DNA of 64,000 nucleotides, taken from assembly GCF_002270055.1 (NCBI RefSeq), contig NZ_NIBG01000008.1, forward strand, positions 28,113-92,112, in the 5' to 3' direction. The notes under the pieces were generated by a model. That model was not told where the DNA came from, ran no database searches, and was given only the letters and a program-made list of their open reading frames with translations. How positions within the stretch are numbered: position 1 is the stretch's first letter; each line of letters starts with the position of its first letter. This stretch comes from Anaeromicrobium sediminis. GTDB lineage: Bacteria > Bacillota > Clostridia > Peptostreptococcales > Thermotaleaceae. Below, piece after piece: positions 1 to 64,000 of the stretch. The position numbers and the translations under genes are program-made.

Positions 1-1149
1 CCCATGTCTAAGGACCTTGGATGGAGTATTTCAAAGTTATCATTAGCTTATTCTCTTATGATGAGCGTTTATGCAATAACTGCCTTTTTTAGTGGAATCC
101 TAATAGATAAGTGGGGTACTAGACCTGCCTATCTTATAGCTTCTGTCGGAGGAGCTCTTGGTTTTTATTTGACTAGTAATGCGAACTCATATATTAGCTA
201 TGTACTTCCTTATGTGATATTTGCAGGCATTGGTACAGGTATGCTCTGGGTATCCTCTACCATATCCGTTCGTAAATGGTATGTGGGAAAATCCTATGCC
301 ACCATGTGGGGAATAGCCTTTATGGGTGCTCCTGCTGCCCAGATAGTATTAAGCCTCGGTGTGAAAAAGTTATTATTAACTTTAGGATGGCGACTTGCCA
401 TGAAAATATTGGCTTTAATAGTTTTCGTATTATTACTAATGGCATCATATTTTAGTCGTAAAAACCCTTCTGACTATGGATTATCTCCCTTTGGAGTTAC
501 AAGCCAGGAGGTAAATAATGAGTATGTTTGGAGTTTAAAGGAAGCCTATTCTACATTTCCTATATGGGGTGCCATTTTAGCCTTCATTACAAGTATAATA
601 GCAGAATTTCTAATTTGGACTCAAATAGTAATGTATTGGACTAAAGATATGGGATTAACCCTTGCCACCTCAACAAACCTTTATGTGGTAATTGGTTTTG
701 CTGGACTTATAAGTATGCCTTTTATGGGTAAAGTGGCTGATAAGGTTGTTTCAAGTAAGCCTTCTGAATCCATGGGAAGGAAAATTATGCTTATATTTGC
801 ACCGGCCGTTGGTGTTGTTGCCTGCATACTTTTACTATTAACAAAAATGTCCATTATCTATAGCATAATATCTTGTATACTATTTTCTGTGTACTGGGCC
901 ATAGAACCAGGTGGAGTGGCTGGATATATAGGTGCCATATATGGTGGAAAAACATTAGGTAGGATTTGGGGTGCGGCCACTTTAATAGTAATGGGAATTG
1001 GGCCTGCATTAGGCAGTTTCATGGGAGCCTATTTGTATGACCTAAACGGCTCATATTATTATTCCATAATCTTTGCCACTTGTGCTTTTGCGCTATCTAC
1101 TATCATTTCATTATTTTTACCTTTAAAGGTTCGTATAAACAAAAAATAA
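1..1149 (+). CDS. MFS transporter (OFA/oxalate-formate antiporter-like), 5' end cut off by window
   Basis: Integral membrane transporter of the major facilitator superfamily. About eleven hydrophobic segments are visible. The loop after the first visible pair carries the MFS motif A (GILIDKWGTR), and the region before it (DLGWSISKLSLAYSL) matches the start of TM2 in OFA-type carriers. The first transmembrane helix is therefore missing. The frame is open to base 1, so the gene almost certainly begins upstream of the window and the ATG at 4 is internal. The substrate cannot be read from the sequence; OFA relatives move small carboxylates. It converges on the next gene, with a shared hairpin between them. 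Confidence 0.85.
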   Translation, partial: PMSKDLGWSISKLSLAYSLMMSVYAITAFFSGILIDKWGTRPAYLIASVGGALGFYLTSNANSYISYVLPYVIFAGIGTGMLWVSSTISVRKWYVGKSYATMWGIAFMGAPAAQIVLSLGVKKLLLTLGWRLAMKILALIVFVLLLMASYFSRKNPSDYGLSPFGVTSQEVNNEYVWSLKEAYSTFPIWGAILAFITSIIAEFLIWTQIVMYWTKDMGLTLATSTNLYVVIGFAGLISMPFMGKVADKVVSSKPSESMGRKIMLIFAPAVGVVACILLLLTKMSIIYSIISCILFSVYWAIEPGGVAGYIGAIYGGKTLGRIWGAATLIVMGIGPALGSFMGAYLYDLNGSYYYSIIFATCAFALSTIISLFLPLKVRINKK

Positions 1150-1151
1150 AT

Positions 1152-1203
1152 TAGACAAATTTAAAGGACTGCTATAGAAAGCCGTCCTTTAATAATTTGT
1201 CTA
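1152..1203. terminator. bidirectional hairpin between MFS gene and ybjQ-like gene
   Basis: The arms aaaggac and gtccttt, extended by agacaaattt and aataatttgtct, form a long stem between two convergent genes. AT-rich tracts lie on both sides. Confidence 0.7.
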
Positions 1204-1512
1204 TAAAAATTTTACTGCCGTTCCATAGGCCATTACCTCTGCCGCTCCTTGCATTACTGCATTAGTAGCATATCTAACATTTATAATGCCATCTGCTCCT
1301 AAACTTTGGGCTTCTTCCATCATCCTTTTAGTAGCTAAACCCCTAGCTTCTTCCATCATCTCCGCATAAGCAGTAATTTCGCCGCCTACTAGGGTTTTTA
1401 ATCCACTTAAAATGTCTTTTCCCACATGCTTAGATTGAACAGTGCTTCCCTTTACTATTCCTAGAGTTTTTAATTTAGTATCATTTATGAAGTCAGTATT
1501 TACAACTATCAC
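1201..1512 (-). CDS. YbjQ/UPF0145 family protein
   Basis: Small soluble protein of about 103 residues in the YbjQ (UPF0145, DUF74) family, which is annotated as a putative heavy-metal-binding domain and forms oligomeric rings in solved members. The conserved C-terminal half is clear: GADGIINVRYATNAV, then a short stretch ending AEVMAYGTAVKF. I place the start at the second GTG, at 1512, because the AAGGAG ribosome binding site is 8 bases upstream of it; a GTG three codons earlier overlaps that site. No partner gene suggests a specific function. Confidence 0.85.
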   Translation of the reverse strand: MIVVNTDFINDTKLKTLGIVKGSTVQSKHVGKDILSGLKTLVGGEITAYAEMMEEARGLATKRMMEEAQSLGADGIINVRYATNAVMQGAAEVMAYGTAVKFL

Positions 1513-1606
1513 TTTAATCACTCCTTAATCTTATTATCTGTTAATTATATGAATGATAAACGTGATAGTTTCCCTCTATATTAAATTATTCAATTTATTT
1601 ATATAT

Positions 1607-2851
1607 TTAAATTTTCCCTATATCTTTTCTATAATACATGTTTTCAAAATCCACCTTAGAAATAGAATCATATACTTTATTTCTAGCTTCTTCTATATTT
1701 TTACCTAAAGTAACTAGTGATAATACTCTACCACCATTGGTGACAATTTTATCTCCTGTAGATTTTGTACCTCCATGGAATATTTTCAAATCATTTTCTT
1801 CTATTTTTATTTCCTTATTCTTTTCATACTCATTAGGATATCCTCCAGAAGCTAATACTACACATACACTAGATTCAGTCTTCCACTTTATGTCCATATC
1901 TTTTAGATTACCATCTATAATACTATTCATAATTTCATATAAATCACTTTCTAATCTTGTAAGTATTACTTGAGTTTCAGGATCTCCAAATCTAACATTT
2001 ATTTCTATTACCTTTGCTCCAGATTTTGTCATCATAAGACCTATAAATAATATGCCCTTATAGTCTAAGTTAGACTTTTCAAATCCTTCTGCCATCGGTT
2101 TTAGTATTTCTTTTTCTACCATGTCCTTATATTCTCTGTCGTATAATTCATTAGGAGAAAAAGTTCCCATACCTCCTGTATTAGGTCCTTTATCACCGTC
2201 ATATACGGCCTTATAATCTTTAGCACTTTCCATAGGAACTATATAATTTCCATCTACGAAACATAGTAGAGAACATTCTATTCCTTCTAAAAACTCCTCT
2301 ATAACTACTTCATTTCCCGATTGGCCAAATTTTTTCGCAACCATTATAGTATCTATGGCCTCTTTAGCTTCATTAAAATCCTGAGCTATTATTACACCCT
2401 TTCCTGCAGCTAGCCCATCAGCTTTTAAAACTACAGGGTATCCAAATTGTTCTAAATTCTTCATAGCATCTTCAGCATTATTTACTCTCACATATTTAGC
2501 AGTAGGTATATTATTTTCAACTAAAAACTCTTTAGTAAATGCTTTACTTCCTTCTAATTGTGAACATTTTTTATTAGGACCAAATATTCGTAAATTATCC
2601 TTTTCAAACTCATCAACAATTCCCATAACTAGTGGCACTTCTGGACCTACTACTGTTAAATCTATATTATTATCCTTAACAAAATCTTTTAATTTTTCTA
2701 TTTCCGTTACATCTATATTTACATTTTCCCCAATATCTTTAGTTCCACCATTTCCTGGTGCAAAATATATTTTATCTACCTGCGGACTTTGGCTTAACTT
2801 CCACCCAATAACACTCTCTCTTGATCCACTTCCAACTACTAATACTTTCAT
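1607..2851 (-). CDS. purD: phosphoribosylamine-glycine ligase (GAR synthetase)
   Basis: ATP-dependent ligase that joins glycine to phosphoribosylamine, the second step of purine synthesis. It is 414 residues, the normal length, with the N-terminal MKVLVVGSGSRESVIGWKL nucleotide-binding start, an ATP-grasp centre (VVLKADGLAAGKGVIIA) and the PurD signature RFGDPETQVIL. It is the last gene of the minus-strand pur cluster. It is separated from purH by about 300 bases that hold an inverted repeat and one copy of a structured dispersed repeat, so it may be transcribed partly on its own. Confidence 0.96.
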   Translation of the reverse strand: MKVLVVGSGSRESVIGWKLSQSPQVDKIYFAPGNGGTKDIGENVNIDVTEIEKLKDFVKDNNIDLTVVGPEVPLVMGIVDEFEKDNLRIFGPNKKCSQLEGSKAFTKEFLVENNIPTAKYVRVNNAEDAMKNLEQFGYPVVLKADGLAAGKGVIIAQDFNEAKEAIDTIMVAKKFGQSGNEVVIEEFLEGIECSLLCFVDGNYIVPMESAKDYKAVYDGDKGPNTGGMGTFSPNELYDREYKDMVEKEILKPMAEGFEKSNLDYKGILFIGLMMTKSGAKVIEINVRFGDPETQVILTRLESDLYEIMNSIIDGNLKDMDIKWKTESSVCVVLASGGYPNEYEKNKEIKIEENDLKIFHGGTKSTGDKIVTNGGRVLSLVTLGKNIEEARNKVYDSISKVDFENMYYRKDIGKI

Positions 2852-2894
2852 ATTCTTACCTCCCCTTTATTAACGATTAATTTTTTTGTTTAGA

Positions 2895-2945
2895 GTTAAG
2901 GGTTAAGAGTTTAGAGTTATTAACCCTCAACACTTAACCCTTAAC
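2895..2945. repeat. short palindromic repeat of the GGTTAAG type
   Basis: Left arm gttaagggttaagagt (2895-2910) and right arm cacttaacccttaac (2931-2945) can form a hairpin. The same kind of direct-plus-inverted GGGTTAAGAG wording recurs at 56934-57007, and a related GGTTAGCAG palindrome lies at 28476-28552. No coding content. Confidence 0.6.
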
Positions 2946-2951
2946 CTGTCT

Positions 2952-3145
2952 CTTTCACTATAAAACTTCCGCACCTACGAGTTGAAATAAGTTTAACAAT
3001 TTTTGAAAAGGTGGAACATCAGAATATCTCACGCTGTAAACAATTGTGAATCTTCTACCGACCTTATAAGATTCACACTATCTATCCTGATAGTGACTTC
3101 CTTTGAAAAAATTTTAAACTTATTGGAACGAAATAGGTTCAAGAA
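2952..3145 (+). repeat. structured dispersed repeat, copy A
   Basis: One of five related copies in this window; core about 2971-3140. It fills most of the purH-purD spacer together with the palindrome at 2895. Outer arms cacctac / ataggt enclose aataagttt / aaacttatt, then atcag / ctgat, then an inner hairpin gtgaatctt / aagattcac. It shares the near-invariant core GCTGTAAACAATTGTGAA and the flank TAGTGACTT with the other copies. Strand is given for the conserved-core orientation; whether or where it is transcribed is unknown. Confidence 0.8.
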
Positions 3146-3152
3146 CGTTAAA

Positions 3153-4670
3153 TTAATGCTTAAAATGTCTTATTCCCGTAAGTACCATACTCATACCATA
3201 TTTATCAGCCATTTTAACAGAATCTTCGTCTCTCATAGATCCTCCTGGTTGAACAACAGCACATATCCCCTTTTCTCCTGCCATTTGTACACAATCATCA
3301 AATGGGAAAAATGCGTCTGATGCAATTACACTTCCTTTTAAGTCCACATTACTTCTAGATAAAGCATTTTCCATGGCCCATATTCTACTTACTTGACCAT
3401 TTCCAATGCCTATAGTTTGCTTGTTTTTTACTACTACAATACCATTAGAAGTAATATGCTTTACAACTTTTAGAGCAAATTCCATATCTTCCATTTCACT
3501 ATCATTTGGTTGTTTCTCTGTTACTACTTTTAGAGTATCTTTATTCCATAATTCTTCATTAGAATCTTGAACTAATATACCTCCAGATATGTTTTTTGTA
3601 GTCCATGTCTTACTTCTTTCTTTTATTTCCATCTTTATAATTCTAATATTTTTCTTGCTCTTCAATATTTCTAGAGCTTCATCTGTATAGTCTGGTGCTA
3701 TTACTATTTCTATAAATATTTTGTTTAACTCTTTCGCCAAGTCAGATTCAACAGTTCTGTTTAAGCATACTATTCCACCAAATACAGATACAGGGTCTGC
3801 TTCATAGGCTTTTAAATATGCTTCTTTTACATTACTTGCCGTAGCAACTCCACAAGGATTTGCATGTTTTACATTTACTGCAGTAGGCTCACTAAATTCA
3901 CACATTAGCTCTATAGCTCCGTTAGCATCATTTATATTGTTATATGACAATTGCTTTCCGTGTAATTGCTCACCTTTTAGTATACTAGTATTTTCATCTA
4001 AAACACTTTTATACACAAAAGCTCTTTGATGAGGATTTTCTCCATAGCGAAGTTCATCTACCTTTTCAAAAGTCTTGGTATATGTATCTCCTAGACCTTT
4101 GTTAGCTCTCTTTCTTAAATATTCACTAATTAAAGCATCATAGTTAGCCGTATGACTAAATGCTTTTAGTGCTAAGTCATATCTAAAATCCATATTAGCT
4201 TCTTCATTTTCTAGAGTTTCTATAACCTTTGTATAGTCACTTGGATCACATACTATCATAACGTCTTTAAAGTTTTTAGCAGCCGCCCTTATCATAGTAG
4301 GCCCACCAATATCTATATTTTCTATAGCTTCGTCTAAATCGTCAGTTCTTAATATGGTTTCTTTAAAAGGATATAAATTTACTACTACTAAATCTATAGG
4401 CGTTATATTATGCTCATTTAATTCACTTAGGTGTTCTTGTGTTCTTTTAGCTAAAATACCACCGTGTACTTTAGGATGTAGAGTTTTTACTCGCCCTCCT
4501 AATATTTCTGGGTGCTCTGTTACATTAGATACTTTCAATACATCTATACCAGATTCTTTTAATAAGTTGTAAGTACCTCCTGTAGATATGATTTCTACAC
4601 CTAATTTTGATAATTTTTTTGCAAATTCTACTACTCCACTTTTATCAGATACACTAATTAAAGCTCTCAA
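3153..4670 (-). CDS. purH: bifunctional AICAR transformylase / IMP cyclohydrolase
   Basis: Catalyses the last two steps to IMP. 505 residues, typical length. The N-terminal MGS-like cyclohydrolase domain (residues 1 to about 130) opens with [16 protein letters not shown]. The transformylase domain follows, with RYGENPHQ and the [11 protein letters not shown] signature holding the catalytic Lys-His. The start is a TTG with AGGAGG six bases upstream. It is separated by 11 bases from purN, so it is part of the same operon. Confidence 0.96.
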
Positions 4671-4681
4671 ATCTATTCCTC

Positions 4682-5254
4682 CTATCTACAAAATTCCTTT
4701 ATTACGTCTACTAATATTTCATGTTCTATTTCAAGAACTCGCTTTTGTACTGTCTCCACTGTATCATATTCATATACGTCACATGTTTTTTGTTTTATGA
4801 TAGGTCCTGTATCTACCCCTTCATCCACAAAGTGCACTGTAGCGCCTGTAATCTTCTCTTTGTTTTCTATAACGGCTTTGTGAACTTTTTGTCCATAAAA
4901 ACCACGACCACAATATTTTGGAATAAGAGATGGATGAATATTTATTATTTTCTTTGGGTACAGTCTTGTTATTTTTTCATCTAATATACTCAAAAATCCT
5001 GCTAAAACTATTAAATCTATTTTGCAGTCTTCTAATATTCTAACTATTTCATCTGTATTATGTTCACGGCCCATGGCTTTTTCTATTACATGGGTCTTTA
5101 TATTATGTTTTTTTCCTCTTTCAATGCCCTTAGCGTTTTTATTGTCTGACAATATTAGCTTTATCTCACCATCTATATTTTTCTCATGTACATTGTCTAT
5201 AATAGCTTGTAAATTAGAACCAGAACCAGATATGAATACAGCTATATTTAGCAT
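4682..5254 (-). CDS. purN: phosphoribosylglycinamide formyltransferase
   Basis: Folate-dependent GAR transformylase, third step of the pathway. 190 residues. The N-terminal [14 protein letters not shown] and the active-site block [18 protein letters not shown] are intact, with the catalytic Asp in [16 protein letters not shown]. It overlaps the 3' end of purM by 7 bases, which suggests translational coupling. Confidence 0.96.
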
Positions 5255-6261
5255 ATATCCACCCCGTTTATTCCCTTAACTACTTCTCCAATTACATGAC
5301 ATTCTAATTCATTAGCTATTTTTTCACTATCTTCTTTACTTACTACCAAGATTAAGCCTACTCCCATGTTAAATGTACCATACATTTCTTCTTCACTTAT
5401 GTTTCCTACATTCATTATTACATTAAATATGGCAGGTACATTCCATGAACCTTTATTTATCTTTACTCCAAACCTTTCAGGAATAATTCTTGGAATATTT
5501 TCATAAAATCCTCCACCAGTTACATGGCACACGCCCTTAACATCGTATTTAGGGAATATTTGTGCGCATTCCTTTGCATATATTCTTGTAGGAGTTAGCA
5601 ATGCTTCTCCTAAAGTAGTTCCTAATTCATCCATATGATCATTTAAATCGTAGTTATTGTCTTTAAAAAATACTTTTCTAACTAAAGAGTATCCATTACT
5701 ATGAATACCACTAGATGGGATAGCCACTAATACGTCTCCATCTTCTATTCTTTCTCCAGTTATGATTTTATCTTTATCTACAACACCTACAGTAAATCCT
5801 GCTAAATCATATTCTTCATCTGCATAAAAATCAGGCATTTCTGCCGTTTCTCCACCTACTAAAGAGGTCCCTGCCTGTACACATCCATCAGCTATTCCCT
5901 TTACTATTTGTTCTACTTTTTCAGCCTTTAGATTTCCAGTTGCAACATAATCTAAGAAAAATAGAGGTTTTGCTCCTTGGCAAAGAATGTCATTTACACA
6001 CATGGCCACACAGTCTATTCCTATAGTGTCATGTTTATCCATCATAAAAGCTAGTTTTAATTTAGTTCCAACTCCGTCAGTACCAGATACTAATACAGGC
6101 TTTTTTATACCTTCTAAATCTAATTCAAATAATCCACTAAATCCACCAATTCCTGTTAAAACACTGCTAGACAAAGTTTTGTTAATATGTTTTTTCATCA
6201 TGTTAACGGCTCTTTGACCTTCTAATACATCTACACCTGCGTCTTTATAAGTAGTTTTCAT
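5248..6261 (-). CDS. purM: phosphoribosylformylglycinamidine cyclo-ligase (AIR synthetase)
   Basis: Closes the imidazole ring to give AIR. 337 residues. It has the YKDAGVDVLEGQRAV start, the ATP-binding GVGTKLKLA segment and the GGETAEMP signature. A strong AGGAGGAG site precedes the ATG. It lies between purF (11-base gap) and purN (overlap), as in many Firmicute pur operons. Confidence 0.96.
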   Translation of the reverse strand: MKTTYKDAGVDVLEGQRAVNMMKKHINKTLSSSVLTGIGGFSGLFELDLEGIKKPVLVSGTDGVGTKLKLAFMMDKHDTIGIDCVAMCVNDILCQGAKPLFFLDYVATGNLKAEKVEQIVKGIADGCVQAGTSLVGGETAEMPDFYADEEYDLAGFTVGVVDKDKIITGERIEDGDVLVAIPSSGIHSNGYSLVRKVFFKDNNYDLNDHMDELGTTLGEALLTPTRIYAKECAQIFPKYDVKGVCHVTGGGFYENIPRIIPERFGVKINKGSWNVPAIFNVIMNVGNISEEEMYGTFNMGVGLILVVSKEDSEKIANELECHVIGEVVKGINGVDIC

Positions 6262-6272
6262 AATAACTCCTC

Positions 6273-7643
6273 CTAGTTTCCTATTTCCATTGGATACTTT
6301 CCACTAAAACATGCCGTACATAAGCTTAGATTAGCGTCACTACATGATTCATTTAACCCCTCTAGACTTAAGAAAGATAGAGAATCTGCACCTATTACTT
6401 GTCTTATACTTTCTACAGAATTGTTTGCTCCAATTAGGTTCTTTTTATCTGGAGTATCTATACCAAAGTAACAAGGATTTGTTACACTAGGAGAACTTAT
6501 TCTTATATGAACTTCTTTTACTCCTGCTTGTTTCAGTAGAGTTACTATATTTTTCATAGTAGTGCCTCGAACTATAGAATCATCTACTAATATGATTTTC
6601 TTCCCTTCTATAGTACTTTTTAGAGGGCTTAGTTTAAGTTTAACTTTCATTTCACGTCTTTCTTGAGTAGGTTCTATAAAGGTTCTCCCTACATATCTAT
6701 TTTTTATTAAGCCTTCTGCAAAAGGAATTCCCGACTCTTGTGAATATCCCATGGCTGCTATTCTTCCTGAATCAGGCACATCCACCACTAAATCTGCATC
6801 TATCTTATTTTCCCTTGCAAGTATTTTTCCAGCTTTTAACCTACTCATATAAACACTTTGATTATCTATTTCTGAATCTGGTCTTGCAAAATAAACGAAT
6901 TCAAAGGAACATAGTGCAGACTTTTTAGGAGTTGTTTTGTAACTTTCTACCACATCGCCATTAATAACTACAATTTCTCCTGGTTCTATATTTCTAATGA
7001 TCTGTCCCTCTAATACATTTAGTACACAACTTTCAGATCCTAATATATATCCATTTTTATTTTTTCCAAGAACTAATGGTCTAAGACCATGCGGGTCTCT
7101 CATGCCTATTAATTTGTCTTCACATGTTAGGACTACAGCATAAGCACCTTTGATTGTTTCCATAGTTTTCTTTATACCGTCTACAATATTATCTTTAGTA
7201 TACTTTTTTATTAAAACTCCTATTACTTCACTATCATTAGTAGTTTTAAATTCATAGCCTTCTTTCACTAATTGGTCTTTCAATTCATCTGTATTTACTA
7301 GGTTTCCATTATGGGCAAATCCAAATGTTCCTTTTGTATAATCCACATCTAGGGGTTGAGCGTTACTAGCTAAACTTTCTCCCGTAGTAGAATATCTTAC
7401 ATGTCCTATACCAATGTTACCACGTAATTCTTTAATTATACTTTCATTAAAAACATCTTGTACTAATCCCATTTCTTTATAACACTTTATGGCACCATCT
7501 TTGTTTACTAATATACCAGCACTTTCCTGTCCCCTATGCTGAATAGAGTGCAGTCCAAAGTATATATTTTCAGCTGTAATAGTTTCATCATTACTATATA
7601 TACCTACAACACCACATTCTTCATTTAACTTATCTAAAAACAT
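6273..7643 (-). CDS. purF: amidophosphoribosyltransferase
   Basis: First committed enzyme of purine synthesis, transferring glutamine amide nitrogen to PRPP. The glutaminase nucleophile is the Cys of EECGVVGIYS, which is preceded by a short propeptide (FLDKLNEE), as in Bacillus-type PurF. The PRPP-binding motif IILVDDSIVRGTTM is intact. Cysteines near the C-terminus (CSDANLSLCTACFSGKYP) fit a 4Fe-4S-type PurF. I place the start at 7643 (MFLDKL) because GGGGGTGAAGG lies just upstream; an ATG five codons earlier overlaps this site. Confidence 0.95.
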   Translation of the reverse strand: MFLDKLNEECGVVGIYSNDETITAENIYFGLHSIQHRGQESAGILVNKDGAIKCYKEMGLVQDVFNESIIKELRGNIGIGHVRYSTTGESLASNAQPLDVDYTKGTFGFAHNGNLVNTDELKDQLVKEGYEFKTTNDSEVIGVLIKKYTKDNIVDGIKKTMETIKGAYAVVLTCEDKLIGMRDPHGLRPLVLGKNKNGYILGSESCVLNVLEGQIIRNIEPGEIVVINGDVVESYKTTPKKSALCSFEFVYFARPDSEIDNQSVYMSRLKAGKILARENKIDADLVVDVPDSGRIAAMGYSQESGIPFAEGLIKNRYVGRTFIEPTQERREMKVKLKLSPLKSTIEGKKIILVDDSIVRGTTMKNIVTLLKQAGVKEVHIRISSPSVTNPCYFGIDTPDKKNLIGANNSVESIRQVIGADSLSFLSLEGLNESCSDANLSLCTACFSGKYPMEIGN

Positions 7644-7765
7644 AACCTTCACCCCCATGAATTAATAAGGTTACCAAAAAGATAGGCATACTTAATTTAA
7701 TGTACTATACTATTATAGTAATAATATAAAACCCTACTTTTTCAGTAACCTCTTATTCCTGCTGT

Positions 7766-8467
7766 CTATTCCATCCTACTTAATACTTCTTTATAAGCTT
7801 CTTCTATACTTCCTAAATCTCTTCTAAACCTATCTTTGTCCATTTTTTCGTTAGTATTCACATCCCAAAGTCTGCAAGTGTCAGGAGATATTTCATCAGC
7901 TAAAACTATTTCACCCTTGTAGATTCCAAACTCTAATTTGAAATCTATTAAGTTTAATCCTTTTTCCTTAAAGAAATCTATTAAAATAGTATTAATTTTT
8001 CTAGTATAGTTTTTAATAGTTTCTACTTGTTCTTTCGTAGCTAATTTTAAAGCTTGAATATGATCTTCATTTATAACAGGATCACCGTATTCATCAGCTT
8101 TATAGCAGAATTCTAAAATAGGAGTTTCAAGTTTTGTTCCCTCTACAAATCCTAATCTCTTACAAATAGAACCAGCTGCTGTATTTCTAACTATAACCTC
8201 TAGTAGTACTATATCTACAGCTTTTACCAAAGAGTCTCTATCTGATAATAGTTTTTCAAAGTGAGTTGGGATACCTTGTTCTTTTAAGATGTTAAATAAA
8301 ACTGCTGATATTTTGTTATTTATAACACCTTTATCTGCAATTTGCCCTTTTTTTTCACCATTAAAAGCTGTAGCATCATCTTTGTAGTGAATTATATATT
8401 TATCAGGTTCTTCTGTCTTAAATACTTGCTTAGCCTTTCCTTCATAAAGCATTTCTAACTTTTGCAT
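7766..8467 (-). CDS. purC: phosphoribosylaminoimidazole-succinocarboxamide synthase
   Basis: SAICAR synthetase, joining aspartate to CAIR. 233 residues. It has the start LEMLYEGKAKQVFKTEE, the SAICAR synthetase signatures LLEVIVRNTAAGSICKRLG and LIDFKLEFGI, and DEISPDTCRLWD. It follows purE with a single base between them. A 120-base spacer to purF contains inverted ggttac / gtaacc arms but no gene. Confidence 0.96.
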   Translation of the reverse strand: MQKLEMLYEGKAKQVFKTEEPDKYIIHYKDDATAFNGEKKGQIADKGVINNKISAVLFNILKEQGIPTHFEKLLSDRDSLVKAVDIVLLEVIVRNTAAGSICKRLGFVEGTKLETPILEFCYKADEYGDPVINEDHIQALKLATKEQVETIKNYTRKINTILIDFFKEKGLNLIDFKLEFGIYKGEIVLADEISPDTCRLWDVNTNEKMDKDRFRRDLGSIEEAYKEVLSRME

Positions 8468-8468
8468 A

Positions 8469-8951
8469 TTAACATCCCCCTAAGCTTGCATCATCTGCAA
8501 TTACTTTCTTTCTCATTTCTTCTCTATAATTTTCTAAGGCATCCCCTAGGTTTTTATATTTTAAACTCATCATTTCTAAAGCTAGAAGACCTGCATTTTC
8601 AGCTCCATTAATTGCCACTGTAGCAACAGGAATTCCACTTGGCATTTGTACTATAGATAAAAGTGAATCTAACCCATCCATTGTAGATGATTTTATTGGT
8701 AATCCTATTACAGGTAGTGTTGTGAATGATGCTATTACTCCCGGTAAGTGAGCTGCCTTTCCTGCTGCTCCTATTATTACATCATATCCATTTTCCTTTG
8801 CTCCTTTAACAAACTCTGCTGCTATATCTGGAGTTCTATGGGCTGACATTACTCTAGTAGTAACCTCCACACCAAAATTTTTTAGTAAATCTTCACACTT
8901 CTTTACTACTTCATAATCTGACTTACTTCCCATTAAAATTGCAACCTTCAT
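8469..8951 (-). CDS. purE: 5-(carboxyamino)imidazole ribonucleotide mutase
   Basis: 160 residues. The start VAILMGSKSDYEVVKKC and the MSAHRTP motif are those of PurE. No purK is visible in the window. That leaves open whether this is a PurK-dependent class I enzyme with purK elsewhere, or one that works on AIR directly. It is the first gene of the tight purE-C-F-M-N-H run. Confidence 0.94.
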   Translation of the reverse strand: MKVAILMGSKSDYEVVKKCEDLLKNFGVEVTTRVMSAHRTPDIAAEFVKGAKENGYDVIIGAAGKAAHLPGVIASFTTLPVIGLPIKSSTMDGLDSLLSIVQMPSGIPVATVAINGAENAGLLALEMMSLKYKNLGDALENYREEMRKKVIADDASLGGC

Positions 8952-8983
8952 TTTAGCCTCTCCTCCATTTTAATTTTAGGTAA

Positions 8984-9083
8984 CAAAAAGACAGTTAACC
9001 AATTTAAATAAGTTTATCTCTTAAAAATATCATCTTAATTTAAGCATAAAATTATTCATTAAATCACACTGGTTAACTGTCCT
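8984..9083 (-). terminator. long-range hairpin between pbuG and purE
   Basis: The arms gacagttaacc and ggttaactgtc are 11-base perfect complements separated by about 70 AT-rich bases. Read on the minus strand, the second arm is followed by a T tract. It could terminate the permease message or act as an attenuator for the purE operon. No purine aptamer is seen here. Confidence 0.55.
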
Positions 9084-9110
9084 AAAATATCTTCTCTTTA
9101 GAACATATAC

Positions 9111-10442
9111 TTAGCTATGGAACATATATTTAGCTATGAACATTACAGCAACCACATACATCATAGGATGTATTTCCTTACTTTTCTTAGCTAATACTTT
9201 TAGTACTACGAAAGAGATAATTCCAAAGGCAACTCCTTCTGAAATACTATAAGTAAGTGGCATAAGAATAATTGTTAAGAAAGCTGGTATAGATTCTGTA
9301 AAGTCATCAAAATTTATTTTAGTAACAGGACTCATCATGAAAAGTCCTACTAATATTAGTACTGCTGCTGTAGCTTGTGTTGGTACTGCTAATAAAATTG
9401 GTGATAACACTAATGATACTAGAAAAAGTATTCCTGTAGTTAATGCTGTAAGACCTGTTCTTCCTCCTTCAGCTACTCCTGATGCACTTTCAACAAAAGT
9501 AGTAACTGTACTAGTTCCAAGCATTGATCCCACTGTAGTTCCTATGGCATCTGCAAATAATGCTTCCTTCGCCTTAGGTAATTTTCCATTTTCATCAATC
9601 ATATTAGCTTTAGTAGATACACCTACTAATGTTCCTATAGTATCGAATAAATCTACAAATAAGAATGTGAATACTACTGCAAACATTTCAAAAGAAAATA
9701 CCTGATCCATAGATACAAACTTAAATAAAATTGGCTTAATTGTTGGAGGCATACTTACTATAGCCTCTGGCATAACAGTTTTTCCTATGAATGCTCCTCC
9801 TATAGTTATTATAACCATACCCATTAATAGGGCTCCCTTTACACCTTTTATTAATAAATATCCAGTAATTAAAATTCCACCTAGTGCTAATAACACTCCA
9901 GGATCCTTTAAACTTCCAAGACTAACTAATGTTGCATCGTTATTTACTATGATACCTGCGTTTTGAAACCCTATGAATGCTATGAAAAGACCAATTCCTA
10001 CACTTACTGCATTTTTCACTGCCATAGGCATCCCATTTACTATGGCCTCACGTACATTAGTTAAAGTTAAAATAATAAATATAATTCCTTCTATTAAAAC
10101 TGCTGTTAAAGCAAACTGCCAACTATATCCCATTCCTATAACTACACTAAATGCAAAGAAGGCGTTAAGTCCCATCCCCGGCGCCAATGCAAAAGGTAGA
10201 TTAGCTAAAAATGCCATTACTATAGTTGCAAATGCTGCTGATAATGCTGTAGCTGTAAATAGTGCTCCCGTGTCCATACCTGTTGCACTTAAAATTGATG
10301 GATTAACTATAAGTATATATGCCATAGTCATAAATGTAGTAATCCCAGCCATAATTTCAGTTTTTACAGTTGTGTTGTTTTCAGATAACTTAAATATGCT
10401 ATCTAACATTCCTTTTTCTGATGTTTGTTTTCTAAGTTCCAT
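9111..10442 (-). CDS. guanine/hypoxanthine permease (NCS2, AzgA-type)
   Basis: Membrane carrier of 443 residues with about 12 hydrophobic segments. The N-terminal AGITTFMTMAYILIVNPSIL and the following LAPGMGLNAFFAFSVV are signatures of the AzgA/PbuG branch of nucleobase-cation symporters. ESASGVAEGGRTGLTAL is the conserved segment near TM8 to TM9. A guanine-class purine riboswitch with a terminator sits in its leader, which supports guanine or hypoxanthine as substrate. It would be called pbuG by analogy; exact specificity is inferred. Confidence 0.92.
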   Translation of the reverse strand: MELRKQTSEKGMLDSIFKLSENNTTVKTEIMAGITTFMTMAYILIVNPSILSATGMDTGALFTATALSAAFATIVMAFLANLPFALAPGMGLNAFFAFSVVIGMGYSWQFALTAVLIEGIIFIILTLTNVREAIVNGMPMAVKNAVSVGIGLFIAFIGFQNAGIIVNNDATLVSLGSLKDPGVLLALGGILITGYLLIKGVKGALLMGMVIITIGGAFIGKTVMPEAIVSMPPTIKPILFKFVSMDQVFSFEMFAVVFTFLFVDLFDTIGTLVGVSTKANMIDENGKLPKAKEALFADAIGTTVGSMLGTSTVTTFVESASGVAEGGRTGLTALTTGILFLVSLVLSPILLAVPTQATAAVLILVGLFMMSPVTKINFDDFTESIPAFLTIILMPLTYSISEGVAFGIISFVVLKVLAKKSKEIHPMMYVVAVMFIAKYMFHS

Positions 10443-10511
10443 AATAATCCTCCCACTAACCTAAGATATAAAATAAGATAATAAATAAGATGTAAAATAA
10501 GATAAAATTAA

Positions 10512-10562
10512 AGCCCCTATAGAAAACCATCACTATCAGTGAAATATTCTCCATAGGGGCTA
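10512..10562 (-). terminator. riboswitch expression-platform terminator of the permease gene
   Basis: On the minus strand the arms agcccctatgg and ctataggggct form a strong stem followed by a T-rich run. It lies between the aptamer and the permease start, which fits a transcriptional OFF switch. Confidence 0.8.
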
Positions 10563-10631
10563 CCCGTATGTTATTCATGTTAAAACATGAATTCTTCTCA
10601 GAATAAAAAATATAATTCTAAGTTTATTCCA

Positions 10632-10698
10632 CTCATAGGCAAATCATTTATGGTGATTTGGTAGAAACGCCCAGACCTTATTACCAGGCTTATATGAG
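10632..10698 (-). promoter_or_regulatory. purine riboswitch aptamer, guanine class
   Basis: Read on the minus strand: P1 ctcata / tatgag, the P2-L2 segment, then the diagnostic GTTTCTACC, a P3 stem aaatca / tgattt with loop ccataaa, then J3/1 reading gcctatg. The base equivalent to position 74 is C, which in this family selects guanine or hypoxanthine rather than adenine. Confidence 0.93.
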
Positions 10699-10734
10699 AC
10701 TTTATTTAATTTTTTCAATCTTTAATACACTCTT

Positions 10735-10763
10735 ATAATAACAAAGGTGTCCTCAATAGTCAA
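10735..10763 (-). promoter_or_regulatory. promoter of the riboswitch-permease transcript
   Basis: On the minus strand TTGACT, 17 bases, then TATTAT. It lies about 37 bases upstream of the aptamer, the expected place for a housekeeping sigma promoter. Confidence 0.8.
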
Positions 10764-10937
10764 TAGTTTTTTCGAATATTTTAATGAACTTCCTTCTCTA
10801 TAGTTAGCTTTAATGCGAACTTTCAAACTTATTTCGTGCTATATAATTCGTTTAAATGTTTTTAATCATGCCTAAAAGGGAATTCAGCCTCTAAATATGT
10901 ACAGATCTCATATTATTCATTTGTGTTAATAATTACA

Positions 10938-10970
10938 AGACCACATTAAGAATATATCTTAATATGGTCC
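10938..10970 (-). terminator. hairpin overlapping the 3' end of the chemoreceptor fusion gene
   Basis: The arms gaccatattaagata and tattcttaatgtggtc (minus strand) pair almost fully around the stop codon. The T tract after it is weak. Confidence 0.5.
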
Positions 10971-13471
10971 AGAATTTCACTGATAGAGCTATGCATTTTT
11001 TCTATGATTATATCTTCATATCTGACAATTCCAAGTGGACTAATTCTTACACCTATTACACCTTCCCTTGAAATATATCCATATTGTGGGTGATATAAAA
11101 ATATCCATGGAGTATCTCTTACTATTATTTTTTGTATATCCTTATACATTTGAATTCTCTTTTTAGGATTTATAATCTCCTTAGCTTTGTTCATCATTTC
11201 TGTAACTTCTGGATTATTATATCCAGTAAAATCAGTAAAATTAGATGGATTAAACATTGGCTGGAGGAAATTATCCATATCTCCTGTGTCTGAAATCCAC
11301 CTACTTAAAAATAAGTCACATCTACTTATTATTTCAGGATTTAAATACTTATCTGGACTTACTTTCTCTACAATACATTCAATGCCTACTTCTTTTAAGT
11401 CATCTATAATAAATTGTGCTATTTTGTTAAAGATGGTTTCACTACTTTCATCTCTAACTAAAACTTTAAGCTTTGCATTTTTTATTGAGGCACCTTTTTT
11501 ATTTAAAATTTCTCTTGATAATCTAGGATTATACCCCAGACCCGCTAAATACCCATTATCAATCATATTTGGTGGCATAGGTCCCTTAGCTTCTTCTCCA
11601 AGGCCACCCAATACTTCATCAATAATTTTCTTTTTATTAACTGCCAAGTTAAAGGCTTCTTTAATTTCACTATCTTTCACAAAAATGGAGTTTGACCTCA
11701 AGTTAAATCCAGCATAATAAGTTGCCATTATACTCTTATATTGTATATCTGAAATCTTATCATTAGATAATTCTTCTATTTGGTGTTTGTTATCTATCGT
11801 AATAAAATCACACTCTTTATTTGTAAAACTATTTACTGAATTTTCGCCATCATAGTTTACAATGATTTTATCTACATATGGAATACCACCAAAGTAATCT
11901 TTAAATGCAGTTAATATACACTTTCCTTCTTCTTTACTTTCTATTATATATGGTCCACAACCAGTAAGCTTTCCTTTTTCAACATCTTCTTTACATAATA
12001 TAGAACAAACATATTGACCTAAATTAAGTAAAAAACCGCTGTATGGTTTTGTTAGCTTAATGGAAATTCTATATGTGTCAATTATCTTTATTCCTATAAC
12101 TTCTTTTGCTTTTCCCCCACAATATTCCACTGCACCTTCAACTTGCTCTAAAAACCATCCATTTGCCGACTTCAAGGATGGACTTAGGAGTCTCTCATAG
12201 GAATACTTTATATCTTTAGACGTTATTTCTCTACCATTATGAAATTTAGCACCTTTTCTTAAATTGAATACCCATGTCAAATTATCTTCCTCTACATACC
12301 AGCTCTTCGCAATACCTGAAGTAATTTCTCCCGTAGAACTAATCAATAATAATCCCCCGTGAACGTTATATAAAATTTGAGCACTTTGCGCATCGAAAGC
12401 TAATTGAGGATCATAAGTTAGTGGTTTAGAACTTAAATAGGTTTTAAGGACTGATTCATTTTTCTCTGTTTCTTCAATATTATCTAGAAGCTTTGTAGAT
12501 ATACTTTGAAGATCTTTTGAAACATCTGAAAGAATGTTCAAAGAAGTTTTTGTATACTGGGTATTTAATGATGCGGATTCTACCATAGCCATAACACTTT
12601 CTGATGTTTTATTCATTTCTTCTGTTGAAGATATAATGCTTTCAAGACTTTCAGTTTGTTTTGACACGGCTATATTTATTTCTTCTGCCACACTTGTAGT
12701 GGTTCCCACAGCGCCTATAATATTATTAAATACACCTTTCATATTATTTGCAATTTCATTACCCTCTAATACTTTGTTCATACTTTTATTCATAACATCA
12801 ATGGTCTCATCGATACTTTCATTTATTTCATTAATAGTATTTGAAATCTGCTCTGCTGATTCAGAACTTCTTTGAGCTAGCTTCTTAACCTCTTGAGCAA
12901 CTACTGCAAAGCCTCTTCCAGCTTCTCCAGCCCTTGCTGCTTCAATGGACGCGTTTAATGATAATAAATTTGTATGATTTGCTATATCCTTTATAATTGC
13001 AAGCATATCATTTATATGAGCTGACTTTAAGCTCAAATCATTTACGACTTCTTTTGCATTTTGTACGGATATTTCAATCTCACTCATAGCTTTTATGGAG
13101 TTATCTACCGCCATATTACCTTCTTTGGCTATCCCCATAGTTTCTTCAGCTATAACCTTTGAATTTTCTGTACTTGAAAAAACCTCTTCTGCTAATGCTG
13201 TATAATTACTAATTTCACTTACAACATTTTCTATTGATTCCATTTGTACTTCTACATTATTAGAAATATCATGTATGATTCCTATTAGGTTTTCACCTGC
13301 AAAAGCAGTGTCTTCAATTTTTTCATTTATCCTATTTACTATGCTCCTTTGATTGTTTTTCAAAAGGCCTATTTCATCCATTTTCTTTCCACTACACGCA
13401 ACTTCATTGGCAGTTGTCTGCTCAATAGCTTTACTCTCTAATTTCTTTTTATCTTTTTTCCATTTGAACAT
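10946..13471 (-). CDS. soluble methyl-accepting chemotaxis protein fused to a family 5 solute-binding domain
   Basis: An 841-residue two-part protein. Residues about 45-330 are a chemoreceptor signalling coiled coil, with the CheA/CheW-binding tip near 160-200 ([20 protein letters not shown], then [15 protein letters not shown]). Residues about 345-830 are an ABC-type peptide-binding domain (SBP_bac_5): [20 protein letters not shown] is its signature, and the C-terminal part ends in [13 protein letters not shown]. There is no signal peptide, no lipobox and no transmembrane segment, so both parts should be cytoplasmic. The likely role is sensing an intracellular peptide or similar ligand and passing it to the chemotaxis kinase. 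It sits between purL and the purine permease. Family membership of each half is clear; ligand is unknown. Confidence 0.88.
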
Positions 13472-13671
13472 TAAATTCCCCTCATTTCATCAACTCACCA
13501 TTATAATTCTACAATCTTTCTCTTTATCCTGTAAAATATTTATTTATATACTAAATTATAGCAATATTGTAAAAAAGTAAAGACTTTTTGCGTAAATCAT
13601 TTCATTGTTTAATAATGCTAAATATAGAGATGCAAACTAAATTTCACCCTATAAATTTCTAATAACTAAAA

Positions 13672-13711
13672 TAGCCCCATATAATATGGGGACTATTTTA
13701 GCTTATTTATA
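13672..13711 (-). terminator. terminator of purL
   Basis: On the minus strand the arms aaaatagtccccatat and atatggggctatttt form a tight stem with a short loop, 26 bases past the purL stop. Confidence 0.8.
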
Positions 13712-13736
13712 TCTTAATTTATGGGATGGCTATAAT

Positions 13737-16700
13737 TTAAAGGAAATATTCTACTCCATTTTTGAATATATCTTCGTATTGTTCTTCTTCCACATTTATA
13801 GCAGTATTATTTCTCATTCTTTCACTATGGGCCATTTTACCAAGAATACGACCATCTGCACTAGTTATACCTTCTATGGCATACATGGATCCATTTGGAT
13901 TATATTCTATATCATAAGTAGGATTATGATCTAAATCCACATATTGAGTTGCAACTTGGCCATTTTCAATTAATTTCTCTATTAGTTTCTCACTACCTAT
14001 GAATCTACCTTCTCCATGGGATATGGCTATATTGTGTGTATCTCCCACATTAAAGGAGCTATACCATGGTGATTTATTAGATACTACTTTAGTTTTTACT
14101 ATTTTAGACATATGTCTTCCTATATTATTGTAGGTTAATGTCACATCATCTTCCTCTATTGTTCTAATTTCTCCATATGGAAGTAATCCTAATTTTATTA
14201 GGGCTTGGAAACCATTACATATACCTAACATAAGACCATCTTTATTTTTTAGCATATTCATTAAACTATTGCTTATTTTAGGATTTCTAAATACAGTACT
14301 TATAAACTTACCTGAACCATCAGGCTCATCCCCTGCACTAAATCCTCCTGGAATCATGATTATTTGTGATTGCTCTATTTCATTAGCTAATTTGTCTATA
14401 GATTCCTTTATATAATTTGGATTCAAATTATTAAATACAAAGGATTCTACTTGAGCTCCAGCCTTTTTAAATGCATTCATACTCTCATATTCACAATTTG
14501 TTCCTGGGAATACAGGTACTAAAACCCTAGGCTTTGCAATTTTTATTCTAGATTTTTTCTTTTTATCAGATACATATTCTATATTCTTCATCTCACCATT
14601 TGCTTTTTCATCTACAGGAAATACTTTTCTCAGTGGTTTTTCCCAAGTTTCAATAAGAGAATCTACACTTACAGATTCACCATTCACATGTACCATTTCA
14701 TCTTCTGTAGTCGTTCCTATTATTTTGTAATTATATCCCTCAAATAACTCCCCTACATTATAATCCTTATCTATTTCTAATAAGATGTTTCCATAGCTTA
14801 CTTCAAATCCATCTTTCAGTACGTCATCATTAAATTGGATACCTATTTTATTTCCAAAACACATCTTAAGGGCACTTATTATGCTTCCACCATTTTTAAC
14901 ACTAGCCATAGATAATATTTTCTTTTCTTCATTTAATTCAGATATTTTTTCAAAGTTTTTCTTTAGCTCGTCAAAATCTGGAATATTATTCTCATTAACA
15001 TTAGTTCTTAACTCCACAAGGGTAGAACCCATTTTTTTCATTTCCGCTGAAACAACTTTTTCTATGTCCATAGTATTTACAGCAAAGGTTATTAAAGTAG
15101 GTGGTACATGGATTTCATTAAAAGATCCTGACATGCTATCCTTTCCACCAATAGAACCTATACCAAATTCCTTTTGAGCTTTATAGGCTCCAAGTAAACA
15201 ACTAAATGGTTTTCCCCAATTTTTGGGATCTTCACCTAGTTTCATGAAGTACTCTTGCATACTAAGTCTTACTTTTTTATAATCTCCACCTAGTGCCACA
15301 ATTCTAGTTAGGGCTTCTATTACAGAGTATATTCCACCATGATATGGACTTTGTCTACATATATTAGGATTATATCCATAGGACATAATAGATGCAGTAC
15401 CACATTCTCCATCATATACTGGAATTTTAAATGCCATACCTTCTTGAGGTGTTAATTGATATTTTCCTCCAAGTGGCATTAATATACTATTTCCACCTAC
15501 AGTGGAATCAAACTTTTCTATTAATCCTCTTTTTGAGCACACATTTAAACTCTTAAGCTTATCCACTATGCCATCTATAGTAACTGGATTTTCCACCTTT
15601 TCAAAAACTTCCGGTGATTCAATTGATATATTAGTATTTCCCCTTACTCCATTAGTATCTAAGAATGAACGGGCCATATCTAGAACTACCCTATCCTTAT
15701 TCTTCATTCTTATTCTACCAGTATCAGTTATGTGAGCTACTATAGTAGCTTCCACATTTTCTTCTATACTATAGGAAATAAATTCATCCACATTTTCCTT
15801 ATCTAATACTAGGGCCATTCTCTCTTGAGACTCTGATATGGCAAGTTCTAGAGAATTTAGTCCCTCATACTTCTTAGGTATTCTATCTAAATATATATCT
15901 AAACTATCACTTAACTCGCCAATGGCAACACTTACTCCACCAGCTCCAAAGTCATTACACTTTTTAATTAATCTACTAGCCTTTTCATTTCTAAAAAGTC
16001 TTTGTATTTTTCTCTCCATTGGAGCATTTCCCTTTTGTACTTCTGCTCCACATAACTCTATGGATTGTATGTCATGAGCCTTTGATGAACCTGTAGCTCC
16101 ACCACAACCATCACGACCAGTTCTTCCTCCTACTAAAAGGACCACATCTCCCTCTTTAGGCTCTAATCTTACTACATTTTCCTTTTTATTAGCTGCAATT
16201 ACTGCTCCTACTTCCATTCTCTTTGCTAAGTATCCTTCATCATATACTTCATCAACAAAGCCTGTAGGTACGCCTATTTGATTCCCATAGGAACTATATC
16301 CATTGGCAGCTTCCGTAGTGATTTTTATTTGTGGTAACTTTCCTTCTAAAGTATCCTTTATATCTACTGTAGGATCTCCACTACCAGTAATTCTCATAGC
16401 TCCATACACATAACTTCTTCCTGATAGAGGGTCTCTTATAGCTCCACCTAAACAAGTGGATGCACCACCAAAGGGTTCTATTTCTGTTGGATGATTGTGA
16501 GTTTCATTTTTAAACATTACTAACCACTTTTCTACCCTGTCATCCACTTTTACATCTACTTCTATACTTGCTGCATTTATTTCAGAACTTTCCTCTAAGT
16601 CATTTAGCATTCCATCATATCTTAATTCTTTCATATTTATTTGAGCCAAATCCATAAGACTTATTGGCTTTTTATTATTTATTCTATCTCTAGATTGAAG

Positions 16701-17456
16701 GTATTCCTTTAAAGTAGTCTCTATTTCTTCTTTATAGTGTCCTTCATCTATTTGAATTTTCTTTATTTCTGTTAAAAAAGTAGTATGTCTACAATGATCT
16801 GACCAATAAGTATCTATAACTTTTAATTCTACTATAGTAGGATTTCTTTTTTCTTCATCTTTAAAATACCTTTGACAAAATAGTAAATCCTGAAACTTCA
16901 TGGCAAATCCAATTTGATTATAATAGGATTTTAATTCTTCTTCATTCATATCTATAAAATCTTTTACTATAATATCTTCATCTTCGTTTACAGTATTTTC
17001 TTCCATTATATATGTGTTTAAATCCATCTCTCTGGAATCTACTTCATTAATTAAATGATTTTTTATTTTATTTTTTTGATCTTCATTTAATTTACCCTCA
17101 ATTATTATTACTCTTCCCGTGTGTACATTTATATTTTCTTCCTTTATAAGTTTTACACATTGAATAGAAAAATCTTTTCTTTGATCATATTGTCCTGGTA
17201 AATATTCTATTCCAAATGCAAAATCCTCTTCAGCTTTAGAAAATTTTTCCTCATATAAACAATCTACAGGTGCTTCTGCAAATATGGTATATTTTGCTTT
17301 TTCATAGGTTTCTTCACTTATATTTTCTATAACATATCTATTTAAAACTCGTACATTCTCTACTTCTTCCATGTTTAAATTTTCTTTTAAATCCCTATAT
17401 ATACCTTTAGCTGCTACTTGAAATCCCTTTTTCTTTTCAACATAAAGTACTTTCAT
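13737..17456 (-). CDS. purL: phosphoribosylformylglycinamidine synthase, single-chain form
   Basis: Converts FGAR to FGAM using glutamine. 1239 residues in one chain, so it contains the synthetase and glutaminase that Bacillus splits into PurL, PurQ and PurS; accordingly no purQ or purS is seen. The synthetase part includes DTYWSDHCRHTTFLTEI and FKNETHNHPTEIEPFGGAST. A glutaminase domain starts near residue 970 (LVPVFPGTNCEYES) with the nucleophile Cys in GICNGFQALIKLG and the HGEGRF motif. It has its own terminator and is separated from purE by two unrelated genes. It is divergent from the LysR gene. Confidence 0.96.
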   Translation of the reverse strand: MKVLYVEKKKGFQVAAKGIYRDLKENLNMEEVENVRVLNRYVIENISEETYEKAKYTIFAEAPVDCLYEEKFSKAEEDFAFGIEYLPGQYDQRKDFSIQCVKLIKEENINVHTGRVIIIEGKLNEDQKNKIKNHLINEVDSREMDLNTYIMEENTVNEDEDIIVKDFIDMNEEELKSYYNQIGFAMKFQDLLFCQRYFKDEEKRNPTIVELKVIDTYWSDHCRHTTFLTEIKKIQIDEGHYKEEIETTLKEYLQSRDRINNKKPISLMDLAQINMKELRYDGMLNDLEESSEINAASIEVDVKVDDRVEKWLVMFKNETHNHPTEIEPFGGASTCLGGAIRDPLSGRSYVYGAMRITGSGDPTVDIKDTLEGKLPQIKITTEAANGYSSYGNQIGVPTGFVDEVYDEGYLAKRMEVGAVIAANKKENVVRLEPKEGDVVLLVGGRTGRDGCGGATGSSKAHDIQSIELCGAEVQKGNAPMERKIQRLFRNEKASRLIKKCNDFGAGGVSVAIGELSDSLDIYLDRIPKKYEGLNSLELAISESQERMALVLDKENVDEFISYSIEENVEATIVAHITDTGRIRMKNKDRVVLDMARSFLDTNGVRGNTNISIESPEVFEKVENPVTIDGIVDKLKSLNVCSKRGLIEKFDSTVGGNSILMPLGGKYQLTPQEGMAFKIPVYDGECGTASIMSYGYNPNICRQSPYHGGIYSVIEALTRIVALGGDYKKVRLSMQEYFMKLGEDPKNWGKPFSCLLGAYKAQKEFGIGSIGGKDSMSGSFNEIHVPPTLITFAVNTMDIEKVVSAEMKKMGSTLVELRTNVNENNIPDFDELKKNFEKISELNEEKKILSMASVKNGGSIISALKMCFGNKIGIQFNDDVLKDGFEVSYGNILLEIDKDYNVGELFEGYNYKIIGTTTEDEMVHVNGESVSVDSLIETWEKPLRKVFPVDEKANGEMKNIEYVSDKKKKSRIKIAKPRVLVPVFPGTNCEYESMNAFKKAGAQVESFVFNNLNPNYIKESIDKLANEIEQSQIIMIPGGFSAGDEPDGSGKFISTVFRNPKISNSLMNMLKNKDGLMLGICNGFQALIKLGLLPYGEIRTIEEDDVTLTYNNIGRHMSKIVKTKVVSNKSPWYSSFNVGDTHNIAISHGEGRFIGSEKLIEKLIENGQVATQYVDLDHNPTYDIEYNPNGSMYAIEGITSADGRILGKMAHSERMRNNTAINVEEEQYEDIFKNGVEYFL

Positions 17457-17601
17457 CTCTTCACCCCACTGTTATATATGAAAATAAATTTTTACTTTTC
17501 TTATGCTTTTATTTTATATGGTTTTGTGATATAAATAAAATTAATAGTTTTAATATGTAATATAAGTATCACTAATACTAAAGTTAAAGTGGAGGTTTAA
17601 T

Positions 17602-18498
17602 ATGAACATTAACTATGATTATTATAAAATTTTCTATCACGTAGCTAAAAATCTATCCTTTTCTAAAAGTGCCAATGAATTATACATTTCTCAATCTGCC
17701 GTTAGTCAGTCCATAAAAACATTAGAAGACAAATTGGGAATAAGCTTGTTTCTTCGACATAAACGAAAGATCACATTGACAAAAGAAGGCGAAAAACTCT
17801 TTGAGTATATAAAGCCAGCCATAGAAAACATAATAAGTGGAGAAAACTTAGTAAAAAGCATTAAAACCTTAGAATCTGGCCAAATAACCATTGGAGTAAG
17901 TGACACTCTATGTAGATATTATTTACTAGATTGTCTAAAAACATTTAATAATTTATATCCTCACATAAAAATAAAGATTATAAATAAGCCTTCTCCTAAA
18001 ACTATAGAATTGGCCCTGTTAGGTGAGTGTGATTTTAGTATAGTTAATTTAACTGAATCAACTTATATTGATCTAACTATACATATTATAAAAGAATCTA
18101 AACTTACTTTTATTGCTTCCCATAAATTTGAGCATTTAAAGGATATATCCTTGTCCTTAGAAGATTTGATTAAATATCCCATATTAATGCTGAGTAAAAA
18201 TTCTACTACGAGAAAGGTTTTTAATAAGTATTTAGAAAAATCAAATCTACATATAACTCCAGAGTTAGAGTCAGAGAGTATGGGCCTACTTGTAGATTTA
18301 TGTAAAATAGGCTTAGGCATAAGCTTAGTGTCAGAAGACTCTATATTAAAGGAAAAAAAAGAAGAGATCTTTATGCTAGACATAAAAGAAACTCTTCCTC
18401 AAATAAGTATTGCCCTAGTTCATAATAAAAATATTCCCCTATCCCATAGTGCAAATACATTCCTTGATTTAATAAAAAGAAACTATAATACCAGATAA
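17602..18498 (+). CDS. LysR-family transcriptional regulator
   Basis: DNA-binding regulator of 298 residues. The N-terminal winged helix is clear (LSFSKSANELYISQSAVSQS followed by IKTLEDKLGISLFLRHKR). The rest is the effector-binding domain (starting near GQITIGVSDTLCRYYL). It is divergent from purL, sharing a 145-base spacer, which makes purL a positional candidate for control; I see no direct evidence for it. Its 3' end overlaps a small gene on the other strand. Confidence 0.93.
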   Translation: MNINYDYYKIFYHVAKNLSFSKSANELYISQSAVSQSIKTLEDKLGISLFLRHKRKITLTKEGEKLFEYIKPAIENIISGENLVKSIKTLESGQITIGVSDTLCRYYLLDCLKTFNNLYPHIKIKIINKPSPKTIELALLGECDFSIVNLTESTYIDLTIHIIKESKLTFIASHKFEHLKDISLSLEDLIKYPILMLSKNSTTRKVFNKYLEKSNLHITPELESESMGLLVDLCKIGLGISLVSEDSILKEKKEEIFMLDIKETLPQISIALVHNKNIPLSHSANTFLDLIKRNYNTR

Positions 18499-18564
18499 TG
18501 CTCCCATGGCCATTACAGAAACCACTGTGATGGCTATTATTTTTCTAGTCTTATCTTTTATCAT
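18469..18564 (-). CDS. 31-residue single-span membrane peptide
   Basis: Small reading frame with a good ribosome binding site (AGGAGAG, 6 to 7 bases before the ATG). The product starts with a basic patch (MIKDKTRKK-like: MIKDKTRK) followed by one hydrophobic helix (IIAITVVSVMAMGALSGIIV) and stops three residues later. It follows the CPBP protease gene on the same strand and overlaps the 3' end of the LysR gene by 30 bases. No family recognised; positive-inside topology suggests the N-terminus is cytoplasmic. It could be chance, but the site and the composition favour a real gene. Confidence 0.6.
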   Translation of the reverse strand: MIKDKTRKIIAITVVSVMAMGALSGIIVSFY

Positions 18565-18602
18565 ATCTTATCTCTCCTCATCCTTTAATATGTTTATATT
18601 TA

Positions 18603-19274
18603 TTAATTCCATAGGATTTTAAATCCAATTAGTATGATACTTATATCTGCCAATATATGAACTATCCAAGAGTTTATGAAATTTTTACTCTTAGTATTTA
18701 AATAGTTAAATACTATACCTATTACCATTAAGGATATTATACATAATATTATTAAGTATATATTAAACCAACTCTTTATCATTCCCATATGATAAAGGGC
18801 AAATAAGGCACTTGAGTATATGTAGGCCATATACTTATTTCCTTCTTCATATATATTTAAAAATATAAATCCCCTAAAGAAAAACTCTTCTAAAAAGGAA
18901 TTTACAAATATTATATATAGTCCTATGTATATGAAATTATTCTTATTTACTTTTATTTTATTTAATTGGTCTACTAGATTTTGTGTATCTATATATTTAG
19001 CAAATATAATATATCCTATTATTACAATAGTAAATGAACAGAAACCTAGAATCAAGCCCAGTTTTAACCTCTTTAGCTGAAATTTACCTAAGTGCAAACT
19101 ATTCTTTATGTTTTTCTTTTTTACTATTTTAATATATAAATATGGAATAAGTGTGAATAATACTATTTTACATGTACTTTTCACAAAATAGTTCACATTT
19201 AAAATTTGTTCTATTATATACATACTAATACATATAACTAATGATAAATATATGACTTTCTTTGAATTTTTCAT
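18603..19274 (-). CDS. CPBP (CAAX/Abi) family intramembrane protease
   Basis: Membrane protein of 223 residues with about seven hydrophobic segments. The family motif 1, EEFFFRGFIFL, lies near residue 130 and motif 2, FALYHMG, near 160. The glutamates, arginine and histidine needed in the CAAX-protease-like fold are present. Substrate is unknown; bacterial members are often linked to bacteriocin immunity or membrane protein processing. It is directly downstream of the DUF3006 gene (8-base gap). Confidence 0.87.
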   Translation of the reverse strand: MKNSKKVIYLSLVICISMYIIEQILNVNYFVKSTCKIVLFTLIPYLYIKIVKKKNIKNSLHLGKFQLKRLKLGLILGFCSFTIVIIGYIIFAKYIDTQNLVDQLNKIKVNKNNFIYIGLYIIFVNSFLEEFFFRGFIFLNIYEEGNKYMAYIYSSALFALYHMGMIKSWFNIYLIILCIISLMVIGIVFNYLNTKSKNFINSWIVHILADISIILIGFKILWN

Positions 19275-19282
19275 GAAGATAC

Positions 19283-19495
19283 CTATTCAAATAAATCTTC
19301 CATCATATTTTTTACTTCCTCTTTCAATCTATTAGTTCCTTCTTCATCTACAATAAATTTTCCGTCCTTTACAACTAATACATCCCCCTCTTTAACGGGC
19401 TCATTTATTTGATTTTTATTTATTTTAACCATTTCCCTATCTTCTCTTTCCCCTATGACCATATTATCTTCTATTCTATCTACAATAATTTTCAT
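19283..19495 (-). CDS. DUF3006 domain protein
   Basis: 70-residue acidic protein matching the DUF3006 pattern: KIIVDRIEDNMVIGERED at the start, then a GDVLVVKDGKFIVDEEGT stretch and a helical tail. The AGGAGGT site is well placed. The domain is common in Firmicutes and often sits beside membrane or hydrolase genes; its function is not known. Co-transcribed with the CPBP protease. Confidence 0.8.
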   Translation of the reverse strand: MKIIVDRIEDNMVIGEREDREMVKINKNQINEPVKEGDVLVVKDGKFIVDEEGTNRLKEEVKNMMEDLFE

Positions 19496-19643
19496 GTGCC
19501 TTAGACCTCCTATTTATAACTCTGTAATTTCTTGTAAAGAAATATGTAATACTTCCCTTAATATTAATTATAACTCTTATCCTATATTTTAGTACATAAG
19601 AAACAAAAGATATATAGTTCAGATGGCCATACAATAGAAACAC

Positions 19644-19655
19644 AATTTTTCGTAA
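19644..19655 (+). promoter_or_regulatory. candidate DeoR-type half-site upstream of the DeoR gene
   Basis: AATTTTTCGTAA, 35 bases upstream of the -35 box. A near-identical word, AAATTTTCGTAA, lies at 29704-29715 beside the other divergent block of the inositol locus. TTTCGT words are common in DeoR-family operators. Inferred. Confidence 0.4.
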
Positions 19656-19689
19656 ATAAATAATAAAAAATATTAATTTTTCAAAATAA

Positions 19690-19718
19690 TTGATAAACTT
19701 ATAGTAATATTTTATAAT
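19690..19718 (+). promoter_or_regulatory. promoter of the DeoR-aldolase-dehydrogenase operon
   Basis: TTGATA, 17 bases, TATAAT; 54 bases upstream of the DeoR gene start. Confidence 0.75.
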
Positions 19719-19772
19719 GGATATAATAGAAATAATTATTTGTTGTATAACCTAACGAAAGGAAGTACCTAA

Positions 19773-20528
19773 ATGATAGCAACCCAAAGATTGGAAAAAA
19801 TAAAGGAAATACTATTAATAGAAAGAACTGTAGATATTCACAAACTTCGCTCTATTCTTAATGTGAGCGACGTTACCATCCGTAAAGATTTAGCTGAATT
19901 GGAAAAGCAAGGCTTTTTAATAAAGACTAGGGGCGGTGCCACACTAGCAGAAGTTTCTACTCAAGAAATCACCCACTCCTCTTCTATTCTCAACTATGAT
20001 TTGAAAGATTATATTGCTACTATTGCTGCAAATACCATAGAAGATGGAGATACTATTTTTTTAGGTTCTGGTGCTACCTGCTATTTGCTTGCACAAAAAT
20101 TAAAGCATAAAGATGTAACCATAATCACAAATAATATTAGTGCATTATATGAATTAACCCCTCATTTAAAAAGAGTATTTTTAATTGGTGGAGAGTTACT
20201 TTATAGAGAAAATATGATTTCATCCAGTAGTGAGAAGGTGGATGATTATTTTAAAGACATTTATGTGAATAAAGCATTTACCAGTATATCAGGTATTGAT
20301 CTAATGGCTGGTCTTACTGTAGATCATACCCTAAGTACCTTTGTCTATAAGCAAGTACCTAATATTACAAAATGTTGGACCCTACTTGCAGATCATATGA
20401 AATTTAATAAAATAGCACTTTTTCAAGTAGGCACTATAGAGACTCCAGATCGAATTATTACTAACCAAATTGATGATATTTATAAAAATGCATTTTTAGA
20501 AAAGGGTGTAGAAGTCATTACAGAATAA
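19773..20528 (+). CDS. DeoR-family transcriptional regulator, likely inositol regulator
   Basis: 251 residues. The N-terminal helix-turn-helix is typical of DeoR proteins (LRSILNVSDVTIRKDLAELE then KQGFLIKTRGGA), and the sugar-phosphate-binding sensor domain follows (FLGSGATCYLLAQKL and later LMAGLTVDH). The first gene of a plus-strand operon with an aldolase and a dehydrogenase, beside iolB, C, D and E homologues, so it is probably the local equivalent of IolR. In Bacillus the IolR effector is DKG-phosphate; that is family knowledge, not read here. Confidence 0.88.
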   Translation: MIATQRLEKIKEILLIERTVDIHKLRSILNVSDVTIRKDLAELEKQGFLIKTRGGATLAEVSTQEITHSSSILNYDLKDYIATIAANTIEDGDTIFLGSGATCYLLAQKLKHKDVTIITNNISALYELTPHLKRVFLIGGELLYRENMISSSSEKVDDYFKDIYVNKAFTSISGIDLMAGLTVDHTLSTFVYKQVPNITKCWTLLADHMKFNKIALFQVGTIETPDRIITNQIDDIYKNAFLEKGVEVITE

Positions 20529-20565
20529 TGGCTTCTTTGTTTTATTAATATTAAGGAGGTCTATT

Positions 20566-21396
20566 ATGTTAACAAATTTACGTGAAATCCTAAAGGATGC
20601 TATGAATAACAACTATATTATTCCTGGTTTTAATGTTTTTGGATATGAAGATGCTAGTGCAGTCATTAAAGCAGGAGAAAAGATGAATGCTCCTATTGTA
20701 TTATTAACCCATAAAGCAGCAAGGAAATATATGCCCATATCATATACAGCTCCTCTTTTTAAAGCAATGGCCGAGAAAGCTAGTATTCCCGTATGTCTTC
20801 AATTAGAACATGCAAAAGACTTTCAAATAATAGAAGAGGCCATAGAACTTGGTTATACCTCAGTAATGTATGATGGTTCTCAACTTCCACTAGAAGAGAA
20901 TATTAGAAATACAAAAAAAGTAATCCAGCTTGCCCATTCTTTTAATGTGAGTGTTGAAGCTGAAATTGGTTCTGTAGCTTATGAGGATATCTATCAGGAC
21001 AATGCTTCCATATACACATGTCCTTTAGAGGCTGAACAATTTGTGAACGAAACCAAAGTAGATGCATTGGCCATTGCCATCGGAACAGTCCATAGGCAGC
21101 AACAACAAAGTGCCCACATACAATATGAACGACTTAGTGAAATTGAAAAAGTAACGAATACACCCCTAGTACTACATGGTTCTTCTGGTATTTCCCATGA
21201 AGATTTGTCAGAATTATCAAAAACTAAAATTTCTAAAGTCAATATTGGTACAGCTCTTCGTACTGCTTTTGGTGATGCTTTAAAAGAAGAGGTGTTAAAT
21301 GAGGATCATCTCTATAATCGAAAGGATTTATTCAAAGGTCCAATGGAAGCAGTTCAGAAAGTTGTCATGGAAAAGTTATCTGCATTGGGCTTTTAA
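20566..21396 (+). CDS. class II aldolase, IolJ/FbaA-like, with altered catalytic residue
   Basis: 276 residues, class II fructose-bisphosphate/ketose aldolase fold. It begins NLREILKDAMNNNYIIPGFN and has the zinc-binding histidines in LEHAKD, IGTVHR and LHGSSGI. At the position where family members read HLDHG-like sequence it reads QLEHA: the Asp that donates the catalytic proton is Glu and the preceding His is Gln. The second aldolase in this locus (22536-23366) keeps HLDHA. It may have a changed substrate or reduced activity. It lies 38 bases after the DeoR gene in the same operon. Confidence 0.88.
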   Translation: MLTNLREILKDAMNNNYIIPGFNVFGYEDASAVIKAGEKMNAPIVLLTHKAARKYMPISYTAPLFKAMAEKASIPVCLQLEHAKDFQIIEEAIELGYTSVMYDGSQLPLEENIRNTKKVIQLAHSFNVSVEAEIGSVAYEDIYQDNASIYTCPLEAEQFVNETKVDALAIAIGTVHRQQQQSAHIQYERLSEIEKVTNTPLVLHGSSGISHEDLSELSKTKISKVNIGTALRTAFGDALKEEVLNEDHLYNRKDLFKGPMEAVQKVVMEKLSALGF

Positions 21397-21428
21397 AAAA
21401 TATATTTTATTAAAGAGGAGGCTTTTTT

Positions 21429-22442
21429 ATGGAAAAAATAAAGATTGGTATTGTAGGCTTAGGAAAACTTGGTTGGAAGCATGCTGAAAACATTGCTCAT
21501 AAAATTCCCCATGCTGAATTAATAGCAGCTTGTAGTGCAACAGAAGAAAAAATAGAAAAAGCTAAGAAAGAATTAGGTATTACATATGGATATACTAATT
21601 ATGAAAAAATGGTTCAAAACCCTGAAATTGATGCCATTGCAATCATATCTCCTTCAAAATATCATTACGAGCATATTGAATTAGCTTTAAAGAATGGAAA
21701 ACATATTTTTTGCGAAAAGCCCTTAGCATTAACCTTAGAGGAATGTGAAAAAATCGAAAAATTAGTTAAAGAATATCCACATCTTTATTTTATGCTTGGA
21801 TTCATGAGAAGATTTGATGAATCTTATGCCTATGCAAAACAAAAGATTGATGAAGGTCTTATTGGTAAGCCATTTATGATAAGATGTTATGGGCTAGATC
21901 CTATTGATCTAGTAGATGTTGCCATTCCCTTTGCAAAAACAAGTGGTGGTCTATATCTAGATATGATGATTCACGATATTGATTTAGCTCGTTGGTATCT
22001 CCAATCTGAAGGAAAAACAGCTTATGCCCTTGGTGGATGTTATGTTCGTGATGAGTTTGCACAATATAATGACATTGATAATGGTGTAGCTCTTATAGAG
22101 TTTGACAATGGGAGTATTGGCATGTTTTATGCAGGTAGAACCTGTGCCCATGGTTATCATATAGAAACAGAAATTATAGGAACAAAAGGAAGTTTACGAA
22201 TTGGTACAACTCCTGATAAAAATATGACATCTATTTTTAATGAAAATGGTGTAGTTAAAGAATGTTGTTCTAGCTTTTTAGAGCGATTTGAACAAGCTTA
22301 CTTCAATGAAGTAAATTACTTTATCAATTGTTTAATCCATAAAGAAAGACCATCTGTAAAAGTTTCCGATGGCGTTCTTTCAACTAAAATTGCTTATGCG
22401 TGCCAAAAGTCTTTAGATGAAAAATCTATTATTACCATATAA
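21429..22442 (+). CDS. iolG: myo-inositol 2-dehydrogenase-like oxidoreductase (Gfo/Idh/MocA)
   Basis: NAD-dependent dehydrogenase of 337 residues. N-terminal Rossmann segment KIGIVGLGKLGWKHAENI, the EKPLALTLEECEK motif with the catalytic Lys, and GGLYLDMMIHDIDLARWYL, the motif that in inositol dehydrogenases carries the active-site Asp and His. It should oxidise myo-inositol to 2-keto-inositol, the first step of the pathway. Third gene of the plus-strand operon; a bidirectional terminator follows. Confidence 0.86.
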   Translation: MEKIKIGIVGLGKLGWKHAENIAHKIPHAELIAACSATEEKIEKAKKELGITYGYTNYEKMVQNPEIDAIAIISPSKYHYEHIELALKNGKHIFCEKPLALTLEECEKIEKLVKEYPHLYFMLGFMRRFDESYAYAKQKIDEGLIGKPFMIRCYGLDPIDLVDVAIPFAKTSGGLYLDMMIHDIDLARWYLQSEGKTAYALGGCYVRDEFAQYNDIDNGVALIEFDNGSIGMFYAGRTCAHGYHIETEIIGTKGSLRIGTTPDKNMTSIFNENGVVKECCSSFLERFEQAYFNEVNYFINCLIHKERPSVKVSDGVLSTKIAYACQKSLDEKSIITI

Positions 22443-22444
22443 AT

Positions 22445-22486
22445 ATAAAGGGTTGTTGATTATAATCAACAACCCTCTACTTTATT
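22445..22486. terminator. bidirectional terminator between iolG and the second aldolase
   Basis: agggttgttgatt and aatcaacaaccct form a perfect stem flanked by A and T tracts, between convergent genes. Confidence 0.88.
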
Positions 22487-22535
22487 CTTAATAAATAAGT
22501 TTTTATATTGACCTTGTCTATAACAAATATTTATT

Positions 22536-23366
22536 TTAAAATCCCAATAGCTTCAATTTATTATATGCGGCCTCTTCTACTGCATCAATAGTGCTCTTTA
22601 ATAATTCAAGTCGATCAAAGGCATTTGGTTTTCTTTCCATTTCTTCTCTTAAAGTACTACCAAAAGCCATTCTAAGAGCTGTTCCAATATTTACTTTACC
22701 TATTCTATAGGTAATGAGTTTTTTCATGTCTTCATCTAATATTCCTGTAGAACCATGGACAACAATTGGTGCAGGTACAACTTCTTGGATCTCTTTTAGT
22801 AAATCATACTGAATAGTTGCCCCTTGTTTTTCCATTCTATGAACATTTCCAATAGATACGGCTAAAATATCTACACCAGTCTCCCTTGCAAATATTTCTG
22901 CTTCCTCTGGCTTTGTATATACTCCCTTTATTTTTATATTTGGATCACTATATCCTACAGAGCCAATTTCAGCTTCAACACTTATATCTAATGCCTTTGC
23001 TAACTTTACAACTTCCTTAGTATTTCTTATATTTTCTTCAAGGGGAAGCTGAGAACCATCATACATAACAGAAGTATATCCTGCTTTAATAGCGCGGGCG
23101 ATTAATTCATAACTTTTAGCATGATCAAGATGTATGCATACGGGAACTTTTGCATTTCTTGCCAACCTACAAAATAAGTCTGCATAAAACTCTAAAGGCA
23201 TATAATCTACTGCATCCTTATTACTCATAAGAATAACTGGTGCATTTAATTTTTCAGCCGCTCTAATAACAGCTGAAGCGTCCTCATATCCAAATACATT
23301 AAATCCTGCAACGGCACAATTTTTATCAGCTGCTTGTTGGGTAATTTCTCTTAGACTCACTAACAT
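22536..23366 (-). CDS. iolJ: class II aldolase for DKG-phosphate
   Basis: 276 residues. Class II aldolase with the intact catalytic block VCIHLDHAKSYE and zinc ligands in SIGNVHR and VVHGSTGI. In inositol catabolism IolJ splits 2-deoxy-5-keto-gluconate 6-phosphate into DHAP and malonate semialdehyde. It is the last gene of the minus-strand iolD-E-C-J run, 12 bases after iolC. A clear paralogue lies at 20566 and differs in the catalytic Asp. Confidence 0.9.
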   Translation of the reverse strand: MLVSLREITQQAADKNCAVAGFNVFGYEDASAVIRAAEKLNAPVILMSNKDAVDYMPLEFYADLFCRLARNAKVPVCIHLDHAKSYELIARAIKAGYTSVMYDGSQLPLEENIRNTKEVVKLAKALDISVEAEIGSVGYSDPNIKIKGVYTKPEEAEIFARETGVDILAVSIGNVHRMEKQGATIQYDLLKEIQEVVPAPIVVHGSTGILDEDMKKLITYRIGKVNIGTALRMAFGSTLREEMERKPNAFDRLELLKSTIDAVEEAAYNKLKLLGF

Positions 23367-23378
23367 ATGACAATCCCC

Positions 23379-24374
23379 CTATTCTTTTTTTGCTGTAGCA
23401 ATAAAATCCTCAATTTGACCTACTGTAGGCATTGATGCAGAACAACTATTTGTAGTAATAACAATAGAAGCTGAAGCAGCTCCAAATTCCATGGCTTTAG
23501 CTATATTAAAATCATTTATTAAACCATAAATAAGTGCTCCTGCATAAGAATCTCCTGCTCCGAAAGTTTTAAGTGGTACAACAGGGAATACAACCCCTTT
23601 AACCTTATCGCCCTCATCTGTATATGCATAGGACCCTTCTTTTCCATGCTTGATGATTACAATCTTTGCATTATAGTCAAACCAATGTTTAGCCGTCACA
23701 AAATCATCCTTAGTTTCAGGACTTGTTAAATGTTCTATAGTATCAAACTCTTCCCTTGTGCCTATTATGACGTCACTTTTTTCAGCGGCTAAACTATAAT
23801 AGACAGCAGTTTCTGCTTCTGATTTCCATGTATATGGACGATAATCTATATCAAAAAATACTACTACACCATGCTTTCTTGCATATTCTAAAGCTACAAA
23901 CACAGCTTCCCTTGAAGGACTTGCTGCAAGGGCTGTTCCTGAAATTAATATGGCTTTTGATTTTTTTATATATTCTTCTGATATATCCTCTGGTTCTATT
24001 TTTAAATCTACTGCATTATTTCTATACATGATTAAACTACACTCAGATGGAGATTTCACTTCTGTAAACGCAAGGCCAGTCTTCGCTCCTGATTTATCTA
24101 CTACAATACCATTTGTGTCTATGTTATTTTCTTTTAAATAGTTTGTAATATATGTTCCAAATTGATCATCTGCAACTCTTCCTATGAATCCTGTTTTAAG
24201 ATCTAATCTAGATGTGGCAACTGCTATATTAGCAGGAGAACCTCCCACATATCTTGTAAAGGTTATACTCTCTTCTAAAGGACGATTGATTTCATTTGGA
24301 TTCAAATCAATTCCAAGTCTTCCAACAGCAATAAGGTCAAGTTCTCTATCTGATTGAAATTTTATATGATTCAT
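23379..24374 (-). CDS. iolC: 5-dehydro-2-deoxygluconokinase
   Basis: PfkB-family sugar kinase of 331 residues that phosphorylates 2-deoxy-5-keto-gluconate. Visible motifs: the N-terminal ELDLIAVGRLGIDLNP, the GGSPANIAVATSRLDLKTGF substrate-binding block and the anion-hole/catalytic GAGDSYAGALIYGL near the C-terminus. It lies between iolE and iolJ. A long hairpin occupies the leader upstream. Confidence 0.93.
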   Translation of the reverse strand: MNHIKFQSDRELDLIAVGRLGIDLNPNEINRPLEESITFTRYVGGSPANIAVATSRLDLKTGFIGRVADDQFGTYITNYLKENNIDTNGIVVDKSGAKTGLAFTEVKSPSECSLIMYRNNAVDLKIEPEDISEEYIKKSKAILISGTALAASPSREAVFVALEYARKHGVVVFFDIDYRPYTWKSEAETAVYYSLAAEKSDVIIGTREEFDTIEHLTSPETKDDFVTAKHWFDYNAKIVIIKHGKEGSYAYTDEGDKVKGVVFPVVPLKTFGAGDSYAGALIYGLINDFNIAKAMEFGAASASIVITTNSCSASMPTVGQIEDFIATAKKE

Positions 24375-24411
24375 TTTTTGTGCCTCCCCTTTAAATCTTA
24401 CCCTTAATGGA

Positions 24412-24502
24412 AAGATTCTCGAAAAATCCCTAGAAAAGATATTATCTCTTCTATCATCTCCATATAACGGACCATAGAGTTGTTAGGATTTTTGAGAACC
24501 TT
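24412..24502 (-). other. long hairpin in the iolE-iolC spacer
   Basis: aaggttctc plus aaaaatcc pairs with ggattttt plus gagaatctt (minus strand, one C bulge), about 17 pairs, enclosing a smaller agaagagata / tatcttttct hairpin. It is not followed by a T tract, so it looks like a processing or stability element within the operon rather than a terminator. Confidence 0.5.
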
Positions 24503-24549
24503 ACTTATATTGTTTATCTCATTTCTTTATGCACTTTTACCTTGATGTT

Positions 24550-25449
24550 TTATATACCAGTTTTTTCTTGGATGAATTTTCTTGCTTTAATAGCATATTC
24601 TAGTGGATCTGCCTTTGCTGGATCTTGTTCTGCTTCAATAACAATCCATCCCTCATAGTTATTTTCACCTAATATTTTAAATACTCCGTCCCAATCTACC
24701 ATGTCTCCATCTCCAGGAACTGTGAAAATACCTTCTTTTACACCTTGTAAGAAACTTAAATCTTCTTTTTTCACTCTTTCTAATACTTCACTTCTAACAT
24801 CTTTAAAGTGTACGTGTCTTACTCTCTTAACATATTTTTCAAGTAGTGCTACTGAATCTTCCCCTGCAAAAGTTGCATGACCTGTATCAAATAGAAGTGG
24901 AACTAATTGTGGATCTGTCATATCCATAAGTCTATCTAATTCATCTAAAGATTGAATACCTGTACCCATATGATAATGGTAAGCAATTTCCATATCCTTT
25001 TCCTTTGCAAGTCTTCCTAATTCTTCAAGACCCCTTGCAATCTTTTCAAATTGTTCATCAGTTAAAATTGGAGCCTTTTTAAATAGAGGTACATCTTCAT
25101 ATCCTTGAATACTTACGCCCACTTCTGCTAAACCTATCACTTTAGCACCTAATGCATGTAAAAAGTCTCTATGCTTTTTAAAGTTTTCTATTGTTTCTTC
25201 CATTGGTTTTGTAGTAAACTCACAGCTAAACCAAGCATTACAAATTCTCATTCCTCTAATATCTAATGCCTTTTTTAATGTATCTAAATCCTTTGGATAC
25301 TTGTTTCCAATCTCACTTCCTGTAAATCCTGCTAATGCCATTTCACTTAAACATTGTTGATAAGTTAATTCTCCACCTAATTCAGGAAGATCATCATTTG
25401 TCCAGTTTATAGGTGCACATCCAAAATGTAATTTTTCTTTATTAAACAT
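24550..25449 (-). CDS. iolE: 2-keto-myo-inositol dehydratase
   Basis: TIM-barrel sugar isomerase/epimerase family, 299 residues. It starts FGCAPINWTNDDLPELGGEL, the IolE pattern, and has the metal-site segments LLFDTGHATFAG, RHVHFKDVR and GWIVIEAEQDP. It removes water from 2-keto-inositol to give the dione used by IolD, which is the next gene upstream with a 17-base gap. A second barrel protein of the same superfamily lies at 29923. Confidence 0.93.
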   Translation of the reverse strand: MFNKEKLHFGCAPINWTNDDLPELGGELTYQQCLSEMALAGFTGSEIGNKYPKDLDTLKKALDIRGMRICNAWFSCEFTTKPMEETIENFKKHRDFLHALGAKVIGLAEVGVSIQGYEDVPLFKKAPILTDEQFEKIARGLEELGRLAKEKDMEIAYHYHMGTGIQSLDELDRLMDMTDPQLVPLLFDTGHATFAGEDSVALLEKYVKRVRHVHFKDVRSEVLERVKKEDLSFLQGVKEGIFTVPGDGDMVDWDGVFKILGENNYEGWIVIEAEQDPAKADPLEYAIKARKFIQEKTGI

Positions 25450-25466
25450 ATTCTTTTTCCCCCTTA

Positions 25467-27323
25467 TTAATATGGTCTACACTTAGTAACCATTTCCTTC
25501 ATATTTACTGCAGCCATCTCTACTCTCTTATCTTCAGCAACTTGTGCTGTTCCAACTCTCCAAAATGTTTCATAGGCACCAGTCATAGTTCCTGGTAATA
25601 CTTTTATTTCTATCAATGTAGAAATTGTGTCCTTCTTAGAAGCCTCGATTGCTTCTTTTAATTCTTCTAACGTGCTTACTCTATAAGCTTTTGCACCATA
25701 ACCCTCTGCAATAGTTGCATAGCTTACAGGTATATAAGACCCATTTAATGTATTATCTTCTCTATATCTAAACTCTGTTCCAAAGGTATTAATTCCCTGA
25801 GATCTTTGTAAGTTGTGAATACATTGATGTCCATTATTATCAAATAATAATATATTGATCTTTTTACCTTCTTGCAGACTCGTATGTAGATCCGAGTGAC
25901 CCATCATGAATCCACCGTCTCCTACAAATGTGTATACTTCTCTTTCTGGTTCTGCAATTTTTGCACCAAGTGCACCAGAAACTTCATAACCCATACAAGA
26001 GAAACCATATTCAAGATGATAAGTATCAGCAACAGTTGGTCTCCATACCCTTTCTAAGTCTGAAGGTAAACTTCCTGATGCAGAAACAATGATTGCATCT
26101 TCATCTAATAATTTGTTAAGCTCAGCTAATACTCTTGTTTGTGAAAGACCTTCTTCTAATTCAATATTTTCAAATCTTTCCCATTCCTTATTCCACTCTT
26201 CTTTTGCTTCCTGGATTTCAGTAGTATAAGCAGATTCATATCCTTTTTCTTCTAATGCTTTCTTTATAGTAGCTAAAGCATCCTTAGCATCTGCCACAAC
26301 ACTCATGGACTCCATTTTTGTTGCATCCATTGCATTTACATTTATAGAAAGAATCTGAACGTCTTTATTTTGATATGCAAATTTTGAAGAAGTAACAAAG
26401 TCATTTAACCTTGTTCCAACAGCTATAATCAAATCTGCGTCCTTTGCAATTAAGTTTGCAGCAAGTGTTCCACAAACACCACCGCCACCTAAATTCATTT
26501 CATGCTCCCATGAAATTGTTCCTTTTCCTGCTTGTGTTTCAGAAAATGGAATATTAAACTTTTCTGCAAAAGCCTTTAATTCTTCACCAGCTCCACTGTA
26601 GCGCACCCCTCCACCGCAGATCATCATAGGCTTTTTCTTACTAGTAATTAATTCTACTGCTCTATTTAATGCATTTTCAGTAATTCTTCTACGCTCTATA
26701 TAATGTACTCTCTTTTTAAAGAATTCTACTGGATAGTCATAGCTTTCTCCTTGTACATCCTGTGGTAGTGATAATGTAACAGTTCCTGTTTCTGCTGGAT
26801 CAGTAAGGACTCTCATGGCATTAATAGCTGCTGTCATTAATTGTTCCGGTCTTGAAATTCTATCCCAATACTTACTAACAGGTTTGAAAGCATCACTAGC
26901 TGTCACATTATAATCTGTAGCATCTTCTACCTGTTGTAGAACTGGGTCTGGCTGTCTACAAGCATATGAATCTGATGGTAATAGTAATAGTGGAATACGG
27001 TTTACTGTTGCTGTTCCTGCAGCAGTTACCATGTTTAATGATCCAGGTCCTATTGATGCAGTACATGCAAAAATTTCTTTTCTATTTTTTTGTTTTGCAT
27101 AAGCCATAGCTACATGGGCAATCTCTTGTTCATTTTTTCCTTGATAAAAAACCATCTCATTTTTATACTGGTCAAGGGCTTGGCCTAATCCAACTACATT
27201 ACCGTGTCCAAATATTCCAGTTACCCCTTTAACAAATTTGTTTTCTTTTCCATCTACAGATACATATTGATTGTTTAAAAACTTAACCAGTGCTTGTGCC
27301 ATTGTTAGTCTAACAGTTTGCAT
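25467..27323 (-). CDS. iolD: 3D-(3,5/4)-trihydroxycyclohexane-1,2-dione acylhydrolase
   Basis: Thiamine-diphosphate enzyme that opens the inositol-derived ring. About 618 residues. The N-terminal block TVRLTMAQALVKFLNNQYVS is characteristic of IolD. The cofactor-binding block GDGGFMMGHSDLHTSLQEGK ends in the usual NN pair (FDNNGHQCIHNLQRSQG). I place the start at 27323 (MQTVRL) because GGGAGGAG lies upstream and the family starts there; an in-frame ATG eight codons earlier overlaps the site. Confidence 0.94.
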   Translation of the reverse strand: MQTVRLTMAQALVKFLNNQYVSVDGKENKFVKGVTGIFGHGNVVGLGQALDQYKNEMVFYQGKNEQEIAHVAMAYAKQKNRKEIFACTASIGPGSLNMVTAAGTATVNRIPLLLLPSDSYACRQPDPVLQQVEDATDYNVTASDAFKPVSKYWDRISRPEQLMTAAINAMRVLTDPAETGTVTLSLPQDVQGESYDYPVEFFKKRVHYIERRRITENALNRAVELITSKKKPMMICGGGVRYSGAGEELKAFAEKFNIPFSETQAGKGTISWEHEMNLGGGGVCGTLAANLIAKDADLIIAVGTRLNDFVTSSKFAYQNKDVQILSINVNAMDATKMESMSVVADAKDALATIKKALEEKGYESAYTTEIQEAKEEWNKEWERFENIELEEGLSQTRVLAELNKLLDEDAIIVSASGSLPSDLERVWRPTVADTYHLEYGFSCMGYEVSGALGAKIAEPEREVYTFVGDGGFMMGHSDLHTSLQEGKKINILLFDNNGHQCIHNLQRSQGINTFGTEFRYREDNTLNGSYIPVSYATIAEGYGAKAYRVSTLEELKEAIEASKKDTISTLIEIKVLPGTMTGAYETFWRVGTAQVAEDKRVEMAAVNMKEMVTKCRPY

Positions 27324-27449
27324 ATTCAGTTCTCCTCCCTTTACCATTCCCTACATGATCCAAACTCGTTCAGCCTACTAAATAAGCTTTTGCTTTTTAT
27401 ATTTATCTTTCTCATGTACGAAATATTCTTTATTTATTATTTTGTTTAG

Positions 27450-27487
27450 TTTCGTTTTTTTATTATTATTTTTTATTTCTTCGTTTT
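27450..27487 (-). promoter_or_regulatory. candidate DeoR operator: two TTTCGTTTT-type words
   Basis: On the plus strand TTTCGTTTT at 27450 and TTCGTTTT at 27480 stand about 30 bases apart between the -10 box and the iolD start. A further TACGAAAT is at 27416. Related TTTTCGTAA words lie at the other inositol promoters. Inferred regulatory role. Confidence 0.4.
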
Positions 27488-27488
27488 A

Positions 27489-27517
27489 ATTTTATAGTTT
27501 TTCTTTTTCTTTTGCAA
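27489..27517 (-). promoter_or_regulatory. promoter of iolD-E-C-J
   Basis: On the minus strand TTGCAA, 17 bases, TAAAAT, within an A/T-only stretch. The rest of this 290-base spacer holds no gene. Confidence 0.6.
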
Positions 27518-27614
27518 TATATTTTTTATATTTTTTTGATTTATTTTTTATTTTTAAATTTTCATTATATTTCTATTTCATATTATACAAATTTCTGATT
27601 CATTCACTTATCTT

Positions 27615-28382
27615 TTAAAATCCTATACTTACACCACCATCAACAGGTAGTATTACGCCATTTACAAATTGTCCAGCTTTAGAGCAAAGATATACTGCTG
27701 CCCATCCAATATCTGCAGGCTCTCCAAATTTGCCCATAGGTGTACGTCCTAAAATCTTATCTTTTCTTCCATCATCTCCATCTAGTGCTTTATGTAACAT
27801 AGGCGTTTCAATCCAACCTGGAGCAATGGCATTTACTCGAATCCCATCACATGAAATTTCAGCTGCCAATGAACGTACCATTCCTAAATATGCTGATTTA
27901 GCAGCTGCATAGGATATTACATAAGGTATTCCAAAAATAGATGCCATGGAAGCCGTAAATAAAATATTTCCCTTTCCTATCTTTTTCATGGAAGGTATTA
28001 TAGCTCTAGTTAGGGCAAAGGCTCCTAAAACATGTACATTGAGGATCTTTTCAAAATCTTCATCTGTTATATTTTCAATAGGCTTTTTCACATGTACCCC
28101 TGCATTATTTACTAATATTGTAATTTCTCCAATGTTCTCTCTAATTTCTCCTATAAAATCATTTGCCTTATCCGTATAGGTCACATCAAATTGTCGATAT
28201 AGTGCCTTTTCTCCAAGCCTTTCACATGCCTCTTTTAACTTTTCCTCGTCCCGGCCCACAATGATTACATCTGCTCCTGCTGCAATAAAACATTGTGCCA
28301 TTGCAAAACCAATACCAGTACCGCCCCCTGTGATAACAGCCCTTTCTCCCTCTAAACTAAACATTTTTCTATAATCTAACAT
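27615..28382 (-). CDS. short-chain dehydrogenase/reductase
   Basis: Classical SDR of 255 residues. Cofactor motif [18 protein letters not shown], catalytic Ser in FTASMAS and YAAAK. It ends with the typical [10 protein letters not shown]. The closest well-known group is gluconate 5-dehydrogenase/glucose dehydrogenase-like. Embedded in the inositol locus between iolD and iolB, so a cyclitol or keto-sugar substrate is plausible; the exact reaction is not readable. It has its own AGGAGATG site. Confidence 0.88.
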
Positions 28383-28475
28383 GCTCTCATCTCCTGTCTA
28401 TACTTTCCTATAGATAATCAACTTAAGTACTTGATGTATCTACTAATGTTTTTATTAATAATCATATTTTTTAAG

Positions 28476-28552
28476 TTAGCGGTTAGCAGTTAACAAGCAT
28501 ATAAACCTTTATACTAAATTTCTGCTAACAGCTAACTGCATACTGCTAACCA
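28476..28552. repeat. palindromic repeat of the GGTTAGCAG type
   Basis: Left words gttagcggttagcagttaac and right words gctaacagctaactgc and actgctaacc are complementary in several registers. Similar in design to the repeats at 2895 and 56934 but with a different word. It lies in the spacer between iolB and the SDR. Confidence 0.55.
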
Positions 28553-28589
28553 GTGTAAACCTAAGTTTAAACTGACAAATCTATAATAA

Positions 28590-28625
28590 AAAAACTACAG
28601 GATTTTAACTTTTTCCTGTAGTTTT
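28590..28625 (-). terminator. terminator of iolB
   Basis: aaaactacagga and tcctgtagtttt form a strong stem followed on the minus strand by a T run. Confidence 0.85.
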
Positions 28626-28639
28626 CATATGATTTTTTT

Positions 28640-29443
28640 CTATTTTTCTGGCCAAATTTTTGCATTTGGATCTAATAACCATTCATGTTCTGGAATAGTT
28701 ATAGGTTTAATATAAGGATTATCCTCAAGATGTGGAATAGTCCATATACAATACATGGCATATCCAGGAGCTGTAACGTGTGGATGTGTTGTACCACCTG
28801 CTAATTTCACTGCATCATTATGTTTTACTTTTACTACGTCATCTCCAACTTCTAAGAAGCCATATCCATTTTCAGGGAAAAACTTATAAAAATAAATCTC
28901 TGGTTGTGCATGATAATGCGGTGTAAATCCACCCCATTTTCCTGGGTAGCAAATTATTTCCCCTAATACAATATTAGAATCTTCATTAATAGATTTATCA
29001 ATAATAGTCTTTACAACTCTTGTATTCGTTTCATTCATAGTACCAGTTCCTCTAGTTTCTACCCTAACATCTCCAGGCTTATAGAAAACTGATGGGAATT
29101 TCTTTGGATTATATTTCTTTTGTACAGATATTTCTGCCTCTCCATCTCCTGTAATCTTTACATCGACTCCAGCTGGTACATGTAAACACCATGGGTCTTC
29201 ATCAAAACATGATCCACGCTTAGCTTCTACTTTATTTCCTTCCCACTCAAAGGTTACTTCTCCGAAAATAAGTAAGTAAGCTCTCTCCTTATCTTCATTG
29301 CTAACCTCTACATCACCTTTTTTCATCTTTAAAATACCATAATCCATTAACATATCACTATTTTTTCCATCTTGTTCCGTATAGCAGTTATAACCATATT
29401 CTAATTTTCCTGGTCTCATTCTTAACTCTTCTTTTCTTCCCAT
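28640..29443 (-). CDS. iolB: 5-deoxy-glucuronate isomerase
   Basis: Cupin-fold isomerase of 267 residues that makes 2-deoxy-5-keto-gluconate from the IolD product. Recognised by GKWGGFTPHYHAQPEIYFYK, whose histidines and glutamate form the metal site, and by HPHVTAPGYAMYCIWTIPH near the C-terminus. AAGGAGGA precedes the ATG. Followed by its own terminator, so it is a single-gene unit divergent from the plus-strand block at 29923. Confidence 0.93.
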   Translation of the reverse strand: MGRKEELRMRPGKLEYGYNCYTEQDGKNSDMLMDYGILKMKKGDVEVSNEDKERAYLLIFGEVTFEWEGNKVEAKRGSCFDEDPWCLHVPAGVDVKITGDGEAEISVQKKYNPKKFPSVFYKPGDVRVETRGTGTMNETNTRVVKTIIDKSINEDSNIVLGEIICYPGKWGGFTPHYHAQPEIYFYKFFPENGYGFLEVGDDVVKVKHNDAVKLAGGTTHPHVTAPGYAMYCIWTIPHLEDNPYIKPITIPEHEWLLDPNAKIWPEK

Positions 29444-29703
29444 TTTACTTCCTCCTTGTATTTGCTGTAGGCAAGTACTCTATAAGTTTAAATATTCCTA
29501 TTATCTACATTGTATTAATATTCAAAAAACTAATCAAACCGCCTAATAAAAGGTTATTATGATTTTTAATAAAGCTAGAATCCAATTCCTTTAATTTCCT
29601 TTCATTATCTTTTATTTTCTTTTTCTTTTATATTATTTTTAAAAATAATCTCTTTAAAACAATACATTAAAATAAATAATCATAACCAAAAATAACAAAA
29701 AGC

Positions 29704-29715
29704 AAATTTTCGTAA
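29704..29715. promoter_or_regulatory. candidate DeoR-type half-site in the iolB divergent region
   Basis: AAATTTTCGTAA, almost the same word as at 19644. It lies just upstream of the -35 box of the plus-strand operon. Inferred. Confidence 0.4.
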
Positions 29716-29724
29716 CCTTTTTTC

Positions 29725-29753
29725 TTGACTGGAAAGTATATATAAATTAAAAT
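29725..29753 (+). promoter_or_regulatory. promoter of the plus-strand iolE-like/dehydrogenase operon
   Basis: TTGACT, 17 bases, TAAAAT. The 480-base divergent spacer (29444-29922) contains no gene. Confidence 0.75.
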
Positions 29754-29776
29754 AATTATAAAATCAGTAAATTACC

Positions 29777-29825
29777 TTTTAAAACGTTTTTTAGCTCTAA
29801 AATCTACTTTGTGAAAAGGTTTTCA
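29777..29825 (+). promoter_or_regulatory. candidate cre-like sites
   Basis: TGAAAAGGTTTTCA at 29812-29825 differs from a perfect cre palindrome only at a central base, and TTTTAAAACGTTTT lies at 29777-29790. Both are downstream of the promoter, where CcpA can act as a roadblock. Carbon catabolite control of inositol genes is common in Firmicutes; binding here is inferred. Confidence 0.45.
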
Positions 29826-29922
29826 AGACAAAAGAGAATGAACTTATCGTACTAGAATAAGAGTTTTAAAAAACACAGTAAATTAAAAATCAGTTAACTT
29901 TTCTATAAAAGGAGAGGATGTT

Positions 29923-30846
29923 ATGAGTTTTAAAATAGGAAGTGCTCCTTGCTCCTGGGGAGTTGAGGATGCAAATGATCCCCATAATCCAGCTTGGGAA
30001 AAAGTTTTGGATGAAGCCTCCCAGGCAGGTTATAAAGGTTTAGAACTTGGGCCTTATGGATATTTACCTCAGGATGTTGAGCTACTTCAAAATGCCTTGG
30101 CACAAAGGGATTTGCAAATAGTTGCAGGAACCCTATATGATGATTTAGTTTCTCCTGAAAATTTTCAGAATATAATTTCAAAAACTCATGTTACATGTAA
30201 GTTAATATCAAAACTTCCAAAGGCATCACAGGTAGACGGTCAGAGTTATGCCACACCTTATCTTGTAATAATTGATCAGGTGAATAAAGTACGTAGTCCT
30301 TTTGCAGGACACCCTGATAAGGCACCAAGATTATCTACTGATGATTGGAATCAGATGATGAAACATATTCGTGAGATTGGAAAGATTACATCAGAAGAAT
30401 ATGGCATTCGCTCTGTAGTCCATCCTCACGCAGGAGGCTATATAGAATATGCAGACGAAACCATTCGTCTTTTAAATGATATTCCTTCTGAAGTAGCTGG
30501 ACTTTGTTTAGATACAGGACATCTATATTATGCTTGTATGGATCCAGTGCAGTGGTTAAAAAAATATGCAGATCGTTTAGATTATGTTCATTTTAAAGAT
30601 ATAGATATAGCAGTTTATAAAAATGTTATTAATCGCCAAATTGGCTTTTTTGAAGCCTGTAAAGAAAATGTTATGTGTCCTATTGGAAAGGGAATCATTG
30701 ACTATGAAGCAATTCATAAGACTCTCCATGAAATAAAATATAAAGGATGGATTACCATTGAGCAAGAAAGAGATCCAAGGGATGCAGATGGTAGTCTTGC
30801 TGATGTTAGGGAAAGTTTAAAATATCTAGAAAAGATAGGATATTAA
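29923..30846 (+). CDS. sugar phosphate isomerase/epimerase, IolE/IolH/IolI-like
   Basis: TIM-barrel protein of 307 residues, superfamily of AP endonuclease 2-type barrels. Starts FKIGSAPCSWGVEDANDPHN, with CLDTGHLYYACMDP, YVHFKDID and GWITIEQERDP as metal-site segments. It resembles IolE but is clearly a different subgroup from the IolE at 24550; inosose isomerase or a second dehydratase are both possible. First gene of an operon with the dehydrogenase 50 bases downstream, which suggests a path for a second inositol isomer. Confidence 0.82.
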   Translation: MSFKIGSAPCSWGVEDANDPHNPAWEKVLDEASQAGYKGLELGPYGYLPQDVELLQNALAQRDLQIVAGTLYDDLVSPENFQNIISKTHVTCKLISKLPKASQVDGQSYATPYLVIIDQVNKVRSPFAGHPDKAPRLSTDDWNQMMKHIREIGKITSEEYGIRSVVHPHAGGYIEYADETIRLLNDIPSEVAGLCLDTGHLYYACMDPVQWLKKYADRLDYVHFKDIDIAVYKNVINRQIGFFEACKENVMCPIGKGIIDYEAIHKTLHEIKYKGWITIEQERDPRDADGSLADVRESLKYLEKIGY

Positions 30847-30895
30847 TATTATTAAAAATACATAAAAACAATACTAGTTTATAGGAGGATCCATT

Positions 30896-32068
30896 ATGTT
30901 TAACGAAGAAAGAAGATTTGAACAACCTATTCGATGGGCAATGGTTGGCGGTGGCCGTGGGAGCCAAATAGGCTATATTCATCGTGCTGCAGCAGCAAGG
31001 GACAATTTATTTCAATTAGTCGCTGGTGCCTTTGATATTAACCCAGAACGTTGTATAGACTTTGGTAAAAATTTAGGAGTTGATCCTTCCCGCTGCTATT
31101 CAGATTATAAAGTAATGTTTGAAGAAGAAGCAAAGCGTGAAGATGGAATTGAAGCCGTTTCAATTGCTACTCCAAATAAATTTCATTATGAAATGTGTAA
31201 AGCTGCATTAGAAGCAGGCCTTCATGTAATCTGCGAAAAGCCACTTTGCTTCACTGTAGAAGAAGCAGAAGAATTAAAAGCCATAGCTGAAAGTAAAAAT
31301 AGAGTAATAGGTGTAACCTATGGATATACAGGTTATCAAATGGTACATCAAGCACGCAAAATGATTGAAAATGGTGATCTTGGGGAAATTAGAATTATCA
31401 ATATGCAATTTGCCCATGGATGGCATTCTACTGAAGTAGAAGCAAATGACCCAGGTACAAAATGGCGTGTAAGTCCTGAAGTATCAGGTCCTACTTATGT
31501 ACTTGGTGATATTGGTACACATGCTTTATACCTAGCAGAAGTAATGGTTCCTGATTTAGAAATTAAAGAACTGATGTGTACACGTCAAAGCTTTATTGAG
31601 AGCCGTACTCCTTTAGAAGATAATGCCTTCGTATTAATGCACTTTGAAGGAGGTGCTGTAGGTAACCTTTGGGCATCTGCAGTAAACGCTGGTGCAATAC
31701 ATGAACAGAAAATCCGTGTAGTTGGTTCTAAAGCATCTATCGAGTGGTGGGATGAACATCCAAATCAACTTGTTTATGAAGTACAAGGTGAGCCAAAGCG
31801 TCTTTTAGACCGTGGACATGGCTACCTTTATAAGGATGACCCAGCAGTTGCTGCTGATCGTATTGGTTGCGGCCATGCAGAAGGTTTATTTGAATCTTGG
31901 GCAAATCTATATCATCGATTCGCTCTAGCAATGAACGCTACAAGCAAAGGAGAAACTCTTGATCACCTTTGGTTCCCTGGAATTAAAGCTGGTATTGATG
32001 GAGTTAGATTCCTAGAAAAATGTGTTGAGTCTGCCGATAACGGTGCTAAATGGGTTGATTATAAATAA
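30896..32068 (+). CDS. Gfo/Idh/MocA oxidoreductase, inositol or related cyclitol dehydrogenase
   Basis: 390 residues, longer than the IolG homologue at 21429 (337). N-terminal nucleotide site WAMVGGGRGSQIGYIHRAAA, catalytic Lys in HVICEKPLCFTVEEAEEL, and GDIGTHALYLAEVM at the place of the substrate-binding Asp/His motif. Longer members of the family include scyllo-inositol dehydrogenases and sugar oxidoreductases; specificity cannot be fixed by eye. Strong AGGAGGA site; a terminator follows directly. Confidence 0.85.
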   Translation: MFNEERRFEQPIRWAMVGGGRGSQIGYIHRAAAARDNLFQLVAGAFDINPERCIDFGKNLGVDPSRCYSDYKVMFEEEAKREDGIEAVSIATPNKFHYEMCKAALEAGLHVICEKPLCFTVEEAEELKAIAESKNRVIGVTYGYTGYQMVHQARKMIENGDLGEIRIINMQFAHGWHSTEVEANDPGTKWRVSPEVSGPTYVLGDIGTHALYLAEVMVPDLEIKELMCTRQSFIESRTPLEDNAFVLMHFEGGAVGNLWASAVNAGAIHEQKIRVVGSKASIEWWDEHPNQLVYEVQGEPKRLLDRGHGYLYKDDPAVAADRIGCGHAEGLFESWANLYHRFALAMNATSKGETLDHLWFPGIKAGIDGVRFLEKCVESADNGAKWVDYK

Positions 32069-32070
32069 TT

Positions 32071-32118
32071 AATAAATCCCCTAATAATTGTCTTATAGAT
32101 AATTATTAGGGGATTTTA
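32071..32118 (+). terminator. terminator of the 29923-32068 operon
   Basis: aatcccctaataattgtct and agataattattaggggatt pair closely, followed by TTTTAG. Confidence 0.85.
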
Positions 32119-32214
32119 GAGTTCTTAACCTTATATTAGGACACACCTATATATATTCTTACATACTATAATGTGAAACATATGAATATTAACTATGTAA
32201 GGAGATGTAATTTT

Positions 32215-32376
32215 ATGAATCTAGAGTATATTTGCATTAGAAAACTAGAATGTGGAGATGAATATATATTTTTAGTTAGAGTAAAACGTGGTTCTTCTGA
32301 AGCTGAAATCCATGCCAGTGAAGAAACTGCAAATTTCCTAAATGAAATTCTTGGTGTTCCTTTTTGTGAAGAATAG
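32215..32376 (+). CDS. small hypothetical protein, 53 residues
   Basis: Short acidic protein (starts MNLEYICIRKLECGDEYIF, ends GVPFCEE) that I do not recognise. AAGGAGATG stands 6 to 7 bases before the ATG at 32215, and a TATAAT-like box lies at about 32167. It is flanked by terminators on both sides, so it is an independent unit. An upstream in-frame ATG at 32173 lacks a ribosome binding site. Two cysteines near the ends could bind metal or form a disulfide; that is speculation. Confidence 0.65.
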   Translation: MNLEYICIRKLECGDEYIFLVRVKRGSSEAEIHASEETANFLNEILGVPFCEE

Positions 32377-32387
32377 ATGAGATAAGA

Positions 32388-32430
32388 TAAAGCGAAATGC
32401 CTATAACCTTTTATTTACAAAGGTTATAGG
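32388..32430 (+). terminator. terminator of the small gene
   Basis: aaatgcctataacctt and aaggttataggcattt are complementary, followed by TATCATTT. Confidence 0.85.
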
Positions 32431-32812
32431 CATTTTATCATTTATTCCCACTCGACTGCTAGAATATGACTCCTGTTAGCTTACAGTGTTTTCAATAGTT
32501 TCAGTTATCCATATTATTACTATTATCCTCATTTAATATCTTTTTTACACTCAATGGATTCAAAAGACAGTCACGACACTTTTCAATGATGATAAAAAAC
32601 TCAACTAATTTTCAAATATCTACTTATGTTATTCGAATTATAATCCTATTTCTCTTTTTACATCTACCATTTAAATTTGTGTTCGGTTTAGAATCTTGAC
32701 TTCTAAATTCTCTTTTAATTTCTGAAACTAGATCATCTACTTCCTTATCAAAAAATAGATTAAGAAAAATGCCAAAACATTTCATTTTGTACTGGCATTA
32801 AATATAAAAAAT
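32431..32812. other. gene-poor spacer with possible decayed coding sequence
   Basis: No convincing gene. On the minus strand two adjacent stretches read like protein in different frames: one with VDDLVSEIKREFRSQDSK (the reading frame 32624-32785) and, further downstream, IIIEKCRDCLLNPLSVKK before a stop near 32495. I do not recognise the family. It may be the remains of a gene at the edge of a transferred segment, or chance. A hairpin aatgcca / tggcatt lies at 32768-32800. Confidence 0.3.
32624..32785 (-). pseudogene. possible 53-codon gene remnant
   Basis: Opens MKCFGIFLNLFFDKEVDD and ends in a basic stretch (CKKRNRIIIRIT). No ribosome binding site is seen and its first codons lie inside a hairpin. 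Composition looks protein-like (acidic amphipathic then basic). Could be a fragment of a larger lost gene; could equally be chance. Confidence 0.25.
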
Positions 32813-32852
32813 AAAATCAGGTAATTTCACTTAAGAGACTACCTGATTTATT
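32808..32852 (-). terminator. terminator after the first hydrolase; left copy of a near-identical pair
   Basis: aaaataaaatcaggtaat, then tcacttaagaga, then ctacctgatt. The same 40 bases occur at 38993-39036 with a compensating change in the stem (atcaggta / tacctgat here, atccggta / taccggat there). On the minus strand it ends the message of the gene at 32879. Confidence 0.85.
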
Positions 32853-32878
32853 TTGTAATATCTAATTACACGCTTAAA

Positions 32879-33790
32879 CTACTTCATATGTGCGTTAAAC
32901 CACTCAATCATTTCTTCTGGTTTTTCAGAGAAGTAAGTATAACCATGAAATCTCATTGGTGTGCCTTCTACCCACACTAATTTTTTATCTTCAGTTCCTA
33001 GATTTGCATAGATGTTCTCCATATCAAATGGTTTTGTCATTAAATCTTCCTTCACTTGAAGAAGTAATGTTGGTATTTTTACTAAATGAGCAATTTTAGG
33101 CATATCATATCGATCTACACCGAATCCTGTTTGTTCTCTTAGTGCCTTATCATATGCTTCTATCGCTACATCATACATCTCTGGTGACATTCCTGCACCA
33201 TCAACCATTCTTTGAATCATTGGTTCACCTGATAATGGTTGTGCCGCTACTAATGCTTCCACACTTTCGAAAGCTTCAGGCATTTTTTCCAAAGCAATAA
33301 ATGTTGCTTCTGCGCCCATGCAATTGCTTTGTAGTGATATTCTATAATCCTTAGTATCTTCTCTATTTCTAATATAATTAATAGAACCAACTACATCTTG
33401 CCACTCATAAGCACCAACTGTTGATATCCCATCATTTGCTTCCTGACTGGTTCCATGATTACGCATATCATATGTCAATACATTATATCCGGCATCATGC
33501 AAAGCTTTATATTTAGGAATAAAATTAACCTCGAAACCACCACTTGTATTATATTCATCTAAATGTCCTGGATAACCATACCTATTACCTGGTGAGAAGT
33601 GATTACAGATAATCACCTTATTCGATTCAGCAGGTATAAACCATGCATCCAACTCTACTCCGTCAAGTGCTGTAATTTTAACATCTTCATAATCCAAACC
33701 TTCATCTTCAGGTGTACGAAGAATAGGTGATCTTCTAGCATGAACTAATGCCGAAACAACTTGATTCATCATATTTTGTAATTCACTCAT
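32879..33790 (-). CDS. alpha/beta hydrolase with Cys at the nucleophile position, copy 1
   Basis: 303 residues, alpha/beta hydrolase fold, no signal peptide. The strand and turn before the nucleophile read SLQSNCMGAEAT, so the usual GxSxG serine is Cys157, as in dienelactone-hydrolase-like enzymes. A candidate acid is the Asp in QVKEDLMTK and the candidate histidine is in MRFHGYTYF near residue 283, so a triad is possible. Related to the hydrolases at 33863 and 35201 but more distant. Substrate unknown. Part of the AraC/SDR module. Confidence 0.85.
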   Translation of the reverse strand: MSELQNMMNQVVSALVHARRSPILRTPEDEGLDYEDVKITALDGVELDAWFIPAESNKVIICNHFSPGNRYGYPGHLDEYNTSGGFEVNFIPKYKALHDAGYNVLTYDMRNHGTSQEANDGISTVGAYEWQDVVGSINYIRNREDTKDYRISLQSNCMGAEATFIALEKMPEAFESVEALVAAQPLSGEPMIQRMVDGAGMSPEMYDVAIEAYDKALREQTGFGVDRYDMPKIAHLVKIPTLLLQVKEDLMTKPFDMENIYANLGTEDKKLVWVEGTPMRFHGYTYFSEKPEEMIEWFNAHMK

Positions 33791-33862
33791 TTTTATCTCC
33801 TTCTCTATTTTTATTCTAAATGATGTTAAGAAACTAAGTTCCTTAGCATCTTACACATCCAT

Positions 33863-34735
33863 TTACATATATTTGTTAAAAAAATCAACAAACTCCTGAG
33901 GTTTTGAACCGACATAATCATAAGCAGCAGCTCTTTTTTTCTCAAGATCTGCCCATACCATTTTCTTCTCAGTAGGAATAGTTTCATAGTATTTTTTCAC
34001 TGAGTTCATATTTGTCCATGGATCATTACTATTTTGAAAAACCATGACTGGTACATGTACTTTTTTAAGATTCTCATATGGAGTTGCATAGAACTCCTTT
34101 CCACCACGGTTTAAGTTCGCCTTATTGGCTCTATTGACTAAAAATTTAGGCATTCCCATTCCTTCTAAAAAATCTCCATAATTCAAAGGTTGAACAGATA
34201 CATAAGCTTTAATATTTTTATAATTCTCTAATCCATCTTTAATACCAAAAGCTAAGGAAGTAGCATTTGTACCCATGCAGATGCTAAATAATCCAATTGA
34301 TGCATCTTTATAATCAGGGTGATTGGAAATAAATTCAACAGCTGCAATTACATCCCTTGCTTCCTCAACACCTCCTGTAACATAAGGTAGTTCAGCTTTA
34401 CCACTTTTACCATGATTACGAAAATCATACATTAGTATCGAATACCCTTGATTAGCAAAATGTTTAGCTTGTCTTAAGAACGTAATATCTTCATCCCATA
34501 ACTTTACACCGCTTTTCCCTTTGGGTGTATAACCAGCTCTACTACACTGGCTTGCAAAATGCTGTTGTAAAATCACTTTATTTTTACCTGGATTGATAAT
34601 CCAACCACTAAGTTCCACGCCATCTTCAGCAGTGAAAGTAACATCTTCATACTTAAGATTATAATTATCAGGTGAATCAAACACAGGAGAATCACCTGGT
34701 ACAGTTACCATATTAGCAATAAATTTTCCTATCAT
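33863..34735 (-). CDS. alpha/beta hydrolase-like protein, Cys nucleophile, copy 2
   Basis: 290 residues, closely similar to the protein at 35201 along the whole length (shared MYDFRNHGKSG-type and IGLFSICMG segments). The nucleophile elbow is SICMG with Cys153. The Asp of NSNDPWTN is kept. Where copy 1 has RFHGY, this protein reads KRAAAYDYVG, with no histidine, so the classical triad looks incomplete. It may be a binding protein or use another residue. Lies 72 bases downstream of the small gene's neighbour copy in a minus-strand series. Confidence 0.83.
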   Translation of the reverse strand: MIGKFIANMVTVPGDSPVFDSPDNYNLKYEDVTFTAEDGVELSGWIINPGKNKVILQQHFASQCSRAGYTPKGKSGVKLWDEDITFLRQAKHFANQGYSILMYDFRNHGKSGKAELPYVTGGVEEARDVIAAVEFISNHPDYKDASIGLFSICMGTNATSLAFGIKDGLENYKNIKAYVSVQPLNYGDFLEGMGMPKFLVNRANKANLNRGGKEFYATPYENLKKVHVPVMVFQNSNDPWTNMNSVKKYYETIPTEKKMVWADLEKKRAAAYDYVGSKPQEFVDFFNKYM

Positions 34736-34787
34736 TTTACATCCTTTCTAGAAAACTTTCTCTGGTTATTTAAACCAGAATTACTTT

Positions 34788-35186
34788 CTATCTTAATAAA
34801 AACGCCTTTACTTCATCGTTAAACTCACTGTTAAAGGCTTTTGACCATTTTTCAATACCATTACTTTTAGAGATTCTATTGATCTGCATTGTAGTGATAA
34901 CACTATTCGTTAGTGTCGCCATCTTTTTAACAGGTAAGTTTGCAGTGTTTTCACTTCCACCTTCCCATAATTCATTAATTTCCTTCGACCAAGCACCTTT
35001 TGCTTGGCGATTATTAATTAATAGTGCTTTGGTCGATCTATCTTCCATAGCAAATCGAAGTAATTCTGCAATTGCTTGACCTTCTTCTAAACTTACTCTA
35101 AAACTATCATGTTTTATAAAAAAGATTTCCCCCTCTTTCCAGTAAGTCGTCGTTCTAGGTAACTTGTTATCAAATGTATTAGCCAT
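34788..35186 (-). CDS. STAS/SpoIIAA-like hypothetical protein
   Basis: About 132 residues. Mixed alpha/beta pattern (EGEIFFIKHDSFRVSLEEG, then KALLINNRQAKGAWSKEINE) reminiscent of small STAS/SEC14-like proteins, which I cannot confirm. No membrane segment or signal peptide. I choose the second ATG (35186) because AAGGAG is 8 bases upstream of it and only 2 bases from the first. It lies between two related hydrolase genes, 14 bases from the upstream one, so they are probably co-transcribed. Confidence 0.6.
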   Translation of the reverse strand: MANTFDNKLPRTTTYWKEGEIFFIKHDSFRVSLEEGQAIAELLRFAMEDRSTKALLINNRQAKGAWSKEINELWEGGSENTANLPVKKMATLTNSVITTMQINRISKSNGIEKWSKAFNSEFNDEVKAFLLR

Positions 35187-35200
35187 TTTCATATCTCCTT

Positions 35201-36073
35201 TTATTTCATGTACTTGTCAAAGAATTTTGATAATGTTTCAGGTTGCTTTCCAATGTAATCATAAGATGCCGCTCTACTCTTCTCTAAATCGACCCATAGC
35301 ATTTCTTTTTCCGTATTTAATGCTTCAAAATAATTCTCTACAAACTGTTTGTTAGCCCATGGATCGTTTGTATTTTGGATGACCATTGTAGGCATATCAA
35401 TTTTATTGACATCGGGTAAGAATGATTTTTGATTTAAATCAAAACCTAAACGTTTTGTGGTCTCTACATTTACTCTCTTAGCAATAAAATTTGGGATACC
35501 CATAGCTTTTACGAAATCTGGATAAATCAAGGGCTGTACAGCAACCATTGCAGATATTTTGCCTTGCTCTATTAATCCATTTCCAAACGCATAAGTCGTA
35601 GAAGCTGCACCCATACATATACTGAGTAGACCTATTTTTGCATTCGTATAAACTGGATGTGTACTAATATAGTTAACAGCAGCAGCCACATCTTTTGCTT
35701 CTTCTGGTCCCCACGATACCCATGGTCTTTCACTTATTCCACTATCACCATGATTTCTAAAATCATACATTAATACTGAATAACCTTGATCCACTAAATG
35801 CTTGGCTTGATTTAAAAAATGAATATCTTCTTTCCACATCTTAATCATGCCTTTACCCACTGGGGTATAACCTGATCTACTACTTTGTACACCAAAATGT
35901 GATTGAATAATGACTCTTTCACTACCACCTTTTATTAACCATCCAGATAATTCAACACCATCTTTTGCTTTAAATGTTACATCTTCATGGTCAAGTCCAA
36001 AATCAGATGGTTTATCAAATACAGGTGATGCACCAGGTTTTATCATCATATCAGCAACATATTTCGTTAACAT
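35201..36073 (-). CDS. alpha/beta hydrolase-like protein, Cys nucleophile, copy 3
   Basis: 290 residues, the closest relative of the protein at 33863; the two probably arose by tandem duplication with the small gene between them. Nucleophile elbow SICMG with Cys153, Asp in NTNDPWAN. As in copy 2, the expected histidine segment reads SRAASYDYIG, without His. A 34-base motif shared with the SDR promoter stands 65 to 98 bases upstream, so this is likely the first gene of a unit under the local AraC protein. Confidence 0.83.
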   Translation of the reverse strand: MLTKYVADMMIKPGASPVFDKPSDFGLDHEDVTFKAKDGVELSGWLIKGGSERVIIQSHFGVQSSRSGYTPVGKGMIKMWKEDIHFLNQAKHLVDQGYSVLMYDFRNHGDSGISERPWVSWGPEEAKDVAAAVNYISTHPVYTNAKIGLLSICMGAASTTYAFGNGLIEQGKISAMVAVQPLIYPDFVKAMGIPNFIAKRVNVETTKRLGFDLNQKSFLPDVNKIDMPTMVIQNTNDPWANKQFVENYFEALNTEKEMLWVDLEKSRAASYDYIGKQPETLSKFFDKYMK

Positions 36074-36137
36074 ATTATCCCTCCGTTCTCGTTCTTTATT
36101 TATACATTAATCATACAAAATCTCTTTAGTTGATTAA

Positions 36138-36171
36138 ATAAACCAATTGCAGATAAACTTATACATTTTCC
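36138..36171 (-). promoter_or_regulatory. shared operator, copy 1 (upstream of hydrolase copy 3)
   Basis: Minus-strand reading GGAAAATGTATAAG, then four variable bases, then TCTGCAATTGGTTTAT. It is almost identical to 37938-37971. Both copies lie upstream of minus-strand genes in the same orientation, next to an AraC-family gene. Confidence 0.7.
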
Positions 36172-36176
36172 GTATT

Positions 36177-36899
36177 TTACTTATTCAACTCATTTACATC
36201 AATGTTCTCATTAATATATTGATTTTTCTTTTGTACTTTTTTCCTAACATATATAGCTTGTTGAGGACATATGTGAATGCATCCAAAGCATTCCGTACAA
36301 TCATCTTTTACAACTGCTGTATTATTCAATATCTGAATATTGTTATTGGGACAAATCTGTTCACATTTGCCACATCCAATACATTTTTCTTTATCTACTT
36401 TTTTCCTAAATAATCTTTTTGTCAACGAATTATATACCAATAATTCAGTCACTTTATGCATTGGATTAAAACTTGAACTATTGTTGTATGTCATATTCAT
36501 AAATCGATTAACGATAGCATCCTCATCAACAAATACTCTGTTCACTTCACCACCGAAAAGAACTGGAAAAGAATTATCTATCATTGGTGCACTTAAAAAC
36601 TTTTTAACAATGAGTCCTTTTTTCTCCATAATTCTATTAAAGGTATACTCTGCATTTCCTATGCCACCTCCGGAAGTACATATAGCCATCACATTTTGAT
36701 TATTATTGATTTTAAAAGTTCCAAGAAACTTTCTTACATGTGGTGGAATATCTTCACAATACAGGGGAAAAACAAATATTATATTCTCATCTCCATTATT
36801 AAAAGCTCGCTTTAAAGGAATTACCTGTTCATTAATTTTTTCACCTAGTCTTTTGGCAATACTAAAGCTGTTCCCTGTTCCAGAAAAATAAATAATCAT
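36177..36899 (-). CDS. EFR1-type flavodoxin/ferredoxin fusion
   Basis: 240 residues. N-terminal flavodoxin-like domain (IIYFSGTGNSFSIAKRLGE binds the FMN phosphate). C-terminal ferredoxin part with two 4Fe-4S motifs: CIGCGKCEQICP and CTECFGCIHICP. This is the EFR1 architecture common in clostridia, used as an electron carrier. Its start overlaps the stop of the SDR by 4 bases, so the two are translationally coupled and may form a redox pair. Confidence 0.9.
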   Translation of the reverse strand: MIIYFSGTGNSFSIAKRLGEKINEQVIPLKRAFNNGDENIIFVFPLYCEDIPPHVRKFLGTFKINNNQNVMAICTSGGGIGNAEYTFNRIMEKKGLIVKKFLSAPMIDNSFPVLFGGEVNRVFVDEDAIVNRFMNMTYNNSSSFNPMHKVTELLVYNSLTKRLFRKKVDKEKCIGCGKCEQICPNNNIQILNNTAVVKDDCTECFGCIHICPQQAIYVRKKVQKKNQYINENIDVNELNK

Positions 36900-37855
36900 T
36901 TTAATCCCACCATTTTCTTACTAACTTTTGTTAATCTCAAAGCACTTTTCATATCATGCGCATTAGGATTAGGAGATTTCATTGGCCAACCACCTCGTCG
37001 ACATTCTTTATCAGAATACAGTAAACTATTTTGACTAAAATACTCTCCCGAAAATTTAGGTACATCATCATCTAAAAGGCAATGTAAACTTGTTTGAGCT
37101 GCATCTTCATTGCTCATAATGGTTAGCAGAGGAGCTACAGGTGTTAAAAGTACGTTTTGAACAAATGCTGTAAAACCCTTACCTGCTAAGTTGGATTTTG
37201 CCCAACCTGGATGAACAGAAACAACTGTCGTTTTTTTATTTTTTACTCTTTCAGCTAACTCTTTAGCATACAGTAGATTAGCTAGCTTAGATTCACAATA
37301 TGCATCAGTCCTATTAAAAACTCTTTTATCATAGTTTAAATCTTCAAAATGAATTTCAGGACGCTTTTTATCACTACCTGCATGACCAATAGAAGATAAA
37401 ATGACAATCCTTGAGCCTTGCGTTTCGTTAATAATATCTAAAAGACTTTCGGTCAAAAGAAAATGACCTAAATGATTGACAGCAAACATCATCTCAAAAC
37501 CTTGCTTTGTTCTTTTTGGGACTTTACCGCTAGTAACCATTCCTGCATTATTCACTAATCCATCAATTTTCTTGTGCTTAGATTTAATGTTCTCTGCAAA
37601 CGCTCTAACTGATTCTAAATCTGATAAATCAAGTTTTTCAAATGATACTGTACCACGTTCTGCAGCAAACGATTTTGCAACTTCTTTTGCGGATTCAATC
37701 CTTCTACATGCCATAATTACATGTGCGCCTTGCTTAACCAACTGCCTTGTTGTCTCAAGTCCGACACCCGAGTTTGCACCTGTCACAATATAGTATTTAC
37801 CTTCTAAGTCCTTTCTAAATAAATTTTCATCACATCTCAATGTTGGAATTATCAT
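36896..37855 (-). CDS. short-chain dehydrogenase/reductase, retinol-dehydrogenase-like
   Basis: 319 residues, longer than classical SDRs. Cofactor motif VTGANSGVGLETTRQL, NNAGMV, catalytic Ser in VILSSIGH and YCESKLANLLYAKEL. The arginine after the second strand (ACRR) favours NADP. Similar proteins act on hydrophobic alcohols, aldehydes or ketones. First gene of the SDR-EFR1 unit; carries the second copy of the shared operator upstream. Confidence 0.9.
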   Translation of the reverse strand: MIIPTLRCDENLFRKDLEGKYYIVTGANSGVGLETTRQLVKQGAHVIMACRRIESAKEVAKSFAAERGTVSFEKLDLSDLESVRAFAENIKSKHKKIDGLVNNAGMVTSGKVPKRTKQGFEMMFAVNHLGHFLLTESLLDIINETQGSRIVILSSIGHAGSDKKRPEIHFEDLNYDKRVFNRTDAYCESKLANLLYAKELAERVKNKKTTVVSVHPGWAKSNLAGKGFTAFVQNVLLTPVAPLLTIMSNEDAAQTSLHCLLDDDVPKFSGEYFSQNSLLYSDKECRRGGWPMKSPNPNAHDMKSALRLTKVSKKMVGLK

Positions 37856-37937
37856 ATTACTACCTCTTTCCTGTCACAATCATTGATCTAACATTTAATA
37901 TCTATGTTTATATTAAGGAAAAATCTTCAGTCTTTAC

Positions 37938-37971
37938 ATAAACCAATTGCAGACAGGCTTATACATTTTCC
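37938..37971 (-). promoter_or_regulatory. shared operator, copy 2 (between SDR and AraC genes)
   Basis: Same 34-base motif as 36138-36171, differing at the four-base spacer region (gcct versus gttt). Located 83 bases upstream of the SDR start and about 115 bases upstream of the divergent AraC gene. A likely binding site of that AraC protein; inferred. Confidence 0.7.
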
Positions 37972-38085
37972 TTATTCCTAGAAAATCTGCAAAATATATA
38001 ACTCATTAAGGAATAAGTATATGGGTTCAAATTTCTACTATGATATAATTTTGTTAAGACATAAGATGAAAGAAAGGAGTCGTCT

Positions 38086-38991
38086 ATGGATAACATTATC
38101 AAAATAGATTCAATTACTGACTTGCACGAATATAGTGGTTATGATAAACCTACACATCCTTTGGTAACTATAATAGATGTGAAAAAAATAAAACCTTTAC
38201 AAGAAATTAAGAATGCAAAGGTTAGACTTGGCTTTTACTGTATTTCAATGAAATCTGATGTAGAAGAAGGCATGAAATATGGTAGACAATTCTATGATTT
38301 TAAAGAAGGGAGTTTGATTTTTATTGAACCCAATCAGGTAGCAACTTTTGATATTGCTGCACCTAATAAAGATGCTACTGGCTGGATTCTATGCATACAC
38401 CCTGAGTTAATAAGAGGTAGTGACTTAGCAATGAAAATGGATAAGTATCATTTCTTTTCATACACTGCTAACGAAGCACTTCATTTGTCTGATCAAGAAA
38501 AAATAACTCTTAATAATATTGTAGAAACAATTCAAAATGAAATTTCACAGAATATCGATGCTTATACAAGAAAACTCATTCTAAATAGTATCGAACTTCT
38601 ACTTAATTTTAGTGAACGTTTTTACAACAGACAGTTTTTAACGCGAACAGCAAGTAATAATGATACGATTACAGAATTTGAGTCAGTAATAAAAGAAAGA
38701 TTTAATGCCGATAGGTTAGAAACTGAAGGTATACCTTCAGTAAAGGAACTAGCTACTACGCTAGGATATTCACCATATTATTTAAGTGACTTACTCAAGA
38801 AAGAAACTGGTAAGAGTACTCAAGACTATATTCACGAATATTTACTGCAGAGAGCTAAAGACTTACTTATAAGTACAAATGATCCTGTAAGCCAAATCGG
38901 TTATCAATTAGGATTTGAATATCCGGCCCATTTTTCAAAATTCTTTAAAAATAAAACTGGTATGACACCAAGCAAATATAGAATAAATTAA
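38086..38991 (+). CDS. AraC-family transcriptional regulator
   Basis: 301 residues. The N-terminal half looks like a cupin-type sensor domain (YDFKEGSLIFIEPNQVATFD). The C-terminal 100 residues are a double helix-turn-helix: SVKELATTLGYSPYYLSDLL and SQIGYQLGFEYPAHFSKFFK, ending KTGMTPSKYRIN. It resembles AraC proteins that stand beside SDR and hydrolase genes. It is divergent from the SDR and probably controls the module from 32.9 to 37.9 kb. A terminator follows within 10 bases. Confidence 0.92.
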   Translation: MDNIIKIDSITDLHEYSGYDKPTHPLVTIIDVKKIKPLQEIKNAKVRLGFYCISMKSDVEEGMKYGRQFYDFKEGSLIFIEPNQVATFDIAAPNKDATGWILCIHPELIRGSDLAMKMDKYHFFSYTANEALHLSDQEKITLNNIVETIQNEISQNIDAYTRKLILNSIELLLNFSERFYNRQFLTRTASNNDTITEFESVIKERFNADRLETEGIPSVKELATTLGYSPYYLSDLLKKETGKSTQDYIHEYLLQRAKDLLISTNDPVSQIGYQLGFEYPAHFSKFFKNKTGMTPSKYRIN

Positions 38992-38992
38992 G

Positions 38993-39036
38993 AAAATAAA
39001 ATCCGGTAATCTCACTTAAGAGACTACCGGATTCTT
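38993..39036 (+). terminator. terminator of the AraC gene; right copy of a near-identical pair
   Basis: aaaataaaatccggtaat, tcacttaagaga, ctaccggatt, then CTTTATCTTT. Nearly identical to 32808-32852, in the same plus-strand orientation, with a paired stem change. Confidence 0.85.
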
Positions 39037-39245
39037 TATCTTTGATTGATTTGGATTTGATTTTTTTGATTAATATCTTTAAGTACTATAAAAAAATATA
39101 ATTAACTAAAATACTTTAACCGTTCTAATTGCTTAATTACAGCACTATATAATAACTTAAAAAATGTTTATAGTCAAAGGCAGTGACGACCTTATAACCG
39201 CCCTCTACACACAAGTAATTGCATAATGTTGTGAAAATTAGTGTA

Positions 39246-40778
39246 TTACTCCCACTCAATAGTTGAAGGTGGCTTAGAAGTTACATCATAAACTATTCTG
39301 TTTACATTGTCTACTTCATTTACTATTCTATTGGAAATCTTCTCAATTACTTCATATGGTATTCTAGCCCAGTCACTAGTCATTCCATCTGAAGATGTAA
39401 CTGCTCTTATACCTACTGTGTGAGCATAAGTTCTTTCGTCACCCATAACTCCTACAGACTTTATGTTAGGTAATACTGTGAAGTATTGCCATATTTTTCT
39501 TTGAAGACCAGCTTTTCTAATTTCTTCACGGAATATGTGATCTGATTCTCTAACTATCTTTAATTTATCTTCCCTAACTTCACCTAAAACTCTTATAGCA
39601 AGACCTGGCCCTGGGAATGGTTGACGCCATACGACTTCTTCTGGAATCTCTAATTCTTCTCCAACCTTTCTAACCTCATCTTTAAATAATTGTCTTAAAG
39701 GTTCTATTAATTCAAACTCCATGTCTTCAGGAAGTCCACCAACGTTATGATGTGACTTTATAACACTAGCCGTATCTGTACCACTTTCAATAACGTCTGG
39801 ATATACAGTTCCTTGTACTAAGTAATCTATATGTCCAAGCTTTTTAGATTCTTCTTCAAATAATCTTATAAACTCTTCACCTATGATTTTTCTCTTCATT
39901 TCAGGATCTGACACACCTGCTAATTTACCTAAGAATCTCTCTTGAGCATTAACTCTTATAAGGTTCATATTAAATTTATTTTTAAATAATTCTTCTACTT
40001 GGTCACCCTCATTCTTTCTAAGTAAACCATGATCTACGAAAATACAAGTTAAATTATCTCCTATAGCTCTATGAACAAGTACTGCTGCAACAGATGAATC
40101 TACTCCACCTGATAGAGCGCATAATACTTTTTTATCTCCTACTAATTCTTTAACTTCTTTAATAGCATTTTCAGTGAAGTTATGCATATTCCATTCTCCA
40201 GTTAATCCACAAACTTCGTATAAGAAGTTTCTTAACATTTCAAAACCATATTCACTGTGTTCAACTTCTGGATGGAATTGAACTCCATAAAGACTTTTTT
40301 CTGTATGCTTCATAGCAGCAACAGGACAAGCCTCTGTAGTAGCTATTATTTCAAAACCTTCTGGAATAGATTCTATATAGTCAGTATGACTCATCCAGCA
40401 TTTAGAACTGTCTATTATATCTTTAAATATATCTTCTGTGTGGTTTAATTTAAGTTCTACTCTTCCATATTCACGAGTTTCTGCTTTAGTTACTTTACCA
40501 CCTAGTGTATGAGCCATTAATTGAGCTCCATAACAAATACCTAAGATTGGAATATTCATATGGAATACTTCTTCTGCAATCTTTGGAGAATCTTCTAAGT
40601 AGGCACTATTTGGTCCCCCTGTGAATATGATTCCCTTAGGTTTTCTTTCCTTTATAACTTCCATAGCTTTAGTATATGGAATTACTTCACAATATACATT
40701 GGCTTCTCTTACTCTTCTTGCTATTAACTCTTTATATTGACCACCAAAGTCTACTATTAATACTAATTGATTATCCAT
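39246..40778 (-). CDS. guaA: GMP synthase (glutamine-hydrolysing)
   Basis: Amidates XMP to GMP. 510 residues, usual length. Class I glutamine amidotransferase first (nucleophile Cys in [14 protein letters not shown], His-x-Glu in [13 protein letters not shown]), then the ATP pyrophosphatase with the P-loop [15 protein letters not shown], then the dimer domain ending STIEWE. Follows guaB with an 11-base gap, so both depend on the upstream guanine riboswitch. Confidence 0.97.
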
Positions 40779-40789
40779 AATGTGCCTCC

Positions 40790-42253
<1,464 letters not shown>

Positions 42254-42301
42254 CTATCCCTCTCCTTATAATCTGTGCATTAAATTATTCATATACAATA
42301 A

Positions 42302-42342
42302 AAAAAATCCATGAATTTCAGAGTGAAATTACATGGATTTAT
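42302..42342 (-). terminator. expression-platform terminator of the guaB riboswitch
   Basis: aaatccatg with atttca, and tgaaat with catggattt, form the stem; a run of seven T residues follows on the minus strand. Confidence 0.88.
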
Positions 42343-42376
42343 AAATAACGTACTATAATATACATTAGTAATCTCA

Positions 42377-42443
42377 CTCATAGTTAGGTCATTTACGGAG
42401 ACCATGTAGAAACGTTTAGACCTTATCTCTAAACATATACGAG
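42377..42443 (-). promoter_or_regulatory. purine riboswitch aptamer, guanine class
   Basis: On the minus strand: P1 ctcgta / tatgag, loop L2 with ataagg, the diagnostic GTTTCTAC, a P3 stem tggtc / gacct region with loop ccgtaaa, and J3/1 reading aactatg. The base at position 74 is C, so guanine is the expected ligand. One deviation: the usual TACC reads TACA. Confidence 0.92.
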
Positions 42444-42471
42444 CAAACTAAATATTTGGTTGTTGTTATAT

Positions 42472-42500
42472 ACAGTACCAAACATCCAGTGCTCTGTCAA
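42472..42500 (-). promoter_or_regulatory. promoter of guaB-guaA
   Basis: On the minus strand TTGACA, 17 bases, TACTGT; about 29 bases upstream of the aptamer. Confidence 0.75.
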
Positions 42501-42644
42501 CAAATTTTTCTGTTTTATTTAGTTTTTTCATTTTTTACTTAATATATATATTTTTTTCTATTTTTATTAAAATTTTTCATGATTATAAATAAATCTACAA
42601 GAAATAATAATATAAAAGTAAATATGTAGAGAGGAGCGTGGCCA

Positions 42645-42842
42645 TTGACTAAAAATATAGACACCCATTCGTTAGAAATCCTAGAAGAACACATGGATAA
42701 AGAGTACATAATCTATAAAAAGTTTACTCAATATGCCAACTTATGTACTGACACCCAATTTAAAAATTTATGTGCCCAAAATGCAAATACTCATAAGGAA
42801 AATTTCAAAGCTTTATTAAACTATTTAAATGGACTAAACTAG
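42645..42842 (+). CDS. small spore-coat-associated protein, CotF-like partner
   Basis: 65-residue helical protein (EEHMDKEYIIYKKFTQYANL and later QNANTHKENFKALLNYLNG). The pattern resembles the small ferritin-like or coat proteins paired with CotF proteins in clostridia. The start is a TTG with GAGGAG about 8 bases upstream. It precedes a CotF-like gene by 16 bases, so they form a two-gene operon, probably expressed during sporulation. Confidence 0.75.
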   Translation: MTKNIDTHSLEILEEHMDKEYIIYKKFTQYANLCTDTQFKNLCAQNANTHKENFKALLNYLNGLN

Positions 42843-42858
42843 TTAAGGAGCGATTCCT

Positions 42859-43134
42859 ATGAAATTTCATCCCTACCTTTCCGAAAAAGAACTTTTAAAA
42901 GATCTTTTAATGTCTGAAAATCAATTATCTCTATCTTATACTAATAGTATGACTAAATCTCCATCAATTAATTTACGACAACTTCTATATGAATGTGAAA
43001 AGAATGTATTACAAAACCAAGAAAATATTGTTAATGCCATGAACAAACGAGGTTGGAACTTAAGTGACCAAGCAGATTATCATTATGTTTTAAATGTACA
43101 GGACAAATATAATAGCCTTCTAAAAGATATGTAA
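42859..43134 (+). CDS. CotF-like spore coat protein
   Basis: 91 residues. Matches the CotF domain in short form: EKELLKDLLMSENQLSLSYT at the start, RQLLYECEKNVLQNQENIVN in the middle, and MNKRGWNLSDQADYHYVLNV near the end. CotF-type proteins are structural components of the spore coat. Operon with the preceding small gene; a bidirectional terminator follows. Confidence 0.83.
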   Translation: MKFHPYLSEKELLKDLLMSENQLSLSYTNSMTKSPSINLRQLLYECEKNVLQNQENIVNAMNKRGWNLSDQADYHYVLNVQDKYNSLLKDM

Positions 43135-43142
43135 TAATCAAA

Positions 43143-43180
43143 ATATGGCAAGAGCTAATATTAGCTCTTGCCATATTTTT
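43143..43180. terminator. bidirectional terminator between cotF-like gene and ldcA-like gene
   Basis: atatggcaagagctaat and attagctcttgccatat are perfect complements, between convergent genes, with a T tract on the plus side. Confidence 0.9.
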
Positions 43181-44108
43181 AAGTAGTAACCTTTTCATTT
43201 ATGAATATTTTTTTCCTTGTAGCATCTATTATACTCTCTGCTCCTAGGGGTAGAGTAATCATTGGCATGCAATGGCCTACTCTTACATTACCTAATATTG
43301 GTTTTTCTAGGGGTATTAGTAAGTCATTAAATACTTCTTCTAATTCTAAACTATTCTTAGGATCACTGGCATTACAATCTTTAAAGTCCCCTAAAATTAT
43401 TCCTAGGCAATCCTCTAATTTACCAGCTAAATGTAATTGATTAAGCATCCTGTCTACTCTATATGGTTCTTCTCCTATATCTTCTAAAAATAGAATTTTA
43501 TTTTTAGTATCTATTTCATAAGGTGTTCCTAGGGTTGAACAAATGATGGCCATATTACCACCAGTTATTTTACCCATACACCGACCTCCTGATAGGGTTT
43601 CTAGTTTTTCTTTTAATGGATTTTTTATTTCTCCATAAAAATCATTGTCCCCTATCATGTCTACAAACGAATTATATGTAAAATCATCTAATTTTGTAGT
43701 CATATTAGATGCGGCCATAGGACCATGGAAAGTAATTAAATTTGCCCTTTGGTTTATGGCTATATGTAGTGCAGTTATATCGCTATATCCTACAAATACC
43801 TTTGGATTTTTACTTATACTATTATAATCTATCATTTCAAGTATTCTAACTGAGCCATATCCGCCTCTTAAACATATGATTCCATCTATATATTCATCTG
43901 CAAACATGTTATTTAAGTCATAGGCCCTTACCCTATCCTTACCAGATAAATATCCATATTTTTCATAGCAACTTTTTCCCATCTTTACTTGAAAGCCCAT
44001 GCTCTCTAATATTTTCTTGCTCCCTATTACCTTTTCTTCTTCTACAGGACTTGCTGGTGCTACTATGCCTATGACACTACCAGGTTTCAAACCTTTAGGT
44101 TTAATCAT
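43179..44108 (-). CDS. LD-carboxypeptidase family protein (peptidase S66)
   Basis: About 309 residues, S66 family (LdcA/MccF-like). The nucleophile Ser lies in VFVGYSDITALHIAIN, after the conserved CLRGGYGSVRILE; the Glu is in FLEDIGEEPYRVDRMLNQL and the His in NVRVGHCMPMITLPLG. LdcA members trim the terminal D-Ala from murein tetrapeptides in the cytoplasm; MccF members cleave acyl-adenylate-type antibiotics. Start chosen at 44108 since AAGGAGGA is 7 bases upstream; an ATG seven codons earlier would overlap spmB. Co-transcribed with spmA-spmB, which suggests cell-wall work in spore formation. Confidence 0.88.
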   Translation of the reverse strand: MIKPKGLKPGSVIGIVAPASPVEEEKVIGSKKILESMGFQVKMGKSCYEKYGYLSGKDRVRAYDLNNMFADEYIDGIICLRGGYGSVRILEMIDYNSISKNPKVFVGYSDITALHIAINQRANLITFHGPMAASNMTTKLDDFTYNSFVDMIGDNDFYGEIKNPLKEKLETLSGGRCMGKITGGNMAIICSTLGTPYEIDTKNKILFLEDIGEEPYRVDRMLNQLHLAGKLEDCLGIILGDFKDCNASDPKNSLELEEVFNDLLIPLEKPILGNVRVGHCMPMITLPLGAESIIDATRKKIFINEKVTT

Positions 44109-44121
44109 TATAGGTTCCTCC

Positions 44122-44658
44122 TTATGCAAACATGATTCTAGCCACTATGACAGCAGTGATAATTCCCACTGTATCTGCAATTAATCCTGCTAGTACAGCA
44201 TGACGAGTCTTTTTAATTGCCACAGACCCAAAATATACGGCTAATACATAAAAGGTTGTTTCAGTGGAGCCATTCATAATAGATGCAGTTCTTCCTATTA
44301 GGGAGTCAGGACCATAGGTTGTAAATAAGTCATTCATAATACCAGATGCTCCACCTCCAGATAGGGGTTTCATTAGGGCCATTGGTAACACTTCTGATGG
44401 CATACCTATTAAGTTTGTAATAGGTCTTAAAATTCCATTTAATATATCCATTGCTCCCGATTTTCTAAATATTCCAATGGCAACCAGCATGGCTACTAGA
44501 TATGGAATTATTCTAACTGCCGTATAAAATCCTTCCTTAGCTCCCTCTGTGAAAGCCTCATATACCTTTACTTTCTTTATATATCCATATAGTGGTATTA
44601 ACAATAATATAAGTGGTATTGCATATGTTGAAATTGCCCCCATAATATTTTGAAACAT
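44122..44658 (-). CDS. spmB: spore maturation protein B
   Basis: 178-residue membrane protein with several hydrophobic segments and the SpmB pattern KVYEAFTEGAKEGFYTAVRI, then GGGASGIMNDLF and GSTETTFYVLAVYFGSV. SpmA and SpmB are needed for spore core dehydration in Bacillus. Directly follows spmA with an 11-base gap. Confidence 0.93.
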   Translation of the reverse strand: MFQNIMGAISTYAIPLILLLIPLYGYIKKVKVYEAFTEGAKEGFYTAVRIIPYLVAMLVAIGIFRKSGAMDILNGILRPITNLIGMPSEVLPMALMKPLSGGGASGIMNDLFTTYGPDSLIGRTASIMNGSTETTFYVLAVYFGSVAIKKTRHAVLAGLIADTVGIITAVIVARIMFA

Positions 44659-44669
44659 AATATCCCCCC

Positions 44670-45281
44670 CTAAGATTCCATTTCTTTTTCTGGTTTTATT
44701 TGAAATATTGGTAATTTCTGCAATAACTTTACTGCTATTACAGCTGCTATTGTAGAAGCTGTTGTAGCGATTATGGTAGGTCCTATTATTTCTGCTGGAT
44801 TAGCAGAATTGGCAGCTGCTCTGTAAGCAATCACACTAGATGTTACTAATGTAACAGAAGATGTATTTATTGCTAAGAAAGTACACATGGCGTTAGAAGC
44901 CGTATCCTTATGAGGATTAATTTCTTGCAATTCCTTCATAGCCTTAAGACCAAGTGGAGTGGCTGCATTTCCAAGACCAAATATATTGGCAGCCATATTC
45001 ATAACCATGGCTCCCATGGCAGGATGTTCCTCAGGAACTTCTGGGAACAATCTTATCATGATTGGTTTTAGTGCTTTTCCTAATAATTTCACTAATCCTG
45101 CATTTTCTGCAATTCTCATAATTCCAAGCCATAGGGTCATAACTCCAATAAGACCTAAAGATAATTCTACTGCCACTTCTGCATAATCAATAGCCGCATC
45201 AGTTACAACTTGTGCATTACCATTAAACATGGCAACTACTATTCCTACTACTAAAAATAAAAGCCAAATAACATTAATCAA
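44670..45281 (-). CDS. spmA: spore maturation protein A
   Basis: About 203 residues, membrane protein of the nucleoside-recognition (Gate) superfamily. Signature segments: VVAMFNGNAQVVTDAAIDYA, NMAANIFGLGNAATPLGLKA and FLAINTSSVTLVTSSVIAYR. I place the start at a TTG (45281, reading as INVIWLLFLV) because GGGGGAAGG stands 4 bases upstream and the family starts there; the longer frame to 45326 has no such site and includes a charged leader. Confidence 0.93.
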   Translation of the reverse strand: MINVIWLLFLVVGIVVAMFNGNAQVVTDAAIDYAEVAVELSLGLIGVMTLWLGIMRIAENAGLVKLLGKALKPIMIRLFPEVPEEHPAMGAMVMNMAANIFGLGNAATPLGLKAMKELQEINPHKDTASNAMCTFLAINTSSVTLVTSSVIAYRAAANSANPAEIIGPTIIATTASTIAAVIAVKLLQKLPIFQIKPEKEMES

Positions 45282-45364
45282 TTTTCCTTCCCCCTTTTTT
45301 ATATAGTTGTCCCATACTATATTCATATTAGAGTTAGGTTCAAAAAATCTCTTTTTGAAAAAAA

Positions 45365-45400
45365 AATAAAGCTGAATTTTAAAATTCAGCTTTTAAAAGA
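45365..45400 (-). terminator. terminator between repeat copy D and spmA
   Basis: aaaagctgaatttt and aaaattcagctttt stem, followed on the minus strand by about nine T residues. It lies downstream of repeat copy D and upstream of spmA, so something transcribed from the groEL-side spacer is terminated here. Confidence 0.8.
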
Positions 45401-45414
45401 TATATAACCCATGT

Positions 45415-45620
45415 TCAAACCAGCTTACTGTGAACTTACTTCGATCATATAAATAAAAAATATTTTATAAGGTAAGTCATTATCAGACTATAGAGTGTGA
45501 ATATTATACTCACAATAGAAGTTTCATAATTGTTTGCAGCATAGGATGTTCTGATATTCCACCTTATAAAAATTTTTCATTCATATTCCCTCGTAAGTTG
45601 CTATAGTCTAGGTTCCTATA
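45415..45620 (-). repeat. structured dispersed repeat, copy D (reverse orientation)
   Basis: Core 45432-45601. The minus strand here matches the plus strand of copies A, B, C and E, so this copy is inverted. Outer arms aacttac / gtaagtt replace the cacctac / gtaggtg of copy B: both sides changed and pairing is kept. It lies between the groEL terminator and another terminator. Confidence 0.8.
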
Positions 45621-45708
45621 AAATAAATTAAATTTTAAATTAGATATATATTTTCCTGAAATAGGCCCACCTAACTCTGTATTTCATTTAACAAATCCAT
45701 ATACAACA

Positions 45709-45736
45709 AAGAGCAGGCTAATTAGCCTGCTCTTAA
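45709..45736 (-). terminator. terminator of groES-groEL
   Basis: aagagcaggctaa and ttagcctgctctt form a perfect stem right after the groEL stop, followed on the minus strand by TTTGTTG. Confidence 0.9.
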
Positions 45737-45740
45737 TTTA

Positions 45741-47384
<1,644 letters not shown>

Positions 47385-47393
47385 CTAAATTTA

Positions 47394-47678
47394 TTATTCA
47401 ACAATAGCTAAAATGTCATTTTGCTTTAATATTGTATATTCAATTCCGTCATACTTAACTTCTGTTCCAGCATATTTTGCAAAGATCACTTTATTTCCTA
47501 CTTCAACTTCCATCTTTACTTCTTTTCCTTCTACGAGTCCTCCTGGTCCTACAGCTACAACCTCAGCCATTTGTGGTTGTTCTTTAGCTTGAGTAGGTAG
47601 CACTATTCCACTTTTAGTTTTTTCTTGTGCCTCTAACTTCTTTATTACGACTCTGTCTCCTAATGGTCTTATGTTCAT
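47394..47678 (-). CDS. groES: 10-kDa co-chaperonin GroES
   Basis: 94 residues, full length. IRPLGDRVVIKKLEAQEKTK and the mobile-loop region SGIVLPTQAKEQPQ are standard. First gene of the operon, with AAGGAGG upstream. Confidence 0.98.
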   Translation of the reverse strand: MNIRPLGDRVVIKKLEAQEKTKSGIVLPTQAKEQPQMAEVVAVGPGGLVEGKEVKMEVEVGNKVIFAKYAGTEVKYDGIEYTILKQNDILAIVE

Positions 47679-47728
47679 AAGAAAACCTCCTTATATATAT
47701 GTAATTAAATTTTTTATATCCCATTTTA

Positions 47729-47755
47729 TTAGCACTCATCATCAGTGAGTGCTAA
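47729..47755. promoter_or_regulatory. CIRCE element (HrcA operator)
   Basis: TTAGCACTC, nine bases, GAGTGCTAA: a perfect CIRCE inverted repeat between the groES promoter and start. HrcA binding to CIRCE represses class I heat-shock genes. No hrcA gene is in this window. Confidence 0.97.
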
Positions 47756-47765
47756 TCATAGTAAT

Positions 47766-47794
47766 AATGTAATATATAAATATATATTATGCAA
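47766..47794 (-). promoter_or_regulatory. promoter of groES-groEL
   Basis: On the minus strand TTGCAT, 17 bases, TACATT, with the CIRCE element just downstream. The remaining spacer up to 48088 shows no further feature except AT-rich sequence upstream of the patatin gene. Confidence 0.6.
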
Positions 47795-48088
47795 TATGGA
47801 TTTTCAGTGTTTTTTTAGTAATTTTCCACTTTTTATAGTTATTATATATTTTTTCCTCCTCTATTCTAAATAATTCTACATCTCTGAGCTTTTACCTCTA
47901 TTTTTCTTCTACTAGAAATCTTTTGTCACAAAATTCAAATTTTAGTACAACTAACAATATACAAGTTCTTTTAAATTTAAACTTATTTCCTTATATATTA
48001 TGAGTATTTTGTAACTTTATAAGTATAAAATGAATATTATGTACTATGGTTTTTATGGCCATATTTATCATATTCAGGAGGGTTTATT

Positions 48089-48994
48089 ATGGTTTCTAAA
48101 AAAAATAAAAAATTTAAAATTTTATCCTTAGACTCTGGCGGAGTAAGGGGTATATTAGAAAACACTTTACTACTGAGATTAAACCAAAAATACCCTACGT
48201 TTATCCAAGATATGGACATGATAGTGGGTACATCAATTGGAAATATCATAAGCCTTTCATTAGCTTATGGATTAACTCCTGAAAAAATACAAGATATCTT
48301 TAAAAGCCATGGGAAAACTATCTTTTCTTGTAAAAGTATGAACCCCTTTAAACCTGTCTTTTCTAATAAGAATTTTATAGACTTAATAAATGATACATTT
48401 CCAGAAGATTTACAATTAATGGACTTACATAAGATCGTAGCCACTACTACGGTTCAAGTGAGTGGATCTATAGAGAGTATACAGCCTCTAATCTATAGCA
48501 ACGCCCCTTTATCTCCAAATAAACATACATTAGTAAGGGATGTGGCTTTATCAGGGGGAACAGTTCCTGCTTTCTTCCCCATATGTAATAATCAAATAGA
48601 TGGAGCAGTTGTGGCTGGTAATCCATCTTTAGTAGGTATATCCATCGCCGTTGGCCAATTGAATATTCCACTAACTAATATATCTATGCTATCCCTAGGT
48701 ACAGGATTTAATCCTACCATATTACCTGATGATGCCCAAGATTGGGGCCCAACCCAATGGATTATAAATAGACAAATGCCCCTTCCATTATTAGATGTAT
48801 TCTCTCTAGGACAAAGTTCCCTAGAAAGTAGATTATCTTCTATGCTATTAAAATCTCGATATCATCGATTAGACATTCCACTAGATAGGAATGTATCCTT
48901 TAATGATTATAAAAGTATAGACTATCTTATAGACGAGGCTAACAAATATGATTTATCTCATACTTTTCGTTGGATAAATAGAATGTGGTATTAA
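48089..48994 (+). CDS. patatin-like phospholipase family protein
   Basis: 301 residues. The lipase catalytic pair is visible: oxyanion glycines in LDSGGVRGI near residue 11, the nucleophile Ser in IVGTSIGNII near 50, and the Asp in IDGAVVAGNPS near 170. No signal peptide, so a cytoplasmic lipid acyl hydrolase is expected. AGGAGGG is well placed. It stands alone between groES and the YjiH-type gene, with a bidirectional terminator behind it. Substrate unknown. Confidence 0.9.
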   Translation: MVSKKNKKFKILSLDSGGVRGILENTLLLRLNQKYPTFIQDMDMIVGTSIGNIISLSLAYGLTPEKIQDIFKSHGKTIFSCKSMNPFKPVFSNKNFIDLINDTFPEDLQLMDLHKIVATTTVQVSGSIESIQPLIYSNAPLSPNKHTLVRDVALSGGTVPAFFPICNNQIDGAVVAGNPSLVGISIAVGQLNIPLTNISMLSLGTGFNPTILPDDAQDWGPTQWIINRQMPLPLLDVFSLGQSSLESRLSSMLLKSRYHRLDIPLDRNVSFNDYKSIDYLIDEANKYDLSHTFRWINRMWY

Positions 48995-49016
48995 TAAAAG
49001 AATTTGAACAATTCAA

Positions 49017-49046
49017 TGGGGATGGATATTAATATCCATCCCCATT
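49017..49046. terminator. bidirectional terminator after the patatin gene
   Basis: aatggggatggatatt and aatatccatccccatt are perfect complements between convergent genes. Confidence 0.92.
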
Positions 49047-49050
49047 ATTA

Positions 49051-50361
49051 TTAAAGTAATATAAAAACTATAGGTGTTACTAATATCAGGGTCAATATGG
49101 TTCTTTCAATCCAAATTAGTACTATCTCCTTTAAATTAATGGGAATATCCGTTGATAGTACACATGGTATGGATGCAGAGAAAAATAGTACCTGTGATAC
49201 ACAAACTACTCCTATAACAAATTTAGTAATTAGGGGAGCCGATTTAACTAATAAGGCTGGTAAGAACATTTCTGCAATTCCAACAGCGGATGCCTTGGCA
49301 GCTAACATGGGCTCTGGTATTTGAAGTAATTTAGTAAATGGAAAGAATATATATCCCATATAATCAAACAGAGGAGTATATTTGGCTAACACTAATCCAA
49401 ATAGTCCAATTGACATGATAGATGGTAATATTCCCATGGCCATTTTAATTCCATCTAACAAGTTCTCTTTAATGTTTATGCCTATATCTTTAGATTTATT
49501 AGCTGCCTTTACTCCCTCTTTCCATGCATTTATAAATATATTACCTTCCCTATTAAATATTTCTTTATCCTTATCCTCATAGTATTTTTCACTTTTTTTA
49601 CTAAGTGGAAATACTCTTACCGTTATGGCTGTTACTAAAAAAGTCACTATTAAAGTAATCCAGAAATAGGTATTCCACATTTCCATAAGGCCTAATGTTT
49701 TAGCTACAATAATCATGAAGGTGGCTGATACTGTGGAAAATCCCGTTGCTATAATAGAAGCTTCCTTTATAGTATATTTTCCCTCTTTAAATACCTTATT
49801 AGTAATAAGGAGTCCTATTGAATAACTTCCCACAAAGGATGCCACCGCATCTATGGCAGATCTTCCTGGTGTTTTAAATATGGGCTTCATGATAGGTTCC
49901 ATTAAAACTCCTATAAACTCAAGGAGGCCATATCCTACTAAAAAACTTAAAAATATGGATCCAATTGGCACTATAAGACCTACTGGAACTACTAATTTTG
50001 AAAATAAAAAGGGCCCCATGTCCTTTTCAAATAGCCATCCTGGTCCTGCTATATAGTACACCATAAATGCAACTACTAGACCAACTAATTTGAAAATAGA
50101 AAATACGGCCGTTACTTTGTCCTTATTCCAAGTTTTGTTCTTAAATGGTAATATACTTCCTACTATGATTATTATCAGTGCGTATAGTTTAGCTATGAAA
50201 GGTATAGATTTTTTTATACCTGTTACAATATGGTCTAGGGGTATAGTTGTTTTTGCTCCTATAGTAATGGGAATGAAAAACATAAATATTCCAATGGCAC
50301 TAAAAATTAAGAACTTTAAAACCCCACTAGTCCTACTTTCATTTGCACTCTTTACATTCAT
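49051..50361 (-). CDS. YjiH-type nucleoside recognition (Gate) membrane protein
   Basis: About 436 residues with about ten membrane segments. Two Gate-domain repeats can be seen around GRSAIDAVASFVGSYSIGLL and GIAEMFLPALLVKSAPLITK. YjiH-family proteins are putative transporters of unknown substrate. Start chosen at 50361, as AAAGGGGGAT lies upstream; the in-frame TTG two codons earlier is less well placed. Single gene. Confidence 0.82.
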   Translation of the reverse strand: MNVKSANESRTSGVLKFLIFSAIGIFMFFIPITIGAKTTIPLDHIVTGIKKSIPFIAKLYALIIIIVGSILPFKNKTWNKDKVTAVFSIFKLVGLVVAFMVYYIAGPGWLFEKDMGPFLFSKLVVPVGLIVPIGSIFLSFLVGYGLLEFIGVLMEPIMKPIFKTPGRSAIDAVASFVGSYSIGLLITNKVFKEGKYTIKEASIIATGFSTVSATFMIIVAKTLGLMEMWNTYFWITLIVTFLVTAITVRVFPLSKKSEKYYEDKDKEIFNREGNIFINAWKEGVKAANKSKDIGINIKENLLDGIKMAMGILPSIMSIGLFGLVLAKYTPLFDYMGYIFFPFTKLLQIPEPMLAAKASAVGIAEMFLPALLVKSAPLITKFVIGVVCVSQVLFFSASIPCVLSTDIPINLKEIVLIWIERTILTLILVTPIVFILL

Positions 50362-50540
50362 ATCCAATCCCCCTTTAATAAATATTTATTAGGTTCAGTT
50401 ATGGAATGTTAGCACTATAATTTCATAAACCCTTTAAAAATTAATATTCTATTTTAACTTCATATAATATTAATAACTGTTCCTTATTTATATTATATGA
50501 TATTCCTAGAATTTTGTAGAACTCTCCAGCAATTATTTTA

Positions 50541-51479
50541 TTAAACTTTTAATAGTATGAATCCAATATATAGTACTATACTAAGAACAGTACTCAACAC
50601 TACCGTATTATTTGCTATATTCTTATCCTCTTCATTAGAATATTCTCCTACAAATAGGGGTAGTGCAAAGGGTGGTGGTAATATTAAGAATGTGAAATAA
50701 GCATAATTAAACAATTCATTTTCATCGATTATCCTATCTATGACCATGTACTTAACCATATATCCTACTAGTAATATGACACCCATTCTTATTGCCGTAA
50801 GCTTTATGCTATCTTTCATATATTTTTTCTTTAATTCTAAACCATATCCTATAATAATTAAGATAAGAGGTGTGGCTAAACTTCCTAAATACATAATAGT
50901 CTTATATAGACCCTTCAATAGACTAATTTCTTCAAATATATGATAAAAACCCCATAAATTAATAAATATACCTAGTACAATGCTTATTATGATAGGAGAT
51001 TTACAAAAGTCCCTTATTACCCCCATAGAAAATTTTTCTTTTTTAAATTTCATCCTCAATATATTAAAGAAAATGAACCACATGAACATTTCATGGCCAA
51101 TGCCTAATATGGTAATATTATGTAGGTTTTCATATCCAAATACGGTCTCGTATAAGGGTATTCCTAAGAGGCCAAAACAGAATCCCGTAGTGACAAAGGG
51201 GTTAAGTTTATTACTTAAAAAATTTATTTTATTTATTAGGATTCCACAAAGGTATAGTATATATAAAAATCCTATTATTACTATGGTCAATAAAAAATAC
51301 TCTTTTTTAAGCTCCATTCTTACAAAGGTCATGAATAGCACACTAGGAAGGGCCATATTTATAACTATCTTCTTTATGCCATCTACACTTTCCCTTTTTA
51401 TCATATTTTTTTCCTTCATAAAAAATCCTAGAATCAACAATAAAATTATGGGCATAAGTTTTGAAAAAATTTCGTTCAT
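50541..51479 (-). CDS. AEC family transporter (malate permease/auxin efflux carrier type)
   Basis: 312 residues with about ten hydrophobic segments in the 5+5 arrangement of the AEC family. It shows MPIILLLILGFFMKEKNMIK at the start, PLYETVFGYENLHN in the first half and LPPPFALPLFVGEYSNEE in the last third. Members export or import small organic anions; substrate unknown here. No operon partner. Confidence 0.83.
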   Translation of the reverse strand: MNEIFSKLMPIILLLILGFFMKEKNMIKRESVDGIKKIVINMALPSVLFMTFVRMELKKEYFLLTIVIIGFLYILYLCGILINKINFLSNKLNPFVTTGFCFGLLGIPLYETVFGYENLHNITILGIGHEMFMWFIFFNILRMKFKKEKFSMGVIRDFCKSPIIISIVLGIFINLWGFYHIFEEISLLKGLYKTIMYLGSLATPLILIIIGYGLELKKKYMKDSIKLTAIRMGVILLVGYMVKYMVIDRIIDENELFNYAYFTFLILPPPFALPLFVGEYSNEEDKNIANNTVVLSTVLSIVLYIGFILLKV

Positions 51480-51587
51480 ATAATCTGCTTCCTTTCTAAT
51501 TCTTACTCATTCTTTTTTAATTGATTTTACCATAATTTATGTGCATTTAATTAAAATGCTCCTATATAAAGTTTAAAGTTTATAAAA

Positions 51588-51616
51588 CAAAAGACCATAG
51601 TCATCTATGGTCTTAA
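51588..51616 (-). terminator. terminator of the BTAD regulator gene
   Basis: taagaccatagat and atctatggtctta region forms a stem; minus strand continues with TTTGTTTTAT. Confidence 0.85.
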
Positions 51617-51625
51617 CTTATAATT

Positions 51626-54600
51626 TTATTGAAAATCATCTCCACTATTTTTCATAAATACTTTTAATATATTAATTTCATAAGGAGTACTCAACTTCTC
51701 TAAATGACTTATTCCCTCTTTACAATATTCTACTAAATCCTTCTTTATGGCTTTTTTAAATATGTCGTTTAACTCCTTATTGGTATTCATCTTCATTTTT
51801 ATTTCGGCACAAACACGGTTGTAGATTCCCATCTCATAGGGACTTTTCAGTTTTTTAGCATATTTTTTCCCCTCTAAGAATAACTTTAATGCCTTTTTAT
51901 ATCTACCATCTATTACATATAACAAGCTCATATAACAACTAGCTATGGATCTTCCCCATATTATACTTAATCTTTCATAGTGCCTTATGGCCTCTTTTAA
52001 ATATTCCTTAGCCCTATGATAGTCTCCCATATCTAAGGCTGCCTGTCCTGCATTAGTATTAAATAGGGCAAAACTTCTACTTATATTCTCTTCATTGCAA
52101 ATGGCTATAGATACGTCATAATAATATAGAGCAGAAGTAAATTTCATATTTTGTCTTCTTATTTCACCTAGATAATTATAGCACGCTGCTCTATTTAGAA
52201 TATATTTTTCTTTGTATCCATCATTTTTTTCAAATATCTGCAGAGATTGTTTTAATTTTTCTTCTGCTTCATCATATTTGCCAACCATCATTCTTTCAAC
52301 GCCTCTTAACCTTAATAATATGGCTAAATCCTTTTGATAAGAACATTTCTTTGCTATATCCATGGCCAATTTAATATATTTATCCATCCATTTACAATCA
52401 TTTGTCTTAATTCCATAATAGATCATCTGTAAATAGGCTTTTATAGCATAGTCTGGATTTTCATTTTCCGTTGCCAAATATATGATTTTCTCTATAGCCT
52501 TTATTCCCTTTTCATATTGGCCTTCCCTTATTAAGTCCCTACCTAACATATGGAGGAACCTCATGTTTATCTCCTTTACTTCCTTTAAATGATATTTCTC
52601 TTCATTTAATGCTCTTATTTCTTCTTCCAATTCATCTAGAGCTTCCTTTTCTTCCTTATCTGTTAAATAAGTTACATATTCATTCTCTATATTTCCATCC
52701 TTCAATACGGGAAATAGCTCGTGACTAAAATTCATATATACATCTAAATTTAATGCCTTATATTTTAAATATTTTATCTTATTATCAGCATTTTTAAAAT
52801 GATATATTAACTTTGGATATAGGAACCTATCTCGCTTATCCTTATGAAGGTCCTTCTCCCAAATATGACCTATTTCATTGTGGAAGAACTTTCTTCTCAT
52901 ATTAGACATGGAGTTATATACATGCTCCCTTAACTTTTGATGGGTAAAAGCAAACTCTATATGACTATTTTTTATTACTTCTTTTATTATTCCCCTTGTC
53001 TGTAGTTCTTCTAATATATCTATTATTTGTATAGTCTCCTTTTGACCTATTGACCTTAACATTTCAATATTCACATTATCAAAGGATACACTAATAATAT
53101 TTAATATATCTAAAGCGTCCTTAGATATATCTAAAAATCTATTTTTTAATATGTCTTGAGCCTTTGATGACATATAATCTACATTATTATTTTGTTTTAT
53201 ACTATTTATTACTTCTGTTAAGAAGAAGGGACTGCCAGAAGTACTATGATAAACCTTATCATAAATAGTATCATTCCACTCATAATCCCTATATGCCTCC
53301 TGTAAAAATTCACTAGTCTCCATTTTATTAAAATTTTTCAATTGTATCTTTTCTATTTTTTCATGGTTAACACTAAGATTTATTAATCTTTCTAGTTTTT
53401 CATATCCACTTCTACTAGTGGCCACTATATAAATATTATTTTTAGCATTTAGCATTATATTCTCAAGTAAAGTAAGACTCTTTGTATCCATCCATTGTAT
53501 ATCTTCAAATACTAATACTAAGGGCTCATACAAGGATACCTTTTTTATTATGGATACCATAGTATCTTCTATTACTTGCCATTTTAATGTATCTATCTTT
53601 TCTATCATATGATAATTCGAATCTAGCTCCATAAAATCAGGAAATATGCTTCCAATTATATTATTCCAAAGGGTTGGGATACTTATATTAGTAGCCTTTA
53701 TTATCTCTAATAGTTTTACAAATACATTGTTCCAAGGCTTTAATATATAACTTTCCTCTGCTTGATAACAATTGGTAACTATTACGTTTTTATTATCTAT
53801 GAAATTACCTACAAAATATTCCCTAAGTTTAGTCTTCCCAATACCAGCTTCTCCATATAGTAAAACTCCTCTGAGCTCTTTAGTCTTTTTAAATAATTTG
53901 TAGTTTTCCGTCAAAATTTCCACTTCTTTTTTTCTACCATAAAAGAAGTCTTCTTTCCTTTTGCTCATTTCCTTTAAGCTTTTATTTAAAAGTATTTCAT
54001 CATATATTTTCTTTGTGTCTTCTTCTGGTTCAACGCCTAGTTCTTCATTTAATATGTTTCTCAATTTTTCATATATTTCTTCTGCCTTGTAGAATTTCCC
54101 CTGGTCACCATAGGCCAACATTATCTTTCTATAGGCCTCTTCTTCGTATTCATCTACCCTTATTAACTTCTTTAAATAGGGTATGTTATCTTCACCATCT
54201 ATCTTTTCTTTTAACCTAGATATATACATACCATTTAAATATTCTCTATAATTTATCATCCAGGCTTCAAATTCTTCCCCGTCTTTCACATTGAAACCCT
54301 TTAAAAATTCTTCATAATAAAATTCTTTCAAATCTATTTTTTGTTCCATAAAATCACTTAAATCTATTTGTACATCCATATCAGGGTTTATCATGACTAT
54401 GGATTTCCTAGGAGATATTATGATATCCGTATCAAAACTCTTTCTAATTTTATACATGGCTTGTCTTAAATTTTTCTTTGCCGTTTTGTCATCAGACCCA
54501 CCCCATAACAAATTCACAAGAGTATCCCTCGTGGCTTGTTTATTCACAATTAAATAATAAAAGAGTGCTCCTGCCTTTTTAAAGGGAAATGTAATATTCT

Positions 54601-54655
54601 CTTCATTTTTAGTTACTTTAGGATTTCCAAATACTTTAACTTTTATTTTATCCAT
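51626..54655 (-). CDS. large BTAD / AAA ATPase / TPR transcriptional activator
   Basis: About 1009 residues. N-terminal winged helix (starting KIKVKVFGNPKVTKNEENIT), then a BTAD helical domain (about 90-235). Next an AAA/STAND ATPase with Walker A GEAGIGKT near residue 270 and Walker B LVLVFEDIQWMD near 385. The last 350 residues are TPR-like helical repeats. Such proteins integrate signals and activate nearby operons in an ATP-dependent way. It is next to the molybdenum hydroxylase accessory genes and is a plausible regulator of them, by position only. The start at 54655 has GGGGGA upstream; longer in-frame starts exist to 54727. Confidence 0.86.
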   Translation of the reverse strand: MDKIKVKVFGNPKVTKNEENITFPFKKAGALFYYLIVNKQATRDTLVNLLWGGSDDKTAKKNLRQAMYKIRKSFDTDIIISPRKSIVMINPDMDVQIDLSDFMEQKIDLKEFYYEEFLKGFNVKDGEEFEAWMINYREYLNGMYISRLKEKIDGEDNIPYLKKLIRVDEYEEEAYRKIMLAYGDQGKFYKAEEIYEKLRNILNEELGVEPEEDTKKIYDEILLNKSLKEMSKRKEDFFYGRKKEVEILTENYKLFKKTKELRGVLLYGEAGIGKTKLREYFVGNFIDNKNVIVTNCYQAEESYILKPWNNVFVKLLEIIKATNISIPTLWNNIIGSIFPDFMELDSNYHMIEKIDTLKWQVIEDTMVSIIKKVSLYEPLVLVFEDIQWMDTKSLTLLENIMLNAKNNIYIVATSRSGYEKLERLINLSVNHEKIEKIQLKNFNKMETSEFLQEAYRDYEWNDTIYDKVYHSTSGSPFFLTEVINSIKQNNNVDYMSSKAQDILKNRFLDISKDALDILNIISVSFDNVNIEMLRSIGQKETIQIIDILEELQTRGIIKEVIKNSHIEFAFTHQKLREHVYNSMSNMRRKFFHNEIGHIWEKDLHKDKRDRFLYPKLIYHFKNADNKIKYLKYKALNLDVYMNFSHELFPVLKDGNIENEYVTYLTDKEEKEALDELEEEIRALNEEKYHLKEVKEINMRFLHMLGRDLIREGQYEKGIKAIEKIIYLATENENPDYAIKAYLQMIYYGIKTNDCKWMDKYIKLAMDIAKKCSYQKDLAILLRLRGVERMMVGKYDEAEEKLKQSLQIFEKNDGYKEKYILNRAACYNYLGEIRRQNMKFTSALYYYDVSIAICNEENISRSFALFNTNAGQAALDMGDYHRAKEYLKEAIRHYERLSIIWGRSIASCYMSLLYVIDGRYKKALKLFLEGKKYAKKLKSPYEMGIYNRVCAEIKMKMNTNKELNDIFKKAIKKDLVEYCKEGISHLEKLSTPYEINILKVFMKNSGDDFQ

Positions 54656-54711
54656 CTTGTCCCCCATTAAAAATATCCTCATAATGTATAACTTAAAAAA
54701 CAATATTAAAA

Positions 54712-54745
54712 ATAATGTATAACACATATATTATACATTATTTTC
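54712..54745. promoter_or_regulatory. palindrome upstream of the BTAD gene
   Basis: aataatgtata, ten bases, tatacattatt: 11-base perfect arms in the spacer between the MocA-like gene and the regulator. Position fits an operator or a terminator of the gene upstream; no strong T tract on the minus side. Confidence 0.5.
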
Positions 54746-54771
54746 AATATTTTTAGAAAAGTGTTCTACGA

Positions 54772-55368
54772 TTATATAGATTTATTTTCTTCTATTAACA
54801 TCTTAACTCTCTCATAATCGCCTTTAGAATCCACATCTAAATTAAACTTACAATCATATATATGCACATATTCTATCTCATTAGGATTCTCCATTATAAG
54901 CTTTCTTGGCCCATGATCTCCAGAAATATCCATTATATTATTTTTCCACTTCCTATGAAATAATACTGGATTGCCTCTTTTGCCATTGTACAATGGCACT
55001 ATTATGGTCTTTTTCGTGTTTTTAAATGTATTTATTATTTTATTCATTATTTCTTCATGAATCAGTGGCATGTCCCCTAAGACAAACAATATTCCCTGGC
55101 TATTAGGTGATACTTCCCCTAATCCTTTTTTTACAGAAGTGCTCTGTCCCTTTTCATATTCACTATTGTATATGGTTTTAATCCCTTTATTTTTCCCAAT
55201 TTCACCTATTGTTCTATCCTTATAAACTAATATTATTTCATCACTATTGCTTTTTAGACTATTGTCTATTACTTCTTCTATTATGGTATGTTCCTTAAAG
55301 GGTAATAGAAGCTTATTTTTCCCCATTCTAGTAGATTTTCCTGATGCAAGTATGACAGTACTTATCAT
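54772..55368 (-). CDS. MocA/MobA-like nucleotidyltransferase (molybdenum cofactor)
   Basis: 198 residues. The N-terminal nucleotide motif TVILASGKSTRMGKNKLLLP and LFVLGDMPLIHEEIM match MobA-like NTP transferases. In selenium-dependent molybdenum hydroxylase clusters such proteins are the MocA-type CTP:molybdopterin cytidylyltransferase. It starts inside the stop of the YqeC gene (4-base overlap), so it belongs to the accessory operon. Confidence 0.88.
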   Translation of the reverse strand: MISTVILASGKSTRMGKNKLLLPFKEHTIIEEVIDNSLKSNSDEIILVYKDRTIGEIGKNKGIKTIYNSEYEKGQSTSVKKGLGEVSPNSQGILFVLGDMPLIHEEIMNKIINTFKNTKKTIIVPLYNGKRGNPVLFHRKWKNNIMDISGDHGPRKLIMENPNEIEYVHIYDCKFNLDVDSKGDYERVKMLIEENKSI

Positions 55369-56075
55369 CCCATCAACTCCTTGTATACTTGTCCCTCTTT
55401 AGCACTTCCATAGATGACCTTATCTATTATGTTTAATTCATTTATACGTTCACCTAATTCTATCATTTTTTCACTTGGATATTCTTCACATTTATTTATA
55501 AAAAAATAAGTTTTCATATTAGACGGAATTCTTCCAATTATACCATTAGTGCTTGTAAGTATTTCATATATTTTGTCTATGGTAAGTATTTCATCTTCTT
55601 TAATATTAAGTTCCTTATTTAAAAGATTATGTCTATGGACATTTTCCTCACTAAATTTCTTTCCTATAATATCTGACCCTAGAATAATTATTAATTTGTT
55701 TGAACTAGCTGGGATTATAGGTTCATTTTCCCTATACAGTTTTAGTGATCTTCCCTTTGACCCATCTCCTTCAACTAGGATTAAATCATAAGTATTTTTA
55801 TCATGTACTGTGTCTAAATAGTATTTATCTACCCCTACTACTTTTCCCTCTTTATTAATATGATTCCCAACACAAAGGGGTCCTTTGTCATAATTAAATT
55901 CATTAATTCCTACAAACTTGTAAGGTGGTACGTATATCTTAGTAGTAGTACTAACAAGTATATTTCTGTAAAAACAGTTATCTACCAGATTTAAAAGGGT
56001 AGTAGTCTTTCCACCACCACCCACAATGGTGATCAATTCACCCCTTTTAATAGATAAACTATCAATTAATCTCAT
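55365..56075 (-). CDS. yqeC: YqeC family selenium-dependent Mo-hydroxylase accessory protein
   Basis: 236 residues. A P-loop-like GGGGKTTTLLNLVDNCF near residue 20 is the hallmark of YqeC. YqeC is found in genomes that have selenium-dependent molybdenum hydroxylases and is thought to act in the maturation of that cofactor; the exact reaction is not established. It lies two bases after yqeB and overlaps the MocA-like gene. Confidence 0.9.
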   Translation of the reverse strand: MRLIDSLSIKRGELITIVGGGGKTTTLLNLVDNCFYRNILVSTTTKIYVPPYKFVGINEFNYDKGPLCVGNHINKEGKVVGVDKYYLDTVHDKNTYDLILVEGDGSKGRSLKLYRENEPIIPASSNKLIIILGSDIIGKKFSEENVHRHNLLNKELNIKEDEILTIDKIYEILTSTNGIIGRIPSNMKTYFFINKCEEYPSEKMIELGERINELNIIDKVIYGSAKEGQVYKELMG

Positions 56076-56077
56076 AA

Positions 56078-56872
56078 TTATCCGTCCTTCATTAAAGTTA
56101 ATATGGCCTCTAACACTCCACCAGCTATATTCCTTCCCTTATCACTTATAGTATAACAATAGGAAATTTCTCCCCTAGGATCAATATCTCCTACCTTTTC
56201 TCTTTCTTTTACCTCTGTACCACTTTTTATTAATCCCCTTAATACGCCATCTATTTGAGCCCTTACTTCTTCTCCCTTAACTGTTCCTATAATTTGTCCC
56301 TTTTTAACTAAATCACCTATGTGACTATTTGTTATTATCTTGCCCTTATATGGTGCCCTTAAAAGACGTTCCTTGCCATATCCACCTATAGGTCCTGGTA
56401 TTCCCGTATCCCCTTTAGGTTTTCCTTCATATATAATTCTACCTAAATCATGGCCTCTCATAGTTTCAACCACAGCATGAACATCTACTGATGCCTCAAA
56501 TCCAGGACCTATTCCTATAACTATAGGAGCATCTTCTATACTTGTACCTATATTTCTCTTTGCCATTATGGCATCTATTACTATATGTGGCTTTAATTCC
56601 TTTATAATAGTTCCATCTGGGTCAACTACTACAGGAATTTTATTATTATTTAATAGGTCATCAATATCTTCTTTATTTCCTTGAATACTCTCCACACCTT
56701 CTACTACCATATTTCCTTCATATATGCAATTTGCAAAGGATACTGTTCTTCTTACTACTTTAGGTGTGGCTATTTCAGTCATGACCACCTTAAATCCCAC
56801 ATTAAAAAGCTTATGGCCTATAGCTGTAGCCAAATCTCCAGCACCTCTTATAACTACTAACTTGTTAAACAT
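56078..56872 (-). CDS. yqeB: YqeB (EF2563) family selenium-dependent Mo-hydroxylase accessory protein
   Basis: About 264 residues. Starts with a nucleotide-binding-like segment KLVVIRGAGDLATAIGHKLF and contains GIGPGFEASVDVHAVVETMR, typical of the EF2563/YqeB family that marks selenium-dependent molybdenum hydroxylases. Start chosen at 56872: GGAGGTGAATAAT precedes this ATG, while an upstream in-frame GTG overlaps that site. Confidence 0.92.
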   Translation of the reverse strand: MFNKLVVIRGAGDLATAIGHKLFNVGFKVVMTEIATPKVVRRTVSFANCIYEGNMVVEGVESIQGNKEDIDDLLNNNKIPVVVDPDGTIIKELKPHIVIDAIMAKRNIGTSIEDAPIVIGIGPGFEASVDVHAVVETMRGHDLGRIIYEGKPKGDTGIPGPIGGYGKERLLRAPYKGKIITNSHIGDLVKKGQIIGTVKGEEVRAQIDGVLRGLIKSGTEVKEREKVGDIDPRGEISYCYTISDKGRNIAGGVLEAILTLMKDG

Positions 56873-56933
56873 ATTATTCACCTCCACCTGTCATCTAGAA
56901 ATTACATTCTAGCCGTATTTCGTACATTCTAAT

Positions 56934-57007
56934 GGTTAAGAGTTCAGGGTTTAGGGTTTAGGGTTTTTGATTTGTTTTTTCAAACTCTTAACTCTTAACC
57001 CTAAACC
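56934..57007. repeat. GGGTTTAGG / GGTTAAG short repeats in inverted arrangement
   Basis: Telomere-like words: ggttaagagttcagggtttagggtt on the left and cttaactcttaaccctaaacc on the right. The arms pair imperfectly around a T-rich loop. Same family as 2895-2945. In the spacer between the XdhC and YqeB genes. Confidence 0.6.
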
Positions 57008-57018
57008 AAATATAATTT

Positions 57019-57816
57019 TTATAATTTTATTTTTAAAGAACCCGATTCTTTTTTATATTTCACAGCTTGCATTTCCGCTAATATGCTTAAGGATATTTCC
57101 TCTGGTGTCTCTCCTCCTATGTTTAATCCTATAGGAGAATATACCCTAGATAGTTCTTCTTCCGTATATCCCTTTTCCTTCATATTATTAAAACAATGTC
57201 TTACCTTTGTTTTACTCCCTATCATACCTATATATCTAGCATCACTTCTTATTACCCTTTCTAAGGATATTTGATCGTATTTATGTCCATGAGTAACTAT
57301 TACAACATTACTGGTATCTTTTATAACATATTTAGCTAGTTCTTCCTCTATATTTCCAACTAATAATTCATCCGCTTCTGGGTAGGTCTCTTTGTTTACT
57401 AATTCGGCTCTATCATCTACTACTACCACATAATATCCTAATATTTTAGCCAATTTACTAAGCTTATTACCTATATGCCCTCCACCTACAATTAATAGTT
57501 CATCCTTTTTCTTAAATACCTTCACAAAAACCTCCACATTTCCACCACAAACCATACCTAATCCATCTTGTCTCAATTCATACTTAATATTCTTAGATAA
57601 ACCTCTCTTTATCAATTCCTTACTCTCTTCCATAGCTTGTCTCTCTATTTTTCCTCCACCAATAGTACCTTCTATTAATTCTCCCAACTCATTCACAAGC
57701 ATCATACTACCTTCTCCCCTAGGAGTCCCCCTAGTACTGTTTACTATAGTTACTAATGCAGCATCTTCCTTGTTCCTAATCATATCATACAATTTTTCTA
57801 TAACTTTCCCTTCCAC
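57019..57816 (-). CDS. xdhC: XdhC family molybdenum enzyme maturation protein
   Basis: About 265 residues. N-terminal XdhC/CoxI domain (DAALVTIVNSTRGTPRGEGS, then GTIGGGKIERQAMEE) and C-terminal Rossmann domain (LLIVGGGHIGNKLSKLAKIL, then YIGMIGSKTKVRHCFNNM). XdhC proteins bind the molybdopterin cofactor and help insert or sulfurate it. The start is a GTG at 57816 with GGGGGAGA just upstream; the longer frame to 57948 runs into repeat copy B and is not plausible. First gene of the accessory operon. Confidence 0.92.
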   Translation of the reverse strand: MEGKVIEKLYDMIRNKEDAALVTIVNSTRGTPRGEGSMMLVNELGELIEGTIGGGKIERQAMEESKELIKRGLSKNIKYELRQDGLGMVCGGNVEVFVKVFKKKDELLIVGGGHIGNKLSKLAKILGYYVVVVDDRAELVNKETYPEADELLVGNIEEELAKYVIKDTSNVVIVTHGHKYDQISLERVIRSDARYIGMIGSKTKVRHCFNNMKEKGYTEEELSRVYSPIGLNIGGETPEEISLSILAEMQAVKYKKESGSLKIKL

Positions 57817-57861
57817 ATTATCTCCCCCGTTTCTAATCATATATAAATATACTATCTCCAG

Positions 57862-58062
57862 AATCAATAAGCTCTGACCACCTACGAAGTGAAATGAATC
57901 AAAAATTTTTATAAGGTGGAACATCAGAACATCCTGTGCTGCAAACAATTGTGAATCTTCTATACTAATTATAAGATTCGCACCCTATAGTCTGATAGTG
58001 ACTTACCTTATAAAATATTTTTGATTTATTGAACTGAAGTAGGTGCTTATACATCTAGCGTA
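57862..58062 (+). repeat. structured dispersed repeat, copy B
   Basis: Core 57879-58045. Perfect outer arms cacctac / gtaggtg; then aatcaaaaat / atttttgatt; then ataagg / ccttat; then atcag / ctgat; then gaatctt / aagattc. It lies 60 bases upstream of the xdhC gene. Confidence 0.82.
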
Positions 58063-58136
58063 GCCATAGTTTATCTATATAAACAATTGTACTAAATTTT
58101 CTTCGCATTTGTTGATGATATTTGTAAAAAATAAAA

Positions 58137-58182
58137 AATCAGTAGTTAATAATCTAAATTCACAGACTATTAACTACTGACC
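58137..58182 (-). terminator. terminator of the hydroxylase structural operon
   Basis: cagtagttaat and attaactactg stem after the molybdenum subunit gene, with T-rich sequence on the minus side. Confidence 0.8.
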
Positions 58183-58185
58183 ATA

Positions 58186-60405
58186 TTAGCTATTTAAAGC
58201 ATCTATAATCTTCTCAGGTATAACTGGTAGTGAGCATATATTAGTTCCTAAGGCATGATTTATGGCATTTACTACTGCAGGTGCTGCTGCACAAGCACTT
58301 ATTTCTCCCACACTCTTAGCTCCAAAAGGACCCATTTCCTGAGGTTCTTCTATTAAGTGAACTTTTACCTCTGGCATATCTGGCACATTTATAACATGGT
58401 ATTTAGCAAAAGTATCACCCTTTAATCTTCCCTTAGAATCAGCAGTGATTTCTTCTGTTAAAGCCATTCCTATTCCCATTTGTATAGCCCCTTGAACTTG
58501 ACCTTCCACCATACCTCTGTTTATAGCCTGACCTATATCATGTACTGCTAAAAAGTCTGTAACCCTTACTAGTCCTGTTAGTTTATCTACCTCTACCTCT
58601 GCAAAGTTTACGCAGTATACGGCTGGATTTGCAGGTGACTTATAACTTATAGTTTCACTCACATCCACTTCATATTTAGTTTGTATTTTAATTACCATTT
58701 CTCCATAGGATAATTCCTTATCATTACACTTAATTACTCCATCCTCTAAATGTATTTCATCTAAATCACATTCAAATACTTTAGCAGCATACTCTAAGAA
58801 TCTTTTCTTTACCTTTTCAGCAGCTTTCATAGCAGCTCCACCACATACAAAAGTAACACGGCTTGCTTGGGTTCCTGCTGAATCAAATGGACTTGTTAAA
58901 GTATCTGCCTCTGGAATAAATATTTTATCTAAATCCACATCAAGTACTTCTGCAATTATCTGTTGCATAGATGTTATGGTTCCACAACCTTGATCATGAA
59001 GACCTGCATTTAAGTATATGGTTCCATCTTCGTTTATTCTAATATACATATCTATAAAATCTTGATATGCTCCATAATATCCATTACCATGGGTAGCACA
59101 TGCAACTCCTATTCCCTTTACATATCTGCCTTCAGATTTAGGAACATTTTTTCTTTCATTCCAATTAAATATTTGGGCTCCCTCTTCAAGACATTCTGTA
59201 ATCTTCACATTTCCAAGATTGGTTCCACCTGTAGGATCATCTTCATTAGGCTTCACCACATTTTTAAGTCTAAGTTCAATAGGGTCCATATTAAGTTTTT
59301 TAGCTATCATATCCATATTTATTTCCGATAATACATGGATTTGTGGAGATCCATATCCCCTACAAGCACCACCAACAGGAGTGTTTGTGTATACTATATC
59401 AGCCTTGAACCTTTGATTTTCAACCTTATATAATCTAAAGGACTTCTTAGCCATAGCCATGGCCACAGCATCTCCGTTAGTAAAGTAACCACCTGCATCA
59501 ATTAATAAATCCATATCCCTAGAAATTAATTTACCATCATTACTTACAATAGTCTTTACATTGCCCTCTATAGCATGTCTAGTTCTTGTAGCTATAATAC
59601 TTTCTTTTCTATCTAAAGTTAATTGTACAGGTCTTTTTAACTTATATGATAAGTAAGCACATACTGGTTCTAATATAGGTTGCCCCTTTCCTCCAAAAGA
59701 TCCTCCCATTACAGTCTTAATCACCCTTACCTTGTTAAGGGGTAAATCTAGTATTTCTGCTACTAGTAATCTTACTTGATATACTACCTGACAAGGTGTG
59801 TACACCGTAAGATTTCCAAATTCATCTATATTAGTTACACAAGAGTGGTTTTCCATGGCTGCATGGTGAACCTTTGGAGAATGGACAGAAGTTTCTACTA
59901 CCACATGTCCCTCTTCATCTACAGTTTCCACATTTCCCACTTCTATCTTTTTAGTAGATATATGATAACCGTCCTCCTTAAGTGCCTTTTTAGGATCTAT
60001 AATAGGCGTATATTCTTCATACTCTATTTCTATTAAGCTAGCAGCTTCCTCTAATACTTCTTTGTTTTCCGCTACTATGGCTCCTATTCTATCTCCAACA
60101 AACTTTGGCTCATCTGTGAATATTTTTTCGTCCTTCATAACTTCAAGACCCACAAACCACTTATGAGAATTATAAAGAGTATCTGGTGAATCCTTTGGTG
60201 TGAACACCTTTACTACACCCTCTAATGCTTCTGCCTTATCATAATTTATACTTTTTACTCTTCCATTTGCTATATTACTTAATATAAGCTTTGAATATAG
60301 CATATTATTAAGTTTCATATCCCCTACATACTTGACTTTTCCCGTAACCTTTTCCTTTATATCATGTATTGGATACGTTTTTCCTACATATTTAAAGTTT
60401 TTCAC
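58186..60405 (-). CDS. molybdenum hydroxylase, molybdopterin-binding subunit (xanthine dehydrogenase family)
   Basis: About 739 residues. Shows the Mo-site segments VMGGSFGGKGQPILEPVCAY, TNTPVGGACRGYGSPQ, HDQGCGTITSMQQII and, near the C-terminus, GPFGAKSVGEISACAAAPAV with the catalytic Glu. Together with the FAD and 2Fe-2S subunits it forms an enzyme that hydroxylates a purine or other N-heterocycle. The nearby YqeB/YqeC genes suggest the selenium-dependent type. The start is a GTG at 60405 after GGAGGTGA; a TTG five codons earlier is part of that site. Confidence 0.92.
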   Translation of the reverse strand: MKNFKYVGKTYPIHDIKEKVTGKVKYVGDMKLNNMLYSKLILSNIANGRVKSINYDKAEALEGVVKVFTPKDSPDTLYNSHKWFVGLEVMKDEKIFTDEPKFVGDRIGAIVAENKEVLEEAASLIEIEYEEYTPIIDPKKALKEDGYHISTKKIEVGNVETVDEEGHVVVETSVHSPKVHHAAMENHSCVTNIDEFGNLTVYTPCQVVYQVRLLVAEILDLPLNKVRVIKTVMGGSFGGKGQPILEPVCAYLSYKLKRPVQLTLDRKESIIATRTRHAIEGNVKTIVSNDGKLISRDMDLLIDAGGYFTNGDAVAMAMAKKSFRLYKVENQRFKADIVYTNTPVGGACRGYGSPQIHVLSEINMDMIAKKLNMDPIELRLKNVVKPNEDDPTGGTNLGNVKITECLEEGAQIFNWNERKNVPKSEGRYVKGIGVACATHGNGYYGAYQDFIDMYIRINEDGTIYLNAGLHDQGCGTITSMQQIIAEVLDVDLDKIFIPEADTLTSPFDSAGTQASRVTFVCGGAAMKAAEKVKKRFLEYAAKVFECDLDEIHLEDGVIKCNDKELSYGEMVIKIQTKYEVDVSETISYKSPANPAVYCVNFAEVEVDKLTGLVRVTDFLAVHDIGQAINRGMVEGQVQGAIQMGIGMALTEEITADSKGRLKGDTFAKYHVINVPDMPEVKVHLIEEPQEMGPFGAKSVGEISACAAAPAVVNAINHALGTNICSLPVIPEKIIDALNS

Positions 60406-60420
60406 ATATATCACCTCCAA

Positions 60421-61269
60421 TTATCCTAACAACTGCTTATAAATATCACTGCCCAAACCTTTTATGGCTTCACGTTTATAAGTTCTTGATTTTCTAGTTG
60501 GTATAGCCTCGTCAACTTGCTTTGATAAAACTTCATAAAATCTATCTAGTAACTTCTCATCTATTTCTTTATCATTTAAGAATTCTTCTACCATGGTAGC
60601 TCTAAAGGCCTTAGGCCCTAATGCACCTAAAACAACTCTACTGTCTAATATTTTATTTCCTTCTTTTTTAAGAAGTACACTCATATTTAACTTAGATATG
60701 GTAACCCTAGTTCTACTTCCCAATTTGGCAAAAGCACTTTCATACCCTTTGTATTTTGGTATGATTATTTCTATAATAATCTCATCCCTGTTTAATGAGT
60801 TTTTTCCAAGTCCTATTATAACCTCATCAATAGATCTTTCTATTCTTTCATTATGTGAGTTTATAGTTACTACCTTACTATCCATTAATAACAGGGTAGG
60901 TATAAGGTCGGCTCCAGCAAAGGCATTAGCCACATTACCACCAATAGTAGCCCAGTTTCTGATTTGAGTTGAACCAACTTGGCCAGATGCAAGGGACACA
61001 CATATACAATTAGACTTTATAATTTCACTTTCTTCTATAGTAGTGAAAGTTGTACCTGCTCCTACTCTTATAAAGTCATTTTCTTCTTTTATATAATTTA
61101 ATTCATTAATCCCTTTTAAATCAATTAATGTACCCTTATGGATTTTATCCTTTTTCATCTTTATTATTAAATCAGTTCCTCCACTTAAGGCATAGGTGTT
61201 TTCATCAATGTCTTTTAAACACTCTACCAACTGAGTTAAATTGTTCGGAGTTTTCATAATCATAGACAT
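60421..61269 (-). CDS. molybdenum hydroxylase, FAD-binding subunit
   Basis: About 282 residues, CoxM/XdhB family. FAD-binding blocks are NTYALSGGTDLIIKMKK and STQIRNWATIGGNVANAFAG (the TIGGN motif). Passes electrons from the 2Fe-2S subunit to NAD or another acceptor. Start chosen at 61269, since AAAGGAGGAG stands upstream of this ATG; a GTG two codons earlier overlaps it. Tightly packed between the small and large subunit genes. Confidence 0.93.
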   Translation of the reverse strand: MSMIMKTPNNLTQLVECLKDIDENTYALSGGTDLIIKMKKDKIHKGTLIDLKGINELNYIKEENDFIRVGAGTTFTTIEESEIIKSNCICVSLASGQVGSTQIRNWATIGGNVANAFAGADLIPTLLLMDSKVVTINSHNERIERSIDEVIIGLGKNSLNRDEIIIEIIIPKYKGYESAFAKLGSRTRVTISKLNMSVLLKKEGNKILDSRVVLGALGPKAFRATMVEEFLNDKEIDEKLLDRFYEVLSKQVDEAIPTRKSRTYKREAIKGLGSDIYKQLLG

Positions 61270-61282
61270 ATTCACTCCTCCT

Positions 61283-61738
61283 TTATTTATGTGCCGCTGA
61301 TTTTACAGCTTTCACAATTTTGTTATACCCTGTACATCTACATAAATTACCCTCTAGAGCAATCTTTATTTCTTCTTCCGATGGATCATCATTTTTCATT
61401 AATAATGCCTTAGAGCTCATAAGCATTCCTGGAGTACAATAACCACATTGAACAGCTCCATTTTCTATGAATGACTTTTGAAGCCTATCTAGCTCTTCAT
61501 CCTTTTCTAAACTTTCTATAGTAAATATTTCTTTACCACTTACTTGATGTCCTAATACTAAGCATGAATTTACAGCAGCACCATCAATTATAACAGTACA
61601 AGCTCCACATTCACCTTCCCCACAACCTTCTTTAGTTCCTGTAAGCTTTAAATCATCCCTAAGGACATCTATCAATCTCTTAGCAGAATCCACATCCACC
61701 TTAACGTCTTTTCCGTTTACTCTAAATTCAAGTAACAT
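61283..61738 (-). CDS. molybdenum hydroxylase, 2Fe-2S subunit
   Basis: About 151 residues. Both iron-sulfur clusters are intact: CGEGECGACTVIIDG followed by a later Cys (NSCLVLG) for the ferredoxin-type cluster, and CGYCTPGMLMSSKALL with CRCTGYNKIV for the second. Start at 61738 with GGGAGATG upstream. First of the three structural genes; repeat copy C lies in its leader. Confidence 0.94.
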   Translation of the reverse strand: MLLEFRVNGKDVKVDVDSAKRLIDVLRDDLKLTGTKEGCGEGECGACTVIIDGAAVNSCLVLGHQVSGKEIFTIESLEKDEELDRLQKSFIENGAVQCGYCTPGMLMSSKALLMKNDDPSEEEIKIALEGNLCRCTGYNKIVKAVKSAAHK

Positions 61739-61870
61739 AATTATCATCTCCCTGATACGTCATCTTCTTATCTTAAATTCTAATACACAACCGTCAAAAG
61801 AAAGTCCATTAATACAGTTTTATTTAAATCATTTTGACCTTTTATTTATGTGTAGATAAACTACTTCAAA

Positions 61871-62068
61871 CTCAATAAACTCTAGCTACCTACAAGTTTC
61901 TATAATTCAAAAATTTTTAGAAGGTGGAACATCACAACATCCTATGCTGTAAACAATTGTGAAACATCTATAGTAAATATATGATTCATACTCCATAATG
62001 TGATAGTGACTTACCTTATAAACGTTTTGAATTATAGAAACGTAGTAGGTTCACATACCTTTAGCTTA
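61871..62068 (+). repeat. structured dispersed repeat, copy C
   Basis: Core 61887-62051. The long stem tataattcaaaa / ttttgaattata is perfect here though its sequence differs from other copies. The inner stem reads atcaca / tgtgat instead of atcag / ctgat, with both sides changed together. It fills most of the 387-base spacer between the lyase and the 2Fe-2S gene; the flank CTCAATAAAC and the trailing TAGCTTA match copy E. Confidence 0.82.
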
Positions 62069-62096
62069 GACATAATTTATCTATCCACATGGTATA

Positions 62097-62121
62097 AGTA
62101 GCAGGCCATAACCTGCTACTC
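62097..62121 (-). terminator. terminator of the lyase gene
   Basis: gtagcagg and cctgctac stem immediately after the stop codon; AT-rich follow-on. Confidence 0.8.
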
Positions 62122-62125
62122 TAAT

Positions 62126-63631
62126 TTACTCATTAATTATATCTATAATTTTCTTAGATTTAATAAAGTTATATGATTTATTAATATCTACAGATAAATT
62201 TCTATCCTCTTCTAAGAAGGATACCTCTTTTCTGAATGCTTCCCATACTTTCTTAGTATACTTGCCAGCCTTTTCTACCTTCCTTAAATCCATAGCTTGG
62301 GCTGCATGCATTAACTCTATCCCTAGGATGTAAAAAAGATTATCAACTATTTTAGTTGTCTTTTGAACTACTAATGGAGTATTATTTGCATGATCCTCTA
62401 TATCCCCTGCCACAGAAAAGAAATCTGCCGTTACAGGATTAGATAGATGTCTTATTTCCGTATCTAATGATGTAAATACCTTCTGAATAGTACCATAAGC
62501 AATTACTCTAGTATCTGCTGGCGTTAAGAACCTTGATAGTCCAGTAAACTTAGGTCTAGCTAACTTTATTGTTCTATGACAAGCTGCCTTAGATAAATGG
62601 CTAAGAGCTATTCCTAACATTTCAAAGCCTATTGCCCATGTGGTAGGTTCATAATTTGCACAGGCAACCATTCTTCTTTCATCTACTAATACACATGGAT
62701 TATCCTCAGACGTATTTAAGTGAAGATGTAAATATTTTTCCACATGCTCAAGGGAATCTCTAACAGCTCCATGGATTTGACAAGACCCTCTAAAGCTAAG
62801 GGGATCCTGTAGTGCATCTGCAACTCCAGGTAAGTATAAATAACTTCCTTCTAGGAATCTTCTCACATTGTCTGCACTCTTATTTTGTCCTGGAAATGGT
62901 CTAATCTTATGGGTAGATTCATCAAGGGGAGTCACATTTCCCTTTAGGCCTTCTAGGGACATGGCATAAATTAAATCTGCCATATCAAGTAAATCTTGCA
63001 CATCCTTTAAGACAAGAGCTCCCTCTCCAGCAGCCAATGCATTAGAACTTACTATTGCAAGGCCATCCTTTGGACCTAACACAATTGGCTCAAGCCCTTC
63101 TATTTCGTAAGCTTCCTTAGTAGTCATAAGTTTACCCTTATAATAAACATTTCCCTCTCCCATGGCTGCAAGGCCAATATGAGATAAACATGTTATATCT
63201 GCTTCTCCTACAGACCCCCTCTTTGGTATCTGTGGAAGTATATCTCGATTTATAAACTCTGCATATCTTTCTACTAACTTAGGCTGAGCTCCCGTATATC
63301 CTAATAAATAATTATTAAGTCTAGCTACTAATATGGCCCTTGTTTCTTCTAATGTTGCATCAGGTCCTACACCTAAAGTATGGGCTAATACTAGGTTTCT
63401 ATTATACTCTTCATAGTATCTTTCAAAGATTTCCCTATCCTTATTAAGACCTACCCCCCTATTAAATCCATATACGGGTACATCACTATTTAGCATTTCA
63501 TATACAAACTCTCTTGATTTCACAATTCTTGCATAAGCCTCTTCACTGATTTCAACTGCATATCCATCACGGGCTATTTTACTTATTTTATCCACTGTTA
63601 AATTATTTCCATCTAATACAACCTTCTTCAT
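62126..63631 (-). CDS. histidine-ammonia-lyase superfamily enzyme lacking the MIO triad
   Basis: About 501 residues, full length for the HAL/PAL family. Conserved features include a Tyr in VYGFNRGVGLNKD near residue 54, LVLAHTLGVG, and LQDPLSFRGSCQIHG. But where HAL enzymes have GSVGASGDLAPLAH, with Ala-Ser-Gly that cyclises to the MIO cofactor near 142-144, this protein reads GSVGEADITCLSH (about 139-151). No ASG triad exists, so the standard MIO chemistry is not possible. Ergothionase, a trimethylammonia lyase of the same fold, is known to work without MIO and is one candidate. Located just upstream of the molybdenum hydroxylase genes. Start chosen at 63631 after GAGGAG. Confidence 0.88.
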   Translation of the reverse strand: MKKVVLDGNNLTVDKISKIARDGYAVEISEEAYARIVKSREFVYEMLNSDVPVYGFNRGVGLNKDREIFERYYEEYNRNLVLAHTLGVGPDATLEETRAILVARLNNYLLGYTGAQPKLVERYAEFINRDILPQIPKRGSVGEADITCLSHIGLAAMGEGNVYYKGKLMTTKEAYEIEGLEPIVLGPKDGLAIVSSNALAAGEGALVLKDVQDLLDMADLIYAMSLEGLKGNVTPLDESTHKIRPFPGQNKSADNVRRFLEGSYLYLPGVADALQDPLSFRGSCQIHGAVRDSLEHVEKYLHLHLNTSEDNPCVLVDERRMVACANYEPTTWAIGFEMLGIALSHLSKAACHRTIKLARPKFTGLSRFLTPADTRVIAYGTIQKVFTSLDTEIRHLSNPVTADFFSVAGDIEDHANNTPLVVQKTTKIVDNLFYILGIELMHAAQAMDLRKVEKAGKYTKKVWEAFRKEVSFLEEDRNLSVDINKSYNFIKSKKIIDIINE

Positions 63632-63701
63632 TTCCACCACTCCTCTTATAAAATCTAAAATTAAATTCTCAGACTATACACATAAACAGATTACTTTATA
63701 A

Positions 63702-63902
63702 CTCAATAAACGCTATGCACCTATGAAGTGAAATAAATTAAAAATACTTGAGAGTGTGGAACATGACAACATCATATGCTGCAAACAATTGTGAATCTTC
63801 TACTGTAAGTATAAGATTCGTACTCTGTAATGTCATAGTGACTTCACTCGAAAGAATTTTTGATTTATTGAACTGAAATAGGTTCACATACCTCTAGCTT
63901 AA
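63702..63902 (+). repeat. structured dispersed repeat, copy E
   Basis: Core 63717-63885. The stem next to the core reads gagtg / cactc where B and D have taagg / cctta, and the next reads atgaca / tgtcat where A and B have atcag / ctgat: both are compensated changes. Lies 86 bases upstream of the lyase gene. Confidence 0.82.
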
Positions 63903-63953
63903 ATACACCCTACCTAAAACCTTAATTCTAAATTCTATTAATTTTTCTTTTTA

Positions 63954-63986
63954 ATGGGACGGTTATTAAATAACCGTCCCTAATAA
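63954..63986. terminator. strong hairpin near the right edge
   Basis: gggacggttatt and aataaccgtccc are perfect complements flanked by T- and A-rich sequence. It probably ends a minus-strand gene beyond the window; orientation uncertain. Confidence 0.7.
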
Positions 63987-64000
63987 ATTTAATTATTTTG

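Follow-up and report, generated by a model that had tools for sequence, protein, structure and literature searches.

A predicted cytoplasmic chemoreceptor fused to an SBP_bac_5 solute-binding domain in Anaeromicrobium sediminis

Receptors able to read the cell interior are required for chemotaxis that follows metabolism, and only a few such receptors have a known ligand. A stretch of 64,000 nucleotides from Anaeromicrobium sediminis (hereafter the window) raises the question of whether one of its genes encodes such a receptor with a ligand-binding domain built in. A preliminary description, made from the letters alone, had proposed a cytoplasmic chemoreceptor fused to an SBP_bac_5 domain that would read an internal ligand pool, perhaps one linked to purines. 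The gene is a single open reading frame of 841 codons with an ATG start, read on the minus strand at window positions 10946-13471 (Table 1). In Pfam searches, an N-terminal MCP signalling hairpin (MCPsignal, PF00015; residues 108-289, E 2.8e-39, profile positions 4-171 of 172) was followed by an SBP_bac_5 domain (residues 383-745, E 5.2e-68, profile positions 2-366 of 368). The highest 19-residue Kyte-Doolittle mean of the protein was 1.21, which is under membrane level and compares with 1.96 for the leaders of two stand-alone SBPs (L034 and L100); these values come from a hydropathy scan and not from a trained signal-peptide predictor. By such scans the receptor carries no membrane segment, signal peptide or lipobox. 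One open reading frame, both Pfam domains and low hydropathy thus confirm the proposed cytoplasmic fusion. Nor does the protein look like an importer SBP, exported or lipid-anchored to serve an ABC transporter, as it lacks a leader and its neighbours are purL and a gene for an NCS2-type permease.

Table 1. Features of the receptor gene and its surroundings, in window positions
Feature	Position	Strand	Basis
Fused receptor gene, 841 aa	10946..13471	-	single ORF, Pfam, orthologues
N-terminal aromatic and basic motif, residues 1-10	13442..13471	-	F/W and charge counts
MCP hairpin, about residues 30-337 (Pfam MCPsignal 108-289)	12461..13384	-	Pfam, alignment, model
Candidate methylation site, residues 91-100	13172..13201	-	read from sequence; column counts
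Receptor tip, residues 160-200	12872..12994	-	column counts over 30 members
Complete SBP_bac_5 fold, about residues 340-826	10994..12454	-	Pfam 383-745; model and fold matches
C505 codon, in GCGPY where stand-alone SBPs have GTGP/GSGP	11957..11959	-	column counts
D728 codon, aligned with DppA D408	11288..11290	-	alignment; D in 30/30 and 28/30 members
Terminator-like hairpin, between purL and receptor	13675..13691	-	hairpin scan
Terminator-like hairpin, end of receptor gene	10938..10970	-	hairpin scan
Purine riboswitch of downstream NCS2-type permease, outside receptor	10616..10717	-	RF00167, 82.6 bits

The fusion might be an artefact, either an assembly join of two genes that are separate in relatives or a membrane receptor whose upstream segment had been lost to a frameshift. 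Both alternatives, raised in the preliminary description, were sought. An in-frame stop stands five codons upstream of the ATG, and none of the three same-strand frames between the receptor and purL holds a membrane-like open stretch (highest value 0.99). A scan of public genomes with two peptide patterns, whose counts are accordingly lower bounds, gave 30 loci, of which 29 were full-length fusions; the thirtieth (L089), a stand-alone SBP that has a leader, was excluded from the family. Searches of larger samples scored two candidates per genome and likewise give lower bounds, with one genome (G000) counted in the order, class and phylum samples alike. With E allowed up to 1e-60, the order sample yielded matches in 16 of its 393 genomes, and at least 14 carried full-length fusions, the matches in G049 and G118 being SBPs alone with a hydrophobic leader, not counted as fused. 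The fusion was present in at least 9 of 391 genomes of the class sample, in at least 14 of 398 of the phylum sample, and in three of 16 genomes sampled from the window's own taxonomic family, the window's genome included. Named carriers are Clostridium drakei, C. muellerianum, C. thailandense, C. bowmanii, Tissierella praeacuta, Thermobrachium celere, Asaccharospora irregularis, Alkalithermobacter paradoxus and Proteocatella sphenisci. Among the 29 fused loci the highest hydropathy was 1.73, reached at residue 790 of one protein (L087), at its C-terminal end and without a leader, and the remaining 28 stayed at or below 1.50. As these orthologues, from many assemblies, are full-length and share the start and domain order of the window receptor, an assembly join is ruled out; with no membrane-like segment upstream and no result in its favour, the artefact was rejected, its probability being practically negligible.

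In a tree of the SBP halves, 60 fused rows fell on one side of a branch and 42 stand-alone SBPs on the other, with a support of 99.9. The tree is a quick, unrooted maximum-likelihood one that drew warnings of long branches meeting and of uneven composition, and it agrees with a single origin of the fused SBP halves without proving it. In the seven pairs compared, the MCP half had dN/dS values of 0.097-0.191 and the SBP half values of 0.077-0.199, ratios by which both halves are judged to be under purifying selection. No plasmid or phage record covered 80% of the receptor protein. Apart from the full-length members, one genome contains a lone frame of 226 residues (L038 1492-2169; G010:C1:310679-311347) that is 39% identical to receptor residues 604-825 and has no receptor half adjoining it; it may be a remnant, or else part of a different SBP.

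The tip of the hairpin, which we take by homology and from Tsr residue numbers to be the region that contacts CheA and CheW, is conserved. In a 30-row alignment of family members (A3), E177, G185 and F188 occur in every row and R180 in 28; in 30 further members G185 and F188 are again invariant, and E177 and R180 are each kept in 26, the exceptions being four Q and four H, respectively. Residues 91-100 fit what we assume to be the consensus pattern of a methylation site. The alignment of the receptor to 2ch7 contains a seven-residue gap, which bears on heptad class; among membrane MCPs of the host, an alignment without net gap, spanning 279 residues, was obtained for one (L016) and not for others. 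The host genome encodes both CheA and CheW: it has three matches to the CheW domain, one inside a 693-residue frame. About 1 kb off on the same strand lies one CheA dimerisation domain, in a frame of 693 residues that by its place and length is the same frame. Of the 14 genomes in the order sample that carry the fused receptor, 13 have a CheA match, compared with 167 of all 393 (one-sided Fisher p 9.7e-5, kinship ignored); the sole genome without a match, G099, is 88% complete. All 22 receptor genomes checked further, G000 again among them, also contain CheA. From the domains, the conserved tip and this co-occurrence, the protein is very probably a cytosolic receptor-SBP fusion that feeds CheA.

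In four genomes (G926, G1044, G1021 and G974; loci L161, L162, L163 and L164) two copies of the fused receptor stand in tandem, with CheA present. One copy of each pair has Q and H at E177 and R180, and the other has a one-residue deletion and G at E194. These pairs may be receptors that work together with an altered output.

An AlphaFold2 model of the receptor, built with A3, had a mean pLDDT of 80.7 and a pTM of 0.69. Means over ten residues were 81-96 across residues 341-820, 52-64 across residues 141-220, which hold the tip, and below 50 across residues 1-30. In Foldseek and VIA-align comparisons, about residues 337-826 of the model matched MppA, GbpA, AapF, DppE and OppA with Z of about 40, rmsd of 2.2-2.9 and 461-484 residues aligned. 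The receptor is thus predicted to possess a full SBP fold, in keeping with the near-total coverage of the Pfam profile. The preliminary description had called the tip intact, which the column counts bear out, and the binding domain nearly complete, which understated it. Binders of nickel, sialic acid and opines came next in the ranking (Z 35-37.6), and AapF (Z 39.8) was solved with a non-peptide signal; as non-peptide binders score so close to peptide binders, the fold alone does not name the ligand.

D728 aligns with DppA D408, which we take to be the anchor of the peptide amino end, and is D in 30 of 30 A3 rows and 28 of 30 further members; this is no more than suggestive of peptide binding. 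As a mark of the family D728 was weakened by stand-alone SBPs, 32 of 42 of which share the D in one control set and 7 of 32 in an earlier one (32 of 33 sequences kept, L038 having given no control sequence). R673, kept as R in 26 of 30 A3 rows and in 24 of 30 further members, stands two places from the residue aligned with DppA R355, presumably a carboxylate anchor. At residue 505 all 30 A3 rows have C and the 30 further members have C (19) or A (11), compared with T (38) or S (4) in 42 stand-alone SBPs; by these columns GCG or GAG in place of GTGP marks the fused family. The 11 alanines weaken C505 as a candidate invariant redox site. In another genome with two tandem copies (L166, G863), the W-x-x-D motif around D728 is lost in both, which suggests that these copies bind another ligand, or none.

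Cooperation of an SBP with a chemoreceptor has a known form outside the membrane, where maltose-binding protein acts with Tar, a membrane chemoreceptor stimulated by an SBP; there two proteins meet, whereas the present receptor is one soluble chain inside. Such membrane chemoreceptors are alike in that SBP and MCP cooperate, and an SBP census points out that SBP Pfam profiles also pick up sensory domains from signalling proteins of the cytosol (PMC9602780). A C-terminal sensor on a soluble receptor has a precedent in CZB domains, as in TlpD, which shares with our receptor the soluble MCP hairpin and the C-terminal place of the sensor (PMC8262984). The sensor of our receptor is instead a complete SBP_bac_5 domain of about 490 residues, and no CZB match was found in it by Pfam at E up to 1. 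For the sensor itself the nearest precedents are SgrR and DsvR, where a cytoplasmic SBP_bac_5 domain is the C-terminal sensor joined to an N-terminal HTH that controls transcription (PMC13060122); ours is joined to an MCP hairpin. Pfam returned no HTH match in the receptor, so the HTH ahead of the SBP that characterizes SgrR is lacking, and the SgrR model matched weakly over residues 356-538 only. With MppA, GbpA, DppE, OppA and DppA the receptor shares the complete fold and the Asp aligned with DppA D408; it differs from peptide-binding SBPs in having no leader, lipobox or importer operon, in being fused, and in carrying GCGP or GAGP instead of GTGP. No description of an MCP fused to SBP_bac_5 was found in the literature searched (titles and the starts of abstracts). 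We class the protein as a cytoplasmic chemoreceptor with a new type of sensor, whose parts are known and whose union has no description in that literature.

Since a soluble chemoreceptor is here fused to a complete SBP of the peptide type, a receptor for an internal ligand pool, as first proposed, is the best reading. We consider it probable that the C-terminal SBP senses a small cytosolic ligand. The antiparallel N-terminal hairpin would join CheA/CheW arrays. SBPs close on their ligands, and the C-terminal domain would do so on a small cytosolic compound, supplied by import or internal turnover, for which a short peptide or an amino-acid-like compound is the likeliest candidate. A short linker ties the SBP to the C-terminal end of the hairpin, beside its base, so that closure could shift the packing there, alter CheA activity and thereby alter motility. 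Ligand binding, the class of the ligand, the direction of the signal and membership of the arrays are points that we infer. Several observations weigh against this reading: the tip is poorly modelled, G099 has no CheA match, tips are altered in L161-L164, Q and H variants occur at E177 and R180, non-peptide binders are among the fold matches, D728 is common in stand-alone SBPs, and no neighbourhood points to a ligand. Should it be correct, an SBP fold that ordinarily captures solutes outside the cell would here serve motility as an internal sensor, a change of role that SgrR-type proteins exemplify for transcription. The ligand-binding domain being built into the receptor, its ligand can be screened for in vitro, and the family is spread widely enough for a tractable species to be chosen.

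The ligand is less certain than the receptor, and a purine was the first candidate, since in the window the gene stands between purL and the purine-type permease gene. Terminator-like hairpins lie on both sides of the receptor gene, and the purine riboswitch begins the permease unit only downstream of it. Two genomes with receptors 74-76% identical to that of the window (G013 and G014) carry a riboswitch-permease-purE-C-F-M-N cluster on a different contig from the receptor, and no receptor or purL match was present in that purine-cluster stretch. With cut-offs of 30% identity and 60% coverage, none of the genes in the 20 kb around the receptor recurs beside it in any of the 29 other loci. A deoD-like gene, for a purine nucleoside phosphorylase by eye, adjoins the receptor at one of those 29 (L071) and speaks for the purine link, but the separating hairpins and riboswitch, the split arrangement in G013 and G014 and the lack of recurrence led to its rejection on context; the purine setting is local, the ligand suggested by the preliminary description is unsupported, and a purine ligand is very improbable.

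Among the loci examined, no conserved operon pointing to a ligand was seen, and neighbourhoods vary by lineage, all neighbours being named by eye from their sequences; the commonest neighbour cluster, in nine of 30 loci, is by eye a generic ABC ATPase-like one. A promoter scan at the receptor gave fewer sites than in shuffles and so supplies no evidence. Other neighbours seen by eye resemble indolepyruvate oxidoreductase (L083, L084, L088), tryptophanase (L080), Opp (L079), M20 (L167) and U32 (L064, L162-L164) proteins; these amino-acid or peptide genes, identified by eye near some copies, are not counted as evidence. A second purine riboswitch lies at window positions 42361-42462 (minus strand, 77.1 bits). 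In a Marinisporobacter MAG (L061), a T-box leader and a c-di-GMP-I riboswitch lie near the receptor at 10975-11213 and 12903-12989.

That the ligand is a peptide or an amino acid is a tentative assignment, with a chance of somewhat less than even. The same receptor logic could serve a metal chelate, a glutathione-like thiol, a sugar, an opine or a wall fragment, and we regard this as possible, if rather doubtful. Of the closest solved folds, GbpA contains glutathione disulphide, while MppA and DppE are for murein tripeptide; binders of nickel, sialic acid and opines rank next, and GTGP is changed to GCGP across most of the fused family. Peptide binders nevertheless form the majority of the top-ranked folds, and D728, at the place of the amino-end anchor in DppA, is kept in 58 of 60 members. 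Alternatively, the SBP half might sense no ligand and instead dock on another protein, for instance on a peptide importer at its cytosolic face, or dimerise. In favour of this, the aromatic and basic N-terminus could bring the hairpin base to the membrane, yet the SBP fold is complete, D728 is kept, and no importer is conserved beside the gene, Opp-like genes being near in L079 alone (by eye); docking seems unlikely. Slightly less likely still is a receptor that acts through the Che array on an output other than swimming, or that has left the CheA array in some lineages. The altered tips in both tandem copies of the four genomes noted above would suit it, but the tip is conserved in most members and CheA co-occurs with the receptor, in those four genomes too.

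The N-terminus itself, ahead of the hairpin, bears a recurrent motif. F or W occurs at positions 2-7 in 30 of 30 rows, and the net charge over the first 14 residues is at least 2 in 27 of 30. Mean N-terminal charge was 2.80 in the fused rows, compared with 0.54 in 93 neighbour proteins picked by length, ATG start and low hydropathy, and mean F/W was 1.63 compared with 0.18; the cut-offs were set after the sequences had been viewed, start sites follow the alignment, and the rows share ancestry. As a guess, the motif may be a putative weak membrane tether. Put together, the receptor could belong to a widespread cytosolic peptide-sensing family made once by capture of an importer SBP whose leader was lost, through which Bacillota would direct their movement according to the short peptides, imported or turned over, that are present inside the cell, with the N-terminal motif perhaps holding it at the membrane to read peptides on entry; this fuller scenario is conceivable, though we hold it with considerable doubt. 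At one further locus (L177 5426-7498, G631), a FIST-like protein and a soluble protein of 331 residues, seen by eye, adjoin a receptor of 77% identity, and the 331-residue protein begins MIGFKKK, resembling the receptor N-terminus.
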